A stretch of DNA of 64,000 nt from NCBI RefSeq assembly GCF_024494575.1, contig NZ_JANHDO010000002.1:186001-250000 (forward strand), given 5' to 3'. The stretch comes from Halorubrum salinum. Lineage in GTDB: Archaea; Halobacteriota; Halobacteria; Halobacteriales; Haloferacaceae. A model generated the notes under the pieces. The model was not told the origin of the DNA. It worked only from the letters and a program-made list of their open reading frames with translations, and did not search any database. Position 1 is the first letter of the stretch. Each line of letters begins with the position of its first letter. The position numbers and the translations under genes are program-made. Shown piece after piece: positions 1-64,000 of this stretch.

Positions 1-635
1 TCGTCGCCCGCGTGCCCGCCGGCACGGAGGGGGGAAGACTCGTCGGCGTCGTCGCCGACGCCGACTCGGTGAAATCGAGCGCCGCTGACGCCGTCACCGC
101 CCTCCGCGATCGCGGCCTCGACGTGATGCTGATCACGGGCGACAACGAGCGCACCGCGCGTGCGGTCGCCGAGCGCGTCGGGATCGACCCCGGAAACGTC
201 CGCGCCGAAGTCCTCCCGGAGGACAAATCTGACGCGGTGGAAGCGATTCAGGAGGACGGCCGCAAGGCGATGATGGTCGGTGACGGCGTCAACGACGCGC
301 CGGCGCTCGCGGTCGCACACGTCGGGACCGCCATCGGGAGCGGTACCGACGTCGCGATCGAGGCCGCGGACGTGACGCTGATGCGCGACGACCCGCTCGA
401 CGTGGTTCGGGCGATCCGCGTCTCCGACGCCACCCTTCAGAAGATCAAACAGAACCTCGTGTGGGCGCTCGGCTACAACACGGCGATGATCCCGCTGGCG
501 TCGCTCGGGCTGCTCCAGCCCGCGCTCGCAGCCGCGGCGATGGCCTTCTCCAGCGTGAGCGTGCTCACCAACAGCCTGCTGTTCCGCCGGTACGAGCCCG
601 ACCGCGACTACCGGCTGCTCGGTCGGCTGCGGTGA
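1..635 (+). CDS. copA: Copper-translocating P-type ATPase, C-terminal part (5' end outside window)
   Basis: C-terminal portion of a P1B-type ATPase that exports Cu(I) across the cytoplasmic membrane using ATP. The reading frame is open from base 3 and the N-terminal metal-binding, transport and phosphorylation (DKTGT) regions lie before the window. Visible parts are the hinge motif GDGVNDAPAL of the P-domain, the preceding MLITGDN segment, and two final membrane helices. Those helices carry YN (YNTAMIPLASLG) and MxxSS (MAFSSVSVLTNSLL), the residues that form the Cu(I) site in the CopA subgroup, which is why copper is preferred over zinc or cobalt. It ends in a TGA at 633-635. Substrate is inferred from family motifs; the N-terminus cannot be judged. 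Confidence 0.9.
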   Translation, partial: VARVPAGTEGGRLVGVVADADSVKSSAADAVTALRDRGLDVMLITGDNERTARAVAERVGIDPGNVRAEVLPEDKSDAVEAIQEDGRKAMMVGDGVNDAPALAVAHVGTAIGSGTDVAIEAADVTLMRDDPLDVVRAIRVSDATLQKIKQNLVWALGYNTAMIPLASLGLLQPALAAAAMAFSSVSVLTNSLLFRRYEPDRDYRLLGRLR

Positions 636-789
636 ACTCGGCGCGTCAAAATTTCGTATAGCGGTATTAAATTTATATCGGCGGTCCACTCGGCTCCAAC
701 GCTTCTGTCGGCTCATGCGACGGGCGTCGTCCGTGTATCCGCTCGACGGGATCGACCGGCTTTTTTCCGGGCGCGCCGTCGGCCCCGCT

Positions 790-1119
790 ATGGCTGACGA
801 GTTCGACCCCGAGAAGTTCGAGGACAAGTACGCCCACTACTTCAACGAGCTGCAGCGGGCGTACAAGAACGCGTTCAACCAGATGAACGACCGGTACGAC
901 TCGGAGCTGATCCACGGGATCGACCAGACGGTGCTCAACGAGTCCGAGCCGTTCTACGAGGACGGCGAGTTCTACGTCGAACTCCCGGAGGATCCCCGCG
1001 AGCGCATTCAGGGTGCCGTCCCCGTCGACGACGAGACGTTCGAGGAGACGCTCGACGAGTACGTCGACCGTATCGAGACGGAGCTGTATCGGACGCTCGG
1101 CGTCGACCGACCGGAGTGA
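790..1119 (+). CDS. Small acidic haloarchaeal protein, DUF5783-like
   Basis: 109-residue soluble acidic protein beginning MADEFDPEKFEDKYAHYF and rich in Tyr, Asp and Glu. It has no membrane segment or signal peptide. I recognise the opening and the central 'VLNESEPFYE' stretch as typical of a haloarchaeal family of about this length (DUF5783, from memory), whose function is unknown. The frame is open from an ATG at 715, but the family resemblance starts at 790. A short T-tract (752-757) sits roughly 30 bases before 790, which fits a leaderless transcript. A stronger AT-rich stretch at about 664-680 could serve the earlier ATG, so the start is not fully settled. Confidence 0.7.
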   Translation: MADEFDPEKFEDKYAHYFNELQRAYKNAFNQMNDRYDSELIHGIDQTVLNESEPFYEDGEFYVELPEDPRERIQGAVPVDDETFEETLDEYVDRIETELYRTLGVDRPE

Positions 1120-1215
1120 ACGCGTTCGCTCGGTTCACTGCCCGAAGCGTCGATTTTCGCGGTTCCCGTTCGGTCGAACCAAAGGCATAAGCCCGCCGAC
1201 CGCCAACTCTCGGGC

Positions 1216-1590
1216 ATGAGCACGGATACGAGCGACGCGGACAACGACCTCCGCGAGCGGATCACGAACTTCCTGCGGCGCAACTTCCCGCAGATTCAGA
1301 TGCACGGCGGGAGCGCCGCGATCAGCCACCTCGACCGCGAGAACGGGGAGGTGACGGTGCAACTCGGCGGCGCGTGTTCCGGCTGCGGCATCTCGCCCAT
1401 GACGATCCAGGCGATCAAGTCGCGAATGGTCAAGGAGATTCCCGAGATCGAGACGGTCCACGCCGACACCGGGATGGACGCGGGCGCGGACGGCGACCTC
1501 GGCGGCACCGGCGGGGGCATGTCGCCCTCGTTCCCCGGCGAGACGACGGACGACGGCGGCGACGACGAAGGACCGCAGGCCCCGTTCTGA
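1216..1590 (+). CDS. NifU-like Fe-S cluster scaffold/carrier protein
   Basis: 124-residue protein with a NifU C-terminal (Nfu) domain over roughly residues 10-85. The domain contains the CSGC motif (GACSGCGISPMT) that coordinates a transferable 4Fe-4S cluster between two subunits. The N-terminus LRERITNFLRRNFPQIQMHGG is the usual Nfu opening. The last 40 residues are a Gly/Asp-rich disordered halophilic tail. The role is delivery of Fe-S clusters to apoproteins in the cytoplasm. An AT-rich element (GCATAAG) lies about 25 bases before the ATG. No suf or isc genes are adjacent, so it appears to be a stand-alone carrier. Confidence 0.88.
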   Translation: MSTDTSDADNDLRERITNFLRRNFPQIQMHGGSAAISHLDRENGEVTVQLGGACSGCGISPMTIQAIKSRMVKEIPEIETVHADTGMDAGADGDLGGTGGGMSPSFPGETTDDGGDDEGPQAPF

Positions 1591-1756
1591 ATCGCTGACG
1601 CCCGCAGCGTCTTCGCTTCTCACAGCAGTCGAGTGCCGATAGCGACAGCCGGTACCACGCTGCGCGTCTGTAAACTATTGAGTGCTATATCAATTCGGCG
1701 TCCCGTTCCCGGCCGCGACTGAAGACTTTTTGCCCCCGGCGGTCGTTGGCGCGTCC

Positions 1757-2176
1757 ATGCATCACCGAGAAGTGGAGACGACTGCGGAGTACGTCGCGCG
1801 GTTCGAGACCGGTGCCGATTGGCGCGAGGAGATAGAGGACCTCGCCCGCGCGGAAGACGTCGAGGCGGGCTGGTTCACGGCGCTCGGTGCGGTCCAAGAC
1901 GCCGACGTGTGGTTCTACGACCAGGAGGACACCGAGTACCAGTCGGTGACGTTCGACGAGCCGCTGGAGGTCGCCGCCTGCGTCGGCAACGTCTCGCTCT
2001 TGGAGGGCGACGTGTTCGCGCACACGCACGCCGTGCTCTCGCGGCCGAGCGGACAGGCGCTCGCCGGCCACCTCGACTCCGCGACGGTCTGGGCGGGCGA
2101 GTGTCACCTGCGGGCGTTCGACGAGCCGCTGGAGCGCGAACACGACCCGACGACCGACCTCGACTTATGGCTCTGA
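1757..2176 (+). CDS. PPC (DUF296) domain protein, putative DNA-binding
   Basis: 139-residue protein made almost entirely of one PPC domain (plants and prokaryotes conserved, DUF296). Visible signatures are the central GWFTALGAV segment and the metal-site-like HTH cluster in VFAHTHAVLS, followed by GHLDSATVWAGECH. Archaeal members form trimers. DNA binding is known for plant AT-hook relatives, while the archaeal role is unclear. The ATG at 1757 is chosen over upstream in-frame codons because homology begins at MHHREVE and a T-rich box (CTTTTTG) is about 30 bases upstream. It ends 16 bases before the PolD gene and may be co-transcribed with it. Confidence 0.8.
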   Translation: MHHREVETTAEYVARFETGADWREEIEDLARAEDVEAGWFTALGAVQDADVWFYDQEDTEYQSVTFDEPLEVAACVGNVSLLEGDVFAHTHAVLSRPSGQALAGHLDSATVWAGECHLRAFDEPLEREHDPTTDLDLWL

Positions 2177-2192
2177 GCCCGCGTCGGCGGCG

Positions 2193-5100
2193 ATGAGGCC
2201 CGACGACGAGCGCTACTTCGCCCGGATCGAAGACCGGCTCGACGAGGCCTGGGACGTCGCGGAGGCCGCGAAACGGCAGGGACACGATCCGGAGCCCGAA
2301 ATCGAGATCCCGGTCGCGCGCGACATGGCCGACCGCGTCGAGAACATCCTGGGTATCGACGGCGTCGCAGAGCGCGTTCGCGAGCTAGAGGGCGAGATGT
2401 CCCGCGAAGAGGCGGCCCTAGAGCTCGTGAAGGACTTCGTCGACGGCAACGTGGGCGACTACGACTCCCGCGAGGGCAAAGTCGAAGGGGCGGTGCGGAC
2501 CGCGGTCGCGCTGCTCACCGAGGGGGTCGTCGCCGCGCCGATCGAGGGGATCGACCGCGTCGAACTGCTGGAGAACGACGACGGCACGGAGTTCGTCAAC
2601 GTCTACTACGCCGGACCGATCCGCTCCGCGGGCGGCACCGCGCAGGCGCTGTCGGTGCTCGTGGCCGACTACGCCCGGTCGCTCCTGGGCATCGACGAGT
2701 ACAAGCCGCGAGACGAGGAGGTGGAGCGGTACGCCGAGGAGATCGCGCTGTACGACACGGAGACGGGCCTCCAGTACACGCCGAAAGACAAGGAGTCGAA
2801 GTTCATCGCCAAGCACATCCCCATCATGCTGGACGGGGAGGCGACCAGCGACGAGGAGGTCTCTGGGTTCCGCGACTTAGAGCGCGTCGACACCAACTCC
2901 GCCCGCGGCGGGATGTGTCTCGTCGCCGCCGAGGGGATCGCGCTCAAGGCCCCGAAGATCCAGCGATACACACGCGACCTCGACGAGGTCGACTGGCCGT
3001 GGCTCCAAGACTTGATCGACGGGACGATCGGGAAAGACGGGTCCGGCGACGGCGACGCGGCCGAGGGAGACGAAGATCCCGGCAGTGATGATGGCGACGT
3101 ACCGGCCGACGAGTCCGCCGATTCCGACGCGAGTGAACTCGACGAGACGGACGGAGACGAGCCGGCGGGCCCGCCGCGGGCGGAGCCCGCCCAGAAGTTC
3201 CTGCGGGACCTCATCGCCGGCCGGCCGGTGTTCACCCACCCGAGCGAAGCGGGCGGGTTCCGGCTCCGATACGGCCGCGCGCGAAACCACGGGTTCGCGA
3301 CCGGCGGCGTCCACCCCGCGACGATGCACATCGTCGACGACTTCCTCGCGGCCGGCACGCAGATCAAGACGGAGCGCCCGGGGAAGGCCCACGGCGTCGT
3401 CCCCGTCGACTCCATCGACGGCCCGACCGTCCGCCTCGCTAACGGCGAGGTCCGTCAGATAAACGACCCCGAGGAGGCGAAGGCGGTCCGAAACGGCATC
3501 GAGAAGGTGCTCGATCTGGGCGAGTACCTCGTCAACTACGGGGAGTTCATCGAGAACAACCACGCGCTCGCGCCCGCCTCGTACGTGTACGAGTGGTGGG
3601 TGAAGGAGTTCGAGGCCGCGGGCGCGGACGTGCAAGCGTTCTCCGACGACCCGAACGTCGACCTCGAACACCCGAGCGTCGAGGCGGCGCTCGACTGGGC
3701 CACGGCGTACGACTGTCCGCTCCACCCCGAGTACACCTACCTCTGGCACGACGTCTCTGTCGAGGCGTTCGAGGCGCTCGCCGACGCGGTCGCCGCCGGC
3801 GACGTGGTCGAGGGCGTGCTCGCCATCGAGCGCACGGAGACGACGCGGGAGACGCTGGAAGCGCTTCTCGTCGAACACGCCGCCACGCCGGACGCGCTCC
3901 GCATCCCCACGTGGCGGCCGCTGGCGCGCTCGCTCGGCGTCGACGACGGGCTTCGAAAGACGTGGTCCTCGGCGGACCTCTCGGCGGACGCCCGCGAGTG
4001 GGCGGACGGCGACAACGCGGTTCGCGCGGTCAACGAGATGGCCCCGTTCGAGATACGCGAACGCGCGCCGACCCGGATCGGCAACCGGATGGGCCGCCCG
4101 GAGAAGTCCGAGAGCCGCGACCTCTCGCCCGCGGTCCACACCCTGTTCCCGATCACCGAGGCCGGCGGCCCTCAGCGGGACGTCGCGGAGGCCGCGAGCG
4201 TGATGGACGACCAGGGCCGTCGCGGTCGGCTGGAGGTGGAGATCGCGGAGCGCGTCTGTCCCGACTGCGGCGATCACACCTACCGCGCGCTGTGTCCCGA
4301 CTGCGAGACGCACACCGATCTCCGCTACGAGTGCGGCGGGTGCGGGACGGTGTGCGAGCCCGACGAGGCCGGTCGCGTCGTCTGCCCGCGCTGCGAGTGG
4401 GAGGTGACTGCAGCGGATCGCCGGGAGATAGACGTGAACGACGCCTACCGCTCGGCGATGGAGACGGTCGGCGAACGCGAGTCGGCCTTCGAGATCCTGA
4501 AGGGCGTCCAGGGGCTCACCTCGCGGAACAAGACTCCGGAGCCGATAGAGAAGGGGATCTTACGCGCGAAAAACGGCGTCACCTCGTTCAAGGACGGGAC
4601 GGTCAGGTACGACATGACCGACCTCCCGGTCACGGCGGTCCGCCCGGAGGAACTCGACGTCACCGCAGACCACTTCCGGGAGTTGGGCTACGAGACGGAC
4701 ATCGACGGCGAGCCCCTGCGCCACGACGACCAACTGATCGAACTGCGGGTGCAGGACATCGTCCTCTCGGACGGCGCGGCAGAGCACATGCTGAAGACCG
4801 CGGACTTCGTGGACGACCTCCTCGAACAGTTCTACGGGCTCGACCGCTTCTACGAGGTGAACGAGCGCGACGACCTCGTCGGCGAACTCGTCTTCGGGAT
4901 GGCCCCCCACACGAGCGCCGCGACCGTCGGGAGAGTGGTGGGATTCACCTCGGCCGCGGTCGGATACGCGCATCCGTACTTTCACGCCGCCAAGCGGCGG
5001 AACTGCTTCCATCCAGAGACGGAGATTGAATACCGAGACGACGCGGGATGGCACCGCGAAACGATCGAGACGTTCGTCGAGGAACGACTGGATAGTCCCG

Positions 5101-6290
5101 AGGTCGACGACTTCGGAACGCTCGTCGATGAGACCGACGCCGACATCGAGGTTCCGTCGATCGACGAACGCGGAAACAGGTCGATGCAGCCGGTAACTGC
5201 CGTTTCGAAACACCCGAGCCAAGACCATCTCATTCGGGTCGAGACTCGGCGCGGGCGTTCGATCCGCGTGACGCCTGACCACACGATGCTACGAGTCGCC
5301 GATGGGGGTGTTCAAAAGGTCGACGCGAACGAACTGGAGACCGGAGATACGGTTCCCGCGAGTCAGCCACAGCAGAACGCATCGGCGGGTGCCGTCACTA
5401 TCACGGCGACAGACGGCGGAATCGAGGCCGACGAGGTAACGTCGGTCTCGTTCCTCGAAAGCGATGTCGAGTACACGTACAATCTCACCGTCGCCGAGAC
5501 GCACACGCTCGCGGCGAACGATCTGCTGGTCGCTCAGTGTGACGGCGACGAGGATTGCGTGATGCTGCTCATGGACGGTCTCCTCAACTTCTCGAAGACG
5601 TTCTTGCCGGACCAGCGAGGCGGTCGCATGGACGCGCCGCTCGTGATGTCCTCGCGGATCGATCCCGCCGAGATCGACGACGAGGCGCACAACGTCGACA
5701 TCGTGCGCGAGTACCCGCTGGAGCTGTACGAGGCGTCGCTGGAGATGGCTGATCCGGAAGACGTCGAGGAGCTGATCCAGATCGGCGAGGACACGCTCGG
5801 GACAGACGACGAGTACCACGGGTTCGACCACACCCACGACACCACGGACATCGCGATGGGGCCGGATCTCTCGGCGTACAAGACGCTCGGCGACATGATG
5901 GAGAAGATGGACGCGCAGTTGGAACTCGCTCGGAAGCTTCGCGCGGTCGACGAGACGGACGTGGCGGAGCGCGTCATCGAGTATCACTTCCTACCGGACA
6001 TCATCGGGAACCTGCGCGCGTTCTCGCGACAGGAGACGCGGTGTCTCGACTGCGGCGAGAAGTACCGCCGGATGCCGCTTTCGGGCGAGTGCCGCGAGTG
6101 CGGCGGCCGGGTGAACCTCACCGTCCACGAGGGCTCCGTGAGCAAGTACGTGGACACGGCGATAGAGGTCGCAGACCGGTTCGGCTGTCGGCCCTACACG
6201 AAACAGCGGCTGAAGGTGTTAGACGAGTCGCTGGAGTCGATATTCGAGGACGACACCAACAAGCAGTCGGGCATCGCGGACTTCATGTAG
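2193..6290 (+). CDS. polC: DNA polymerase D large (catalytic) subunit DP2, intein-containing precursor
   Basis: 1,365-residue precursor of the catalytic subunit of the archaeal replicative polymerase PolD. Removing the intein leaves about 1,187 residues, normal for haloarchaeal DP2. Recognisable regions are the N-terminal family block (NVYYAGPIRSAGGTAQALS), an Asp/Glu-rich halophilic linker around residues 275-330, and a zinc-binding cluster with repeated CxxC near 690-735. The core follows, and a C-terminal zinc ribbon (CLDCGEKYR...CRECGG) precedes the end. The catalytic-core segment around NCDGDEDC is split by the intein. The small exonuclease subunit DP1 is not in this window. The gene follows the PPC gene by 16 bases and is followed 61 bases later by rnhA, another replication/repair gene. 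Confidence 0.95.
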   Translation: MRPDDERYFARIEDRLDEAWDVAEAAKRQGHDPEPEIEIPVARDMADRVENILGIDGVAERVRELEGEMSREEAALELVKDFVDGNVGDYDSREGKVEGAVRTAVALLTEGVVAAPIEGIDRVELLENDDGTEFVNVYYAGPIRSAGGTAQALSVLVADYARSLLGIDEYKPRDEEVERYAEEIALYDTETGLQYTPKDKESKFIAKHIPIMLDGEATSDEEVSGFRDLERVDTNSARGGMCLVAAEGIALKAPKIQRYTRDLDEVDWPWLQDLIDGTIGKDGSGDGDAAEGDEDPGSDDGDVPADESADSDASELDETDGDEPAGPPRAEPAQKFLRDLIAGRPVFTHPSEAGGFRLRYGRARNHGFATGGVHPATMHIVDDFLAAGTQIKTERPGKAHGVVPVDSIDGPTVRLANGEVRQINDPEEAKAVRNGIEKVLDLGEYLVNYGEFIENNHALAPASYVYEWWVKEFEAAGADVQAFSDDPNVDLEHPSVEAALDWATAYDCPLHPEYTYLWHDVSVEAFEALADAVAAGDVVEGVLAIERTETTRETLEALLVEHAATPDALRIPTWRPLARSLGVDDGLRKTWSSADLSADAREWADGDNAVRAVNEMAPFEIRERAPTRIGNRMGRPEKSESRDLSPAVHTLFPITEAGGPQRDVAEAASVMDDQGRRGRLEVEIAERVCPDCGDHTYRALCPDCETHTDLRYECGGCGTVCEPDEAGRVVCPRCEWEVTAADRREIDVNDAYRSAMETVGERESAFEILKGVQGLTSRNKTPEPIEKGILRAKNGVTSFKDGTVRYDMTDLPVTAVRPEELDVTADHFRELGYETDIDGEPLRHDDQLIELRVQDIVLSDGAAEHMLKTADFVDDLLEQFYGLDRFYEVNERDDLVGELVFGMAPHTSAATVGRVVGFTSAAVGYAHPYFHAAKRRNCFHPETEIEYRDDAGWHRETIETFVEERLDSPEVDDFGTLVDETDADIEVPSIDERGNRSMQPVTAVSKHPSQDHLIRVETRRGRSIRVTPDHTMLRVADGGVQKVDANELETGDTVPASQPQQNASAGAVTITATDGGIEADEVTSVSFLESDVEYTYNLTVAETHTLAANDLLVAQCDGDEDCVMLLMDGLLNFSKTFLPDQRGGRMDAPLVMSSRIDPAEIDDEAHNVDIVREYPLELYEASLEMADPEDVEELIQIGEDTLGTDDEYHGFDHTHDTTDIAMGPDLSAYKTLGDMMEKMDAQLELARKLRAVDETDVAERVIEYHFLPDIIGNLRAFSRQETRCLDCGEKYRRMPLSGECRECGGRVNLTVHEGSVSKYVDTAIEVADRFGCRPYTKQRLKVLDESLESIFEDDTNKQSGIADFM
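5004..5537 (+). other. Mini-intein within PolD large subunit (178 residues)
   Basis: In-frame protein-splicing element occupying residues 938-1115 of the precursor. It starts with Cys (CFHPETEIEY, block A) directly after KRRN, and the extein resumes with CDGDEDC, an expected continuous PolD motif. Block B is visible as TPDHTML, and block F as YNLTVAETHTLA. The final residues are LLVAQ followed by the +1 Cys, so the C-terminal splicing residue is Gln rather than Asn and the penultimate residue is Ala rather than His. No LAGLIDADG endonuclease fits in 178 residues. The DNA looks less GC-rich and uses more AGA/CGA/GGA-type codons than its flanks, consistent with horizontal origin. Confidence 0.93.
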
Positions 6291-6351
6291 CGCGGATCGA
6301 CGCGCGATCCGGACGGACAGCCATTTGTTTCACAGACACGCACCTCCGCGT

Positions 6352-6948
6352 ATGCCGACACTCGACTGCGATCCGGCGGTCGCCCGGGACCGCCTGACCG
6401 ACGCGGGCGTCCGGATCGAGGAGGGGAACACCGCTCACGAGCGGTGGCGCGCCGAGCGCGACGGGGCGGTCGCCGTCGCGTACGACGACAAGGTCGTGGT
6501 CCAGGGAGGCGACCCGACGCGGCTCACGGGCCTGCTTTCGGACGGCGGCGGCCGCGCGCACGTCTACTTCGACGGCGCATCGCGCGGGAACCCCGGACCG
6601 GGTGCGGTCGGATGGTGTCTCGTCACGTCGGACGGCATCGTCGCCGAGGGCGGCGAGCGGATCGGCCGCGTCACGAACAATCAGGCGGAGTACGCCGCGC
6701 TGATCCGCGCGCTCGAAGCCGCGGACGAGTACGGGTTCGACGAGATCGACGTTCGCGGGGACTCGGAGCTAATCGTCAAGCAGGTTCGCGGGGAGTGGAA
6801 CGCGAACGATCCCGAACTCCGCGAGAAGCGGGTGCGGGTCCGGGAGCTGTTGGACCGGTTCGACCGGTGGTCACTCGGGCACGTTCCGCGGGAGATAAAC
6901 GCGCGCGCCGACGAGCTGGCTAACGAGGCACTCGATGACCGAAACTGA
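6352..6948 (+). CDS. rnhA: Ribonuclease HI
   Basis: 198-residue enzyme that cleaves the RNA strand of RNA-DNA hybrids (primers, R-loops). The C-terminal RNase H fold starts near residue 67. All four acidic catalytic residues are visible: Asp in YFDGASRGNPGPGA, Glu in NQAEYAAL, Asp in GDSELIVKQ, and Asp in ARADELANEA. The roughly 65-residue N-terminal extension (PTLDCDPAVARDRL...) is a haloarchaeal feature; haloarchaeal RNases HI lack the basic protrusion of the E. coli enzyme. The ATG at 6352 is preferred because the upstream extension to 6325 is not family-like. Its end overlaps the next gene by 14 bases, indicating an operon. Confidence 0.93.
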   Translation: MPTLDCDPAVARDRLTDAGVRIEEGNTAHERWRAERDGAVAVAYDDKVVVQGGDPTRLTGLLSDGGGRAHVYFDGASRGNPGPGAVGWCLVTSDGIVAEGGERIGRVTNNQAEYAALIRALEAADEYGFDEIDVRGDSELIVKQVRGEWNANDPELREKRVRVRELLDRFDRWSLGHVPREINARADELANEALDDRN

Positions 6949-7621
6949 CGAGGAGCCCCCGGAGTGGGCGCGAGAACGGGCGCGAGAACTGATGGAGGCC
7001 GATGACGACGCCGAGAGCGGCGGGGAGTCTCCCGAGAGCGACGACGCGGACGGCGCTGTCGGCGATCGCGCTCCCGACATCCCGGTCGACATCGTCGACG
7101 AGGCGGAGCGGCTCACTCGGCTCGCGCGGCGGACGGACGACGACGCGGCGGCCGGATTTTACCGCGAGCGGCGCGACGAACTCGTCAGGGGGTACGACTA
7201 CGTCCCGCGGCTCCGATCGGACGATGACACCCTCGTGTTGTACCCCGACGAGTGGATGGCCGACGGGACCGTCCAACTCGACCGGATCGAGACCACCGAG
7301 CGCGCGGTCGAAGTGTCGCTGTCGGGGCCGGGCGACGCGGACCGCTTTCAGGAGGTCGCTGCGTACAACGACGACGTCGCGGCCGCGGTCGCAGAGCGCG
7401 AGGCCGACGTGCACGCCGACACCGCTCGCACGTTCGCGGCGTTCATGAGCAACCACTACGTCCGCCCGGTCGACGACGCCACGCCGGACATGCGCGCGGA
7501 GTTCAGAGAGGAGTACCTCGTCCGCAACGGCTGGCCGAGCGAGGAACAGCTCGCTATCGTCGACGAGTCTCTGTCGGTGATCGAGACGGTTGCCGCCGAC
7601 GTCGACGGTCCCGACGCCTGA
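6935..7621 (+). CDS. rnhA operon protein, function unknown
   Basis: 228-residue soluble acidic protein whose start overlaps the end of rnhA by 14 bases, so the two are translated from one transcript. After a disordered acidic N-terminus (to about residue 55) there is a compact region containing VDEAERLTRLARRTDDDAA, a YPDEWM motif, and a C-terminal part (AAFMSNHYVRPV) that looks helical. I recall haloarchaeal genomes naming this neighbour 'rnhA operon protein'. No catalytic motif, zinc cluster or membrane segment is visible. A role with RNase HI is suggested only by gene order. Confidence 0.8.
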   Translation: MTETDEEPPEWARERARELMEADDDAESGGESPESDDADGAVGDRAPDIPVDIVDEAERLTRLARRTDDDAAAGFYRERRDELVRGYDYVPRLRSDDDTLVLYPDEWMADGTVQLDRIETTERAVEVSLSGPGDADRFQEVAAYNDDVAAAVAEREADVHADTARTFAAFMSNHYVRPVDDATPDMRAEFREEYLVRNGWPSEEQLAIVDESLSVIETVAADVDGPDA

Positions 7622-7675
7622 CACCCCGCGGGGCCGTATCCGGCCGGCGCGTTCGACGACACCGTCGCTCTCCGT

Positions 7676-7695
7676 GTGAAAAACGCGGTTTTCAC
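7676..7695. terminator. Inverted repeat between convergent genes, possible bidirectional terminator
   Basis: GTGAAAA and TTTTCAC form a perfect 7-bp stem with a 6-base centre. It sits in the 163-base gap between the convergent rnhA-operon and PadR genes. Position suggests transcription termination for both; an operator is possible but both promoters are distant. Confidence 0.35.
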
Positions 7696-7784
7696 CGCGC
7701 TCGTGTGCCAAAACGAGGTATCATGGTCGTCGCTCGGTTCCGAACTCGGAAACGCCGCGTGTCAGCGCGCGCCCCCGCCGCCGG

Positions 7785-8144
7785 TCACTCTCCGAGGAGC
7801 GCGCGGACCTCGTCGTCGCGCGTCTCGTCGGTGACGAAGCGGTCGAGCACCCACTCGATCTGCCCGAGGACGACGTCGTGTCCGGCCTCGGTCAGCTCGT
7901 ACTGGTTCGTCCGCTTGTCGAGTTCGCTCTTCTCTACGAGCCCGTCGTCGACGAGGTCGTCCAGGTTCGGGTAGAGCCGCCCGTGGTTGACCTCAGACCC
8001 GTAGTACGATTCGAGCTCCCGCTTGATAGCGAGCCCGTACATGGGTTCTTCCGCGAGAATCGTGAGGATGTTCTGTTGGAACGCGGTGAGGTCCGACGCC
8101 GAGGGCGGTACATCTCCATCAGTGACTGATTGTGCCTCTGACAT
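7785..8144 (-). CDS. PadR-family transcriptional regulator
   Basis: 119-residue winged-helix regulator. After an acidic Ser/Asp-rich N-terminus of about 18 residues comes the PadR core LTAFQQNILTILAEEPMYGLAIKREL, with the family-typical 'YG' before the recognition region. This is followed by HGRLYPNLDDLVDDGLV and KRTNQYELTEAGHDVV. It lacks the long C-terminal dimer helix of classical PadR-s1 and fits the short PadR-s2 type common in haloarchaea. The in-frame region extends upstream to 8285, but the ATG at 8144 matches the family start. A TATA-like TTATAAT lies 24-30 bases upstream of it. Ligand and targets are unknown. Confidence 0.88.
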   Translation of the reverse strand: MSEAQSVTDGDVPPSASDLTAFQQNILTILAEEPMYGLAIKRELESYYGSEVNHGRLYPNLDDLVDDGLVEKSELDKRTNQYELTEAGHDVVLGQIEWVLDRFVTDETRDDEVRALLGE

Positions 8145-8174
8145 AGGTATGTGAAGGGTAGCCGAACTTATAAT
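8141..8174 (-). promoter_or_regulatory. PadR gene promoter with palindrome over the start codon
   Basis: TTATAAT at 8168-8174 is 24-30 bases before the minus-strand ATG (8142-8144), giving a leaderless transcript. ACATA-GG-TATGT (8141-8152) is a perfect 5-bp inverted repeat overlapping that start codon. It resembles the ATGT/ACAT half-sites of PadR operators and suggests autorepression. Confidence 0.5.
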
Positions 8175-8473
8175 CTTTCTCAAGGTTCGCGAGTCTGTGA
8201 ATATGTCATCCGAGCCGGGTGTGCGAATCTTGGGTGAACGGCGGTCTGGTGGCTGGCGCGTGATGATTTGGGTGACAGCACCCATGTGACCGATCGACTG
8301 CCGATCGAGACAAATCGCGAAAATCCGTCAAACATACCGGGCCGTTCGGATCGAATATCTCACCGACACTCCCGGACGAAATTACTGGTATCGGGGACGT
8401 TTCGACGGCAGTACCGCCGGGCGTCGTCGGAACCCGAAAGGACTTTGCGGGCTTTGGACACACTACCGGTCAC
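8145..8473. other. Intergenic region between PadR and pyrophosphatase genes (329 bases)
   Basis: Divergent intergenic stretch without a supportable gene. The left edge holds the PadR promoter. The ppa promoter must lie near the right edge, where only a weak T/A-containing box (ACTTTGC, about 30 bases before the ATG) is seen. No RNA gene or repeat was recognised in the middle. Confidence 0.5.
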
Positions 8474-9007
8474 ATGGTCAACCTCTGGGAAGATCTCGAG
8501 ACGGGACCGAACGCGCCGGACGAGATCTACGCCGTCGTTGAGTGTCTCAAAGGCGAGCGGAACAAATACGAGTACGACAAGGACATCCCCGGCGTCGTGC
8601 TCGACCGCGTGCTCCACTCGAACGTCCACTACCCGTACGACTACGGCTTCATCCCGCAGTCGTACTACGACGACGAGGACCCCTTCGACGTGATGGTGCT
8701 CGTGGAAGATCAGACGTTCCCCGGCTGCGTCGTCGAGGCCCGTCCGGTCGCGATGATGAAGATGGACGACGACGGCGAGCAGGACGACAAGGTCATCGCG
8801 GTCCCCACCGAGGACCCCCGCTTCGACCACATCGAGGACCTCGAAGACATCCCCCAGCAGACCCGCGACGAGATAGACGAGTTCTTCTCGACGTACAAGA
8901 ACCTCGAAGCCGGAAAGGAAGTCGAGACGCTCGGCTGGGAGGACAAGGCGGCAGCCAAGGACGCGATCGAACACGCGCAGGACCTCTACGCCGAGGAGTT
9001 CCAGTGA
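8474..9007 (+). CDS. ppa: Inorganic pyrophosphatase (family I)
   Basis: 177-residue soluble enzyme hydrolysing pyrophosphate to two phosphates, which drives tRNA charging, polymerisation and lipid-activation reactions. Family I signatures are present: the N-terminal VVECLKGERNKYEYDKD, the HYPYDYGFIPQSYYDDEDPFDVMV region with the DxDPxD-type metal site, and KVIAVPTEDPRF. Length matches the hexameric prokaryotic family (about 175 residues). It stands alone, divergent from padR. Acidic surface residues are abundant, as in other halophilic pyrophosphatases. Confidence 0.96.
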   Translation: MVNLWEDLETGPNAPDEIYAVVECLKGERNKYEYDKDIPGVVLDRVLHSNVHYPYDYGFIPQSYYDDEDPFDVMVLVEDQTFPGCVVEARPVAMMKMDDDGEQDDKVIAVPTEDPRFDHIEDLEDIPQQTRDEIDEFFSTYKNLEAGKEVETLGWEDKAAAKDAIEHAQDLYAEEFQ

Positions 9008-9123
9008 CGGCCTAACCGTTCCGGACGAGGATCGATAACCACGGCGCATCGGTCGCGCCGCTCCGATGCGTTATGCCTATGGGTAATTTTTAGACGGGCG
9101 AGGGCGCATATACACGTAGAGCC

Positions 9124-9252
9124 ATGAGCGCGAACCCCCAATCCGTCGGCATCGACCACCCCACGGTCGTCCCCGCGAACTTCGATCCCGAGGACCGGGC
9201 GGACGACGGCGACGCGGTCCGACCGCCCGCGACTGACGCCGACTGCGACTGA
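9124..9252 (+). CDS. Possible short protein, truncated by a 16-bp duplication
   Basis: 42-codon open frame (MSANPQSVGIDHPTVVPANF..., ending ADCD). An AT-rich element GGTAATTTTTAG and a CATATAC stretch lie within 40 bases upstream, so transcription is plausible. I do not recognise the product. A perfect 16-bp tandem duplication creates the present stop codon; with one copy the frame would continue about 35 codons into the opposite-strand regulator gene. It could be a real microprotein, the decayed start of a lost gene, or noise. Confidence 0.3.
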   Translation: MSANPQSVGIDHPTVVPANFDPEDRADDGDAVRPPATDADCD

Positions 9253-9262
9253 CGCCGACTGC
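9231..9262. repeat. Perfect 16-bp tandem duplication
   Basis: GACTGACGCCGACTGC occurs twice in direct contact (9231-9246 and 9247-9262). Because 16 is not a multiple of three, it shifts the reading frame of the small upstream ORF and supplies its stop codon. It looks like a recent slippage event. Confidence 0.85.
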
Positions 9263-9293
9263 GATCGGCCGGAGACGCACGTGTACGGCGACG

Positions 9294-10091
9294 CTAGGCG
9301 TCTTCGAGCACCTCGGACAGCGGCTTTGCGTCGTTCAGGAACGACTCGAACCGCTCGTCTGCCCACCCCGTGACCGTCCGATCTCGTGATTCGAGCACGC
9401 ACCGGGGGTTGTTCCGCCGGTCGTACGCGGTCACGCAGGCGAGATCCTCGTATCGAAACAGCCCGTACTCGATCTGTTCCGACGAGACGTACACCGTGGC
9501 GTCGTCGTTGTTGAGCGCGCGGTCCGTCGCCGACTCGAACGAGTCGACCGACGTCTCGACCACGTCCCGATCGATCACGAGCGTTATCTCTGCTCCGGCG
9601 TCGAGAGCCTCCGTCGCCGCGTCGTTGAACTGCTGGATGACGACCGGTGAGACCGCACGGATCTCGGTCCCGCTTCCCCCGCGAAGCAGTTCGGTGACCC
9701 GATCGACCGCCGCCAGCGGGTTCCGATCCGGTGCGACCGTCAGGTCGCCGGCGTCGAGTGCCGCCGGTGGGATGTCCGCGCCGACCCGTTCGAGGTCGGC
9801 CGCGAACTGCCCGAACCGATCGGCGCGCTCGACCTCGGCGAGCAGCTCCTCGTACGCGTCGTGCACTCTCGTTCCGGTCGGCGTCACGTGATACGCGGCT
9901 CCGCGTTTGACGACCCAGTCGCGCTCGCGGAAGCCGGCGAGAATCCGCTGGACCGTCGTGCGCGTCGCGTCGACCGCCGCCGTCAGGTCCGCGGGTCGTC
10001 GCGGCTCGCGGCGGAGCGCTCGGAGGATCTCGGCTCGAACCGGAGATCCGGAGAGATACGCCGCGCCGTCGTGTCCGTCGTCGCCCGTCAT
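9294..10091 (-). CDS. Winged-helix transcriptional regulator with FilR1-type C-terminal domain
   Basis: 265-residue haloarchaeal regulator. The N-terminal ArsR-like winged helix covers about residues 8-75 (SPVRAEILRALRREPRRPAD, then a TRTTVQRILAGFRERDWV recognition region). The C-terminal two thirds (about 95-260) contain the IRAVSPVVIQQFNDAATEALDAG and VYVSSEQIEYGLFRYED segments. These resemble the middle/effector domain found in FilR1 and many halobacterial HTH proteins. The ATG at 10091 is chosen because the domain begins right after it and the further upstream in-frame stretch is not conserved-looking. Neighbours do not reveal the target. Probably a small-molecule-responsive repressor or activator; effector unknown. 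Confidence 0.85.
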   Translation of the reverse strand: MTGDDGHDGAAYLSGSPVRAEILRALRREPRRPADLTAAVDATRTTVQRILAGFRERDWVVKRGAAYHVTPTGTRVHDAYEELLAEVERADRFGQFAADLERVGADIPPAALDAGDLTVAPDRNPLAAVDRVTELLRGGSGTEIRAVSPVVIQQFNDAATEALDAGAEITLVIDRDVVETSVDSFESATDRALNNDDATVYVSSEQIEYGLFRYEDLACVTAYDRRNNPRCVLESRDRTVTGWADERFESFLNDAKPLSEVLEDA

Positions 10092-10173
10092 CGTGGGATC
10101 CGGGGGTACGACCACCCGGGGGTTAATGCTATCGCGTCGCACTGATCGGCCGACTCGGCACCTCCGGAGCCGA

Positions 10174-10422
10174 TCACGGGCGGTGACGGAACGACACGAC
10201 GGTCCCGATGGTGTCCTCGCCGTCGATCGCCTCGGTGGTCACTGTCACGGCGGCCACCGCGTCGGCACCGAGCGCCTCCTCGATAACGGCCCGGAGCGCG
10301 TCGGGATCCGCCCCTTTCTGTAACACCGGCACCCGCACCTGTCGCCGGTTGACGGCGACGTCGCCGAGGTCGTACTCGGTGTGCTCGAACGCGTCGCGGA
10401 TCGCACCCTGAACGTCGGTCAT
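10174..10422 (-). CDS. Small acidic protein of unknown function
   Basis: 82-residue protein starting MTDVQGAIRDAFEHTEYDLG and ending FRHRP. The predicted pattern alternates a helix (DALRAVIEEAL) and beta strands (AAVTVTTEAIDGEDTIGTVVSF), suggesting one small alpha/beta domain. There are no cysteines or membrane segments. I do not recognise a family. The open frame continues upstream to 10590, but the composition there is not protein-like, and this start leaves a sensible gap before the divergent hydrolase gene at 10581. Confidence 0.6.
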   Translation of the reverse strand: MTDVQGAIRDAFEHTEYDLGDVAVNRRQVRVPVLQKGADPDALRAVIEEALGADAVAAVTVTTEAIDGEDTIGTVVSFRHRP

Positions 10423-10580
10423 GCGAATAAACAGACCGCGCGAGGTGAAAAAACGGCGGGGCGTCGACGGGGCGGACACGGCGCGATCGGTCGCCGGCCC
10501 GTCGTCGGGTCCGACCGCACGGCGGCGGTGAATCGCCGCGGACCGAACGGATAAAGGGGCCGCCGACCCACGGTCTGGTA

Positions 10581-11537
10581 ATGATCTCACTCGGAACGGC
10601 CCGCGCTCCGCCGGGCGAGACGGACACGGGCCGTCTCGAGGTGGGCGAGACGCGCGACGGGAGTCCGGTCCGCCTGCCGGTCGCGGTGATAAACGGTGCC
10701 GACGACGGGCAGACGCTGTACCTCCAGGCGGTCAGCGACGGCGACGAGCTCAACGGGCTCGGCGTCGTCAACCGCGTCGTTCCCCGGATCGATCCGACGG
10801 AGCTGTCGGGATGCGTCCTCGTCGTCGGCGTCGTCAACTACTTCGCGTTCCAGGTGGCCGAACACCGGAACCCGATCGACGACCGGAAGATGAACCGCGG
10901 GTACCCGGGCGACGAGAGCGGGACGACGAGCGAGCGGATCGCTCACGCGACGTTTCAGGCCGCGACGCGAGCCGACCTCATCTTGGACCTCCATCAGGGG
11001 TCGACGAGCCGGATGATAAACGAGACGCGGGTCCGATGCGGGGTCCGTCATCACCTCCACGGCGACTGCCTGGAGCTGGCGAAGGTGTTCGGCTGCGGGC
11101 ACGTCCTCGACATCAAGGGTCCCGACGGCCAGCTCGCACGGGCCGGCCCCGAACACGGGATCCCGACGATCGACCCCGAACTCGGCGGCTGCGTCGGCTG
11201 GGACGAGGAGTCGATCCAGTACGGCGTCGAGGGCGTGTTCAACGTGCTCCGCCACTACGGCTTTCTCGACGGCGACGTCGACCTCGACCGGCAGGTCCGC
11301 GCGCGCGGATTCGACCAGTACGGCTCGCCTTCGGGCGGGCTCGTTCAGTTCGAGCGCGACCTCGGCGAGCGCGTCTCGTCCGGCGACGTCCTCTTCGAGG
11401 TGACGGACGTGTTCGGCGGCCTGGAAGCCCGCGTGACCGCCGACGACGACGGGGTCTTCTGGCGCACCCGGCGGCTTCCGCAGGTCGCCGCGGGCGAGTA
11501 CGTCTGTTCGGTCGGTACCAACGTCGACCGGTACTGA
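10581..11537 (+). CDS. Succinylglutamate desuccinylase/aspartoacylase family protein
   Basis: 318-residue member of the AstE/AspA (M14-like) zinc-hydrolase family, which removes acyl groups from N-acyl amino acids. Visible motifs are HRNPIDDRKMNRGYPG (substrate-binding arginine region), ILDLHQGS (zinc-ligand His), and a C-terminal beta-rich lipoyl-like part (SPSGGLVQF to AAGEYVCSV). The usual first zinc motif HGxE reads SDGDE here, so the first histidine is replaced by aspartate while the glutamate is kept. It overlaps the threonine-synthase gene by one base (TGATG), implying coupled translation. True substrate unknown. Confidence 0.82.
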   Translation: MISLGTARAPPGETDTGRLEVGETRDGSPVRLPVAVINGADDGQTLYLQAVSDGDELNGLGVVNRVVPRIDPTELSGCVLVVGVVNYFAFQVAEHRNPIDDRKMNRGYPGDESGTTSERIAHATFQAATRADLILDLHQGSTSRMINETRVRCGVRHHLHGDCLELAKVFGCGHVLDIKGPDGQLARAGPEHGIPTIDPELGGCVGWDEESIQYGVEGVFNVLRHYGFLDGDVDLDRQVRARGFDQYGSPSGGLVQFERDLGERVSSGDVLFEVTDVFGGLEARVTADDDGVFWRTRRLPQVAAGEYVCSVGTNVDRY

Positions 11538-12763
11538 TGCCGCCGCGCCGACTCGCCTGTCCCGACTGCGGCGCGACGTACCGAGACCGATGGCGCTGTC
11601 GGTGCGGCGCGCCGCTGTCGTTCGCCGACCCGCCCGCGCCGACCGGGACCCCCCCGGAGCCGGTCGAACTCGCGACCTCGGGGACCGACGCCCGCGGCGG
11701 GCTGTGGGCGTTCGCCGACCTCATGGCGGTCGGCGACGACCCCGCCGACCGCGTGACGCTCGGCGAGGGGATGACGCCGCTCGTCGACGCCGACGGGCCG
11801 GCAGTCACCGGCGAGGGCGGCGACGCGACCGCCGCTGCCGCCCCCGACCTCGACGGCGCGGACGGCGAGGCCGCCGGCGACTCAGCGCCCTGGAACGCCG
11901 CGTTCAAGCTGGAGTACGTCTTCCCGACGGGATCGTTCAAGGACCGGGGCGCGACCGCGACGCTCACCCGCGCGCGGGAACTCGGCGTCGACCGCGTCGT
12001 CGAAGACTCCTCCGGGAACGCCGGGGCGGCGATCGCGACGTACGCCGCGCGGGCCGGGGTCGCGGCCGAGATCTACGTCCCCGCGGACGTCAAGGACGCG
12101 AAGCTCCGCGCGATCCGGCGGGCGGGGGGCGAGCCGGTCCGCGTCGAGGGGAGCCGCGCGGACGTGACCGAGGCGTGTCTCGCCGCGCTCGGGAGCGACG
12201 ACGCCGGCGGGGACGCCTGGTACGCCAGCCACGCTTGGAACCCGGCCTTCTTCGAGGGAACTGCCACGGTCGCCTACGAGATCGCCGCCCAGCGCGGCTG
12301 GGACGCGCCGGACGCGGTCGTGACGCCGCTCGGCCACGGCACCCTGTTCCTCGGCGCGTATCGGGGGTTCCGCCGGCTCGAACGCGCGGGGTGGATCGAC
12401 GAGGCCCCGCGGCTCTACGGCGCGCAGGCGGCCGGCGTCGCGCCGATCGTCCGCGAGCGCCACGGACCGGCCGCCGCCGACCCCGAGGGGCGCGTCAACG
12501 CGGCGGCCGACGGGATCCAGATCGCGGAGCCGGTCCGGGAAGCGGAGATCCACGCCGCGCTCGACGAGACGGGCGGTGACGCGCTCGCGGTCACCGAGGC
12601 CGATGCGTCGCGCGAACTCGACCGGCTCCACGCCGCCGGCTTCTACACGGAGCCGACCTGCGCGGTCGCGCCCGCGGCGCTCCGCGCGCTCCGCGCGAGC
12701 GGCGAGATCGCGGCGGACGACGACGTGGTCGTCCCGCTCACGGGTAGCGGCCTGAAAAGCTAG
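11537..12763 (+). CDS. thrC: Threonine synthase-like PLP-dependent enzyme
   Basis: 408-residue fold-type II PLP enzyme, most likely converting O-phosphohomoserine to threonine. It begins with a small zinc ribbon (CPDCGATY...CRCGAPL), as in archaeal ThrC. The PLP lysine is in TGSFKDRGA and the phosphate/PLP-binding loop is EDSSGNAGAAIATYA. A 30-residue Ala/Asp-rich insert near residues 95-125 is a halophilic addition. The start codon overlaps the stop codon of the preceding hydrolase by one base. Members of this family can also act on other substrates, so threonine synthase is a family-level call. Confidence 0.83.
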   Translation: MPPRRLACPDCGATYRDRWRCRCGAPLSFADPPAPTGTPPEPVELATSGTDARGGLWAFADLMAVGDDPADRVTLGEGMTPLVDADGPAVTGEGGDATAAAAPDLDGADGEAAGDSAPWNAAFKLEYVFPTGSFKDRGATATLTRARELGVDRVVEDSSGNAGAAIATYAARAGVAAEIYVPADVKDAKLRAIRRAGGEPVRVEGSRADVTEACLAALGSDDAGGDAWYASHAWNPAFFEGTATVAYEIAAQRGWDAPDAVVTPLGHGTLFLGAYRGFRRLERAGWIDEAPRLYGAQAAGVAPIVRERHGPAAADPEGRVNAAADGIQIAEPVREAEIHAALDETGGDALAVTEADASRELDRLHAAGFYTEPTCAVAPAALRALRASGEIAADDDVVVPLTGSGLKS

Positions 12764-12837
12764 CCCGGCTCGCCGCGGTGCCCGGCGAGCGGGGGGTCAC
12801 CGCCATCCATTTCTCACCGCGGACCGTGGGGTCGCGC

Positions 12838-13743
12838 ATGGAGATCCTCGTCTACGGCGCGGGCGCGCTCGGCAGCCTCGTCGGGGGGCTTCTGGCGCGG
12901 ACACACGACGTCACCCTCGTCGGGCGGGACCCGCACATGCGCCGGATCCGCGAGGACGGCCTCCGGATCGACGGCGCGGTCGACGCCCGCGTTCGTCCGC
13001 GCGCACTCACCGACGGGACCCACCGCACCGCGGACCTCGCCTTCGTCACGACGAAGGCGTACGACACGGACGCCGCGGCGCGGGCGCTCGCGACAGGCGA
13101 GTACGACGCGGTGTGCTCGCTTCAAAACGGGCTCACGGAGGAGCGACTCGTCGCCGCGCTCGACGCGACCGTCCTCGCGGGCACCGCGAGCTACGGCGCG
13201 CGCATCCCTGCGCCCGGCCGTGTGACCTGCACCGGAGTCGGCGAGGTCGTCGTCGGGCCGCTCTCCGGCGGCTCCGACCCGCTCGCGGACCGGGTCGGAG
13301 CCGCGTTCGACGCGGCGGGGATCGACGCGACCGTCGCCCCGGACATGCCGCGCCGCCGGTACGAGAAGCTCGCGGTAAACGCGGGCATCAACGGACCGTC
13401 CGCGCTCGCTCGGCTCGCGAACGGCGCGACGCTCGACGGTCCGGCGGCCGAGGTCTCCCGCGCGGCCGCCCGCGAGACGGCGCGCGTCGCTCGCGCAGAC
13501 GGCGTCGACCTCGCTGACGAGGCGGCGGTCGACGCCCTCGAACGGGTCGCCGGCGACACCGACGCGAACCGCTCGTCGATGCACCAAGACGTCGCCGCCG
13601 GCCGGCGGACCGAGGTCGACGCCATCTACGGCGCGGTGACAGAGCGGGCCGCGAGACACGGGGTGGCCGCACCGACCTGCCGGACGCTCTCGGCACTGCT
13701 TCGGGCGTGGGAACGCGGGCGGGGAGTCCGGGGAGAAACATAG
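12838..13743 (+). CDS. panE: 2-dehydropantoate 2-reductase (ketopantoate reductase)
   Basis: 301-residue NADPH-dependent reductase making pantoate from ketopantoate in coenzyme A synthesis. The N-terminal Rossmann motif is ILVYGAGALGSLVGGLLA (GxGxxG). The active-site lysine/asparagine segment is EKLAVNAGINGPSALA (family: KxxxNxxxNxxxAL), and the C-terminal helical domain contains SSMHQDVAAGRRTEVDAIYG. Length matches the family. The ATG at 12838 precedes the Rossmann motif directly; the earlier in-frame ATG is not supported. It follows thrC by 74 bases. Confidence 0.93.
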   Translation: MEILVYGAGALGSLVGGLLARTHDVTLVGRDPHMRRIREDGLRIDGAVDARVRPRALTDGTHRTADLAFVTTKAYDTDAAARALATGEYDAVCSLQNGLTEERLVAALDATVLAGTASYGARIPAPGRVTCTGVGEVVVGPLSGGSDPLADRVGAAFDAAGIDATVAPDMPRRRYEKLAVNAGINGPSALARLANGATLDGPAAEVSRAAARETARVARADGVDLADEAAVDALERVAGDTDANRSSMHQDVAAGRRTEVDAIYGAVTERAARHGVAAPTCRTLSALLRAWERGRGVRGET

Positions 13744-13788
13744 CGCGCTCGGCGTCGAGAGCGCTCGCGCCCTCTCAGGGGCCGCGTC

Positions 13789-14013
13789 TCAACACCACTC
13801 TTCGAGGATCGTCGCGTCCGTCTCGTCGACCGAGACCCACGCGTTCTCCCGCGAGACGTCTGCGATCACGAACTCCGGCTGCGACGCGGACGAGTCGTCG
13901 ACGGAGGCCATGATGTCCGGCGAGTCTCCGGCGTCGAGGGTCGGATCCGTCGGCAGCGCCGTCCGCCGGTGATCGGGGTCCGGGTCGTCCCATGGAGTGG
14001 AACTCCGTGACAT
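13789..14013 (-). CDS. Small acidic haloarchaeal protein of unknown function
   Basis: 74-residue protein with a disordered acidic first half and a C-terminal segment FVIADVSRENAWVSVDETDA ending in ILEEWC. Short haloarchaeal proteins with this kind of 'FVIAD...W.s....a..L.eW' ending are familiar to me, but I cannot name the family with confidence. A TATA-like GTATAAG lies 23-29 bases upstream of the ATG and supports expression. It is convergent with panE and divergent from the CBS gene. Confidence 0.65.
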   Translation of the reverse strand: MSRSSTPWDDPDPDHRRTALPTDPTLDAGDSPDIMASVDDSSASQPEFVIADVSRENAWVSVDETDATILEEWC

Positions 14014-14017
14014 GGTT

Positions 14018-14042
14018 GTGAATAGTTCACAGTACGTATAAG
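14018..14042 (-). promoter_or_regulatory. Promoter of small protein gene with inverted repeat
   Basis: TATA-like GTATAAG at 14036-14042 is placed for a leaderless transcript from 14013. Between it and the start codon is GTGAA-TAG-TTCAC (14018-14030), a perfect 5-bp inverted repeat where a repressor could block initiation. Confidence 0.5.
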
Positions 14043-14217
14043 GGTTCCGGACCGAGACCCGGTGTCGTCGACGGATCGACTCGGCTCGCCGCGGATCTTC
14101 GGCCGCAACCGCCGACCGACGACGATGAACCGTCGATCGGCGGATATCGCCGTCGATCTCACAGATTTCGCGTGTCGGGTCCGCCTGCCGGCCTCCGGTA
14201 CGGGCGGGCCACCTTCG

Positions 14218-14228
14218 CAGTATACAAG
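14218..14228 (+). promoter_or_regulatory. TATA box of the CBS-domain gene
   Basis: CAGTATACAAG lies 25-35 bases before the ATG at 14253. This is the spacing expected for a leaderless haloarchaeal transcript covering the CBS and glyS genes. Confidence 0.55.
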
Positions 14229-14252
14229 AGGTGCGACGCTGAACAACGGTTC

Positions 14253-15101
14253 ATGAACGTATCTGACGCCATGACGCCGCGAGCGGATCTCGTCGTCGTC
14301 GAGATCCCCGGAAGCCGGAACGACGTGTTGGAGTACATCCAAGAGCACGGCTTCTCGTCGGTCCCCGTCGTGAAAGACGTCGACGGCGACGAGGTGTACC
14401 GCGGGCTCGTCTCCCGTGACGACCTCATCGAACAGCCAGACGAAGACCAGCTCGCGCTGTTGATGCGCGAGGTCCCGACGATCGGGGCCGACGCCGACAT
14501 CGTCGACGCCGCAGAGACGATGGTCGCCGAGGAGTCCCGCCGACTCCCGGTCGTCGACGGCGACTCCCTCGTCGGCATCTGCACCGTCACCGACGTGGTC
14601 CGAGCGATCGCTCGCGGCGAGATCGACGGCGACACCCCGGTCGGGGACCTCGCGACGCGCGCGGTCAACGCCACCCACACGGAGACGCCGCTGCCGGTCG
14701 CGGAACGCGAGATCGGACTCGCGAACGTCCCCTACGCGGTCGTCCTCGACGACGACGCCGCGATCGCGGGGATGCTCACCGAAGTCGACGTCTTGGAGGT
14801 CGCCCGCGTCGTCGAGGGCGAGGCGAGCACGGGCGACTCCATCGCCGAGCAGGACTCCGAGTGGTCCTGGGAGGGGATCAAAGCGACCGGCGCGCGCTAC
14901 CTGCCGACCCGGAACGTGGAACTGCCCGTCGGCGCGACGCGTCACTTCATGACCGCGGACCTCGTCACCGTCTCGGGAACGCGGACGGCGAAGGAGGTCG
15001 CACAGGAGCTCATCAGCAACGACATCGAGCAGGTCCCGCTGGTCAACGGGACCGACCTCGACGGGATCGTCCGAGACGTCGACCTGCTGGAGGGGCTGTA
15101 G
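14253..15101 (+). CDS. Four-CBS-domain protein
   Basis: 282-residue protein built from two Bateman pairs (four CBS repeats, about 70 residues each). Typical repeat ends are SVPVVKDVDGDEVYRGLVSRDDL, RLPVVDGDSLVGICTVTDVV, YAVVLDDDAAIAGMLTEVDV and QVPLVNGTDLDGIVRDVDLL. CBS pairs bind adenine nucleotides and sense energy state. No enzymatic domain is attached, so it probably acts as a regulatory subunit or ligand-binding protein. The stop codon is directly followed by the glyS start, so it is in one operon with glycyl-tRNA synthetase. The function of that link is unknown. Confidence 0.92.
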   Translation: MNVSDAMTPRADLVVVEIPGSRNDVLEYIQEHGFSSVPVVKDVDGDEVYRGLVSRDDLIEQPDEDQLALLMREVPTIGADADIVDAAETMVAEESRRLPVVDGDSLVGICTVTDVVRAIARGEIDGDTPVGDLATRAVNATHTETPLPVAEREIGLANVPYAVVLDDDAAIAGMLTEVDVLEVARVVEGEASTGDSIAEQDSEWSWEGIKATGARYLPTRNVELPVGATRHFMTADLVTVSGTRTAKEVAQELISNDIEQVPLVNGTDLDGIVRDVDLLEGL

Positions 15102-16904
15102 ATGGCCGACGGGCTCACCGAACTGGCGAAGCGGCGCGGGTTCTTCTTCGGCTCGAACGGCGCGTACGGCGGGACGGCCGGCTTCTACACCTTCGGACCG
15201 CAGGGTGCGGCCCTCAAGAGGAACGTCGAGGACGCGTGGCGCGACCGCTTCACCATCCGCGAGGGGAACCGCGAGATCGAAGCGCCGACGATCATGCCCG
15301 AAGCCGTCTTCGAGGCGTCCGGCCACCTGGAGGGGTTCGACGACATGCTCGTCGAGTGTCCCGAATGCGGCGAGTCCCACCGGGCTGACCACCTCGTCGA
15401 GGCCGTCACCGACATCGAGGACGCCGAGGCGCTCCCGGGCGAGGAGGTCGAAGGACTGATCGCCGACAACGAGATCGCGTGTCCCTCCTGTGGCACCCCG
15501 CTGGCCGGTGAGCCCGTCGAGGCGTTCAACCTCATGTTCGCGACGGACATCGGGCCGGGCGACGCCCAGCCCGGGTACCTCCGTCCCGAGACCGCACAGG
15601 GGATCTTCGTCGAGTTCCCGCGGCTGAAGGAGTACGCCCGCGGGAACCTCCCCTTCGGTATCACCCAGATCGGTCCCGCCTACCGTAACGAGATATCGCC
15701 GCGCGGCGGGCTCCTCCGCCTCCGAGAGTTCACGCAGGCGGAACTGGAGCAGTTCATCGACCCCGAAGAGGACGAACCGCCCCTAGCGCGCGTCCGCGAC
15801 GTGGAGGTCCGGCTGTACCCCGCGGCCGAACAGGAGGCCGACGACGGCGAGTACCTCGACACGACCGTCGGCGAGGCGGTCGACGAGGGCGTGATCGGCT
15901 CCCCGTGGGTCGGCTACTACCTCGGCGTCGCCCAGGAGTGGTACGAGCGCGTCGGCGTCGACCTCGACCGGTTCCGGTTCCGCCAGCATCTCTCCGGCGA
16001 GCGCGCCCACTACGCGGCCGACTGCTGGGACGCGGAGAGCGAGGTCGACGGCGACTGGATCGAGATCGCCGGATTCGCGTACCGCGGCGACTACGACCTC
16101 TCGAAACACGACGCACACGGCGACGATTCGTTCACCGTCTTCAAGCGTTACGACGAGCCGAAGACGGTCGAGCGCGCGACCGTCGACCCTGACATGTCCG
16201 TCCTCGGACCCGAGTTCGGTGGCGACGCCGCCGCGATCGCGGATGCGCTCGAAACGCTCGCCGAGCGCGACCCCGACGCGTTCGACGGCGAGACGGTCGA
16301 AGTGACGGTCGGCGAGGGCGACGACGCGGAGACCCACGCGGTCGACGCCGACGTCGCGAACTTCTCCGTGGAGGAGGTGACGGAGAGCGGCGAGCACATC
16401 ACGCCGCACGTCGTCGAGCCGTCGTTCGGCGTCGGGCGGACGGTCCAGACGCTGCTCGCGCACGCCTACGAGACGGACGCGGTCGACGGCGAGCAGCGGA
16501 CGTACCTCTCGTTGGAACCCGAGATCGCGCCGCAGGACGCTGCCGTGTTCCCGCTCGTCACCAACGACGACCGGCTGACGGCGCTCGCCGACGAGATCGC
16601 GGCCGACCTCCGCGCCGCCGGGCTCGCGGTGGCGTACGACGACTCCGGCTCGATCGGCCGGCGCTACCGCCGACAGGACGAGGTCGGGACCCCCTTCTGC
16701 GTCACCGTCGACCGCGACGGCGTCGAAGGCGACGGTCCCGACACCGTCACCGTCCGCGAGCGCGACTCTGCCGCGCAGGTCCGCGTTCCCGCAGACGAGT
16801 TGGCCGCGGAACTGGCCGCGCTCCGGGCGGGCGGCGAGTTCGACGCGCTGGTAGATCAGTACGAAGTCGTCGAGACCGACGTCGAGACGACAGCAGAACG
16901 GTAA
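15102..16904 (+). CDS. glyS: Glycyl-tRNA synthetase (archaeal/eukaryotic alpha2 type)
   Basis: 600-residue class II aminoacyl-tRNA synthetase that charges tRNA-Gly. Motif 1 region and the opening ELAKRRGFFFGSNGAYGGTAGFYTFGP are characteristic. Motif 2 appears as YRNEISPRGGLLRLREF, and motif 3 lies in VEPSFGVGRTVQTLL. A zinc-binding insertion with CPECGESH and CPSCGTPL is present near residues 85-145. The C-terminal anticodon-binding domain starts about residue 480 (AVFPLVTNDDRL). The start codon abuts the CBS gene's stop, and the next gene begins 4 bases after the TAA. Confidence 0.97.
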   Translation: MADGLTELAKRRGFFFGSNGAYGGTAGFYTFGPQGAALKRNVEDAWRDRFTIREGNREIEAPTIMPEAVFEASGHLEGFDDMLVECPECGESHRADHLVEAVTDIEDAEALPGEEVEGLIADNEIACPSCGTPLAGEPVEAFNLMFATDIGPGDAQPGYLRPETAQGIFVEFPRLKEYARGNLPFGITQIGPAYRNEISPRGGLLRLREFTQAELEQFIDPEEDEPPLARVRDVEVRLYPAAEQEADDGEYLDTTVGEAVDEGVIGSPWVGYYLGVAQEWYERVGVDLDRFRFRQHLSGERAHYAADCWDAESEVDGDWIEIAGFAYRGDYDLSKHDAHGDDSFTVFKRYDEPKTVERATVDPDMSVLGPEFGGDAAAIADALETLAERDPDAFDGETVEVTVGEGDDAETHAVDADVANFSVEEVTESGEHITPHVVEPSFGVGRTVQTLLAHAYETDAVDGEQRTYLSLEPEIAPQDAAVFPLVTNDDRLTALADEIAADLRAAGLAVAYDDSGSIGRRYRRQDEVGTPFCVTVDRDGVEGDGPDTVTVRERDSAAQVRVPADELAAELAALRAGGEFDALVDQYEVVETDVETTAER

Positions 16905-16908
16905 GCCC

Positions 16909-17526
16909 GTGTCACTCCCGGCGGCTGCGTGGCGCGAGCGCGTGGAGTTCGAGCGGCGGCTGGTCCACGCGGGCGGCACGCTGTACCCGGTCCCGTACCT
17001 GCTCGGCTGGCTCTCGTGGGGCGAGACGCGCGTCTTCCTCGGCGTCGCGCTCGCGGTCGTCTTCGCGCTCGAGTTCCTCCGACTCGTCGTCGGGCTCGAC
17101 CACGCCGTCTACCGGACGCTGACCCGCGAGTACGAGGAGGACGCGCTGGCGGGCTACGCGCTGTATCAGGTGAGCATGACCGGCACGGTCCTCCTTTTGT
17201 CACCCACGGTCGCGATCCCCGCGATGTGGATGCTCTCGGTGGGCGACCCCGTCAGCGGCGCGCTCGCGGACAACGACGCCACGGAGGCGAAGCGCCCCGC
17301 CGCGTGGATCGCGATGTTCCTCGTCTGCTTCGGGCTCGCGGTCCCGTTCACGATCCCCGCGTTCGGGCCGAACGCCGGCGTCGCGGTCGCGATGGCGGGC
17401 GCGGCCCCCGCAGCGGTCGCGGACGGCGTCCCACCGGTCATCCGAGGGATCCCGGTCGACGACAACCTCACCATTCCCCCCGCCGCGGCCGGCGGGATGC
17501 TCCTCGCGATCGCGGTCGTCGGGTAG
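16909..17526 (+). CDS. Dolichol kinase-like membrane protein
   Basis: 205-residue integral membrane protein of the polyprenol/phytol kinase and CDP-diglyceride synthetase-like family, annotated in haloarchaea as dolichol kinase. It starts with GTG 4 bases after glyS. About six hydrophobic helices are visible (for example VFLGVALAVVFALEFLRLVV, AWIAMFLVCFGLAVPFTI). The family motif is in SVGDPVSGALADN followed by AKRPAAWIAMF. Expected reaction: CTP-dependent phosphorylation of dolichol to the lipid carrier for N-glycosylation in the cytoplasmic membrane. Exact substrate is inferred; a phosphatidate cytidylyltransferase-like role is the alternative. Confidence 0.8.
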   Translation: MSLPAAAWRERVEFERRLVHAGGTLYPVPYLLGWLSWGETRVFLGVALAVVFALEFLRLVVGLDHAVYRTLTREYEEDALAGYALYQVSMTGTVLLLSPTVAIPAMWMLSVGDPVSGALADNDATEAKRPAAWIAMFLVCFGLAVPFTIPAFGPNAGVAVAMAGAAPAAVADGVPPVIRGIPVDDNLTIPPAAAGGMLLAIAVVG

Positions 17527-17565
17527 CGCGGAGGCGATCGGCGGTTTGCGGGCACCGACCGCGGC

Positions 17566-20556
17566 TCAGTCCCAGAACGACTGCGTCCGCGCGTACTCGC
17601 GCTCCTGCCGGAGCACGTCGCGGTAGAACTCGTCTTCGTCCTCGCGCAGCTTGTTGATGATCCGCGCGGCGTTGTGCGGGCCGACGCCCCGCGCCGCGAG
17701 CGCGATCACCGCGCGCTTCCCGTGGGTCTGCACGAGGCTCGCGGCGCGGTGGGCGCGCTCGGTCCGGCGCTCCTGCTCGTCGTCTTTCTCCGCCGCCCGC
17801 ACCGCGGTGACCGTCTCCTCGTCCCACGGGTTCAGCGCCGCGATCCGGGTCGACCCGCACTCCGGACACTCGGGCTGATCACGGACGCGCCGCACCTTCG
17901 TCGTCCGTTTCCAGTCGGTACAGTGGAGGCAAAACAGGATGACGCGGTCGTTGCGAATGCGCTCGCGCACCGTCTCTATCACGTCGGCGTCGGCGTTCTC
18001 GGGCACGAGGAACTCGGTTCCCGAGGACCGGCCGGCCGTGCCGAGCGGCGTCCGCTCGCGGGCGGTCTCGACGCCGAGGTCTCCCGATTGCACCGCCGCG
18101 AGCAACTCGGCGGTCTCGTCGACCGCGAGGTCGACGTGGAACACCTCCCGCAGCGCCTCCTCGTAGACGGGCGTCCCCTCCAAGGCCGCGAGCAGCCGGT
18201 CGCCGCCGAACTTCCCCCGCCCCTCCTTGTAGCGTTTCACCGAGCCGAACTTCGCTGCGACCTGCGCGAGCGTGAACTTCAGTGCGTCGGAGTTCTTCAG
18301 GGCGAGTTCGAGGTACGCCGTGAGCTTCTCCGGGTCCGTCGTCTCCAGCACCTCGCGGAAGTCGCCGGCGTCGACGCCGCCCGGCACCTCGAACTCGATC
18401 CGGTACGGGTCGACGTCCATCCCGACCGACGACCCCGCGCGCTGGCCGACGAGCGCCGCGAGCAGCCGCGCGAGCGTCTCGTTGACCTCGTGGCCGAACG
18501 CGGCGTTGACCGCGACCGTCCGGCCGTACCCCTCGATCACGATCCGCTCGTCGGTCGGGACGGGGTGGCCGGCCTCCACGTGGTCGGCGACCGGTTCGAG
18601 GGCGGTCGCGATCGTCTCCGAAGTAGCGGGATATCGCTCCGCGAGGTCGCCCGCGACGGCCGCGGGCGTTGACCCCGTCGAGAGCGCCCTCGCGACCTCT
18701 CCCCTGATACGTCCGACCTCGGCGGCGACGGGCTTCGGGACCGGGATCTCCTGGCCGACCCACGACGGCACCTCGCCCGCGGGGTCGGGAATCGGCGTCA
18801 CGTTCACGCGCTCTTCCTCCTCGTCGACCTCGGTGATCCGCCACATCTCGCCGCGCTGGACGAACGTCTCTCCCGGCCCGGCGAAGTTGACGACGAACCG
18901 CTCGTCTAAGGTGCCGATCTGCCGCCGCGAGGACATGTCGTACACCTCGTAGGTCGACTCGTCGGGGATCATAGAGAGGTTCGCGTAGAAGTACTGCCAC
19001 GTCCCGCCGGACTTCTCTAGGGCGTCCGACTCCTCGTCGAGCCACAGCAGCCGGTTGCCGTCGAGCTCGCGGACTATCTCTTGGAACTGCGGCTCCGAGA
19101 GGTCACGGAAGGGGTAGGCGTCGGTGACGGTCTCGTAGGCCTCGCGAGCGTGGATCTCGCCGTCGTCCATCACGAGCCCGACGATCTGGTTGGCGACCGT
19201 GTCTAAGCTTCCGTGGTGGATCCCGGCCGGCTCCACGAGTTCGGCGTCGGCTCGCCGGGCGATAGCCAGCGCTTCGAGCGTGTCGTCGCCGCCCTGCGTC
19301 ACGACGGTCCCCTCCGAGACCAGATCGCGGCGGTGACCCGCCCGCCCGACCCGCTGGAGCAGGCGGGCGACCTCGCGCGAACTCCCGTACTGGACCACGT
19401 GGTCGACGCGCCCCACGTCGATCCCCAGTTCCATCGAGGAGGTGCAGACCAATCCGTCGATCTCGCCCCCCTTGAACCGGTCTTCCACGTCGATCCGCAC
19501 GTCCTTCGAGAGCGAGCCGTGGTGGACCTCGATCTCGGTGACCCCGTCGGTGTCACCGGCGTCGTCGGTCGCGCCGCCGCTACCCGACCCGCCTCCGGTG
19601 TCGCCCGACCCGCCTCCAGTGTTATCGGCATTCTCCCGTTCTCGCTCTGCGAGCGCCTTGAACCGCGAGCCGAGCGCCTCCGCGGTCTGTCGCGTGTTGA
19701 CGAAGATCAGCGTCGAGTCGTGCGCCGCGACGATCTCGCGGATCGTCCGGACGTGGCTCGCCGTCGTCTCGTCGGTCGCCAGCTCGCCGGCGAGGGTCGC
19801 GTCGCGGTCGGTGATCGCCGGATCGAGCACCCGCACGTCGGTCCGGCTCCCGGTCGCGACCTCGACGGTCTCGAACGCGCGATCGCCCTCCCGGTCGGGG
19901 TCGCGTCTGCCCGATCCGACCAGAAAGCGCCCGACTTCCTCGGGCTCGCCGACCGTCGCCGAGAGCCCAACCCGCTGGAACGGTCCCGCCACCCGACGGA
20001 GCCGTTCGAGCCCCACCGTGAGCTGTGCGCCGCGTTTCGCGGCCGCCAGCTCGTGGACCTCGTCGACCACGACGTGGGCGACGGATTCGAGCGCCGCCCG
20101 CATCTTCGAGCCGGTCAGGATCGCCTGGAGGCTCTCTGGCGTCGTGATCAACACGTCCGGCGGGTCGTCGGCCTGCTTGCTGCGCTCGTACCGGGTCGTG
20201 TCGCCGTGGCGGACCGCGACCTCTACGCCGAGCCGGTCGCCCCACCACTCCAGTCTGTCCATCATGTCGCGGTTGAGCGCGCGCAGCGGGGTGATATACA
20301 GCGCGGAGATGCCCTCTCGCGGCTGCTCGCCCGGCGCGTCGCGGGCTGCGACGATCGCGTCGAAGACGGGCAACATCGCGGTCTCGGTCTTGCCCGTCCC
20401 CGTCGGCGCGAGGACGAGCGCGTTCTTTCCGGCCGCGAGCGGCGGGATCGCTTCGCGCTGCGGCTCCGTCGGCGTCGAGAAGCCCTGCTCCGAGAGCGCG
20501 TCGCGCAGTTCGCTCCCGAGGTGTGCGAACGCGTCCATCCCCGCCTGTTCCGACAT
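17566..20556 (-). CDS. lhr: Lhr-type superfamily 2 ATP-dependent helicase
   Basis: 996-residue large helicase-related protein. Walker A is APTGTGKT (about residues 50-57) and motif II reads DEVH (165-168). Motif VI is QRVGRAGHRRD, and the LITTPESLQAILTG segment is typical of Lhr. After the two RecA-like domains comes the long Lhr winged-helix/beta-barrel region. A C-terminal cysteine cluster CLHCTDWKRTTK...CPEC probably binds zinc. A Gly/Ser/Thr-rich insert occurs around residues 310-335. Lhr unwinds DNA and RNA-DNA forks and is linked to repair. The ATG at 20556 is chosen; the in-frame region upstream has no homology. It is convergent with the dolichol kinase gene. Confidence 0.93.
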   Translation of the reverse strand: MSEQAGMDAFAHLGSELRDALSEQGFSTPTEPQREAIPPLAAGKNALVLAPTGTGKTETAMLPVFDAIVAARDAPGEQPREGISALYITPLRALNRDMMDRLEWWGDRLGVEVAVRHGDTTRYERSKQADDPPDVLITTPESLQAILTGSKMRAALESVAHVVVDEVHELAAAKRGAQLTVGLERLRRVAGPFQRVGLSATVGEPEEVGRFLVGSGRRDPDREGDRAFETVEVATGSRTDVRVLDPAITDRDATLAGELATDETTASHVRTIREIVAAHDSTLIFVNTRQTAEALGSRFKALAERERENADNTGGGSGDTGGGSGSGGATDDAGDTDGVTEIEVHHGSLSKDVRIDVEDRFKGGEIDGLVCTSSMELGIDVGRVDHVVQYGSSREVARLLQRVGRAGHRRDLVSEGTVVTQGGDDTLEALAIARRADAELVEPAGIHHGSLDTVANQIVGLVMDDGEIHAREAYETVTDAYPFRDLSEPQFQEIVRELDGNRLLWLDEESDALEKSGGTWQYFYANLSMIPDESTYEVYDMSSRRQIGTLDERFVVNFAGPGETFVQRGEMWRITEVDEEEERVNVTPIPDPAGEVPSWVGQEIPVPKPVAAEVGRIRGEVARALSTGSTPAAVAGDLAERYPATSETIATALEPVADHVEAGHPVPTDERIVIEGYGRTVAVNAAFGHEVNETLARLLAALVGQRAGSSVGMDVDPYRIEFEVPGGVDAGDFREVLETTDPEKLTAYLELALKNSDALKFTLAQVAAKFGSVKRYKEGRGKFGGDRLLAALEGTPVYEEALREVFHVDLAVDETAELLAAVQSGDLGVETARERTPLGTAGRSSGTEFLVPENADADVIETVRERIRNDRVILFCLHCTDWKRTTKVRRVRDQPECPECGSTRIAALNPWDEETVTAVRAAEKDDEQERRTERAHRAASLVQTHGKRAVIALAARGVGPHNAARIINKLREDEDEFYRDVLRQEREYARTQSFWD

Positions 20557-20629
20557 CACTCCGAGTTGGGCGCTCGGCCGATTAAGCCCGTCGCCGAGTG
20601 GCCCCCGAATCCCGTGAGTCTGTGTCAGG

Positions 20630-23266
20630 TCAGTCGGCGAGCGACAGTTCGACGGCGAACACGCTGCCGGTCGGCTCGTTGTCTTCGACCCACACGTCGC
20701 CGTCGTACGTATCGACGAGCGTTTTGACGAGATACAGCCCGACCCCTGTGCCACCGCTCTCGAGCCCCTTCTGACCCTCTTGGAAGATCTGTTCTTTGTG
20801 GTCGTCCGCGATCCCGGGGCCGTTGTCCGCGATCGACACGCGAACGGACTCGTCAAACACGCGAGTCGACACCGTGACCTCGGCCACCTCCTTGTCGTTG
20901 TGGACGATCGCGTTTGTCAGGAGGTTGCGGAACACCGCCTCCAGCAGGTCGTCCGCCAGCACCGTCACGTCGGAGATCGATCCGTCGACGGTGACCGTCG
21001 CACGGTCTTTATCCGACCGGATCCGTTCGATCTGCTCGCCGAGTTCGGTGCGCAGGCTCACCGGCGTTCGGTCGGATCCGGCCTGAAGCAACACTTCGGT
21101 GACGTCTCTGGCTGTTTCCGTGATGTCGGCCGCCTGCCTTGCCGCCGCGATAACCGTTTGCGCATACGTCCGACTTTGATCGTCCGCCAACGAGTCTTCG
21201 AGTAACTCGGTGTACGATTCGACGACCATCAGTTGGTTCCGGATGTCGTGGCGAACCACCTGGTTCAACAGCTTCAGGTTATCCCGCTGCTCTTCGAGCG
21301 TTCGCTCGTATTCTTTGAGTTCAGTCACGTCCCGGGCGTATCCCAAGACGGCGTCTTCACCCGTTTCAGCGACTTGATAGGGGATCTTCGTCGTCTGTAG
21401 GATTCGCGTTTCTCCGTTCACCGTGGTTAGCGTCTCCTCGCCGATCCTCCTCGGCTTGCCAGATTCGATCACGTCGAGGTCGTCTTGTCGAAACGCCTCT
21501 GAGTCCTCGACGCTGGGGATGATGTCTGCCTCGGAGTTGCCTTCGACCTCCTCGGGCGTCTTTCCGTACGCGGCCGCGGTCGCCTCGTTGGCCAAGAGGT
21601 ACTCCCCCTCTCGATTCTTCACGAACACGAGGTCCGGCACGAGATCGATGATCTGCCGCAGTTCCTCACGGGTCGATTCGAGAGCGATCTCGTACTCCTT
21701 CCGCTCGGTGACGTCTTGGAACAGTCCGAGCGCGCCGGTGACTGTCCCGTCGTCGTCGAACTGCGGATCGCCGATCGCCCTGACCCACCGAGTCTGTCCG
21801 GAGCTCGTGACGATCCGCAACTCGAGGTCGTACGACTCTCCCTCCTCCGTCAGCCGGTCGAAGGCGGCTTCGATGGCGTCGCGGTCGTCCGGGTGGTAGA
21901 ACTCGAACCCGTCCGCTAACTCGACTGACTCGGTCGCTGGCACTCCGTGGATGCGATACACCTCGTCGCTCCACGTGACCGACTCGTCGACTAGGTCGAC
22001 CTCCCACCAGCCGATCGACGCGCTCTCTTGAGTGCGTTCGATGAGCGCTCGCGTCCGTTCCAACTCCGTTTCTCGGCGCTTTCGGTCGTCGATGTCGAGG
22101 TGGATTCCGACTGCCCGAACCGGTTCCCCGTCCTCGTCTCGCTCGACGACCTTCCCGACGTCGCGGATCCACTTCCATTCGCCCGCCGCGGTTCGCATTC
22201 GGTGTTCTGTGTCGTAGTACGTGGTTTCACCCGCCACGTGGTCCGACAGCGCGCCTTCGACCCCTCCGAGATCGTCGGGGTGAACGCGTCGCTCCCACGC
22301 GTCGAGGTGCGGCTCGATCTCGTCTGGCGTGTATCCGAGCATCTCCGCCCACTGGTGGTTAAACTCGACCTCGTCGGAGGTCATATCCCAGTCCCAGACG
22401 CCGATCTGTCCGCCTTCGACGGCGAGTTCGAGACGGTCTTTGAGCCTCTGGAGCGTGCGTTCCCGCTCTTTCTGTTCGGTGATGTCCGTCGAGACGCCAC
22501 AGATAGCCACGATCGTCCCTTCCTCGTCGTATACGGGTGATTTTCGAGTCAGACGAACGCTCTCGCCCGTCGGCGTCGGGACCGTCTCCTCGACTTCGAT
22601 CGGTTCTCCGTCCTGGAGAACCCGTCTGTCGTCCGACCGGGCCCGTTCTACAGCCGCCGGCGGGAAGAGATCCTCGTCGGTCATCCCTTCGGGGTCGCCG
22701 TGAATATCCAGTAGATCGCGACACGCTTGGTTCATCAGGAGGTATCTCCCGTCGGTGTCCTTCAGAAACACTGCCGCCGACATCGTTTCTAAGACGGTCT
22801 CGAACCGACGATACGTCTGGTCGTGGGCCCGCTCTTGCTGTTTCTCTTCTGTGATATCGCGAGCGACGCCGACGATATACGCTACGTCCCCGCCGTCCGT
22901 AATCGGCGTCAGTTTGGTCTTCCAGTAGCTCGTTCCACCGGGGAGATCGAGCTTCTCTTCGTATTCGACGGTGGTCTGTTGCTCGACGCAGCGCCGGTAG
23001 TTGGACTCGACGGTCGCGCCTTGCTCTTCCCCGAGGAATTCCCTTGGCGTCTGTCCGCGCATCGAATCCTCTGATAGTCCCGTCTGCCGCTGATGTGTGT
23101 CGTTGTTCCGAAGAAAAGTAAACGCGTAGTCTCCGCCCGCTCGCTCAACGTCGATCAGAAAGACGGCGTCTTCGATCTCTCGAAATATCGCTTCGTACAC
23201 AGTGGCTCCTTCACCACCGAAATCGATGGAAGGATCTGCCTCTGAACGCGATTCACTCTCGTCCAT
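20630..23266 (-). CDS. Cytoplasmic sensor histidine kinase with five PAS domains
   Basis: 878-residue kinase without membrane segments, so it should sense intracellular signals. Five successive PAS/PAC units are visible at about residues 20-140, 147-265, 271-395, 400-520 and 525-645. Each ends in a PAC-like 'D(I/V)T' segment (ARDITEEKQ, STDITEQKE, LDIDDRKRR, FQDVTERKE, ARDVTELKE). The His-kinase dimerisation region has the phospho-acceptor in VVRHDIRNQLMVVESYTELL. The ATPase domain has NLLTNAIVHND, DNGPGIAD and TGVGLYLVKTLVD. No response regulator is adjacent, a common orphan arrangement in haloarchaea. The DNA appears less GC-rich than neighbours. Ligands unknown. Confidence 0.93.
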   Translation of the reverse strand: MDESESRSEADPSIDFGGEGATVYEAIFREIEDAVFLIDVERAGGDYAFTFLRNNDTHQRQTGLSEDSMRGQTPREFLGEEQGATVESNYRRCVEQQTTVEYEEKLDLPGGTSYWKTKLTPITDGGDVAYIVGVARDITEEKQQERAHDQTYRRFETVLETMSAAVFLKDTDGRYLLMNQACRDLLDIHGDPEGMTDEDLFPPAAVERARSDDRRVLQDGEPIEVEETVPTPTGESVRLTRKSPVYDEEGTIVAICGVSTDITEQKERERTLQRLKDRLELAVEGGQIGVWDWDMTSDEVEFNHQWAEMLGYTPDEIEPHLDAWERRVHPDDLGGVEGALSDHVAGETTYYDTEHRMRTAAGEWKWIRDVGKVVERDEDGEPVRAVGIHLDIDDRKRRETELERTRALIERTQESASIGWWEVDLVDESVTWSDEVYRIHGVPATESVELADGFEFYHPDDRDAIEAAFDRLTEEGESYDLELRIVTSSGQTRWVRAIGDPQFDDDGTVTGALGLFQDVTERKEYEIALESTREELRQIIDLVPDLVFVKNREGEYLLANEATAAAYGKTPEEVEGNSEADIIPSVEDSEAFRQDDLDVIESGKPRRIGEETLTTVNGETRILQTTKIPYQVAETGEDAVLGYARDVTELKEYERTLEEQRDNLKLLNQVVRHDIRNQLMVVESYTELLEDSLADDQSRTYAQTVIAAARQAADITETARDVTEVLLQAGSDRTPVSLRTELGEQIERIRSDKDRATVTVDGSISDVTVLADDLLEAVFRNLLTNAIVHNDKEVAEVTVSTRVFDESVRVSIADNGPGIADDHKEQIFQEGQKGLESGGTGVGLYLVKTLVDTYDGDVWVEDNEPTGSVFAVELSLAD

Positions 23267-23329
23267 AATCGCTCTTATACGTCAATACGACGCACCGGCA
23301 GATAATACTGCGGATGGTGTTCGTTCGAG

Positions 23330-23719
23330 TTACACTTCGAACTCGGTCTGGTAGTCCGTCGCGTCGACGCGGTCCTCTCGGAGCGGCCAGAAGGCGAGCA
23401 GCGTGGCCGGCTCGTCGGAGACGGCGCGGGAGGCGTGCGGCACGTCAGGCGGGATCTCGACGGCGTCGTACGTCGACAGCGAGACGCGCTCGCCGTCGAC
23501 GATGAAGTCCACTTCACCCTCGACGACGAGGTTCATCTGCTCCCACGGGTGCGAGTGCGGCGGCTTGTCCTCCCGGTCCGGCCCGATCGTCGTCATGCCG
23601 ATCATCTGGTCGACGCCGCGGAAGACGACCTGCTCGAACCCCTTCCCTTCCTTGGCGAGCGGCGCGTCTTTGAGATTGTACACGGACGGAATCTCGGACG
23701 GATCGTAGGAACGAACCAT
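23330..23719 (-). CDS. Cupin-domain protein
   Basis: 129-residue single-cupin protein. The metal-binding motif is in [20 protein letters not shown] (HxH...E), with the second His in DVPHAS. The opening [21 protein letters not shown] leads into a beta-barrel. The ATG at 23719 is preferred over the longer frame because an AT-containing box (GTTTACC) sits about 25-34 bases upstream. Cupins range from small-molecule binders to isomerases and dioxygenases; nothing here fixes the substrate. It lies just downstream of the PAS kinase start on the same strand but is a separate unit. Confidence 0.85.
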
Positions 23720-23848
23720 ACGCTGTCGAGTACCGACGGCGTGGTAAACGTGGGGGAAGCGGTCGACGGTGACGAGGGCCGGCCGCACCCCCGGTCAGAA
23801 TCGTGCCGCGTCCGGTACCGACTTGTCGTCGGGGACGGCACGGGACGT

Positions 23849-25285
23849 ATGGACGTTCACGTCACCACCTCGACGGTGCGGGGGACGACTCGCGCGCCGC
23901 CATCGAAGAGCTACACGCACCGCGCGCTGCTTGCCGCGGGGTACAGCGACCGCGCGGTCGTCCGCTCGCCGCTGGTCTCTGCGGACACGAGAGCGACCGC
24001 GCGCGCCGTTCGGGCGTTCGGCGGCCGGGTGGGCGCAGGCGACACCGATGGCTCCGCCGCTGACGTCGATGACTCCGCCGCCACCGACAGCGCCGACGCC
24101 CACGGCGGATCCGCCGACCCGGCCATCCCCGACGGCGCAGGGGCGCTCTCGGTCGACGGGTTCGGGGGTCGTCCCGCCGTCCCGGCCGACGTGATCGACT
24201 GTGCGAACTCGGGGACGACGATGCGGCTCGTCACCGCCGCGGCCGCGCTCGCGGACGGGACGACCGTGCTCACGGGCGACGGATCGCTCCGGTCGCGTCC
24301 GCAGGGGCCGCTCCTCGACGCGCTCGCCGACCTCGGCGTGCGCGCGGAGTCGACGCGAAACAACGGGCTGGCTCCGCTCGTCGTCACCGGTCCGCTCGCG
24401 GGCGGGGAGGTAGCCATCCCCGGCGACGTCTCCTCGCAGTACGTCACGGCGCTACTGATGGCCGGCGCGGTCACGGACGAGGGGGTCGAGATCGACCTCA
24501 CGACGCCGCTCAAGTCGGCTCCCTACGTCGACATCACGCTCGAACTGCTCGACGAGTTCGGGGTCGAGGCGACGCCCGTCGACGACGGCGGCGACCCGAT
24601 AGACGGCGCGGCGGGCGCGGCGGGGTTTTCCGTCCCCGGCGGACAGTCGTACGAGCCGGCCGGCGGGAGCTACGCGGTTCCCGGCGACTTCTCGTCCATC
24701 TCGTATCTCCTCGCCGCGGGCGCGGTCGCCGGCGACGACGGGGAGACCGTCCGGATCGAGGGAGCGCGACCGAGCGCGCAGGGCGACGCCGCGATAGTCG
24801 AGATAACGGAGCGCATGGGGGCCGCGGTCGACTGGGACCGCGACGCCGGCGAGATCGCGGTCGAGCGCGCGCCGCTCTCCGGAGCCACGGTCGACGTGGG
24901 CGACACTCCCGATCTCCTTCCCACGATCGCCGCGCTCGGAGCCGTTGCGGAGGGCGACACGCGGATCGAAAACTGCGAGCACGTCCGCTACAAGGAGACC
25001 GACCGGGTGTCGGCGATGGCCGAGGAACTGGAGAGGATGGGCGCGGAGACCACGGAGGAGCCGGACGTGCTCACCGTCCACGGCGACGAGAGCGACCTCC
25101 GCGGCGCGACCGTCGACGGCCGAGCGGACCACCGGATCGTGATGGCGCTCGCGGTCGCCGCGCTGGCCGCCGAGGGGACCACGACGATCCGCGGCGCAGA
25201 ACACGTCGACGTCTCGTTCCCGGACTTCTTCGAGACGATGGCGGAGTTGGGTATGGACGTGGAACGCGAGGGCGCGGCCGAGTAG
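23849..25285 (+). CDS. aroA: 3-phosphoshikimate 1-carboxyvinyltransferase (EPSP synthase)
   Basis: 478-residue enzyme joining shikimate-3-phosphate and phosphoenolpyruvate in aromatic amino-acid synthesis. Family motifs are present: [16 protein letters not shown] near the N-terminus, [26 protein letters not shown], and [15 protein letters not shown] near the C-terminus. It is about 50 residues longer than bacterial enzymes because of a Ser/Asp/Ala-rich halophilic insert around residues 55-105. The ATG at 23849 gives the expected short lead into the first motif. No other aro gene is next to it. Confidence 0.96.
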
Positions 25286-25433
25286 ACGCGCGCACCCTCC
25301 CGCGTAGACGCGAGCGTCTCGTCGGGCGATCCGATGCGTGCGGTCAGACACTCGCGGCGCTCCCGGTGACGAACCCGCGCGGCCGATCCGTCGAGACCGA
25401 CGGGTACACAAGCCGTCCCGCCCACCCTCGTGC

Positions 25434-26651
25434 ATGGACGACATCGACGTCGAACCCGTGGATCGCGTCGAAGACGATCGAGGCGACGAGACCGGACCCG
25501 ACGCCGAAGACGCCGGATCCGGTCTCGCGGTGGACGAGGGCGACGGGACGGATCTCCCCGCGGGCGTCGACGCCCCGGAGTACGTCCTCTACGGCGGGAA
25601 AGGCGGCGTCGGAAAGACCACGATGGCGGCCGCCACGGGACTCGCCTCGGCCGCGGGCGGCGTCCGGACGCTCGTCGTCTCGACCGACCCCGCCCACTCG
25701 CTGTCGGACACGTTCGAGACGGACATCCCCGCGGAGCCCGCGCGAATCCGCGAGGAGATTCCGCTTTTCGCCGCCGAGATCGACCCCGACGCCGCGATGG
25801 AGGAGGGGATGTTCGGCGCGGACGCCGACCCCCTCGGCGGGCTCGGCGAGATGGGCGAGATGATGGGCGGGATGGGCGGCGGAGACGGCCCGATGGGCGG
25901 GATGGGTGACGCTGGGGGCTCCGACGGCGCGGGCGGTGAGGGCGACGAGGGACTCGGCGGCCTCCTCGGCGGAACGATGCCCGGAGCCGACGAGGCGGCC
26001 GCGATGCGCCAGCTCCTCGAATACCTCGACGACCCGCGGTTCGATCGGGTGATCGTCGACACCGCGCCGACGGGACACACGCTCCGCCTCCTCCAGCTCC
26101 CCGAGATCATGGACTCGATGCTCGGACGAGTGATGAAGCTCCGTCAGCGCTTCTCGGGCATGATGGACGGGATTAAGGGGATGTTCGGCGGCGGTGACGA
26201 CGACCCCGACCCGTCGGCCGACCTCGACGAGCTTCGCGACCGGATCGAGCGCCTGCGGGCCGTCCTCCGGGACCCGGCACAGACCGACTTCCGCGTCGTG
26301 ATGATCCCCGAGGAGATGAGCGTCGTCGAGTCCGAGCGGCTCGTCGCCCGCCTCGACGAGTTCTCGATTCCGGTGAACACGCTCGTCGTCAACCGCGTGA
26401 TGGAGGGGATCGGCGACGTGGCCGGCGACGGCGCGGGAGGTGCGGACGCGACCGCGATCGATCCGGAGTGGGTCGTGGAGCCGAACCCCGACACCTGCGA
26501 GTTCTGTGCCCGCCGGTGGGACGTCCAACAGGGGGCGCTGCGAAAGGCCACGGACCTGTTCCGCGGCCGCGACGTGAAACGCGTCCCGCTGCTCGCGCGC
26601 GAGGTCCGCGGCGAGGCCGCGCTCCGGGTCGTCGCGGCGTGTCTGCGGTGA
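25434..26651 (+). CDS. ArsA/Get3 (TRC40)-family ATPase
   Basis: 405-residue single-domain ArsA-family P-loop ATPase. After an acidic N-terminal tail of about 45 residues the deviant Walker A is GGKGGVGKTTMAAATG, followed by VVSTDPAHSLSDTFETD (switch I). A Met/Gly-rich low-complexity insert follows at about residues 140-180. A Met-rich helical stretch (MDSMLGRVMKL, GMMDGIKGMFGG) then occupies the position of the client-binding insert of Get3/TRC40. A CEFCARR motif gives the zinc-binding CxxC typical of Get3 dimers. These features favour a tail-anchored membrane protein chaperone over arsenite efflux, and no ars genes are nearby. A TATA-like GTACACAAG lies about 30 bases before the ATG. Confidence 0.9.
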   Translation: MDDIDVEPVDRVEDDRGDETGPDAEDAGSGLAVDEGDGTDLPAGVDAPEYVLYGGKGGVGKTTMAAATGLASAAGGVRTLVVSTDPAHSLSDTFETDIPAEPARIREEIPLFAAEIDPDAAMEEGMFGADADPLGGLGEMGEMMGGMGGGDGPMGGMGDAGGSDGAGGEGDEGLGGLLGGTMPGADEAAAMRQLLEYLDDPRFDRVIVDTAPTGHTLRLLQLPEIMDSMLGRVMKLRQRFSGMMDGIKGMFGGGDDDPDPSADLDELRDRIERLRAVLRDPAQTDFRVVMIPEEMSVVESERLVARLDEFSIPVNTLVVNRVMEGIGDVAGDGAGGADATAIDPEWVVEPNPDTCEFCARRWDVQQGALRKATDLFRGRDVKRVPLLAREVRGEAALRVVAACLR

Positions 26652-26687
26652 CCGGACGGCGGAGAGAGGACGGGCTGGGGTGTCCGT

Positions 26688-27323
26688 TCAGCCCTGTGCG
26701 CGCGCCAGCAGTCGGTCTCGAACCGTCTCCGCGACGCCCGACAGGTGCGCCTGCCCGAACAGTCCCACGAGCACCGCGCCGATGGTGTTGTAGGTGAGAT
26801 CGGAGACGGTGTCTTCGAGCCCGTGTTGGGCGAGCGGCATGTCGACGCCGGTCTCCGTCGCGACGATGTCGAGCCCGAACTCGAACAGCTCCCAGAGCAC
26901 GCCGAACGACAGCACGACGACGACGATGAAGACGAACGAGAACCGCGGCGGAATGCGGATCGCGTCGCTGTGGAGGTCGACCGCCCGAAGCGAGGTGTAT
27001 CCGGCGGCGGCGACGAGCGAAGCCGAGAGCGAGTGTGTGACGTGGTCCCACCACTCGATTCGGGCGTAGAACCCGGCCGATCCGACCGTGTGGAGGAAGA
27101 CGGCCATCGTGATCCACAACGCGAGCCACGGGTCGAGCGGGAGGTCGTAGCGGCGTTCGAGCGCCGCCGGGATCAGCGTGACGAGAAGCGAGATGACTCC
27201 GTTGCTTATCGCCTTCTGCTCACCGGCGAGGAAGCCGTACGCCACGATGGCGACGAGGAAGACCTGCATCGCGCCCGTGAGTCGGCGCTGCGACCGGATC
27301 GAGGGCCGGGGAAGCAGGCTCAT
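26688..27323 (-). CDS. Membrane protein resembling YjdF/DUF2238 family
   Basis: 211-residue polytopic membrane protein with about five to six hydrophobic helices. The motifs WWDHVTHSLSASLVAAAGY, LWELFEFGLD and LEDTVSDLTYNTIGAVLVG match the pattern I associate with the YjdF/DUF2238 membrane family (conserved His/Glu/Asp inside the membrane). Function is unknown. Its ATG overlaps the end of the upstream membrane-protein gene by 4 bases, so both are translated together and probably form a complex. Confidence 0.7.
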   Translation of the reverse strand: MSLLPRPSIRSQRRLTGAMQVFLVAIVAYGFLAGEQKAISNGVISLLVTLIPAALERRYDLPLDPWLALWITMAVFLHTVGSAGFYARIEWWDHVTHSLSASLVAAAGYTSLRAVDLHSDAIRIPPRFSFVFIVVVVLSFGVLWELFEFGLDIVATETGVDMPLAQHGLEDTVSDLTYNTIGAVLVGLFGQAHLSGVAETVRDRLLARAQG

Positions 27324-27988
27324 CGCCGCACCACCCGCCGGATCGCGCTGCGGAGTCGGCGACCGCGGCGTCGGAAGTAGCCGTCGAAGAGGAGTCCGGC
27401 CACGACCCCGGCCAGCGTGACGTAGATCCACTCGATCATCAGCGCGTCGTTCGTGGTCAGGTACGCGGTCCCGGCCGCCCGGTCGAGGTTCCAGCGGAGC
27501 ACGGTCCACACCGCGGCCGTCGCCAGCGTCGCCATCACCACGAAGACGACGGCGAACCAGTGGGTGACCCGCAGCGAGGTGAACATGTGGAGGTCGACGG
27601 TGATCACGAGCGCCAGCGCCGCGATCGCGACGTACGTCGCGAACGTCCCTAACTCGCCGCCGAGCAGCGCGCGCACGAGGACCGGCAACAGCGTGAGGCC
27701 GACGAGTTCCGCCGGCAGCATCGCCCGCCAGTCGCGTGCCGCGACGGTGGGCGCGAGCACGACCGCGCCGAGCCCGACGACGATCGACGCCGCCAACAGG
27801 TCGACGTCGAGCGCGCTCTCGACGAGGACGCCGAGGAGGACGGCGACCATCGCCCACGCGACGAGCGCGTTGTACCGCCCGTCGCGGACGAGCCGGGCGA
27901 GTCGGTCTTCGACCGTCTCCGGCTCGGCGGGTGGGTCGCCCGCGGGTTCCTCCTCGACATCTTCGTCGACGCCGCGGTGTTCGCTCAT
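27320..27988 (-). CDS. Haloarchaeal membrane protein of unknown function
   Basis: 222-residue protein with an acidic cytoplasmic N-terminus (about 45 residues) and about six membrane helices, ending in an Arg-rich tail (RRRGRRLRSAIRRVVRR). No family was recognised with confidence. A VTVDLHMFTSLRVTHWFA stretch with polar His residues in the membrane recalls the neighbouring YjdF-like protein, so the two may be distant paralogues. It is the first gene of a two-gene operon; the 4-base overlap with the second indicates translational coupling. Confidence 0.65.
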   Translation of the reverse strand: MSEHRGVDEDVEEEPAGDPPAEPETVEDRLARLVRDGRYNALVAWAMVAVLLGVLVESALDVDLLAASIVVGLGAVVLAPTVAARDWRAMLPAELVGLTLLPVLVRALLGGELGTFATYVAIAALALVITVDLHMFTSLRVTHWFAVVFVVMATLATAAVWTVLRWNLDRAAGTAYLTTNDALMIEWIYVTLAGVVAGLLFDGYFRRRGRRLRSAIRRVVRR

Positions 27989-28122
27989 ACGGAGTATCGG
28001 AGGCCGGCGAGGGATATAGGGGTTGCTCCGCCGGACGGCTCGATCCACCGGCGGACCTCATCGGACGAACGCGCGCCCGAACGAACGGACGCGTTTTTAT
28101 CCGCCACGCGCCTTCCGTCGGT

Positions 28123-28926
28123 ATGAACTGTCGGCGGTGCGGGACTCCCCTCCGAAAGCCCGGAGACTACTGTCTCACCTGCAACACCGCCAACGCCGAC
28201 GCCGTCGTCGCGGAGTTCGAATCGGACCGCGCGCGGCTCACGGTCCTCGACGAAGACGCGGTCGTCGGCGAGACGACGGTGACGACGCGCCCCGAAAGCG
28301 CGGAGCGGCTGAGCGAGGTCCAACTCCGCAACTTCGCCGGCCGCGTCGCCGACGAGATCCGCCGCAAGCGCCCCGACACCGTCTACGCCGCCGGTGCGCG
28401 CGAGCCGCTTCGAGAGACTCGCGCGCAACTGCACCACGAGTTCTACCGCGTCCCGGACGCGAAGGCAGGAGGGGAGAGCGGCCGCGGTACCGACGCGGCC
28501 GAGAGCGACCGAGACGACCGCGACGACCGCGACGTGGGCCCCGTCGTCGAGTGGGTGCTCGACCGTCGCGGCGACCGCGCGCTGGACGTGGTCGAGACGC
28601 CGCCGCGCGAGAAGATAGGCGGCTCGCACTCGACGCTCATCGGCGACCGCAAGGGGCGAAAGGCCGTCGGCACGGTCGCGGAGCATCCTCACGTCAAGAA
28701 GATCGTCCCGGGACCGATCGACGCCGGCGGCACGGGATCGCGAACGGGCCTCCGCGCGAAAGCGACTCGCGCCGGTACTAACGGAAACGTTCGACTCCTC
28801 CTTCGCGACGGCTCCAGCGTGCAGGAGAATCGGATCGTTACCACCGCGATGGACCGCGAGACCGGCGAGCGCGTGCGCGACGACCTCAACGAAGCCCTGC
28901 GAGACGCGGGGCTGCAAGACGAGTGA
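28123..28926 (+). CDS. DUF2103-domain zinc-ribbon protein
   Basis: 267-residue soluble protein. It begins with a zinc ribbon (CRRCGTPL...YCLTCN). The C-terminal half contains the DUF2103-like core GGSHSTLIGDRKGRKAVG followed by HPHVKKIVPGPI and a basic segment GLRAKATRAGTNGNVRLLL. The family is archaeal and predicted to bind metal or nucleic acid; no function is established to my knowledge. An Asp-rich linker (about residues 120-140) is a halophilic insertion. GTTTTTATC about 30 bases before the ATG is a good promoter box. Confidence 0.85.
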   Translation: MNCRRCGTPLRKPGDYCLTCNTANADAVVAEFESDRARLTVLDEDAVVGETTVTTRPESAERLSEVQLRNFAGRVADEIRRKRPDTVYAAGAREPLRETRAQLHHEFYRVPDAKAGGESGRGTDAAESDRDDRDDRDVGPVVEWVLDRRGDRALDVVETPPREKIGGSHSTLIGDRKGRKAVGTVAEHPHVKKIVPGPIDAGGTGSRTGLRAKATRAGTNGNVRLLLRDGSSVQENRIVTTAMDRETGERVRDDLNEALRDAGLQDE

Positions 28927-29101
28927 GAACGGGCTGACAGGGTGCGGAAACCCGCCGGGCTCTCTCCGTTGTCCGGATCCGATCAGTGGTGATCAGATAC
29001 CGTGGAAGGTGGAAGCGATCCGGCTACGTCTCCGGTTTCAGTGGCCTATACTCCCGATCTGCTTCGCGAGATTTTTCACGAAACCGGGCGTGTTCTCGGA
29101 C

Positions 29102-29830
29102 GTGAACCTCCTCGTCACGCTCGGTGCCGGCGTCGTCTTCGGACTGGCACTCGCCGCGCCGCCCGGTCCGATGAACGCCGTGATAGCCGAGGAGTCGGTG
29201 CTTCGCGGACGGGTGGCCGGGGTCCGTGCGGGACTCGGTGCCGCCACCGCCGACGCGATATTCTTCCTGCTCGCGTACCTCGGCGTCGTCGCGGTCGTCG
29301 AGTCGCTCCCGCTGTTGCGGGCCGTCATGATCGCGGTCGGGGGCGTCTTGATGCTGTACTTCGCCGTCGACGCGGCTCGCGGGGCACGGGCGTCGTTCCG
29401 CCCCACGTCCGGAGGCGAGCCGTCGATCGAAGCCGGCAAGGGGTTCCGTAAGGCGCTGGTGCTCGCGCTGACGAACCCCTATCAGGTGCTGTTCTGGCTG
29501 ACGGTCGGCGTCGGACTGCTCCGTCCCGGCGAACTCGACGTGCTGGCGCGGCTGCCCGTGGTCGGTGCGGACCTAGCCGGGACCCTCGTCGTCGCCACCG
29601 GGTCGCCGGCGCTGATAGGCGGGTTCTTCCTCGGCGTTTTAACGTGGATCGTGGGGTTCCCGACCGGTCTCGTCGCGGCCGAACGGCGGATCGAGACGTT
29701 CGCCCCCGTCGTCGCCGTCGGCTCTGCGCTCGTGCTCGCCGGATTCGGCGTCTACTTCCTGTACGACGCCGCGACGACGCTCGGGGCGACATCGATCGTC
29801 GACACCGTCAGCGCGCTCGTGGCGGGGTAA
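29102..29830 (+). CDS. LysE-family translocator
   Basis: 242-residue membrane exporter of the LysE/RhtB family, which expels amino acids or related metabolites. The N-terminal family motif GLALAAPPGPMNAVIAEES is clear, and about six hydrophobic helices follow. A central segment ALTNPYQVLFWLTVGVGLL is also typical. The GTG at 29102 is chosen because a T-rich box (GATTTTTCAC) lies about 25-34 bases upstream and the LysE domain begins immediately. The in-frame ATG at 29009 would add 31 residues that do not look like the family. Substrate unknown. Confidence 0.82.
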   Translation: MNLLVTLGAGVVFGLALAAPPGPMNAVIAEESVLRGRVAGVRAGLGAATADAIFFLLAYLGVVAVVESLPLLRAVMIAVGGVLMLYFAVDAARGARASFRPTSGGEPSIEAGKGFRKALVLALTNPYQVLFWLTVGVGLLRPGELDVLARLPVVGADLAGTLVVATGSPALIGGFFLGVLTWIVGFPTGLVAAERRIETFAPVVAVGSALVLAGFGVYFLYDAATTLGATSIVDTVSALVAG

Positions 29831-29947
29831 CAGTCAGCACAGAACGAAACGCGGCGAGAAACGACGGCTTCGGCGAGTACCGTGCCGGCGGACTGCGGCA
29901 AGAATCGGACGGGTTCGGAGCGGGGCGGCTGAGCGGCAGTCGGCGAG

Positions 29948-30643
29948 TCAGTCGGCCGCTTCGGGCTCTTCGACGGCCTGACTCTCGGCCGCCGCCTCGG
30001 CGGCCTCGGCCTTCTCCTCTTCTTCTTTTTTGGCTTTGATCTTCTTCAGCCGGAAGATCTCTTCGCGCTCCTGCTCTTCGAGCTTCTGTTCGATGTACTC
30101 CTGATTCTCGTATAGGCGGGGCAAGAGCGTGAACTCCAGGGCGTTCACGCGGCGCTTCGTGGTCTCGATCTCCGTGAGCATCTTCTTCATCGCCGTCTCG
30201 ACCTCGGCGGCGAGGATGATCGATTCGAGCAGCTCCTCGTAGGCGTCCGCGGCCTCGTCGATGCGGGCGGACGAGCCGAGCAGCCCGTAGCCCCGCTCGT
30301 CGAGGCTCTTTTTCACCTTCGAGGACTCGATCTGGGGAACGACGACCCCCATGATGTTCTTCGACTGCGTCGTGATCTCCGGGTGCTCTTTCAGCGCCGC
30401 GGCCGCGCCCCGAACGGCGACGTCGCCCTCCATTGCTCGGGCCATGTCGATCTTCCGCTGGGCCGTCTCGTAGTTCTCAGAGACGTCCGATCGGACATCC
30501 TGCGCTTGGTCGAGGATGTCCATGAACTCCATGATGAGGCCGTCACGCTTCTGTTCGAGGGTGTCGTGACCGCGCTCGGAGAGTTCGATGCGGTCCTCGA
30601 TCGCCATCAGGTTCTTGCGTGTCGGTTTGACGTCCTTGGCCAT
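29948..30643 (-). CDS. atpD: A-type ATP synthase subunit D
   Basis: 231-residue central-stalk subunit that rotates inside the A3B3 head. The N-terminus [32 protein letters not shown] and the C-terminal coiled coil ([35 protein letters not shown]) are diagnostic. The last 30 residues are an Ala/Glu-rich tail. In the usual archaeal order this gene follows atpB closely. Here it is about 3.7 kb away, separated by crtY, bop and bat. An apparent promoter (30679-30688) would allow its own transcription. Confidence 0.96.
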
Positions 30644-30678
30644 CTATTGAGGAGAGATAACGAACCGAGCCTGTTAAC

Positions 30679-30688
30679 CTTTTATTGT
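30679..30688 (-). promoter_or_regulatory. Probable promoter of atpD
   Basis: On the minus strand CAATAAAAGG lies 36-45 bases before the atpD ATG, within an AT-rich island. It would give a short leader of about 10-15 bases and independent expression of subunit D. Confidence 0.5.
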
Positions 30689-30757
30689 TTGCCGACGAGA
30701 CGCCCGAGACCGGAACCGTCAGATCGCGCTCTCACGGGTCTCGACCCGACCGCCGCG

Positions 30758-31585
30758 TCAGTCGCCACCGAACTCGGCGGACGTCCGGTCCGGGTCGTCG
30801 GCCGGTCGTCGGTCACCGGCCGCCGTCTCCGTCGTCCACCGAACCGTCACCAGCCGGTAGAGGATCAGCCCCTGTACGACGAACAGGTTCGTCACGAGGA
30901 AGAACGTCGCCTCTTCGATCGGGAGCCCCCCGATCGTGAGCCCCGTGGTGTACCGCGCTGAGAGCACCCAGATCCCGAACTCGATTGCGATCCGGTCCGC
31001 GAGACAGAGGTACAGCGTCGGGAGGAGCGTCCCGAGCGCGACGGTCCGACGGCGCGTCCAGAGCTGCGGGGCACCGACGATCCACTGCAGCGCTAGCACC
31101 GGTGCCGCCCACGCGAGGACCGCACCGAGGTAGAACGCGCCGTCAGTGCCGAGAAACCGCCACCCGGCGAGTCCGATTCCGGTCGCGACCGCGAGCCCCC
31201 CGACCCGCCACGCGACCGGACTGCCGCCCCGCTCCCACGTCGCGTCCGCCTCGAAGTGTGAGAGCCACAGCGCGGTTATCCACGGCTGCACGACGATGAA
31301 CAGGTACTCTTCGAGCGGCGCGTGCCAGAGCCGAAGCAGGGTTCGCTCCTCGCCGTACCACCACACGCCCCTGGCGATGAGGTAGTTGTCCCACGGCGTC
31401 GTGTACGCCAGCGCGACGACGGTGATGATCACCACGCCGGCCCAGTAGTGTCGCCAACCGCGTGGCCGGTGAGCGTCGCTCCCTGCATCCACAGACCGGC
31501 TCACGAAGCCGGTCGCGATGAGGAACAGCACGGCTGGTACGAGGAACGCGAGGTGAAACTGGATGTAGGTGAACGGGACGATCAT
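30758..31585 (-). CDS. crtY: Lycopene beta-cyclase, CrtYcd type
   Basis: 275-residue membrane enzyme with seven or so hydrophobic helices, made of two fused CrtYc/CrtYd-like halves. Each half has the conserved PxE(E) motif: APLEEYLFIVVQPW in the first and LPIEEATFFLVTNL in the second. PWDN occurs in YTTPWDNYLI. It closes the rings of lycopene to give beta-carotene, the precursor cleaved to retinal for bacteriorhodopsin. It lies 122 bases downstream of bop on the same strand, consistent with a shared light-energy function. The cleaving enzyme (Brp/Blh) is not in the window. Confidence 0.94.
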   Translation of the reverse strand: MIVPFTYIQFHLAFLVPAVLFLIATGFVSRSVDAGSDAHRPRGWRHYWAGVVIITVVALAYTTPWDNYLIARGVWWYGEERTLLRLWHAPLEEYLFIVVQPWITALWLSHFEADATWERGGSPVAWRVGGLAVATGIGLAGWRFLGTDGAFYLGAVLAWAAPVLALQWIVGAPQLWTRRRTVALGTLLPTLYLCLADRIAIEFGIWVLSARYTTGLTIGGLPIEEATFFLVTNLFVVQGLILYRLVTVRWTTETAAGDRRPADDPDRTSAEFGGD

Positions 31586-31707
31586 CGGTGGGTTCGAGTG
31601 GCCGCACGGATCGATTCGCGGGACGCGTCAGGCGGCGGCGACGCGCCGCCGGACAGCGGCGTCAGCGATGCTCCGGCGCGGAGCGCGGACCGAGTCGTTT
31701 GCGCCGG

Positions 31708-32457
31708 TCAGTCGGCCGCTCCCGGCTCGGCGGCCGCCGATCCGGCGGCGTCGAGCACCTCGCGGCTCGACAGCAGGATGAAGCCGAAGCCGACCTTCGC
31801 GACCAGATCGAGCACCATGAACCCGGCCGTCTCGATGTTGAGCGAGACGATCTGGAGCCCCTCGGTCCCGAGGAGCCACCACACCGGGTACACGAGCCAG
31901 ACGACGACGATCAGCGTCCGGAGCGTGCTGAACGTCGACGCGGCCTGTCCGGACAACCGGGAGGCCTTCTCGTCGAGCGAGCCGTACAGCATGTACAGGA
32001 GCACGAGCAGGAAGCCGGTGGAGACGCCCCACCAGACGAGCCGCGTCCCGCCCGCCGAGAGCACGGCCGCGCTCGTCGACAGCGTCGCGATCGCACCGGT
32101 ACCGATCATCAGCACGTCGAGACCGACGAGCGAGGCGAGCTGGTTCCGGTTCGCCCCGGCGAGAAGTCCGAGGTCGATGAGGAGCAGCGGCGTCGTGAAC
32201 AGCCAGTCGGTGTACCGCGCCCAGTAGATGGGCAGCTCCTCGCCGCCGAGCGTCACCGTCGTCAGTCCGAACCCGAGCGCCATCGCGAGGTAGTTGACGA
32301 ACGCGATGGCGGTGATGAATATCGTGACTATATAGAACTCTTGTCGCCGCCTATCGGTCTCACCCCAGCCCCTAGCGATGAAGTACAGCATCCCTAGGAA
32401 CATACCTAGCGTCCCGATCCACAGCCAAATCCCTTCGCTACCGGGTTGTGCCATCAT
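31708..32457 (-). CDS. bop: Bacteriorhodopsin-type light-driven proton pump
   Basis: 249-residue seven-helix retinal protein. All key proton-pump residues are present. Arg81 and Asp84 ([10 protein letters not shown]) correspond to Arg82 and the counter-ion Asp85. Asp95 ([11 protein letters not shown]) corresponds to proton donor Asp96. Glu199 and Glu209 correspond to the release group Glu194/Glu204. Asp217 and the retinal Schiff-base Lys221 ([11 protein letters not shown]) correspond to Asp212/Lys216. Chloride pumps have Thr at the first Asp, and sensory rhodopsins lack the Asp96 equivalent, so neither fits. Sequence flavour ([32 protein letters not shown]) is closest to my memory of the Haloquadratum bacteriorhodopsin. 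The start could be either of two adjacent ATGs. Confidence 0.97.
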
Positions 32458-32461
32458 GGCG

Positions 32462-32514
32462 CATTTATCAGTACGTCGCGAGTTCTACTAAGCGACGTAC
32501 ACAACCAGTGTGGT
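32462..32514 (-). promoter_or_regulatory. bop promoter region: UAS-like element and 9-bp inverted repeat
   Basis: Reading the minus strand toward bop: ACCACACTGGTTGTG (32500-32514) resembles the bop upstream activator sequence of Halobacterium (ACCcnACTAGTTnG as I recall it), the site linked to Bat activation. Next come GTACGTCGC (32492-32500) and GCGACGTAC (32471-32479), perfect 9-bp inverted arms separated by 12 bases. The TTAGTAG between them is at the TATA position, about 28-35 bases before the ATG. An AT-rich TGATAAATG (32462-32470) lies immediately before the start codons. Confidence 0.6.
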
Positions 32515-32572
32515 ACGCCTCGGTCGTCGACCGGATCCGCGTGCACGTCCGTTCCACGCGTTCCGCGTGAGA

Positions 32573-34240
32573 CTACCGCTCGAAGATCGCCGCCGCGATC
32601 TTGCGCTGTGCCGCGCGCAAGTGCTGGTGGAACGTCGATCGCGTGACGCCCATCGAGTCGGCGATCTCGTCGCCGTTCGTCTCGTGCGGCCACTCGAAGT
32701 ACCCGCTCGTGTGTGCGCGTACCAGCGCGGCTCGCTGTCGCGGCGTCAGCCGCGATTCGACCTCGGCGACGAACTCGCGGCGGGTCTCGTGCGTCTGTTC
32801 CCGCCGCCGATAGCTGCGAAGGTCCGCGCCCGAAAGGCGCTCTAACGCGTCCGCCGCGAGCGAGCGGGCCAGCGCCTCCCGGCCGACCTCGATCGTCGCG
32901 ACCGCGACGCCATCGGACACGTCCCAACTGCACAGCTCGCCGCTGTACTCCCGTATCAACTCCGCCAGCGGGGTCTCGTCGAACGACAGTTCGACCACTG
33001 GCGTGTCCGTCTCCGCGGCGAGGATCGAACGGACGGAGACGCCCGCCGCCTCGGCTGCGGCGTGAACCGTCTCGGCGTCCACGTCCGCCGCGCCGTCCAG
33101 CTCGAACAGCAGCGACCGCTCGGCGCGGTCACCGACGGTACCGGTGTGGCGGAGCGAACACGACAGCGCCTCGCTGAACGAGCCGAGGGGATGAGAAGCG
33201 AGCGCCAACTGGAACCGGACGACGCTGTCCCCGCGGAGCGTCCGCTGGCTCTCCAGCGCGTTGATGCCGATCGCGACGGTCCGGCCGAGCGCCGTCAACA
33301 CGTCCCGCTCGTGGCGGCGGAACTCCTCTGTCTGCGCGTAGACGGCGATGACGCCGTAGGTCGCCTCGCCGAAGTGGAGCGGCACGCCCGCGACCGCGGC
33401 CGCCTCGGCCGGATCCTCCGGACCGATCGGTTCGAGTCGCACGCGACGGTCGGCCACCGCCGCCGCGACGGCGGCTTCGACCGGCCGATCCCCGGCGTCG
33501 CCGGCCGCAACCGAGACCGACTCGACCGCCACCCCGACCTCGCCCTCCGAAGCGTGCGGTTCGACCGTTTCGGTCGCCGGGTCGTAGGTCCCGATCCACG
33601 CGCTGGAGTACGTGTCCGCGATGCTCCGGACGACCGCCCGACGCAGCTCTTCCCGCGACGACGCCAGCGCCACCGCCTCCGTGACGTCGGCGACGACGCC
33701 GTCCAGCCGCTCCAAGAGACGCGCTTGTGCGGTCCGCTCGTGTTCGATCCGCGTCGCCCGGTCCGACGCGGCCTGCTCTGCCCGCTTCCGGCGCGTGACG
33801 TCTTGTTGAAAGCCGACGTAGTACGCGACCTCACCCGATTCGTCCCGAAGCGGTGCGATCGTCACCTCGTTCCAGAAGCGGTCACCGCTCCGACGGTAGT
33901 TGCGGAGTTCGACCGTCACGGCCTCGCCGTTCTCGATTGCGGTGCGCATCTGTCGCACCGGCTTCTCCCGCGTCTCCTCTCCCTGAAGGAACCGACAGTT
34001 ACGACCGACCGCGTACGACGGCGAGTACCCGGTCATCCGCTCGAACGCCGCGTTCACGTAGATCAGCGGCATGTCCGGCTGGCTCGCGTCCGCGATCGTG
34101 ATTCCGACCGGTGCCTCGTCCATCGTCCGCGTCTTCAACGCCTCGTCGACGGCGTCGGTGCTCGCCGACCGCACCGATCCGGACGCGCGTGCCGACCGTG
34201 TCGACCCCTGATCGAGATCCGGGTTCTCCGGCCGTGTCAT
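32573..34240 (-). CDS. bat: Bat-type bacterio-opsin activator with LOV/PAS, GAF and HTH domains
   Basis: 555-residue regulator encoded just upstream of bop on the same strand. An N-terminal PAS/LOV domain (about residues 38-152) contains GRNCRFLQG with the photoactive-type Cys82. The flavin-contact residues are also there: Asn114 and Asn124 (NYRRSGDRFWNEVTIAPL) and Gln145 (YVGFQQD). A GAF-like domain follows (about 180-325), then a Bat-specific region. The C-terminal HTH_10 domain (LTPRQRAALVRAHTSGYFEWP, then VTRSTFHQHLRAAQRK) binds DNA. In Halobacterium, Bat activates bop in response to low oxygen and light. Here bop, crtY and possibly itself are likely targets. Confidence 0.93.
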   Translation of the reverse strand: MTRPENPDLDQGSTRSARASGSVRSASTDAVDEALKTRTMDEAPVGITIADASQPDMPLIYVNAAFERMTGYSPSYAVGRNCRFLQGEETREKPVRQMRTAIENGEAVTVELRNYRRSGDRFWNEVTIAPLRDESGEVAYYVGFQQDVTRRKRAEQAASDRATRIEHERTAQARLLERLDGVVADVTEAVALASSREELRRAVVRSIADTYSSAWIGTYDPATETVEPHASEGEVGVAVESVSVAAGDAGDRPVEAAVAAAVADRRVRLEPIGPEDPAEAAAVAGVPLHFGEATYGVIAVYAQTEEFRRHERDVLTALGRTVAIGINALESQRTLRGDSVVRFQLALASHPLGSFSEALSCSLRHTGTVGDRAERSLLFELDGAADVDAETVHAAAEAAGVSVRSILAAETDTPVVELSFDETPLAELIREYSGELCSWDVSDGVAVATIEVGREALARSLAADALERLSGADLRSYRRREQTHETRREFVAEVESRLTPRQRAALVRAHTSGYFEWPHETNGDEIADSMGVTRSTFHQHLRAAQRKIAAAIFER

Positions 34241-34302
34241 GTACGAACATGGCGTCGAACGACCAAAACGTACGGGGTCGACGAGTCCGGGTCGCGGCGC
34301 AG

Positions 34303-34316
34303 CCGCTCGCGAGCGG
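34303..34316. terminator. GC palindrome between atpB and bat, possible terminator
   Basis: CCGCTCGCGAGCGG is a perfect 14-base palindrome in the 99-base gap downstream of atpB (minus strand). It is preceded on that strand by a short T-rich stretch (TTCGTTTTC). It may mark the end of the main ATP synthase transcript before bat. Confidence 0.35.
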
Positions 34317-34339
34317 TCGAAAACGAAGGGAAAGCCGCG

Positions 34340-35761
34340 TCAGTCGGCCACTTCGACGACTTCGCGCTCGGAGTCGTCCTCGCGGTAGTGCTCTTCGATG
34401 AACTCCTCGTCGATCCGGTTGAGTGCGTCTTTCGGCAGCATCGAGAGCAGGTCCCAGCCGATAGAGAGCGTCTCCTCGATGGTGCGGTTCGTCTCGAAGC
34501 CCTGGTCGACGAACTCCGATTCGAAGGCGTCCGCGAAGTCGAGGTACTTGTTGTCGAGTTCGGAGAGCGCCTCGCGGCCGACGATGTTCACGAGGTCGCG
34601 GAGGTCTTCGCCCTCCGCGTACGCCGCGAACATCTGGTCTTTCACGTCGGCGTGGTCCTCGCGGGTGAGCCCCTCGCCGATCCCGTCGTCCATCAGCCGC
34701 GACAGGCTGGGGAGGACGTTGATCGGCGGCTGCAGGCCCTGACTGTTCAGGTCGGGGTCGACGTAGATCTGTCCCTCCGTGATGTATCCGGTCAGGTCCG
34801 GGATCGGGTGGGTGTCGTCGTCGCCCGGCATCGTGAGGATCGGGATCTGGGTCACCGAACCGTCACGGCCTTGGATCCGACCGGCGCGCTCGTACAGCTG
34901 CGCCAGGTCGGTGTACATGTACCCGGGGTAGCCACGCCGGCCGGGGACCTCCTCGCGGGCCGCCCCGATCTCGCGGAGCGCCTCGCAGTAGTTGGTCATG
35001 TCCGTCAGGATGACGAGGACGTGGTAGTCCTTCTCGAAGGCGAGGTACTCGGCCGTCGTCAGGACCATCCGCGGCGTGACCGTCCGCTCGACTGCGGGGT
35101 CGTCCGCGAGGTTCATGAAGACGACGGAGCGCTCTAAGGCGCCGGTGCGCTCGAAGTCCTCCATGAACTCGTTGGCCTCCTCTTGGGTGATCCCCATCGC
35201 GCCGAAGATGACGGCGAACTCGGAGCTCTCCTCGTCGTCGCCCTCCTCCTCTTCGGGGACGCTGGCCTGCCGGGCGATCTGCATCGCCAGTTCGCTGTGC
35301 GGCTGGCCGGAGCTGGAGAAGATCGGGAGCTTCTGGCCGCGAACGAGCGTGTTCATCCCGTCGATCGCGGAGACGCCCGTCTCGATGAACTCCTCCGGGT
35401 ACTCCCGGGAGTAGGGGTTGATCGCCGCGCCGACGATGTCTTGGCGCTCCTCGGGGACGATCTCGGGTCCGTCGTCGATCGGACGGCCCGACCCGTCGAG
35501 GACCCGTCCGAGCAGGTCCTCGGTGACGGGCATCTTCATCGTCTCGCCCAGGAAGCGGACGGACGCGTTCTGGTCGATACCGGAGGTGCCCTCGAACACC
35601 TGAATGGCGACGACGCCATCCGAGGATTCGAGCACCTGTCCGCGCAGCGTCTCCCCCTGTGCCGTCTCGATCTCGACGATCTCGTCGTAGCCGATGGCCT
35701 CGTCGACCTCGGCGTACACCAGCGGGCCGCTGATCTCGGTGATGGTTTGGTACTCTTTCAT
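34340..35761 (-). CDS. atpB: A-type ATP synthase subunit B (regulatory nucleotide-binding)
   Basis: 473-residue B subunit of the A3B3 head, non-catalytic. It opens with [20 protein letters not shown] and contains [19 protein letters not shown] in place of a functional P-loop. The family signatures [15 protein letters not shown] and [20 protein letters not shown] are present. The C-terminus is acidic. It is the last gene of the contiguous block H-I-K-E-C-F-A-B, starting 2 bases after atpA ends. The bat gene follows after 99 bases, whereas subunit D would normally be expected near here. Confidence 0.97.
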
Positions 35762-35763
35762 TG

Positions 35764-37542
35764 TCAGTAGAGGCTCCGGAGCTCCTCTTTGATCTCCGAT
35801 TTGAGGTCTTCGACGTACTCCTCGTAGTCCTCTTGGACGCCGATCCGGTTGATCCGGGGGGCGGAGTCGGTGTCGATGATCTCTTCGACCGGCACGCCCG
35901 CTTCGAGGGCGTCGAACGCCTCGTCGTTGAACGTCTCGATCGTCGTCAACATGAGGTACGTCTTCTCCGGCGGACAGTAGGTGTCGACCGGGTGGAACGC
36001 GTTCTGCTGGAGGTACGCCTCGCGCAGGTAGCGGGCCACCTCAAGCGTGAGCTGCTGGTCGTCCGGCAGGGCGTCCTTCCCGACGAGCTGGACGATCTCT
36101 TGTAGCTCCGTCTCCTCGTCGAGCACGTCGACCGCCCACTGGCGCTTCTCCGACCAGTCGTCGGCGACCTCGTCTTCGAACCAGGGGTCGAGCTGATCCT
36201 TGTACAGCGAGTACGACTCGTTCCAGTTGATCGACGGGAAGTGGCGGCGCTCCGCCAAGTCCGCGTCGAGCGCCCAGAACGTCTTCACGATGCGCAGCGT
36301 GTTCTGGGTGACCGGCTCCGAGAAGTCGCCGCCGGGCGGGCTCACCGCGCCGATCGCGGAGACGGAGCCCTCCGTCCCGTTGACGTTCTCGAAGTAGCCG
36401 GCGCGCTCGTAGAACTGGGCCAGGCGGGCGGCGAGGTACGCGGGGTACCCCTCCTCGCCGGGCATCTCCTCCAGCCGGGAGGAGATCTCGCGCATCGCCT
36501 CCGCCCACCGCGAGGTGGAGTCGGCCATGAGCGCCACGTCGTACCCCATGTCGCGGTAGTACTCGGCGATCGTGATACCCGTGTAAATACAGGACTCACG
36601 CGCCGCGACGGGCATGTTCGACGTGTTCGCGATGAGCGAGGTCCGGGCCATGAGCGGGTTACCGTTGGCCGGGTCCTCAAGCTCGGGGAAGTCCTCGATG
36701 ACCTCGGTCATCTCGTTGCCGCGCTCGCCGCAGCCGACGTACACGATGATGTCGGCGTCGGCGTACTTCGCGAGCTGGTGCTGGGTGACCGTCTTCCCGG
36801 AGCCGAACGGCCCCGGAATCGCGGCCGTCCCGCCCTTCGCGATGGGGAAGAGTCCGTCGAGAATGCGCTGGCCGGACACGAGCGGCGTCCGGGGCGTCTT
36901 CTTGTTCGCGGAGGGGCGCGCCTCGCGGACGGGCCACTCCTGATGCATCGAGACGTCCGTCCCGTTGGACAGCTCCGCGACCGTCTCGGTGACGTCGAAC
37001 GAGCCGGACTCGATAGCGGTGACCTCCGCCGTCTCGCCCTCGTCGAGGGCGTCCGGCGGCACCATCACCTTGTGGTCGATGGTGACCGTCTCCTCGACGA
37101 CGCCGACGACGTCGCCGCGGCCGACCTCGTCGCCGACCTCGACGGTGGGCTCGAACTCCCACTCCTCTTCGAGGTCGATACCGGGCGCGTCGACCCCGCG
37201 GTCGAGGTACGGACTGCCCATCTTGCCCTCCAGCACGTCCAGGGGACGTTGAACGCCGTCGTAGATGGCGTCCAGCATTCCCGGACCAAGGTCGACCGAC
37301 AGCGGCTCACCCGTGTTCTCGACGGGCTCGCCGGGGGCGACCCCGGAGGTCTCCTCGTACACCTGAACGGTCGTGATGTCGCCTTCGATCTCGATCACTT
37401 CCCCCATGAGGCCTTCGTCGCCGACGTAGACGACGTCGTTCATGCGGGCGTCGAGATCGCGGGCGCTCACGACCGGACCGCTCACGCTCTGGATAACACC
37501 GGTTTCGGTTGTGGTGGTCTCCGTGGATTCTGCTTTACTCAT
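35764..37542 (-). CDS. atpA: A-type ATP synthase subunit A (catalytic)
   Basis: 592-residue catalytic subunit that makes or hydrolyses ATP at the A-B interface. The P-loop GPFGSGKT is at residues 244-251, followed by [13 protein letters not shown]. Other hallmarks are the non-homologous region with [11 protein letters not shown], the [10 protein letters not shown] motif, and [31 protein letters not shown]. No intein is present, although this gene carries one in some archaea. It starts 1 base after the F gene ends, in a tightly packed operon. Confidence 0.98.
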
Positions 37543-37543
37543 G

Positions 37544-37873
37544 TTAGTCGTCCTCCTCCATCAGGTCGATCCCGATGGCTCGTTTGATCTGGTCGCGCAG
37601 CCCGCCGCTGCCTGCGCCGGACCCGCCGAGCGTCACGAGCACTGGCTCGATGCTCCCCTCGACCGACTCGCGGGTCCCCCGCGAGAGGTGGTCGAGGTCG
37701 TCGTCGTGCATCACGATGATGCCGGTCTCCTCGTCGTCGAGGGTGCGTTCGACGGCGTCGTCGAGCCGCTCGTCCTTCTCGTCGTCCGGTACGTTCTCGA
37801 ACTTCCGAACGCCCGCGAGCCGGAATCCGGTCGTGAACTCCGGGCTGCCGACGACGGCTATCTCCTGGCTCAT
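37544..37873 (-). CDS. atpF: A-type ATP synthase subunit F
   Basis: 109-residue small central-stalk subunit. The Rossmann-like opening [23 protein letters not shown] is typical of V/A-ATPase F, with the middle segment [15 protein letters not shown] and a C-terminal helix ([13 protein letters not shown]). It connects to subunit D and regulates rotation. Its start overlaps the end of atpC by 4 bases. Confidence 0.95.
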
Positions 37874-38916
37874 GTTATCACCAGCTCCGATTCGATCTCG
37901 TCGGCCGACAGACCGGCCTCCTTCCCGCGGGCGATGGCCCGAATGTTCTCCACCTCGCGCTCCTTCGCGAGGATGTAGGAGATGATCGGGGTGATAGACA
38001 CCGGGTGGATCGTTCCCAGCCGGTCTCCGTACGCCAACAGCGCGGCGTCCGTCGCGTGCTCGAACGCGATGAGGCTGTCGGCCTCCTCCAGCTCGCGCAG
38101 CGCCGGACCCAGCTCGTCGCCGTACTGACTGTCAGCGATGTACTCCACGAGCTCGTCGAGGTTCCGGGCGAGCCGCGCGAGCGACCCCCGAGTGAACAGC
38201 TCGCCGCCCTCGATGAAGTACGCCGCGGGGTCGATGTCCGCGCCCGACCGGGCGAGCCGGAGGGCGTTCGTCGCGTTCCGGAAGTCGACCTCGGCCTTGA
38301 GGAACGCCTCGTACTGACGGGTCGGCTCGCCGCCGCCGAGCCCCGACAGGAGCCGCTCGTAGAACGCGCGGTCGACGGCGTTCTCAAGGGGCACAAGCAC
38401 GCCCGTCTCCTCGTACTCGGCGTACGCCGCCTGGAGCGGATCGCCGTAGATGGTGTCTTCGAGCACCTCGACGACCGCGTCGATCGAGTCGGCCTCGAGG
38501 AGCCGCCGGATCCGGCGGTCGTCGAACTCGCCGGCGCGGATCAGGTCCGACTCGACCGCCGACTGGTCCGCGTCGGTGTAGACGCCGCGGATGACCGTCT
38601 TCACGTTCCACGCGTCGAACTTCCGGAGATACCGGGCGATGAGGCCGTACAGCGACCCCTCGCTCCAGTCTAAGATCGCGTCGAACTGCGACGCGAGGTT
38701 CCGGTTCAGCGCGTACTCGATCAGGTCGACGCCGCCGTGTCTGCTCCCCAGGGCGTTGATCTCGTCCGCGTAGCTGGACTCCTCCATGAACCGGGCGATC
38801 TCCGCCGGCCCCATGCGGGTGAGCTTGCGGTACTCCTCGTCCCCGTAGAGGCTGCCGCGGCGGGCACGAACCCGCGCGACGACGTACTCTGGGTTCGAGC
38901 TGCCGACGGCGCTCAT
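37870..38916 (-). CDS. atpC: A-type ATP synthase subunit C
   Basis: 348-residue subunit (V-ATPase d homologue) linking the c-ring to the central stalk. Three similar helical repeats are seen, with family features YVVARVRARRGSLYGDEEYRKL at the start and EREVENIRAIARGKEAGLSADEI at the end. It overlaps atpE by 4 bases and atpF by 4 bases, so the three are translationally coupled. Confidence 0.96.
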   Translation of the reverse strand: MSAVGSSNPEYVVARVRARRGSLYGDEEYRKLTRMGPAEIARFMEESSYADEINALGSRHGGVDLIEYALNRNLASQFDAILDWSEGSLYGLIARYLRKFDAWNVKTVIRGVYTDADQSAVESDLIRAGEFDDRRIRRLLEADSIDAVVEVLEDTIYGDPLQAAYAEYEETGVLVPLENAVDRAFYERLLSGLGGGEPTRQYEAFLKAEVDFRNATNALRLARSGADIDPAAYFIEGGELFTRGSLARLARNLDELVEYIADSQYGDELGPALRELEEADSLIAFEHATDAALLAYGDRLGTIHPVSITPIISYILAKEREVENIRAIARGKEAGLSADEIESELVIT

Positions 38917-39491
38917 TGGTCGAACAGTCGCTCCGAGATGTGTTTCAACTCGTCGTCCCAGACGGAGTCCAGGACCGAGTCGAACGTGTTGTTCACCCGG
39001 ACGCGCGAGGTGTCGCTCTCCGCGACGACACCGCCGAGACAGTCGACTTCGCCGTCGACCTCCGCGTTGCGGTCCGCGACGAGGTCTTCGAGCAGCTCGA
39101 CGTCTTCCGGCCGGGTGTAGACGGCGACGTCATCGTCGTCGTCGAACTCCGCGAGCGTCGCGTCGAGGAGCGTCTCGGTCAGCTCGCGGCGGCGGTCGCC
39201 GTCGAGCGACTCGATGGTGGCCTCGACGTCGTCGTAGACGTCTTCGAGGACGTCACGACGGGCTCCGAGGCGCTCCTGTTTGGCCTCGAGTTTGGCCGAC
39301 GAGAGCGTCTGCTCGCGCTCCTGTTCGATCTGCCGATCGGCCTCGGCGAGCCGCTCTTCGCGGATGCGCTCGGCGTCGGCCTCCGCCTCGGCGACGATTT
39401 CGTCCGCCTCGGACTCCGCCGCCTCACGGATTTCCTCTGCACGCGCGCGGGCTTCGTCTCGAACGTCCTCAACGACAGTATCCAAACTCAT
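38913..39491 (-). CDS. atpE: A-type ATP synthase subunit E
   Basis: 192-residue peripheral-stalk subunit. The first 100 residues are a long, highly charged helix (VRDEARARAEEIREAAESEADEI) that pairs with subunit H. The C-terminal globular part with VYTRPEDVELLEDLV and ending SERLFDQ contacts the head. It begins 21 bases after atpK. Confidence 0.95.
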   Translation of the reverse strand: MSLDTVVEDVRDEARARAEEIREAAESEADEIVAEAEADAERIREERLAEADRQIEQEREQTLSSAKLEAKQERLGARRDVLEDVYDDVEATIESLDGDRRRELTETLLDATLAEFDDDDDVAVYTRPEDVELLEDLVADRNAEVDGEVDCLGGVVAESDTSRVRVNNTFDSVLDSVWDDELKHISERLFDQ

Positions 39492-39512
39492 TGGTGTGGA
39501 AGGGGGAACCGC

Positions 39513-39764
39513 TTAGACGATGAAGACGACGACGAGTGCGAGAATGACAATCGTCTCGGGGAGGACCGTCAGAATGAGCCCGTTGACGAACAGATCGTCG
39601 TCCTCGGCCATCGCGCCGACGGCGGCCGAACCGATTCCACGCTCCGCGTAGCCCGCACCGAGCGCCGCCAGTCCGACGGCGAGCGCCGCCGCGGCGCTGG
39701 GGTCAGTGAGCGTTCCTCCGGCCTGCAGTGCGACATTCCCGAGTTCGTTGGTAGCTTCAAGCAT
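39513..39764 (-). CDS. atpK: A-type ATP synthase subunit K (c-ring proteolipid)
   Basis: 83-residue two-helix proteolipid that forms the rotating membrane ring. Helix 1 is AAAALAVGLAALGAGYAERGIGSAAVGAM. Helix 2 is LILTVLPETIVILALVVVF, with the ion-carrying Glu in PET. There is no obvious Na+-binding signature; a proton-driven ring is expected in haloarchaea. It is preceded by a 169-base gap with its own probable promoter and a leader containing repeated GCAAC, unlike the tight spacing of the other subunit genes. Confidence 0.95.
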   Translation of the reverse strand: MLEATNELGNVALQAGGTLTDPSAAAALAVGLAALGAGYAERGIGSAAVGAMAEDDDLFVNGLILTVLPETIVILALVVVFIV

Positions 39765-39772
39765 TGGTAGTA

Positions 39773-39830
39773 GTTGCGGTTGCTCGTCTCCGAACAGTTG
39801 CTAGTTGCCCCTACTGGAGTCATAAAGCTT
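39773..39830 (-). promoter_or_regulatory. Internal promoter and repeated leader before atpK
   Basis: On the minus strand AAGCTTTATG (39821-39830) looks like a TATA box 57-66 bases before the atpK ATG. Between it and the gene GCAAC occurs four times (39804-39808, 39797-39801, 39779-39783, 39773-39777). This could boost transcription or translation of the c-subunit, which is needed in many copies per enzyme. Confidence 0.4.
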
Positions 39831-39933
39831 CCCAAAACGACCGAACGGAACCGCCGTGACGCCGCGCAGAGACGGGGCTCTCCGGGGTATCGACCGCGAA
39901 AAATTCGCCGGATCGTCGGACGGGGCGTGACGG

Positions 39934-42153
39934 CTACTCGTCAGTGGTGTACTCGCGGTCGTAGCCGAACGGCAGGTACGCGTTCCCGCCGCCCTCGTAG
40001 AAGTTTCCGAAGAACTCCACGTACTCGAGACGCACCGCCTGAATGCCGGCGGAGGTGATCCCGAGCGCGAGCACGACGACGTGACCGACGACCGCCACGA
40101 CGATGCCGCCCACCAGGGCGAGGACGCCGACGGCCCCGGCAGACGCCGGATCGAACGCGGTCGTCATTCCCGCGAAGACGAGCTCGTAGTCGCCGGGGTG
40201 GCTCTGTACGTACTCGAGGTAGTCGGCGCTGAAGATGAAGTGGAAGCTCCCCTCGCCGCTCTCGTCGATGTACGCGCCGAACGCGAGCAGGTTCACGGCG
40301 AGCGCCATCCCGCCCTTCGCGAGCAGCACCGCCATGATCCGGGCGTACGAGATGACGTTGACGATCGGCGAGAGCACCTCGGCCAGTTCCGGCGGCTCAC
40401 CGATCGCGAGCAGGACGACCCCCAGCGCGATGGCCGCGATGGCGGCGTACCCGACCGCGACGGGGAAGCCGCCGAACGACACCGCCCCGAAGGTGAGAAT
40501 CGAGAACGACTCGAAGAGGAACTCGGGCTTCGGGCCGGGGAGGTGCTGGCTGAAGATCCAGACCCACGCGCCGTTGAGGATCAGGAGCCACGAGCCGCCC
40601 TCGTACAGCGCGTGTTTCAGGTCGTGCTGCTGGTAGTTGCTCACGAACGAGAGGACGTGCCCCACGTTCAGGTGCGCGAGCCCGAACAGCACGCTGGCGA
40701 CGAGGAACGACAGCGCCCAGTCGATGTCGGCGGGCGAGAGGCCCTTGCCGTCGACGGGCCAGTGGACGTCACCCGGCAGGAGCTGGTACGCGTGGTAGCC
40801 GAACACGTCGATACCGAAGTAGATCCCGAACAGGATCGTGAAGCCGCCGGCCCACAGCGCGACGGCGCCCAGCTCGCGGAACGTCCCGTCGTACCGGCTG
40901 TACAGGAACGCGCCGATGGCGGCGTACAACACGCCGTACCCCACGTCGCCGATCATGAAGCCGAACATGAGCGGGAAGGTGAGGAAGACCAGAAGCGTCG
41001 GGTCGAATTCGGAGTACTTCGGCCGACCGAACCCCTGCACGAGCAGCTCGAAGGGACCGGCCGCGCTCCCGTTGTCCTGGACGACCGGCGGGTCGTCGCT
41101 CCCGTGGGCCGCGTGGCCACCGTCCGTGGCCGCCTCGCGTTCGCCGTCGGCCGCCTCGGCGACGCCGCCCGCGGCACCGCCGTCGGCGACGGCTTCGGTG
41201 TGGTGGTCGCCGTCGGGGGTGAACGACGCGCGTTCGAGCTCCTCGACGTCGGCGTGGTCGCCGACGGCCTCGGTGATCGCCGCCTCGAACTCGTCGAACG
41301 TCTCGGTCGGCACCCACCCCTCGGCGACGAAGGCGTTCTCGGTCGTCGCGAAAGAGAGCGGGGCCTGCTTCTTTTCGGCCTCGATCGTGAGCTGCTCTTC
41401 GGCGCGCAACAGGAAGCCCGCGGCCTCCTCTTTCACGTCCGCGAGGTCCGCTTCGACCGCCGCGAGTTCCTCTCGGAGGTCGGCCTGCTCGGACTCGAGC
41501 TCTGCGACGTACTCCGCGGGGCTCGCATCGGCGTCCGGCACGTCGAGCAGGGCGATGTCGACGCCGACGAGCGAGTCTTGAAGGACCCCCTCGTCGGCTC
41601 CCGCGGCGGGCTTCGCGAAGGCGGCGACGACGTCGCCGCCCGCGAACACCTCGTACGCGTCGATCCCGTCTGCACCGGCGAGCGCGTCCTCGACGGCGTC
41701 GGGCTTCGCCTCGCCGACGACGACTTCGAGCGAGCCGTAGCCGTCGAGCAGGTCGAGCGCGATGCCGAGGTCCGCGAACGGCTCCATCCGGTCTATCTCC
41801 TCTTGTCTGTCGCGGATCTGCGCCTGCAGCTCGTCGCGCTGGTCGTTGAGCTCGTTGACGCGCTCGCGCACGTCGGACAGCTCCGCCTCGAGCTCCTCGT
41901 CGTCGAGCGCGCGGGCCGCGTCGACGTCCGCGTCGTCGACGTCGAGGATGCTTTCGAGCGAGCGAACCGTGACGAGCCGCTCGCTGACGTCTTCGGCCCC
42001 GTCGAGCGACACGCCGGGCTCGAAGCCCTCGTAGCGCTCGTCGTAGTCGGTGACGTGCAGCGAGTGGTGGTCGTACGCTGCCTCGATCACGTCGTCGATG
42101 ACGCGCTTCGAGCCCGTCACCGACACCTTGCTCATCCGCTCAGGCCTGAGCAT
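39934..42153 (-). CDS. atpI: A-type ATP synthase subunit I (a subunit)
   Basis: 739-residue stator subunit forming the ion half-channels next to the c-ring. The cytoplasmic N-terminal half has coiled coils (about residues 95-150 and 270-310) and an acidic Ala/Gly-rich insert. The C-terminal half has about eight membrane helices, including FLTFPLMFGFMIGDVGYGVLY and YARIMAVLLAKGGMALAVNLLAFG with the conserved Arg expected for ion transfer. The ATG at 42153 (MLRPERMSKVSVTG) matches the haloarchaeal consensus start and overlaps the end of atpH by 14 bases. An alternative ATG is at 42135. Confidence 0.95.
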   Translation of the reverse strand: MLRPERMSKVSVTGSKRVIDDVIEAAYDHHSLHVTDYDERYEGFEPGVSLDGAEDVSERLVTVRSLESILDVDDADVDAARALDDEELEAELSDVRERVNELNDQRDELQAQIRDRQEEIDRMEPFADLGIALDLLDGYGSLEVVVGEAKPDAVEDALAGADGIDAYEVFAGGDVVAAFAKPAAGADEGVLQDSLVGVDIALLDVPDADASPAEYVAELESEQADLREELAAVEADLADVKEEAAGFLLRAEEQLTIEAEKKQAPLSFATTENAFVAEGWVPTETFDEFEAAITEAVGDHADVEELERASFTPDGDHHTEAVADGGAAGGVAEAADGEREAATDGGHAAHGSDDPPVVQDNGSAAGPFELLVQGFGRPKYSEFDPTLLVFLTFPLMFGFMIGDVGYGVLYAAIGAFLYSRYDGTFRELGAVALWAGGFTILFGIYFGIDVFGYHAYQLLPGDVHWPVDGKGLSPADIDWALSFLVASVLFGLAHLNVGHVLSFVSNYQQHDLKHALYEGGSWLLILNGAWVWIFSQHLPGPKPEFLFESFSILTFGAVSFGGFPVAVGYAAIAAIALGVVLLAIGEPPELAEVLSPIVNVISYARIMAVLLAKGGMALAVNLLAFGAYIDESGEGSFHFIFSADYLEYVQSHPGDYELVFAGMTTAFDPASAGAVGVLALVGGIVVAVVGHVVVLALGITSAGIQAVRLEYVEFFGNFYEGGGNAYLPFGYDREYTTDE

Positions 42154-42496
42154 CCACCGCCTCCTCGGCCTGACTGGTGACCGCTTCTTCGAACCGTTCG
42201 ACAGCGTAGTCGACGGCTGTGTCCACTCGGTCGCGGGCCTCGCGTTCGAGCTCGTCGCGGTCGGCACGACCCGATTCGAGGATCTCCTCGCGCCGCTCCT
42301 CGATCTCCTCGCGGGCCGCTTCGATCCGCTCTTCGGCCTCGGAGGCCGCCTCCTCCTCGGCGTCGTCGCGGATCTCCTCCGCGCGCCGTCGAGCCTCGGC
42401 GAGGCGCTCGTCGGCGTCCGATTCCGCCTCCGCGATGATCTCGTCCGCCTCCGTTTCAGCCTGCTTGATCCGGTCGAGCACCTCTGGTCTCGCCAT
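42140..42496 (-). CDS. atpH: A-type ATP synthase subunit H
   Basis: 118-residue peripheral-stalk subunit, almost entirely one charged helix (ARPEVLDRIKQAETEADEII, then many EAE/RRR heptads). It pairs with subunit E as the stator. It is the first gene of the operon and is preceded by a TATA-like box 32-39 bases upstream. It overlaps atpI by 14 bases. Low-complexity composition makes family assignment rely on position and the start motif. Confidence 0.9.
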   Translation of the reverse strand: MARPEVLDRIKQAETEADEIIAEAESDADERLAEARRRAEEIRDDAEEEAASEAEERIEAAREEIEERREEILESGRADRDELEREARDRVDTAVDYAVERFEEAVTSQAEEAVDAQA

Positions 42497-42527
42497 ACTA
42501 CTAATCGCCTGAAACTCTAGAAGCGAC

Positions 42528-42535
42528 GTATAAGG
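42528..42535 (-). promoter_or_regulatory. Promoter of the ATP synthase operon
   Basis: CCTTATAC on the minus strand lies 32-39 bases before the atpH ATG, giving a leader of roughly 5-10 bases. It is back-to-back with the minD4 promoter. Confidence 0.5.
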
Positions 42536-42643
42536 TGTTTGCGAAAGTGAGCGGTGGATTGTGCGCCCCGGACGGAACGAACTGACGTGTCGAGCGGGAC
42601 GACCCACTGTCGTCGTCGTCCGTGTGCGTCCGAGCGGCCGCCT

Positions 42644-42655
42644 ACATTTAAGTAC
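42644..42655 (+). promoter_or_regulatory. Promoter of the MinD4-like gene
   Basis: ACATTTAAGTAC lies 22-33 bases before the ATG at 42677, fitting a leaderless transcript. Confidence 0.55.
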
Positions 42656-42676
42656 CAGTCGCCGGACCGTCTCCGT

Positions 42677-44179
42677 ATGGCAACGGTGTATGCGGTCGCC
42701 TCGGCGAAGGGTGGGGTCGGAAAGACCACCACCACCGCGGCGATAGCGACGATTCTGGCCGACGCCGGTGCCGATGTCGTCGCGGTCGACGCCGACATCG
42801 GCATGGCGAACCTCGCGGGGGCGGTCGGCGTCGAGCCGGGGGAGACGACCCTCCACGACGTGCTCTCCGGACGCGCGGACCCGCTCGACGCGGTCCGTGA
42901 GGGGCCGGCCGGCCTGCGGGTCGTTCCGGGGGCGGCGGACCTCGACGCGTACGCGGCGGCCGACCCGTCCGGGCTCCGCGAGGTCGTCGCGGCCTTCGAC
43001 GACGCCGACTACGTGTTCCTCGACGCGGGCGCCGGGCTCTCGCACGACTCGACGCTGCCGCTCGGGCTCGCGGACGAGACCCTCCTCGTCTCGACGGCCG
43101 AGCGCAACGCGCTCGGCGACACGGAGAAGACCCGCCAGCTGACCGAGCGGCTCGGCGGCACGGTCGCCGGCGCGGCGATCACGCGTGTCGGTGCCGACGG
43201 CGCGACGGACACCGACACACTCGACGTCCTCGACGCGCCGGTCCTCGGTCGGATCCCCGACGACCCCGCCGTCTTGCGCGCGGCGACGGCGGACGAACCG
43301 CTCGTGACGTTCGCGCCGGACGCGCCCGCGACCCGCGCGTACCGCGAACTCGCTCGAACGTTGACCGGCGCGGAGATCCCCGATCCGGCTCCGGCCGCAT
43401 CGGACCAGACGCCGGGCGACGCGCCCGAACCGGCGACCTCCGACGCGCCCGAACCGGCGACCTCCGACGCGCCCGAACCGGCGTCCTCCGACGCGCCCGA
43501 ACCAGAGCCACTCGATCCCGCCGAAGAGAGCGTCGAAGCCGACGACGCTGGGGCGTCCGATGACGACGGCGAGGACATCATCGTCGCCGACGCCGACTCG
43601 GGCGGGCTCGGCGAGCCGACCGACGAGCGTGACATCATCGTCGCGGACGAGTCCCCCGCGTCGAGCGACGAGAGCGGCACCGACTCAGGCTCCGGTGAAC
43701 CGGCTCAAGGCAGTCCCGGTCCCGGGGACGGCGGCGTGGACGACGATCTCGACGGCGACACGCGAACCGTCGGCGACGACCACGTCGACGGCGACGACCT
43801 CGAAGCGATGATCGAGGACGAGGCCGGGGAGGCGGCGTTCGAGTCGGAGCGACCGTCGTCTCCCGACGAGGGGAGTCACGGCGCGTCTCCCGACGAACCG
43901 GAGGCCGGCGACGCGGCCGAGGACGCGTCTGAACGGGGGGAACCGGCCCGCGACATCGACGACGAACTCGCGGGCAGCGTCCCGTTCCGGGACGACGACA
44001 CCGGCACGATGAACACCGTCCTCTCGGAGCGAGGCGGCTCCGGAGCGGAGCGGGACGAGACGGACGAGCGCGACGACGGCGGCGAGGCCGACGATCGGAG
44101 CGAGGGCGACGAGAACGGAGACGAGAACGGAGACGAAACGGACGGCGACGGGTTCTTCAGCCGGCTGTTCGGCCGCTGA
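42677..44179 (+). CDS. minD4: MinD-family ATPase, MinD4-like, with long disordered C-terminal tail
   Basis: 500-residue protein. The ParA/MinD ATPase domain covers about residues 1-235, with deviant Walker A SAKGGVGKTTTT and the VVAVDADIGMANLA segment. The rest is Asp/Glu/Ser/Pro-rich and disordered. It includes three-plus copies of an 8-residue repeat (DAPEPATS), two DIIVAD motifs, and a conserved-looking SVPFRDDDTGTMNTVLSERGG. It ends FFSRLFGR, a short amphipathic terminus. Haloferax MinD4, an oscillating polar protein that positions archaella and chemosensory arrays, has the same architecture and, as I recall, also lies next to the ATP synthase genes. Orthology is inferred from those two features. 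Confidence 0.82.
   Translation: MATVYAVASAKGGVGKTTTTAAIATILADAGADVVAVDADIGMANLAGAVGVEPGETTLHDVLSGRADPLDAVREGPAGLRVVPGAADLDAYAAADPSGLREVVAAFDDADYVFLDAGAGLSHDSTLPLGLADETLLVSTAERNALGDTEKTRQLTERLGGTVAGAAITRVGADGATDTDTLDVLDAPVLGRIPDDPAVLRAATADEPLVTFAPDAPATRAYRELARTLTGAEIPDPAPAASDQTPGDAPEPATSDAPEPATSDAPEPASSDAPEPEPLDPAEESVEADDAGASDDDGEDIIVADADSGGLGEPTDERDIIVADESPASSDESGTDSGSGEPAQGSPGPGDGGVDDDLDGDTRTVGDDHVDGDDLEAMIEDEAGEAAFESERPSSPDEGSHGASPDEPEAGDAAEDASERGEPARDIDDELAGSVPFRDDDTGTMNTVLSERGGSGAERDETDERDDGGEADDRSEGDENGDENGDETDGDGFFSRLFGR
43418..43489 (+). repeat. 24-bp tandem repeat in the MinD4-like gene (three units plus partial fourth)
   Basis: Units start at GAC 43418, 43442 and 43466, each encoding DAPEPA(T/S)S. 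A partial fourth unit follows from 43490. The first two units are identical; the third has one substitution. In-frame length means copy number can change without breaking the protein. Confidence 0.85.
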
Positions 44180-44215
44180 CGACCGGAGTGCGCGACTCGG
44201 TGACGATCCGCTCGG

Positions 44216-45187
44216 TCAGGCCTCCGACGGGGCCGCCGCGCGGTCGCGGATGAGTTCGCGGATCTCCTCCGGGTCCGAGATGCCGGCGAGCTCCTCACAG
44301 GAGACGAGCGCGGTGCCGTCGACGGACTCGCGTCGCTCGTCTCCCTCCGTGAAGTAGACGGAGCGAGTGCGCGCCACCTCGCCGATCGACGACATGATCC
44401 GTGCGCGTTTCTCCGCGGCCGGCGTGAACGTCGAGTGGCCCGTGAGCACGCGCGTCACGGCGCTGTCCTCGTCCTCGGAGACGGCCTTGAACGGGGCCCT
44501 CGCCGTCGGGTGGACCGTGAATCCCGCCTTGGTGAGCACGTGGACGACGTGTTCGTCGTCGGGGTCGGTGTCGGGTGCCGCTGGCGTCGGGTCCGAGTCG
44601 CGGACCTCTTCGGCCCCGTCGAGCACGTCGACGGGGCTCGAAAACGGCTCGTCGAACAGCTCTTCGAGTTGCACCGCGACTTCGATGGAGGCGTTCATCC
44701 CGTCCTCGTACTTCGAGACGGTCCGGCGGGAGACGCCGAGCTCGGTCGCGAGGCGACCGAGCGACCAGCCGCGCTCCTCGCGCTCGTCGGCGAGGAGGTC
44801 GCCGTCGAGGCTGACGTACAGCCCGCCGGGGGCCGCGTAGATGAGCGGCGGCATTCCCTCCACGAACAGCTCGTAGGCGGTGTCCGGGTTGATCACGGGG
44901 ACGCCGTGTCGGAAGTAGACGACGCCGGGTTTCAGGTCCTCGTCGCGCGTCCGGATCCCGATCACCATCGGCGTGGCCTGCAGGTACTCGCCGAGCCGTC
45001 GCATCTCCGCGCCGGTCTCCGCGTCGAGGGCGTCGACGTTGCCGAGAATCTTCAGTAACAGCAGGTCCTCGTCGCGGCGCGCCGCCACGTCGAAGCTCTT
45101 TGGCCGGACCGCACACCGGTCGCTCACGCGGAACCCCGCGTCCTCCAGCATCGCGGTGACGTTCCCGATCAGCGCAGTCCGGGACAT
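44216..45187 (-). CDS. Archaeal HTH-type transcriptional regulator (COG1395-like)
   Basis: 323-residue archaeal regulator. The N-terminal half ([22 protein letters not shown], then [19 protein letters not shown]) looks like a nuclease-fold-like domain without obvious catalytic residues. A central XRE helix-turn-helix follows ([23 protein letters not shown], about residues 140-162). The C-terminal half repeats an alpha/beta domain ([18 protein letters not shown]). This matches the 'putative HTH-type transcriptional regulatory protein' family found across Euryarchaeota. It converges with minD4 and diverges from tiaS. Target genes are unknown. A TATATAT stretch lies just upstream of the start. 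Confidence 0.85.
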
Positions 45188-45379
45188 AGTCGAGACAAGC
45201 GGTTCGGCGTATATATGCGTTGTGTCAGTCGCGCTCGCCCGAACGCGCCGCTCGCTTGCGATTTCGCCTCGGTCGCCCCCGGCAGCGTTATATACTCGAC
45301 CCGCACCGGCGCGCCGGCGAGTCGCGTCGTCGACGAGCCGCCCCGAAACCGGTTTGTCTGCGAGGCGGGAATCACGGGC

Positions 45380-46807
45380 ATGGTCATCGTCGCCCTCGAC
45401 GACACCGACTCCCGCGAGCGCGGCATGTGCACGACGTACGTCGGCGCGCGCCTCGCCGAGCGCCTCGCGGCCGCGGGCGGTCGGGTCGAGCGGCGGCTGC
45501 TCGTCCGGCTCAACCCGGCCGTGAAACACAAGACCCGCGGGAACGCCGCCGTCGCGCTCCACGTCGACGAGATCGACGCCGACGAGGCGTTCGAGGTCGC
45601 CGCGGTCACCGTCCGCGAGTTCGCGGTCCCGGCCGACCCGCGTACCTCGCCCGGGCTCGTCGTCGCCGACGTCGACCCCGCGTCGCTCCCGTCTGAGGTC
45701 GCGGCGTTCTCTCGGCGTGCGCTCCGGCACCGGATCGCCCTCGAAGAGGCCCTGTCGCTCGCGGACTCTCGCGGCTATCGCCACGCCGCCTTCGGCACCG
45801 GCGGCGCGGGAGACACGGACGACGTGGCCGGGCGCGGCCGAATCGGCGCGCTCGCCGCGGTCGGCGCGCGGGCGGCGTTCGACGACTGGACCGTGGAGCA
45901 CATCTCGTACCGGGAGCTGGACCGCTGCGGAACTCCCCGCGAGGTCGACGCGGAGAGCGTCTTCGCCGCCGCCGACGCGGCGTACCCGACCGTCTGGGAC
46001 ACCGTCGATCGCGGCACGGGCGAGGTCGTGTGCGTCCCCAACGCGCCCGGGCCGATCCTCTACGGGATCCGCGGGGACGACGCCGCGGCCTGTCGGGAGG
46101 TCGCCACGTCGATCGAGAGCGAACCCGTGGCGCGCGCCGAGACCTTCCTGACGAACCAGGGCACCGACGCGCACCTCGCGCCGGGGACGATCGGGGACCT
46201 CCGCGACGGGGCGGGCTACCGCGTCGACGGCGTCGTCGCCACCGATCCGGAGACGAAACGCGGGGGACACGTCCACGTCGACGTCGCGGACGGCGGAGGC
46301 GACGGCCCCGGTGACGAGGGTGGCGGCCCCGGTGACGAGGATGATGGCTCCGGTGACGAAGGTGGCGTCGTCGACGCCGTCGGCTCCCGCGGCGACCGTC
46401 TCCGCTGTGTCGCGTTCGAGCCGACCGGCCGGTTCCGCGACCGGGTCCGCGCGCTCCGCCCGGGCGACCGCGTGACGGTCTGCGGCGAGCACGAGCGGCG
46501 GGCGCTCCCGGACCGAGCGGACGAGGCGGGGACGCTGAAGCTGGAGAAGCTCGCGGTCCGCGACCTCGTTCGCACCGAGAAGGCGGTTCCGGCGTGTCCC
46601 GACTGCGGGCGGTCGATGTCGTCGGCGGGACGGAATCAGGGCTATCGCTGTCGCGACTGCGGGACGGACGCGTCCGGGAAGGTCGACCGCGAGGTCGACC
46701 GCGCGCTCGAGGCCGGTTGGTACGAGGTACCGCCGAGCGCTCGGCGGCACGTGGCGAAGCCGCTCGTCCGCGGCGGGTTCGACGCGCCGACGCGTCCGGA
46801 GCGGTAG
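45380..46807 (+). CDS. tiaS: tRNA(Ile2) 2-agmatinylcytidine synthetase
   Basis: 475-residue enzyme that attaches agmatine to C34 of tRNA-Ile(CAU) so that it reads AUA, an archaea-specific modification. The start [29 protein letters not shown] is diagnostic. It also shows [19 protein letters not shown], the central [22 protein letters not shown]-fold entry, and a C-terminal zinc ribbon (CPDCGRSM...YRCRDCG). A Gly/Asp/Glu low-complexity insert with repeated GDEGG lies near residues 305-335 (46,290-46,375), inside the OB-fold region. The ATG at 45380 directly begins the conserved motif. Confidence 0.95.
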
Positions 46808-46850
46808 GCGAGGTCGATCCGGGAGGCGATATCGATCCGAACGCGGCGCG

Positions 46851-47078
46851 TCAGTCGAGGTCGAACGCCGTCCGCCACTCGTCGGCGCGGTCGAGGGCCG
46901 CCTCGCGCGATCCGATCCGCTCGCGCTCGTAGGTCGACTCGTCTGCCGCCTGCTCCATGACGTCCAGCCGGACGACGAACTCGCCGTCGCCGCGCTCGCG
47001 GACCCGCACCGTCGCGTATCCGTCCGACCGTTCCCACTCGGTGACCACGTCGTCCTCTCGGCCGAGCGTCCAGCTCAT
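46851..47078 (-). CDS. Small haloarchaeal protein of unknown function
   Basis: 75-residue acidic protein ([20 protein letters not shown]...) with an alternating strand pattern ([21 protein letters not shown]) and a C-terminal helix ending [12 protein letters not shown]. It has the look of a compact beta-sheet domain conserved in haloarchaea, but I cannot name a family securely. The ATG at 47078 is preferred; the longer frame overlaps the upstream zinc-protein gene. No catalytic residues are evident. Confidence 0.65.
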
Positions 47079-47101
47079 ACCGGAACCGGTGGTTCCGGCG
47101 G

Positions 47102-47290
47102 CTAAAGCGGCGCGGTTCGGCGGCCGGGCCCCAGCGCGGTCGACCCCGGCGCGGCCGAGTACGCACACCGCGGGCAGACGGCGTATCCGAGCGCGTCGTA
47201 CGGCACCGACGCCGACGGAGCCGTCACGTCGCACTCGGGGCAGTCGAACAGCCCCGCGTCGGTCGCCTCTGATTCGGGTGTCGTTCCCAT
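47102..47290 (-). CDS. Small zinc-ribbon protein
   Basis: 62-residue protein with two CxxC knuckles (FDCPECDVTAP and YAVCPRCAYS) that should bind one zinc. It has a short disordered N-terminus and a basic C-terminus. Such mini zinc proteins are frequent in haloarchaea, and their roles are mostly untested. A TATA-like CATACTTATG occurs about 25-35 bases upstream of the ATG. It is the first of two small genes on this strand, 23 bases apart. Confidence 0.72.
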   Translation of the reverse strand: MGTTPESEATDAGLFDCPECDVTAPSASVPYDALGYAVCPRCAYSAAPGSTALGPGRRTAPL

Positions 47291-47497
47291 GATCTTCGAT
47301 ACCACGAACACCGACATAAGTATGCGTTGCTTGAAACTATCCACGCGTGTGAGAATCGACGCTCTCAGGCCGTGAGGCGAGTGGTAATCGAGTCTGCGGG
47401 TCACTCGTCTCACGACTTCTCTCGGCGACCGAGACGGTGGGGAAGCCGACAGACCTGCGACCGCGGCGTATATCCGAACGCCGAGCGGAGGTCCGGT

Positions 47498-48679
47498 ATG
47501 ACCGGGGAGCGGGGTGCGGACGGCGAGACGGGAACGGGCGGCGGAGCCGGGACGGAAACGACGGTCGACGTCCACGCGACGCGACGTGGGCGCGCGGCCG
47601 ACCGGCTCCGCGAGGTCGACGCCGAGGGCCTGATCTGTTTCCCGAGCCGCAACCTCCGGTACCTCACCGGATTCACGGCGGAGCCGGACGAGAGACACCT
47701 CTTTCTCGTCGTTCCGGCGACCGATCATCCGCGCGACGATCCCGTCCTGTTCGTTCCCGCTCTCTACGGGAGTCAGGTCCGATCGGAGACGACGGTCGCG
47801 GACGTGCGGACGTGGGCGGACGGCGACGACCCGGCGACCGCCGTCCGCGACCTGCTCGCCGAGTGCGGCCTCCGCGAGGGTCGGCTCCTCGTCGACGACA
47901 CCATGTGGGCGACGTTCACGCAGGACCTCCGCGCGGTCGCGCCGGACGCGACGTGGGGGCTCGCGAGCGAGGCGCTCGCGCCCCTTCGCGCCCGAAAAGA
48001 CGAAACCGAACTGGCGGCGATGCGGGCGGCGGCCGCGGCCGCGGACGCGGCCGTCGACGACCTCCGCGCGCTCGGCGCGGACGCGGTGGGGATGACGGAG
48101 GCCGAGCTCGCCGATCGGATCGTCGACCGCATGGAGGCGCACGGGGGTCGCGGGACCGCCTTCGAGCCGATCGTCGGAGCGGGACCGAACGGCGCGAAGC
48201 CCCACCACGGCCACGGCGACCGCGAGATCGCCGCGGGCGAGCCCGTCGTGTGCGACTTCGGCACGCGGGTCGACGGCTATCCGTCCGACCAGACGCGGAC
48301 GCTCGTCTTCGGCGGCGACCCGCCCGCGGCGTACGCGGAGGTCCACGAGGTCGTCCGCGAGGCGCAGGCCGCCGCGGTCGACGCCGTCGAGCCGGGCGTC
48401 CCCGCCGAGGCCGTCGACCGGGCGGCGAGGGCGGTCGTCGAGAACGCGGGCTACGGCGACGCGTTCGTCCACCGGACCGGCCACGGCGTGGGGCTCGACG
48501 TCCACGAGGAGCCGTATATCGTCGCGGGCAACGACCGTCGGCTGGAGCCGGGGATGGTGTTCTCCGTCGAGCCCGGGATCTACCTCGACGGGCGGTTCGG
48601 CTGTCGGATCGAGGACCTCGTCGTCGTCACGGAGGAGGGCTGCGAGCGGCTGAACGACACCGACCGCGGCTGGCGCTGA
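47498..48679 (+). CDS. M24-family aminopeptidase (Xaa-Pro dipeptidase-like)
   Basis: 393-residue metallopeptidase of the 'pita-bread' fold. The N-terminal creatinase-like domain (about residues 25-160) contains ICFPSRNLRYLTGF. The catalytic domain (about 165-390) keeps the metal ligands: Asp in VVCDFGTRVDGYPSDQTRT, His in RTGHGVGLDVHEEP, Glu in VFSVEPGIYLDG, and Glu in CRIEDLVVVTEEG. It removes N-terminal residues from Xaa-Pro peptides in peptide turnover. A Gly/Thr-rich disordered lead of about 25 residues precedes the fold. A CGTATATCC box about 25-30 bases before the ATG supports this start. Confidence 0.92.
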   Translation: MTGERGADGETGTGGGAGTETTVDVHATRRGRAADRLREVDAEGLICFPSRNLRYLTGFTAEPDERHLFLVVPATDHPRDDPVLFVPALYGSQVRSETTVADVRTWADGDDPATAVRDLLAECGLREGRLLVDDTMWATFTQDLRAVAPDATWGLASEALAPLRARKDETELAAMRAAAAAADAAVDDLRALGADAVGMTEAELADRIVDRMEAHGGRGTAFEPIVGAGPNGAKPHHGHGDREIAAGEPVVCDFGTRVDGYPSDQTRTLVFGGDPPAAYAEVHEVVREAQAAAVDAVEPGVPAEAVDRAARAVVENAGYGDAFVHRTGHGVGLDVHEEPYIVAGNDRRLEPGMVFSVEPGIYLDGRFGCRIEDLVVVTEEGCERLNDTDRGWR

Positions 48680-48750
48680 CCGGCGAGACGGGCGGACCCG
48701 CCCGGAGCAGCATCGAAACCATTAGTGTGGCCGGAACGGAACCGACGGGT

Positions 48751-49047
48751 ATGAGCGACACCGACGAGGCCGAGGAGGCCGAAGACGTCGAACCGGCCGT
48801 CGAGCTCGGCGATCGAGTGGACGTGGCCGGCGAGCCGATCGCGCGCGTCGCGTCCCGGCTCACGTGGCCCGCCACGCGCAGCGACGTGGCGAACCAGGAG
48901 GGCGACGCCGCGATCCGGACCCCGGACGGCCCCCGAGACCTCGACGACGTGCTCGCGGACGCCGAGGTCCCGCTGTTCGAGAGCCGGAGCGAGTTCGTCG
49001 CGACGGTCGAGGATCTGGTGGGTCGCGGGCCTGTCGCGACGGAGTAG
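48751..49047 (+). CDS. Small acidic haloarchaeal protein, DUF5789-like
   Basis: 98-residue acidic protein. The core VASRLTWPATRSDVANQEGDAAIRT, then PDGPRDLDDVLADA, matches my memory of the haloarchaeal DUF5789 family, whose function is unknown. The first 20 residues are almost all Asp, Glu and Ala. It starts 71 bases after the peptidase gene and may share its transcript. No metal-binding or membrane features. Confidence 0.7.
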   Translation: MSDTDEAEEAEDVEPAVELGDRVDVAGEPIARVASRLTWPATRSDVANQEGDAAIRTPDGPRDLDDVLADAEVPLFESRSEFVATVEDLVGRGPVATE

Positions 49048-49145
49048 TCGGCCGGCGAACCGCGGTCGTCGACGGCCGCTGACCGCCAGCTCCGGGGTCC
49101 CTTCCCCGTCGCGGGCTTTTTACTGGAGCGCCTCGGACCCAGGGC

Positions 49146-49598
49146 ATGGCGATCCCCTTCGATCCGCACGAACTCGGCCCCGAGGCGTACGGCGAGACGA
49201 CGGCGACCCTCTCGACCGACCACGAGTCGGCGATCGAGCGCGTACGCGAGGTGTGTACCGACGCCGGGTTCGGCGTCCCCGTCGAGTTCTCTCCGTCCGA
49301 ACTTTTAAACGAGAAGGTGAACGCCGACCGCGACCCGTACTACGTGCTCGGCGCGTGTAACCCCGCGGTGGCGGACCGCGCGCTCGACGCGACCGACGGT
49401 CGGATCGGCGGGCTCTTTCCCTGCAACATGGTCATCCGCGAGGTCGAACCGGGCGAACAGGAGGTGTACCACGTCTCGATCATGAAGATCGCTCGGCTGC
49501 TCGGCATGCCCGCCGACGACGAGGCGATGGACGCGATCGTCGACGACACCGGCGAGATGGTCGACGCCGTGTTCGCGGAGCTGGAAGCCGGGGAGTGA
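49146..49598 (+). CDS. DUF302-domain protein
   Basis: 150-residue soluble protein with a single DUF302 domain. Visible parts are the amphipathic opening (ESAIERVREVCTDAGFGVPVEF), the central YYVLGACNPAVADRAL with its conserved Cys-Asn-Pro, and GGLFPCNMVIREVEPG. DUF302 proteins form small alpha/beta dimers and have been suggested to bind small ligands; function is not known. A GCTTTTTAC box about 30 bases before the ATG supports the start. It is convergent with the aminopeptidase gene. Confidence 0.9.
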   Translation: MAIPFDPHELGPEAYGETTATLSTDHESAIERVREVCTDAGFGVPVEFSPSELLNEKVNADRDPYYVLGACNPAVADRALDATDGRIGGLFPCNMVIREVEPGEQEVYHVSIMKIARLLGMPADDEAMDAIVDDTGEMVDAVFAELEAGE

Positions 49599-49636
49599 TA
49601 GGTCGCCGGGGAGCAGTCGCTCTGCGTCCCGAACGA

Positions 49637-50623
49637 TCAGAGCGTTCGAGCGTGTTCGAGCACCGCCTCTTCGCGAAACGTTCCCCGGCTGAGAACGGTG
49701 AACCCGTCGAAGGTGACCGTCGCCTCGGTGAGCGTCATGTCGAGGTGGAGATCGCACGCGACGCTCCCGCCGAGCGTGATGTTGTCTCCGATCGCGACGT
49801 GCATCGTGCCCCGTCTCTTCTTGTCCGTGGCTTGGTTCCCCGTGAGCTGGACGTCCGGATTCGTCCCGATAGACGGGGCTTCCGCGATGTTACGCGCGCA
49901 CTCTCCCGCCGACTCGACGAGCTTCGACAGTTCCGCTGCCTGTGTGCCCCCCGAAATCTCCTCGACTCTCCCGTCTTCGACCGTCAGCTCCACGGGGCTG
50001 TCGAGTTGCCCGAGCCCGTCGATCGAGTAGTCGACGACGACCGTGCCCTGCGCGCTCCCTTCGACCGGGGTGATCGCGGACTTCCCGGCGGGCAGGACGA
50101 CGAGCCCCTGATCGAACCCGTCGTCTATCGGGAACCCGCTGCGACCGTTCAGGTTGACCGATAGCTCCGTTCCCCTCTCGTCCGTTATCCGCGCGGACTC
50201 GGCGTCGGTTTGGATCGCAGCGACCGCCCTCGTCACGTCCATCAACGCGTCGTAGTCCGTGTCCATCTGGTCCATCATGACGTCCTCGGAGACGCCTCGC
50301 ATGAGGACGAAGCGCGTCCCGGACTCCGACGCGTCTCTCCTGGCGTCCGTATGAGCGATGTCGTACGTCCCCACGTCGATGACGACGTCTGCCGCTTCGA
50401 GCGCGCCGGCGACCGCCGCCGGCTGCTCGACGTTGTGTCCGTCGAGCCGCGGCTTCACCAGAAGCGAGACCGTCGCCCCGGTCGCCCTGGCCGCGCTCGC
50501 GATCGGGCGGGCGACGTGTACCATCAACGGGTCGGTGAGGACGACGACCTCCTCGTCGGACCGTATCTCTCCAACGTTTTCCACGACGTCCCGGCTGATC
50601 TCGCTGTATTCGAGTTCTCTCAC
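49637..50623 (-). CDS. M29/NicX-like aminopeptidase-family protein
   Basis: 328-residue protein resembling the thermophilic aminopeptidase M29 (AmpS) fold, which also includes the ring-opening dioxygenase NicX. The late segments AECARNIAEAPSIGTNP, GTMHVAIGDNITLGG and CDLHLDMTLTEATVTFDG carry the Glu, His and HxD positions used as metal ligands. It starts with GTG (50,621-50,623), which a 6-bp hairpin overlaps. It is shorter than typical M29 peptidases (about 410 residues), so peptidase activity is uncertain and a NicX-like metal enzyme is possible. Confidence 0.78.
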   Translation of the reverse strand: MRELEYSEISRDVVENVGEIRSDEEVVVLTDPLMVHVARPIASAARATGATVSLLVKPRLDGHNVEQPAAVAGALEAADVVIDVGTYDIAHTDARRDASESGTRFVLMRGVSEDVMMDQMDTDYDALMDVTRAVAAIQTDAESARITDERGTELSVNLNGRSGFPIDDGFDQGLVVLPAGKSAITPVEGSAQGTVVVDYSIDGLGQLDSPVELTVEDGRVEEISGGTQAAELSKLVESAGECARNIAEAPSIGTNPDVQLTGNQATDKKRRGTMHVAIGDNITLGGSVACDLHLDMTLTEATVTFDGFTVLSRGTFREEAVLEHARTL

Positions 50624-50695
50624 GCTGCTAACACAGCGTTCGACGTTCAGGTATGTGTAGCGGTTTGTTTCGAATTCCGGAATTTAATAAAAAAG
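50622..50695 (-). promoter_or_regulatory. Leader hairpin and AT-rich promoter of the M29-like gene
   Basis: ACGCTG (50622-50627) and CAGCGT (50634-50639) form a 6-bp stem that overlaps the GTG start. Further upstream are a 12-base palindrome AATTCCGGAATT (50672-50683) and an AT-rich CTTTTTTATTAAATT-type element (about 50681-50695, minus strand). The long leader is unusual here. Confidence 0.4.
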
Positions 50696-50827
50696 ACGCC
50701 GCGACGAACGGAGCCTTCTGCCGACTCGCTACCGAGCCGATCGCTTCGAGCGTCCGAGACACGCGCGGCGTCTTCCGACGGTGCCTGACCGTCGGTTATA
50801 TTTCGGCCGCGCGTGTGCGCCGTCGAC

Positions 50828-51898
50828 TCAGTCGTCCGCGGTCGCCGCGTCGGGCTCGGGCTCGTACAGCTCGTCGGCGCGCTCGCGCTCGGTGAGGTAC
50901 TCGTCGGCGTCGAGCGCCGCCTGACACCCCATCCCGGCTGCGGTCACGGCCTGCTGGTAGTGGAAGTCGACCACGTCGCCCGCGCCGAACAGGCCGTCGA
51001 CGCCCGTGTCGGTCTGGTTGCCGCCGCGGCCGCCCTCGGTGATCAGGTAGCCGTCGTCGTCGGTCTCGACGCCGATCCCCTCTAGGAAGTCCGTGTTCGG
51101 CGTGTGGCCGATAGCGAAGAACACCGCGCCCACGTCGAAGTCGTACTCCTCGACCTCGTCGGCCGTCGCGGCGTCCTCCAGCTTCTCCTTCGGATGGCCG
51201 TCAGGGTGCTCGACGAGGGTGACGCGGTCGATCCCCTCTTCGGGCGTGCCGTGGATCTCGGTGAGTTCGGTGTTCAACAGCAGTTCGATCTCGCCGTCGT
51301 CGACCTTCTCCATCGTGCGGTCGATCCACACGTCCTCGGCGCGGAACTCCTCGCGGCGGTGCGCGATGTAGACGGTGTCCGCGAACTTCGTGAGGAAGTT
51401 CGCCTCCTCCATGGCCGCGTCGCCGCCGCCGACGACGAGCATGTCCTCGCCGCGGAAGAACGCGCCGTCACACGTCGCACACGTCGAGAGGCCGTACCCC
51501 ATCAGTTCGTCTTCGCCCGGCACGCCGAGCGTTCGCGCGCTGGCACCGGAGGCGGCGATCACGGCGTCCGCGGTGTAGACGTCGCCGTCGGAGAGCTCGA
51601 CCCGGAAGTGCCCCGCGGGCTCCTTCGAGACGTCCTCGATGATCCCGTTTCGGGTGTCCGCACCGAACTTCTTCGCCTGCTCTTTCATGTTGTTGATGAG
51701 GTCCGGCCCGGAGATCCCCTCGGGGAAGCCAGGGTAGTTCTCCACGTCGGTGGTGAGCGTGAGCTGGCCGCCCGGCTCGTCGCCCTCGACGATCAGGGGG
51801 TCGTTGTTCGACCGCGCGGCGTAGATCCCGGCGGTGAGGCCGGAGATTCCCGTGCCGGCGATGATCAGTCGGCGGTGTTCGACGGGGTCGTCGGTCAT
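50828..51898 (-). CDS. trxB: Thioredoxin reductase
   Basis: 356-residue FAD/NADPH oxidoreductase that reduces thioredoxin. The FAD-binding motif is GTGISGLTAGIYAAR, the redox-active disulfide is in STCATCDGAFF (CxxC), and the NADPH site is VVGGGDAAMEE followed by HRREEFR. The second FAD motif is in DGLFGAGDVVDFHYQQAVTAAGMGCQAALDADEYL. There is a C-terminal acidic tail after residue 335. NADPH rather than NADH is suggested by the HRRxxxR motif. A TATA-like TACATACTTC lies 22-31 bases upstream. Confidence 0.96.
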   Translation of the reverse strand: MTDDPVEHRRLIIAGTGISGLTAGIYAARSNNDPLIVEGDEPGGQLTLTTDVENYPGFPEGISGPDLINNMKEQAKKFGADTRNGIIEDVSKEPAGHFRVELSDGDVYTADAVIAASGASARTLGVPGEDELMGYGLSTCATCDGAFFRGEDMLVVGGGDAAMEEANFLTKFADTVYIAHRREEFRAEDVWIDRTMEKVDDGEIELLLNTELTEIHGTPEEGIDRVTLVEHPDGHPKEKLEDAATADEVEEYDFDVGAVFFAIGHTPNTDFLEGIGVETDDDGYLITEGGRGGNQTDTGVDGLFGAGDVVDFHYQQAVTAAGMGCQAALDADEYLTERERADELYEPEPDAATADD

Positions 51899-51987
51899 GT
51901 CTGGACGTTCGCCGTCGCGAAGTATGTAGGTTGCGCCCTCGGGCGCGCCGCTCGGAACACCGAGTTCACGGCGGCGTCACCGCGGCG

Positions 51988-52074
51988 TCAGCGCGTCGGA
52001 AACTCCGGCACTACGTCGTCAGCGCGCCGTCACACACCAGCACCGGGCCGTCAGTCCGTCGGGAACTCCGGCAC
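51988..52074. repeat. Imperfect 24-bp direct repeat of the 3' end of the DHH gene
   Basis: The last coding bases plus stop of the DHH gene (52051-52074) recur 63 bases further downstream (51988-52011) with 21 of 24 positions equal. The copy still encodes VPEFPTR-stop on the minus strand. It looks like a remnant of a local duplication. Confidence 0.6.
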
Positions 52075-53487
52075 CGACCCGGTCGGCGGCGACGGCGCGT
52101 CGTCGAGCGCCTCGAAGAAGCGCCCGGCGACGAACGCCTCGACGACCTCCGTCAACGACTCCGAGTCCGACGCATCCTCCAAGATGCCGAGCGGAACCTG
52201 CGCGCCGGCCATGCTCGCGTGCCCGCCCGCGGAGCCGACGGGGTCGAGCGCGTCGCGGAGCAGTTCGCCGACGTCGAGGTCCGCGCCGCGGGCCCGGGCC
52301 GAGCCGTAGATCACGCCGTCCATGTAGCCGAAGACGAACGTCACCGCGATCCCGTCGAGATCGAGGAGACGCTCCGCGGCCTGCGCGAGGGTGTCGCGGT
52401 CGGCTATCTCGCCGACGCAGGAGGCGACCGTCGACCCCCGAACGTCGCGCCGCTCGATGGCGCGCGCGATAACGCGGAGGGTCTCGGGGCTCACGCTCGG
52501 ACTCTCGACGCGTTCGAGCGTCGCCTCGTCCGCCTGCGACGACAGCGACGCCGCGGCCTCGAAGTCGGGGATAGACGTCGACCGCGTGAAGTCCTTCGTG
52601 TCGATGCGGATCCCGTACAACAGGGCGGTCGCGAGCGCGCGGTCGGGCGTGATCCCGATACGCGAGAGGTACGACTCGATCAGCGTGCTCGTCGCGCCGA
52701 CGTCGGGTCGGATGTCGACGAACTCCCCGGCGACGGGGCCGCGCGGCGGATGGTGGTCGACGACGATGTCGACGGGGTGACCCTCCGGGAGGCTGTCGTT
52801 GATGCCGGCGCGGGAGTGGTCGACGAGGGCGACGCCGCCGTAGTCGTCGAGGTCGACCTCGTCGACGGTCCGCAGCGAGAGGTCGAGCAAGTTCACCATC
52901 GCGCGGTTCTCCTGATGAGCGATCTCGCCGCCGTAACAGGAGTCGGCCGGGACGCCGGCCGACTCGGCGATCCGCGCCAGTCCCAGCGCGCTCGCGATGG
53001 CGTCGGGGTCGGGGTTGTCGTGTGCGACCACGAGCAGCGGGCCGGTGAGGTCGCGGAGCACGGACAGAAGCCGGACCGGCTCCTCGGTGGCGTCGGCACC
53101 CGTCGCCTCCAGGACGCGGGCGGCGATGGCCTCGACGGGATCGACGACGCGGTCGGCGGTCGCGTCGAGCGTCGCCCGCTGGTCGGACGTGGGGTCGTCC
53201 CCGACGTACGCGACGATCGTCGCGTCGGGGTATCGGCCGCTCGCGGCGCGCGCGGCGGCGACGTTACGCGCGGGATCGTCTCCCGCGACGAAGACGACCG
53301 CGGCGTCGGCGGGATACGCGGACCGGTCCGTCGGATCGGCCTCGACGACGGCGACGTTGCGGTCGCGGAGCGTCGACGCCCACCCGCTGTCGTCGGTGAT
53401 CGCGACGAGCTCGTCGCGGTCGTCGCGCGTCCGCTCGACGAACGTGTTCCCGACCGCGCTACAGCCGAGCAGCAGACGCCGGGCCAT
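52051..53487 (-). CDS. DHH/DHHA1-family phosphoesterase with TrkA-N-like domain
   Basis: 478-residue protein. Residues about 1-125 resemble a nucleotide-binding TrkA-N/RCK domain (RLLLGCSAVGNTF, AVVEADPTDRSAYP). The DHH domain follows with VAHDNPDPDAIASALGL, ALVDHSRAG and the signature VDHHPPRG. The C-terminal DHHA1 domain has GGHASMAGAQVPLG near residues 420-435. This architecture is typical of archaeal proteins related to GdpP/NrnA phosphodiesterases that degrade nanoRNA or cyclic dinucleotides. The exact substrate is unknown. It is followed by a degenerate copy of its own 3' end. Confidence 0.9.
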   Translation of the reverse strand: MARRLLLGCSAVGNTFVERTRDDRDELVAITDDSGWASTLRDRNVAVVEADPTDRSAYPADAAVVFVAGDDPARNVAAARAASGRYPDATIVAYVGDDPTSDQRATLDATADRVVDPVEAIAARVLEATGADATEEPVRLLSVLRDLTGPLLVVAHDNPDPDAIASALGLARIAESAGVPADSCYGGEIAHQENRAMVNLLDLSLRTVDEVDLDDYGGVALVDHSRAGINDSLPEGHPVDIVVDHHPPRGPVAGEFVDIRPDVGATSTLIESYLSRIGITPDRALATALLYGIRIDTKDFTRSTSIPDFEAAASLSSQADEATLERVESPSVSPETLRVIARAIERRDVRGSTVASCVGEIADRDTLAQAAERLLDLDGIAVTFVFGYMDGVIYGSARARGADLDVGELLRDALDPVGSAGGHASMAGAQVPLGILEDASDSESLTEVVEAFVAGRFFEALDDAPSPPTGSVPEFPTD

Positions 53488-53523
53488 ACCCCCGCGAGGG
53501 AGTCGGGAAGGAAAACGCTGCCG

Positions 53524-56286
53524 TCATTCGCCGGAGTCGCTGCCGTCGGCCGCGTCGCTCGCGTCGTCGTCGGCCGCGCTTCCCGACTCGCCCACACCGT
53601 CGGATTCGCCGGGGTCGGTCGACCCGCCCCGCAGCGACCCGCCGACCGCCGCGGCGACGTCGACGGCGGCGCGGTTCTCCGCCACGTCGTGGACCCGGAC
53701 GATGTCGGCCCCGCGGTCCGCCGCGAGCGCGGTCGCGGCGACGGTCGCGTGCTCGCGGTCGTCCGGGCCGCGGCCTATCGCGCCGTACATCGACTTGTGC
53801 GAGTGGCCGATCAGGACGGGGCAGTCGAGCGCGGCGAACTCGCCGACGCGGTCGATCAGTTCGAACGCCTCGGCGGACGACGTGTCGAAGCCCAGCCCGG
53901 GGTCGACGATCACCTTGTCGCGGTCGATGCCGGCCGTCTCCGCTAGCGCGAGCCGCTCTCGGAGCGCGCCGATCACGTCGTCGACGGCGTCGTCGTACTC
54001 GGGGTCGTTCGTCGGGTCGACCGGCGCGTCGAGGCTGTGCATCACCACGACCGGACAGCCTGCGTCCGCGACGACCTCGCGCATCTCGGGGTCCGAGAGT
54101 CCTGTCACGTCGTTTATCAGGTCCGCGCCGGCGTCGAGCGCGGCCGCCGCCACGGCCGGCTTCCGCGTGTCGATCGAGACGAGCACGTCGCCGTCGGCGA
54201 CGGCCGGCACCGACTGTATCGCCTCGACGGTCGGGACGACCCGCTCGATCTCCTCGTCGACCGGCACCGGCTCCGCGCCGGGACGCGTCGACTCGCCGCC
54301 GACGTCGACGATGTCGACGCCCGCGGCGACCATGCGTTCGACGCCCGCGACCGCGTCCTCGCGGCTCGCGTGCCGGCCGCCGTCGTGGAACGAGTCCGGC
54401 GTGACGTTGAGCACGCCCATCACCGCGGTGCCGTCGATCCACGGGTAGTCTGCCGCGGTGGTGGTCGCGTCGTCGGCCGGGGTGTCGGCCGCGTCGTCCG
54501 TCGGTCGGGCCGACTCCTCACGGATGTCGAGCCGGTCGGCGATGTCGCTCGCGATGCCGGCGAACTCGCGGTCGGGAGTGGGAACGCGAGAGCCGCCGTC
54601 GACGCTCTCGGGACGAGCCCGGTCCGACCCCCAGTCGATCCGGTCCAGCAGGTCTCGGAACTCCGCGACCGTCGCCGCCAGCGTGACGGGCACGCGCTCG
54701 CCGCTCGGGACGCTCCCCTCGCCGGCGCCCGCGCCGCCGATCACCGCCTCGCCGCCGACCGCGCGGAGCGCGGCCGCGATCCGCTCCGCGCGGTCGCCGC
54801 GCAGTCGAAGCGCGAGGACGCGGTGGTCGATCCCCGCGACGCGCTCGTCGGCGACGGCCGGCGGGACGCCCGTCGCGTCGAGCGCGCGGACGACGTCGCG
54901 CTCTCCGGCGGCTCGCCGGGGCGTCACGGTACGGAAGCGGGCGGCGCGGGCCTCCGCGACCGCGAAAAGCGACCCGACGAGAAGCACGCAGTCGTCGGAG
55001 TCGGCGCGGGCGACGGCGGCGTCGAGCGCGGCCGCCACGTCGTCGCCGCTCGTCACCCGGTCGACGCCCGCGGTCCGGAGCGCGGCCGAGAGCACGTTCG
55101 GGTCCTCGGCGCGGTCGAGGTCGGGCCGGCAGGTGACGGCGGAGGCGGCGGGGGGGAGCGCGCCGACGGCGGCGACGTGGTCCTTGTCGCACATCGCGCC
55201 GTACACGAGGTGGAGGTCGTCGTAGTCGTACTCCGCGAGCGTCCCCGCGAGCGTGTCGCAGGCGGCCGGGTTGTGCGCCCCGTCGAGCACCGTCAGCGGC
55301 GCGGTGTCGACGACCTCGAACCGCCCCGGCCACGTCGCCCGCGCCAGCCCGTCTCGGAGGGCGGCGTCGGGCACTGCGAGATCGGTGTCTTCGGCGTCGC
55401 CGCCTCCGACCGCGCGCGCCGTCCGCTCCGCGAGCGCCGCGGCGATCCCGGCGTTCGTCGCCTGATGTGCCCCGACGAGCGGGATCCGGTACGTGCCGAT
55501 GCGCTCGCCGTCGAGCGTCACCGCGGCGTCGCTCGGGCTCACGCGGCCGCCGTAGGCGACGGAGAGGCCGGGGTCGGCGAGGTCACGGTCGTCGTCCGCG
55601 TCGGATCGCTCGTTAGGCCGCGCACCCGCGACCGTCGCGACCGGAGCGCCGGCCTCGGCGGCGACCTCGCGGACCACGTCGAGCGCCTCGCCCTCGCAGG
55701 CGGTCACGAGGGGCGTCCCTTCGCCCGCGATCCGCGCCTTCGTGCGGGCGATCTCCGCGACGGTGTCGCCGAGCACGTCGGTGTGTTCGAGCGAGACGTT
55801 GGTAACCGCCGTCGCGACCGGGTCGACCGCGCTGGTCGCGTCGTACTCGCCGCCCAGTCCGACTTCGAGCACCGCGACGTCGACGTCGCGGCGCGCGAAC
55901 TCCCGGACCGCCATCGCGGTGACGACCTCGAAGAAGGTGAGGGGTTCGCCGGCGGCCGCGCGCTCGACGAGCCACGGTTTGACCTCGCTGACGAACGCCG
56001 CGACCGCGTCTTCGGTCATCTCCAGCCCGTCGACGCGGACCCGCTCCGTGAGCGCGGAGAGGTGCGGCGAGGTGTAGAGCCCGACCGAGAGCCCGGCCTC
56101 GCGCAGGACCGACTCGGTCATCCGAGCCGTGCTTCCCTTCCCGTTCGAGCCCGCGACCTGCACGAACGACACCGCGTCTTCGGGGTTCCCGAGCCGATCG
56201 AGCAGCGCCGAGACGCGCTCCGTCCCCGGCTTGACCGAGAAGCGGCGGAGGTCGAAGAGGAACGCCGCCGCCTCGTGGTAGTCCAT
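53524..56286 (-). CDS. folCP: FolC-FolP fusion: folylpolyglutamate/dihydrofolate synthase and dihydropteroate synthase
   Basis: 920-residue bifunctional folate enzyme. The N-terminal FolC part (about residues 1-430) has the P-loop AGSNGKGST (46-53), the EVGLGGEYDATSAVD motif and VLDGAHNPAA. The C-terminal FolP part (about 615-895) has VMGVLNVTPDSFHDGG, DVGGESTRPGA, VSIDTRKP and a pterin-site GLGF segment. It thus couples p-aminobenzoate with the pterin and then adds glutamate. Such a FolCP fusion is known from Haloferax. The region between them (about 430-610) is an additional domain of unclear role. The ATG at 56286 matches the FolC start. Confidence 0.95.
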   Translation of the reverse strand: MDYHEAAAFLFDLRRFSVKPGTERVSALLDRLGNPEDAVSFVQVAGSNGKGSTARMTESVLREAGLSVGLYTSPHLSALTERVRVDGLEMTEDAVAAFVSEVKPWLVERAAAGEPLTFFEVVTAMAVREFARRDVDVAVLEVGLGGEYDATSAVDPVATAVTNVSLEHTDVLGDTVAEIARTKARIAGEGTPLVTACEGEALDVVREVAAEAGAPVATVAGARPNERSDADDDRDLADPGLSVAYGGRVSPSDAAVTLDGERIGTYRIPLVGAHQATNAGIAAALAERTARAVGGGDAEDTDLAVPDAALRDGLARATWPGRFEVVDTAPLTVLDGAHNPAACDTLAGTLAEYDYDDLHLVYGAMCDKDHVAAVGALPPAASAVTCRPDLDRAEDPNVLSAALRTAGVDRVTSGDDVAAALDAAVARADSDDCVLLVGSLFAVAEARAARFRTVTPRRAAGERDVVRALDATGVPPAVADERVAGIDHRVLALRLRGDRAERIAAALRAVGGEAVIGGAGAGEGSVPSGERVPVTLAATVAEFRDLLDRIDWGSDRARPESVDGGSRVPTPDREFAGIASDIADRLDIREESARPTDDAADTPADDATTTAADYPWIDGTAVMGVLNVTPDSFHDGGRHASREDAVAGVERMVAAGVDIVDVGGESTRPGAEPVPVDEEIERVVPTVEAIQSVPAVADGDVLVSIDTRKPAVAAAALDAGADLINDVTGLSDPEMREVVADAGCPVVVMHSLDAPVDPTNDPEYDDAVDDVIGALRERLALAETAGIDRDKVIVDPGLGFDTSSAEAFELIDRVGEFAALDCPVLIGHSHKSMYGAIGRGPDDREHATVAATALAADRGADIVRVHDVAENRAAVDVAAAVGGSLRGGSTDPGESDGVGESGSAADDDASDAADGSDSGE

Positions 56287-56396
56287 ACACCGTGGGTCGA
56301 CTCGGCGTCGCTTAGGCGTAACGGACCGGGGCGATCGGCGGCCGGTCCCGCGCCCGAAGAGCAACCCTTAGGCGCGCGGCCGACCGATCGGTTCGC

Positions 56397-57494
56397 ATGA
56401 ACGAGACGGCGGCCGCGACGGAGGCCGCGACGCGAACCGCGACCGACTCCGCGGACGGCGACCGGGCGTCGACGAGCACCGACCCGGTCGTCGTCGCCGA
56501 GGGCGTCCGGAAGTCCTACGGCGACGTCGTCGCGCTCGACGGCGTGGACCTCCGCGTCGAGGCGGGCGAGGTGTTCGGCCTCATCGGCCCCAACGGCGCG
56601 GGGAAGACGACGCTCGTCCGCGCGCTGACGGGGACGACGGCCGCGGAGGGCACGCTGGAGACGTTCGGCGTGCCGCCGCGCGAGGTGGACCCCCAGCGGA
56701 TCGGGCTGCTCCCGCAGTCGTTCGGCCCGCCGGAGCGGCTGACGGCGAGCGAACTCGTGGACTACTACGGCGGGCTCTACGACGCGGCCCGCGAGTCCGA
56801 CGCCGTGCTCCGTGACGTGGGCATGGCCGACGACGCGGACGCGTGGTACGAGACGCTCTCCGGCGGACAAAAGCGCCGGACCTGCGTCGCGACCGCCATC
56901 GTCAACGACCCCGACCTCCTCTTCTTGGACGAGCCCACGACCGGGATCGATCCGGCCGGGCGGCGGTCGATCCACCGGCTGATAGAGCGGCTCGCCGGCG
57001 ACGGGACGACCGTCTTCCTCACGAGCCACGCGATGGACGAGGTCGAGCGGCTCGCGGACCGCGTCGCGCTCCTCCGCGACGGGAGCGTCGTCGCCGTCGG
57101 ACCGCCGGACGAACTGATCGCCGAACACGGCGGCGATCCGCGGCTGGACGTGACGATAGACGGGGACTCGGGCGACGCGGTCGCAGACGCGGTCGCCGCC
57201 GAGCTCGACGGGTCGGTCGCCGCTTCGGTTCCGAGAGACGCGTCGGTGGAACCGACCGACCACGGGCTGCGGATCCTCGGGATCCGGCCCGAAGCCATCG
57301 GCGGCGCGGTGGACGCTCTCGGGGCGGCGGGGGTCGCCTTCGAGTCGCTCGCGTGGTCCGAGCCGTCGCTCGAAGACGTGTACCTGCGGCTCACGGGCGA
57401 GGCGTACTCGCCGCGTGCGGAGGCGGTGACGCCGGGAGCGGGCGACGGGTCGGACGCGGCGGCCGGCGAGGCGGACGCGGAGGCCGACAGATGA
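56397..57494 (+). CDS. ABC transporter ATP-binding protein (multidrug/DrrA-like)
   Basis: 365-residue ATPase subunit. Walker A is GPNGAGKTTLVRAL, the signature is LSGGQKRR, Walker B is LLFLDEPTTGIDPAG, and the switch His is in TVFLTSHAMDEVE. A C-terminal domain of about 100 residues with LRILGIRPEAIGGAVDAL is typical of DrrA/NatA-like exporters. The N-terminus has a 35-residue Ala/Thr-rich extension. It overlaps the permease gene by 4 bases (ATGA). Substrate cannot be told from sequence; drug, lipid or antibiotic export are the usual roles. Confidence 0.93.
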   Translation: MNETAAATEAATRTATDSADGDRASTSTDPVVVAEGVRKSYGDVVALDGVDLRVEAGEVFGLIGPNGAGKTTLVRALTGTTAAEGTLETFGVPPREVDPQRIGLLPQSFGPPERLTASELVDYYGGLYDAARESDAVLRDVGMADDADAWYETLSGGQKRRTCVATAIVNDPDLLFLDEPTTGIDPAGRRSIHRLIERLAGDGTTVFLTSHAMDEVERLADRVALLRDGSVVAVGPPDELIAEHGGDPRLDVTIDGDSGDAVADAVAAELDGSVAASVPRDASVEPTDHGLRILGIRPEAIGGAVDALGAAGVAFESLAWSEPSLEDVYLRLTGEAYSPRAEAVTPGAGDGSDAAAGEADAEADR

Positions 57495-58246
57495 GCCGGA
57501 TGGCGCGGATCGGGACCGAGGCGACCGCGGCGGCGCGGTCGTTCCTCCGCCGGCGGACGGCGGTGTTCTTCACGTTCTTCTTCCCCGTGATCCTCGTGGT
57601 CATCTTCGGGGCGTTAGTCCGCACGCAGCCGACCGGCGGCGGACTGTTCGCGGAACCCGCCGGATACTACATCCCGGGGTACCTCGCCGTGGTCGTCCTC
57701 TTCACGCCGCTCTCGCGGGTCGGATCCGAGATCGCTCGTCACCGCGACGGCGGCCGGTTCGAGAAGCTTGCGACGACGCCGCTCTCGCGGGGCGAGTGGC
57801 TGCTCGCGCACACGCTCGTCAACGTCGGGATCATCGGCGCGGCGAGCCTCCTGATCTTGGGCCTCGTGCTCGCGGTCACCGACGCGACGCTCGTGATTTC
57901 GCCGGCGCTCGCGGCCCTCCCCGCGTTCGTCGCCGTCGCGGTCGCGCTGTTCTGCGGGCTCGGCGCGATCCTCGGCGCGCTCTCGGACTCGCAGGACGGC
58001 GTGATAGCCGCGAGCAACACCGTCGCGCTCCCCCTGCTTTTCCTCTCCGAGACGTTCGTCCCCCCGGCGCTTCTCCCCGAGTGGTTCCTCCCCGCCGTCG
58101 CGGCCTCGCCGCTGACGTACTTCGCGCGCGGCACGCGGGCCATCACCTTCGACGGCGGCGCGTGGGCGGCGGATCTGGCGGTGCTCGCAGTGCTCGCGGT
58201 CGGGTTCCTCGCGGTCGGCGCGTACGCCGTCCCGCGGACCGACTGA
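57491..58246 (+). CDS. ABC-2 type transporter permease
   Basis: 251-residue membrane subunit with six helices, beginning with a cytoplasmic Arg-rich segment (RSFLRRRTAVFFTFFFPVILVVIFGAL). Typical ABC-2 features are RDGGRFEKLATTPLSRGEWLLAH and the late LPEWFLPAVAASPLTYFARGTRAI. It pairs with the preceding ATPase in a translationally coupled two-gene operon. Confidence 0.92.
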   Translation: MSRMARIGTEATAAARSFLRRRTAVFFTFFFPVILVVIFGALVRTQPTGGGLFAEPAGYYIPGYLAVVVLFTPLSRVGSEIARHRDGGRFEKLATTPLSRGEWLLAHTLVNVGIIGAASLLILGLVLAVTDATLVISPALAALPAFVAVAVALFCGLGAILGALSDSQDGVIAASNTVALPLLFLSETFVPPALLPEWFLPAVAASPLTYFARGTRAITFDGGAWAADLAVLAVLAVGFLAVGAYAVPRTD

Positions 58247-58319
58247 GCCTCGCCCGACGGCCGCCCGGAAGGCGGCCATTTATATCGTCCGGCACCCTCC
58301 CGGCGAGACGAGAGGACCC

Positions 58320-58460
58320 GTGTTGACGACCGTCGAATTCGCCTGCTCGGACTGTGAACAGACCATCGAGGTGAACGAGGAGATGCGGGAGACGATCCTC
58401 GCGACCGGCTGTCCGGTGTGCACGTCGCCCGCCGGCGAGGACGACTTCACCGCGGAGTAG
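58320..58460 (+). CDS. Zinc-ribbon microprotein, DUF7560-like
   Basis: 46-codon gene with two CxxC pairs: FACSDCEQTIEVNEEMRE and ATGCPVCTSPAGEDDF. It matches my memory of a haloarchaeal zinc-ribbon microprotein family (DUF7560). Translation could begin at GTG 58320 or TTG 58323. An AT-rich TTTATATCG at about 58279-58287 gives a promoter about 30-40 bases upstream. It should fold as one treble-clef or ribbon around zinc; function unknown. Confidence 0.75.
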   Translation: MLTTVEFACSDCEQTIEVNEEMRETILATGCPVCTSPAGEDDFTAE

Positions 58461-58531
58461 CTCGCGCCGATCGCGGCCGGCCGTTCGCACGGTCGAGTCG
58501 CACCGATCCGGTCGTCACGGCTCGGCGATCA

Positions 58532-59074
58532 TCACCACGGCTCGTTTTTCACTCCGAGCGCGTACGCGCCGACGTTCGTCACGACGTGGAGCACGGGCGT
58601 CATCACGACGACGGCCGCGATCACGGGGAGCGTGAACACGTCCGTCGCCCACGCGGGGTCGACGAGGAAGGCGAGCGCGAGCGCGCCGACGACGAAGTCG
58701 AGCTGGTCGACGCCCGGGAACGCCGCGCCGCGTTCGCGGCCGGACCGACGCTTGAGAAAGGAGGCGCCGATGTCGCCGCACATCGCGCCGAGCGCCAGCG
58801 CGACCGCGGCGGGGAGCCCGAACCGAGGAAGATCGACGCCGAGCGCGGCGCTCGCCGGGTCGTTGACGGCGTTGAGCGCGAACGCGAGGACGACGCCCAC
58901 GAGCGTTCCGACGGCCGTGCCGCGCCAGGTCTTCCCGTCGCCGAGCACGCGCGCGCCGCGCCACTCGCGGCCGCCGTCGATGGGGCGACCGCCGCCCGCG
59001 AGCACCGCGGCGTTGTTCGGGACGTACGCGGGGACCATCGCCCAGAAGGCCGTCGCGACGAGCGAACCGATCAT
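58532..59074 (-). CDS. carS: CDP-archaeol synthase
   Basis: 180-residue membrane enzyme that transfers CMP from CTP to unsaturated archaetidic acid, giving CDP-archaeol for polar lipid synthesis. About five helices are visible, including the start [21 protein letters not shown]. Family (formerly DUF46) motifs are [20 protein letters not shown] and [19 protein letters not shown], with the DxxxxxKRR catalytic region, then [13 protein letters not shown]. The longer in-frame region upstream is not coding. Its promoter contains GTATATATAC 23-32 bases upstream. Confidence 0.95.
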
Positions 59075-59076
59075 AT

Positions 59077-59106
59077 CCGAGCGTCGCTCGGCGGGAGTAT
59101 ATATAC
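59077..59106 (-). promoter_or_regulatory. carS promoter with odd palindrome at the start site
   Basis: GTATATATAC (59097-59106) is a self-complementary TATA element. Between it and the carS ATG lies CCGAGCG-T-CGCTCGG (59077-59091), perfect 7-bp arms around one base. This is a candidate operator or leader hairpin. Confidence 0.5.
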
Positions 59107-59157
59107 CCCGGATCGACGCGCGGAACGGTAAAGTCGCTACCGGGCGAATGTACAGGT

Positions 59158-59997
59158 ATGATTCCGCCCGTCGCCCGTCGATTCGTCGCCGGCGAGACCG
59201 TCCCGGAGGCCCTCGACCACGCGCGGGCGTGCAACGAGGACGGCATCGCGGTCGTCCTGAACCTGCTCGGCGAGCACTACACCGACCCGAGCGACGTCCG
59301 CGCCGACGTGGACGCGTACCTCGCGCTGCTCGACGACCTCGCCGACGGCGGCCTCGACGCCTGCCTCTCGGTGAAACCCTCACAGCTCGGTCTCGACGTC
59401 TCCGCCGACCTGTTCGAGACGCACTACCGCGAGATCGTCGCCCGCGCCGACGAGGTGGGGGCGTTCGTCTGGTGTGACATGGAGGACGCAGACACCACCG
59501 ACGCGACCCTCGACGCCTTCGCGTCGATCGCCGCCGACCACCCGTGGCGCGTCGGCCAGTGCGTCCAGTCGAACCTCCGACGCACCCGTGCGGACCTCGA
59601 ACGCCTCGTCGACGTTCCCGGCGCGATCCGGCTCGTGAAGGGCGCGTACGACGAGCCCGAGTCGATCGCGCACACGGACAAGGCGGCCGTGGACGAGGCG
59701 TACCGCGAGGACCTGCGGTACCTCTTCGAACACCGCGACCGCGGCGTCGCCGTCGGGAGCCACGACCCCGCGATGATCGCGCTCGCCGACCGGCTCGCCC
59801 GGGAGTTCGGGACCGACTACGAGGTGCAGATGCTGATGGGCGTCCGCGAGGACGCCCAGCGCGACCTCGCGGCGCAGGGGATCGACGTGGCGCAGTACGC
59901 CCCGTACGGCGACGCGTGGCTCTCGTACTTCGTCCGGCGCGTCCGCGAGCGCCGGGAGAACCTGACGTTCGCCGCCCGGGCGGTCCTTGGTCGGTGA
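59158..59997 (+). CDS. putA: Proline dehydrogenase
   Basis: 279-residue FAD-dependent enzyme oxidising proline to pyrroline-5-carboxylate. It is a single-domain PRODH TIM barrel, similar in length to the Thermus enzyme. Recognisable are [48 protein letters not shown]-like [12 protein letters not shown], and the substrate-binding [20 protein letters not shown]. No P5C dehydrogenase is adjacent. A GGTAAAG box lies about 30 bases before the ATG; the gene is divergent from carS. Confidence 0.94.
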
Positions 59998-60095
59998 GTC
60001 GAGGTCTGGTCGACGGTCGATCCGGTCTGCAGCCGGTCAGCGACGCGACCCGGCGTAGAAGCTCTCTTAACCCCCGCCGCACACCGATCCGATAG

Positions 60096-60890
60096 ATGTC
60101 CACGTGGAAACGCGACTTCGCCAGCGGTCTCATCGTGCTGGCGCCCCTGTTGGTGCTCCTCCTCGTCCTCCAGTGGATCTACCGCTACATCGCCTCGATC
60201 CCGCTCATCGACGACCTCCAGCCGGCGGTCATCCCCGGGCCGCTAGAACCCGTCTCCCGGGTCGTCATCGCGCTCGCCGTGTTCGCGACGGTCGTGCTCG
60301 CGGTCGGCTACTTCATGCGGACGACGCTCGGCCGGCTCGCGGAGTCGGCGGTCGACGGCGCGATAAACCGTATCCCCGCGTTGCGGGTGGTGTACAACGC
60401 CTCGAAGCTCGCGATCGAGACGGCCGTCTCCGGGACGGACGAACTCCAGAGTCCGGTGTACCTGGAGACGTGGCCGGGAATTCGGATGACGGCGTTCCGC
60501 ACCGGAAAGAAGACGCGAGACGGTAAGATCGTCTTGTTCATGCCGACCGCACCAAACATCACGACGGGATTCGTCATCGAGGTCGAGCCGGAGAAGATCG
60601 AAGAGACCGGCGAGACCGTCGAGGAGGGGATGACGCGCGTCCTCTCTGCCGGCTTCGCGGAGTCGGCCCACCAGGTCCCGGTCGAGGAGGCGGCGGCACC
60701 GGACGGGACCGTCGGTCGCCCGGGCGGCCTCGGCGGCGTCTCTACCGCCGGAACCCCGGGAGAGCGAGACCGCCCCGAGGGCGACGACCGCGGCGCGGCC
60801 GGTGAGGAGGGAGCGTCTGGCGGGACCGGAGCGTCCGGCGAGAGCGGCGACGGGGACGGAGCGGCGGAGACCGGCACGGGAGCAGAGTAA
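60096..60890 (+). CDS. DUF502-family membrane protein
   Basis: 264-residue protein with two N-terminal membrane helices ([22 protein letters not shown] and [19 protein letters not shown]). They are followed by the DUF502 core with [19 protein letters not shown] and [21 protein letters not shown]. The last 75 residues are a Gly/Asp/Glu-rich disordered tail. The family is widespread in bacteria, archaea and plants (LCV/COV-like) but its function is not defined. It stands between putA and the convergent ilvE. Confidence 0.9.
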
Positions 60891-60960
60891 CCCGGAGCAG
60901 ACTGGGCCGGAGCAGACGGAGCCGCGAGCGGTGGTAACCGGCGCGCGGTGTCGAAGCCGC

Positions 60961-61890
60961 CTACAGGTACGTGAACCAGTCGTCGTGGTCGTCGGTGCGG
61001 CGCTCCACCAGATCGAAGAAGGCGTCCTGTAGCTCCTCTGTGATCGGTCCGCGGGTTCCCGAGCCGATCTCGGTGTCGTCGACGGATCGGATCGGCGTCA
61101 CCTCCGCCGCGGAGCCGGTGAAGAACAGCTCGTCGGCGGTGTACAGCTGTCCGCGGGAGATGATCGCCTCGTCGTGGACCTCGTATCCCCGCTCTTCGGC
61201 GAGCGTGATGACGGTGTCACGGGTGATTCCCTCCAGGATCGACTGGGCGGGGCCGGTGGTGTAGATCTCGCCGTCGTTGATCATGAAGATGTTCTCGCCC
61301 GGCCCTTCGGCGACGTTCCCCTCCTTGTTCAAGACGATCGCCTCGACGTAGCCGTTCCGGCGGGCCTCCTCGCCCGCGAGCATGGAGTTGACGTAGAGGC
61401 CGGTGGTCTTCACGTTCGTGGGAACCTGCGAGGAGGCGTGTTTCCGCCACGAGGAGACCATCACGTCGACGCCGTCGTTGAGCGCCTCCTCGCCGAGGTA
61501 CGCGCCCCACGGCCACGCCGCGAGCACGACGTCGGTCGGACAGTCGGCGGGCGAGACGCCGAGCGAGTCGTACCCGTAGTAGGCGATCGGTCGGATGTAG
61601 CCGGACTCCAGGTCCTGCCGGTCGAGGAGTTCGAGCGTCGCCTCGGTGAGCTCCTCGCGCGAGTGGTCGATGTCCAGATCGTACAGCTTCGCGGAGTCGA
61701 ACAGCCGGTCGAGGTGTTCCTCCCACCGGAAGACCGCCGGCCCCTCCTCGGTGTCGTAACAGCGGACGCCCTCGAAGACGCCCGTTCCGTAGTGGAGCGC
61801 GTGCGTGAGAACGTGGGTCGTCGCGTCCTCCCAGTCGAGGAACTCCCCGTTCTTCCAGATCGTGTCGACGTCCATCTCGTCGAATCCCAT
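60961..61890 (-). CDS. ilvE: Branched-chain amino acid aminotransferase
   Basis: 309-residue fold-type IV PLP aminotransferase for Leu, Ile and Val. The opening TIWKNGEFLDWEDATTHVLTHALHYGTGVFEGVRCY is typical. The PLP-lysine is in NVKTTGLYVNSMLAGEEARRNGY, with the Glu motif NVAEGPGENIFMINDG after it and GITRDTVITLAEERGYEV as the phosphate-binding segment. The C-terminus holds FFTGSAAEVTPIRSVD. A strong TATA-like element is 24-35 bases before the ATG. Confidence 0.96.
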   Translation of the reverse strand: MGFDEMDVDTIWKNGEFLDWEDATTHVLTHALHYGTGVFEGVRCYDTEEGPAVFRWEEHLDRLFDSAKLYDLDIDHSREELTEATLELLDRQDLESGYIRPIAYYGYDSLGVSPADCPTDVVLAAWPWGAYLGEEALNDGVDVMVSSWRKHASSQVPTNVKTTGLYVNSMLAGEEARRNGYVEAIVLNKEGNVAEGPGENIFMINDGEIYTTGPAQSILEGITRDTVITLAEERGYEVHDEAIISRGQLYTADELFFTGSAAEVTPIRSVDDTEIGSGTRGPITEELQDAFFDLVERRTDDHDDWFTYL

Positions 61891-62212
61891 GTACGAGCGG
61901 TCGTGACCTCCGGGCTTAAATTTATGAGAAACGAGCCCCCGATTTCCGGTTCGGCGGGACGCGCCGCGTGCGGCGTGTCGGCCCGTCTCCCAACCGATCC
62001 GTTCGATCCGGCGGACGACGGCCCGGAGGCGGTGCGATTCTCATCTCGCACGGCACCGCGACCTCACCCTCCCCAGCCTCGGTCGGCGGCGGCCGCGGGA
62101 CCGCACCGGATCGCGGCCGCCGCCGACCTCCCTCGCGCGAGCGACTCGCGGCCGCCACTGTCGGCCGCTCGTCGGCACGCGCCGACCGCTGCGGGGCGGC
62201 GGTGGCTCGGAG
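61891..62212. other. Intergenic region between ribB and ilvE (322 bases)
   Basis: Apart from the ilvE promoter at its left end, I see no gene or RNA. Reading frames here are GC-driven and Arg/Pro/Ala-rich without family likeness. The stretch beside ribB is its 3' flank; no clear terminator hairpin was recognised. Confidence 0.5.
61914..61925 (-). promoter_or_regulatory. Promoter of ilvE
   Basis: CATAAATTTAAG on the minus strand lies 24-35 bases before the ilvE ATG, the clearest AT-rich box in this region. Confidence 0.6.
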
Positions 62213-62926
62213 TCAGTCCGTGAGCGCGTCGACGAGGTCCGCGCCCTCGACGTAGGGGATCCCCCGTCGTTCGGCGTAGGCGGCGGCGTCCCCGGGCGAC
62301 AGCGCCGAGCCCGTCTCGTCGTCGAGCATCTCACAGACCACGGCGGCCGGCGCGGCGTCGACCGCCTCGGCCATCGCGAGCCCGAGTTCGGTGTGGCCGG
62401 TCCGGCCGTCGAGCCCGTCGCGAGCGCCGCGGAGGACGTGGACGTGGCCGGGCGCGCGGAACTCGGCCGCGAAGTCGTCGGGGCCGTACCCGTCGGGGTC
62501 GCCGTCGACGGCCGCGGCCGCGGCCGCCAACTCGACTATCGTCCGGGCGCGGTCCTCGTCCGTGATCCCCGTGAACGTCTCGCGGTGATTGACGGGAAGC
62601 GAGAACGAGGAGCGGTCGTCGTACGCGGGGTCGTCGTCGACGGCGGGATGGTCGAGAGCGTCCGCGAGGAACGGGAGACCGAACGCGTCCGCGACGGGGT
62701 CGTCGACGGCGACGCAGATCAGCCCGCCGGCGTCGTTTCGCATGTGCGCGACCGCGGCCTCGTCGACCGCGCCCGCGGGGTAGACGATGTCCGTCTCCCC
62801 CTCGCGGTCCGCGAAGTCGTGGACGCAGACCGGATCGCCGGCGCGGAAGGCGTCGAGCGCCCGGTCGACCGGCGAGCTATCGGCGGTCGGACGGCCGGTG
62901 TCCGGCCCGTCGGCGTCGACGCGCAT
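62213..62926 (-). CDS. ribB: 3,4-dihydroxy-2-butanone-4-phosphate synthase
   Basis: 237-residue enzyme converting ribulose-5-phosphate to the four-carbon unit of riboflavin. Motifs: DFADREGETDIVYPA (metal-binding acidic loop, normally DDEDREGE-like), MRNDAGGLICVAV, HRETFTGITDEDRARTI and PGHVHVLRGARDGLDGRTGHTE. There is no fused GTP cyclohydrolase II. Its start overlaps the stop of the regulator/kinase gene by one base (TGATG), so the two riboflavin genes are co-translated and likely controlled by that regulator. Confidence 0.95.
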   Translation of the reverse strand: MRVDADGPDTGRPTADSSPVDRALDAFRAGDPVCVHDFADREGETDIVYPAGAVDEAAVAHMRNDAGGLICVAVDDPVADAFGLPFLADALDHPAVDDDPAYDDRSSFSLPVNHRETFTGITDEDRARTIVELAAAAAAVDGDPDGYGPDDFAAEFRAPGHVHVLRGARDGLDGRTGHTELGLAMAEAVDAAPAAVVCEMLDDETGSALSPGDAAAYAERRGIPYVEGADLVDALTD

Positions 62927-63675
62927 CAGGCCACCTCCGTCTCGACGCTGTTTGTCGCCGTGTCGTCCGCCCGCTCGGCCGCGGCCACGCGGATCTCGAT
63001 TTCGCTCCCGTCGTCGAGCCCGAGGGCGTCGCGGAGGCGTTCCGGTGCGATGAGTTCCAGTTGGTCGTCGTCGTGGTGCGTACGGTCCGGGACTATCGCG
63101 TGGACCTCCTCGTAGCGCTCGTCGCCGGCGACGACGGTGACGCCGTAACACGAGGCCGCGCCGTAGGTCCGGTCGTCGTCCTCCCAGGCGTCTATCGGCA
63201 CCGCCTCGATTCCGGTCAGTTCGCCGCGGCGGCGGACGCTCTCCTCGCTCAGGTCGACGTTGAGCGTGCCGGGGAACGGCTCGTAGCCGAGCCGCGACCG
63301 GAACTGCTCGGCGTAGCCGGAGAGAGTGATGTAGTGTCGTCCCTCGCCCATCCCGCTCGTGACCACACCGCGGAGGACGAGGTCGACGTCGGTCTCGAAG
63401 AGCCGGCGGTAGTCGGCGTACTCCGCGCGCAGCGCCGCCTCTCCCGCCTCGGTGACCCGAACCCACTGGCCGTCGCCGACCACGTCGCGCTCGACGTACC
63501 CCGCGGATTCGAGGCTCTGGAGCCGCCGAGAAGCGGTCTGCGTCGAGGCGTCGAGGCGGTCGCCGAGCGCCGCACACGACACCTTCGTCTCGGTTAAGCC
63601 GCCGACGAGCCCGACGTGTTTCAGGGCCGCTACCGCGGCCGGGTCGAGGTCCGTCGCCGCCGTCGCTTCTGCCAT
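62926..63675 (-). CDS. rbkR: CTP-dependent riboflavin kinase with HTH domain (RbkR)
   Basis: 249-residue bifunctional protein. An N-terminal winged-helix domain (about residues 10-90: [12 protein letters not shown], then [20 protein letters not shown]) binds DNA. The C-terminal DUF120 domain (about 95-230) is the archaeal riboflavin kinase, with [22 protein letters not shown] and [10 protein letters not shown]. It makes FMN using CTP and, in characterised archaea, represses riboflavin genes. Here it is the first gene of an operon with ribB, so autoregulation is expected. The in-frame upstream extension to 63987 runs across the promoter and is rejected. Confidence 0.94.
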
Positions 63676-63701
63676 GTTCCGATCTGGGACCCGCGAACGC
63701 A

Positions 63702-63738
63702 AAAGTGTAACGAATATGGGATGCGTCTCAATATCGTT
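63702..63738 (-). promoter_or_regulatory. Promoter and possible operator of the rbkR-ribB operon
   Basis: TTACACTTTT (about 63702-63711, minus strand) lies 27-36 bases before the rbkR ATG. AACGA (63709-63713) and TCGTT (63734-63738) flank it as a spaced inverted repeat with AATAT-like inner bases, where RbkR might bind. The palindrome is weak. Confidence 0.35.
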
Positions 63739-63918
63739 ATTTACTGCGGGAGGGGGCGTCGTATCGGTGCGCGGACGACGCACGACGGACACGGCGTCGA
63801 CGACGCTGCGTACACGAGGTTCGGTGCGGCAGCCACCTAATCCCGTCGGTCTCGCAGACCCCCTCGCGTGGCGCTGGCGACTGAGAATGACTCGCGTGCA
63901 GGTCGAAGAAAGGTAAGG

Positions 63919-63927
63919 TACAAATAC
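63919..63927 (+). promoter_or_regulatory. Promoter of the tRNA-Ala gene
   Basis: TACAAATAC lies 24-32 bases before the first tRNA base, matching the usual TATA position for haloarchaeal tRNA genes. Confidence 0.55.
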
Positions 63928-63950
63928 GAACGGCGATTGGTCGACGATGA

Positions 63951-64000
63951 GGGCTCGTAGATCAGCGGCAGATCGCTTCCTTCGCAAGGAAGAGGCCCGG
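63951..64000 (+). tRNA. tRNA-Ala (anticodon CGC), 3' end outside window
   Basis: The 5' acceptor strand GGGCTCG is followed by the D-arm GATCAGCGGCAGATC and a five-pair anticodon stem CTTCC/GGAAG. The seven-base loop TTCGCAA places CGC at positions 34-36, reading the alanine codon GCG. The window stops in the variable region/T-stem start (AGGCCCGG), so the T-arm and 3' acceptor strand are not seen. Confidence 0.9.

Follow-up and report, generated by a model that had tools for sequence, protein, structure and literature searches.

The published consensus of the upstream activator sequence (UAS) of Halobacterium, in the form given in secondary sources, served as the point of reference for the current work. 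In Halobacterium the UAS is bound by Bat, which thereby switches on a promoter whose TATA box is weak (PMC1447603, PMC1502140, PMC1885257), and the bop TATA box of H. salinarum is the non-canonical sequence GTTACA (PMC2121645). An imperfect inverted repeat lies over the TATA boxes of the H. salinarum brz-brp promoters, and has been interpreted as regulatory (PMC2253796).

The locus described here is located in a stretch of 64,000 nucleotides from Halorubrum salinum (referred to below as the window), and contains a UAS, a weak TATA element and a perfect 9-bp inverted repeat within a single short intergenic region. With a bop UAS already known in Halobacterium, the bop promoter of the window is of the Bat type, and we hold with considerable confidence that it is an ordinary and strongly conserved representative, whose module is also present at the Halorubrum halorhodopsin gene (hop) and whose 9-bp dyad is most likely a coincidence with no separate function.

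Gene context and layout of the bop promoter

The initial annotation assigned the repeat to the promoter of bop, which was borne out since a bop gene (PF01036) starts at 32457 on the - strand; its product is 92-97% identical to Halorubrum orthologues, the closest named loci being those of Halorubrum species, with bop 93-97% identical. The activator gene bat is present on the same strand with its stop codon 115 bp 5' of the bop ATG, and is found directly upstream of bop in many relatives too, just as a counterpart of the retinal synthesis gene comes after bop in many of them. The resulting bat-bop-brp cassette is positioned between atpB and atpD (A-type ATP synthase genes; 29948-35761), with all genes on one strand. 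The order atpB-(bat)-bop-(brp)-atpD is repeated in many haloarchaea, and Haloarcula has it without bat.

On the bop strand, the order of elements is ACCACACTGGTTGTG, GTACGTCGC, TTAGTAGAACTC, GCGACGTAC and TGATAAATGCGCC, followed by the ATG (Table 1). The exact inverted repeat GTACGTCGC-N12-GCGACGTAC, as originally described, was thereby confirmed at 32471-32500. Its arms are located 14-22 and 35-43 nt 5' of the bop ATG with the expected TATA position between them, and they do indeed flank a non-canonical TATA element. Base 32500 is common to ACCACACTGGTTGTG and the UAS-proximal arm, and the proposal that this abutting sequence resembles the bop UAS proved correct, the sequence being a genuine and strongly conserved element.

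Table 1 Features of the bat-bop region, with positions given relative to the window
Feature	Position	Strand	Basis or remark
brp/blh-type retinal synthesis gene, downstream of bop	30758..31585	-	position and weak Pfam match (PF18916 Lycopene_cyc, E 7e-9)
bop, bacteriorhodopsin-type proton pump, 249 aa	31708..32457	-	PF01036, E 9.6e-68
Start-proximal arm (GCGACGTAC on bop strand, GTACGTCGC on + strand), most likely coincidental	32471..32479	-	poorly conserved
12-nt spacer of the dyad (TTAGTAGAACTC on bop strand)	32480..32491		
Non-canonical TATA element CTTAGT	32487..32492	-	in dyad spacer, one base shared with arm
UAS-proximal arm (GTACGTCGC on bop strand, GCGACGTAC on + strand), UAS tail and linker to TATA element	32492..32500	-	conservation
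Bat-type UAS ACCACACTGGTTGTG	32500..32514	-	conserved position and match to UAS core
18-bp palindrome frame TACCACACTGGTTGTGTA	32498-32515	-	5/9 symmetric pairs here
bat, PAS-GAF-BAT-HTH_10 activator, 555 aa	32573..34240	-	PF13426, PF13185, PF15915, PF04967

The UAS-TATA module at bop and hop

Genomes of the family, together with named genomes of haloarchaea, supplied bop loci with 82 distinct promoters. In 74 of these 82 promoters the distance from the start of the best UAS match to the start codon is 53-57 nt, and 57 of the 74 score at least 11/13 at that position, as compared to none of 8200 shuffled promoters. The UAS of the window possesses 11 of the 13 consensus bases and starts 56 nt before the bop ATG. 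Exactly 22 nt past the UAS start, TTA is present in 39 of the 61 promoters with a UAS and TT in 9 more, the window having its TTA at this offset as do most relatives. Per-column conservation is high across the UAS, the linker and the TTA, and low in the start-proximal arm. Judged by these alignments, the unit under conservation is CCNNACTNGTTNNG-N8-TTA and not the 9-bp dyad. Four features by which a Bat-type bop UAS is recognized were found, being a match to the core, a fixed position, conservation across orthologues, and a bat gene both in the genome and in the cluster.

As far as can be judged from the sequences compared, the dyad symmetry that matters is the one inside the UAS: 18-bp frames on the UAS contain a mean of 5.46 symmetric pairs out of 9, versus 2.31 elsewhere in the same promoters, and the palindrome is perfect (9/9) in Halorussus (L073, TACCACACTAGTGTGGTA) and Halohasta (L058, TACCATACTAGTATGGTA). 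Halorubrum and related genera mostly have GTTGTGTAC as the downstream half-site, in place of GTTNGG, and this degeneration of the palindrome within the lineage (GTTGTG for GTTNGG) weakens a simple reading in terms of a symmetric dimer. In the mechanism that we favour, the palindromic UAS (consensus CCNAACTAGTTNGG, here CCACACTGGTTGTG) at 56 nt before the bop start codon would, by analogy with Halobacterium, most likely be bound by a dimer of the neighbouring Bat (PAS-GAF-HTH_10), which would then recruit TBP/TFB, under conditions of low oxygen and light, to a poor and non-canonical TATA element whose TTA is placed 22 nt into the module.

A pattern scan of the 2.73-Mb genome with CCNNACTNGTTNNG-N8-TTA returned exactly two perfect matches, one at bop and one at hop, with none for the control. 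The second match (G000:C4:119517-119541; L119, L150) precedes the start codon of the halorhodopsin gene by 56 nt and has the same TTA offset, and hop of this species carries a perfect 14-bp palindrome of the bop type (CCCAACTAGTTGGG). A complete CCNNACNNGTNNGG at -55 to -57, with TTA at the TATA position, is common to every one of the 30 Halorubrum hop promoters examined (background: 8 of 1950 positions with at least 7 of the 8 bases), and most of these promoters contain the variant half-site CCTTAC; hop promoters sampled outside Halorubrum are mostly without the module. A literature search, conducted largely among papers free of subscription, returned no earlier report of the module at hop. 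The presence of the module at both bop and hop of Halorubrum, which was unexpected, predicts co-regulation of the proton pump and the chloride pump, and the half-site variants of the two promoters represent natural material for matching HTH_10 activators to their sites.

When one mismatch was allowed in CCNNACNNGTNNGG-N8-TTA, 13 matches were obtained versus 5 for a reversed-pattern control. Besides bop and hop, two of these relaxed matches (L206 and L207) are located 56-57 nt before a start codon, and since neither has an evident link to phototrophy, we restrict any proposed regulon to bop and hop. The former (G000:C1:115483-115507) consists of the one-mismatch sequence CGCGACCCGTCAGG-N8-TTA, starts at a distance of exactly 56 nt from a downstream 228-aa ORF, and may be due to chance. 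Separately, Halorubrum archaerhodopsin promoters (e.g. L131, L134 and L138) were observed to contain the UAS-like variant CCTGACTGGGTTGG at 55 nt before the start codon.

The conserved element could instead be bound by a protein other than Bat, such as another HTH_10 protein (Boa type) or a small zinc-finger protein of the Brz type. In H. salinarum, bop is additionally under the control of Brz and Brb (PMC2253796, PMC3184054), the CCTTAC variant at hop is suggestive of a second factor, and the conserved sequence is still found where bat is not a neighbour: Haloarcula and others keep a diverged element without a neighbouring bat, so that a different HTH_10 protein may bind there. However, the H. 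salinarum UAS has been assigned to Bat (PMC1502140), and promoters with an adjacent bat match the UAS more closely on average than the others (10.13 versus 8.79 of 12 specified bases, a difference confounded by phylogeny). We consider another binder unlikely, and retain Bat as the probable activator of the bop promoter.

The 9-bp dyad

The expectation that the dyad exceeds chance was not clearly supported. Counting perfect 9-bp arms with a spacer of 3-20 nt, where overlapping windows in longer repeats each contribute, the window contains 52 such arm windows as compared to 17-47 in ten dinucleotide shuffles. When the 115-bp bat-bop intergenic region was shuffled, at least one such repeat was present in 71 of 4000 cases (1.8%), a frequency to be read in the light of this promoter having been chosen afterwards. 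These counts make the repeat unremarkable for the window and mildly unusual for the bop promoter. A pattern search for the exact 30-bp dyad found a single copy in the 2.73-Mb genome, so that the further GTACGTCGC-N12-GCGACGTAC sites for which the initial annotation advised a search are not present among exact matches.

The two arms were then compared across relatives (8 of the same genus, and a set of 56 promoters). Among the same-genus relatives, identity to the window is 82% for the UAS and 81% for the UAS-proximal arm, versus 46% for the start-proximal arm; in the 56 promoters the UAS-proximal arm is 66% identical. Within the start-proximal arm, only C-R-T-A is common to the genus, the GCGA columns being conserved at 12% each, and the GCGA half needed to complete the dyad was seen in no genome but this one among those compared. 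Conservation of the arms in close relatives, one of the points on which the initial annotation had staked its proposal, thus holds for the UAS-proximal arm and fails for the start-proximal one. Complementarity between arms of the same promoter was 4.25 of 9, versus 4.37 when arms were mixed between species (8 same-genus relatives), and 4.30 versus 4.15 in the 56 promoters, where 9.6% of mixings reached the observed value. None of the relatives compared has kept the arms complementary, the maximum being 6/9, and no co-variation between the two arms was seen in their promoters. This low complementarity implies that the dyad is confined to this genome and that conservation of the UAS-proximal arm has a different cause.

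The dyad had been put forward as a possible target of a dimeric regulator (Bat or a repressor), a proposal undermined by the 46% identity of the start-proximal arm within the genus and by complementarity at the level of mixed pairs. As a conserved operator, the dyad was rejected in view of alignment, complementarity and background counts. A genuine but recently gained operator, at which a dimeric regulator placed across the TATA box would block or modulate transcription, would be consistent with perfect arms that are unique in the genome and straddle the TATA element, and with the low frequency of such repeats in shuffled promoters. Nevertheless, the arms are complementary in no relative compared, a second exact copy is missing from the genome, one arm is already accounted for by the conservation of UAS and linker, and comparable repeats are common in the window, which makes a recent operator highly improbable.

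A function in RNA, whereby a 9-bp hairpin in bat read-through transcripts would terminate or stabilise the bat mRNA, is if anything slightly harder to sustain. The isolated 42 nt fold at -15.2 kcal/mol (z -2.73), and in H. salinarum the gene preceding bop has transcripts that stop near the bop TATA box (PMC3184054), but the whole intergenic RNA folds in an unexceptional manner (z -1.10), the stem lacks conservation and is followed by no T-run, and bop mRNA would lack the stem if transcription starts near the ATG. As an RNA hairpin or terminator the dyad was rejected, being weak and unconserved. Least credible of all is a combined reading, in which the Halorubrum proton and chloride pumps are placed on one palindromic module (CCNNACNNGTNNGG-N8-TTA, at -56), with bop- and hop-type half-sites read by Bat or its paralogues, and in which the private dyad over the bop TATA box additionally provides a further layer of control in this species.

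The dyad as a coincidence is explained most simply by the conserved UAS tail and linker (GTACGTCGC) having been matched, by chance, by a non-conserved stretch past the TATA element. The conservation of C-R-T-A inside the start-proximal arm within the genus counts against this reading. The comparison distinguishes the element under selection from a repeat that catches the eye but probably has no meaning, and refines the consensus of the bop activator site across haloarchaea to a palindrome at a fixed spacing from a non-canonical TATA box.

Comparison with the Halobacterium systems

An H. salinarum-like genome (G227) was uninformative on the UAS, since only 91 bp of its contig precede the matched bop sequence. 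Its locus (L120, G227:C1:92-871) specifies a 100% identical bacteriorhodopsin with a different N-terminus, and the contig end together with the altered N-terminus could be due to an insertion element located at the 5' end of bop. The Halobacterium-like locus L121, whose bop is 92% identical to that of H. salinarum, carries the UAS CCATACTGATTGGG at 53 nt before the ATG, with TTAC at the same 22-nt offset.

The dyad of the window resembles the H. salinarum brz-brp repeat in overlapping a TATA box within the bop cluster, but differs from it in being associated with other genes, in its place, and in not being conserved. The promoter itself corresponds to the Halobacterium Bat UAS in that it is located 5' of a weak TATA box, contains the ACC..ACT.GTT core, and has bat in the cluster; the TATA element likewise shares the TTA(C/G) core and the UAS offset of its Halobacterium counterpart, being CTTAGT here versus GTTACA. 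Unlike in the Halobacterium bop regulon, the downstream half-site here and in related genera is GTTGTGTAC and not GTTNGG, bat is positioned directly 5' of bop on the same strand, and the exact composite is found also at hop and at no other gene in the genome.
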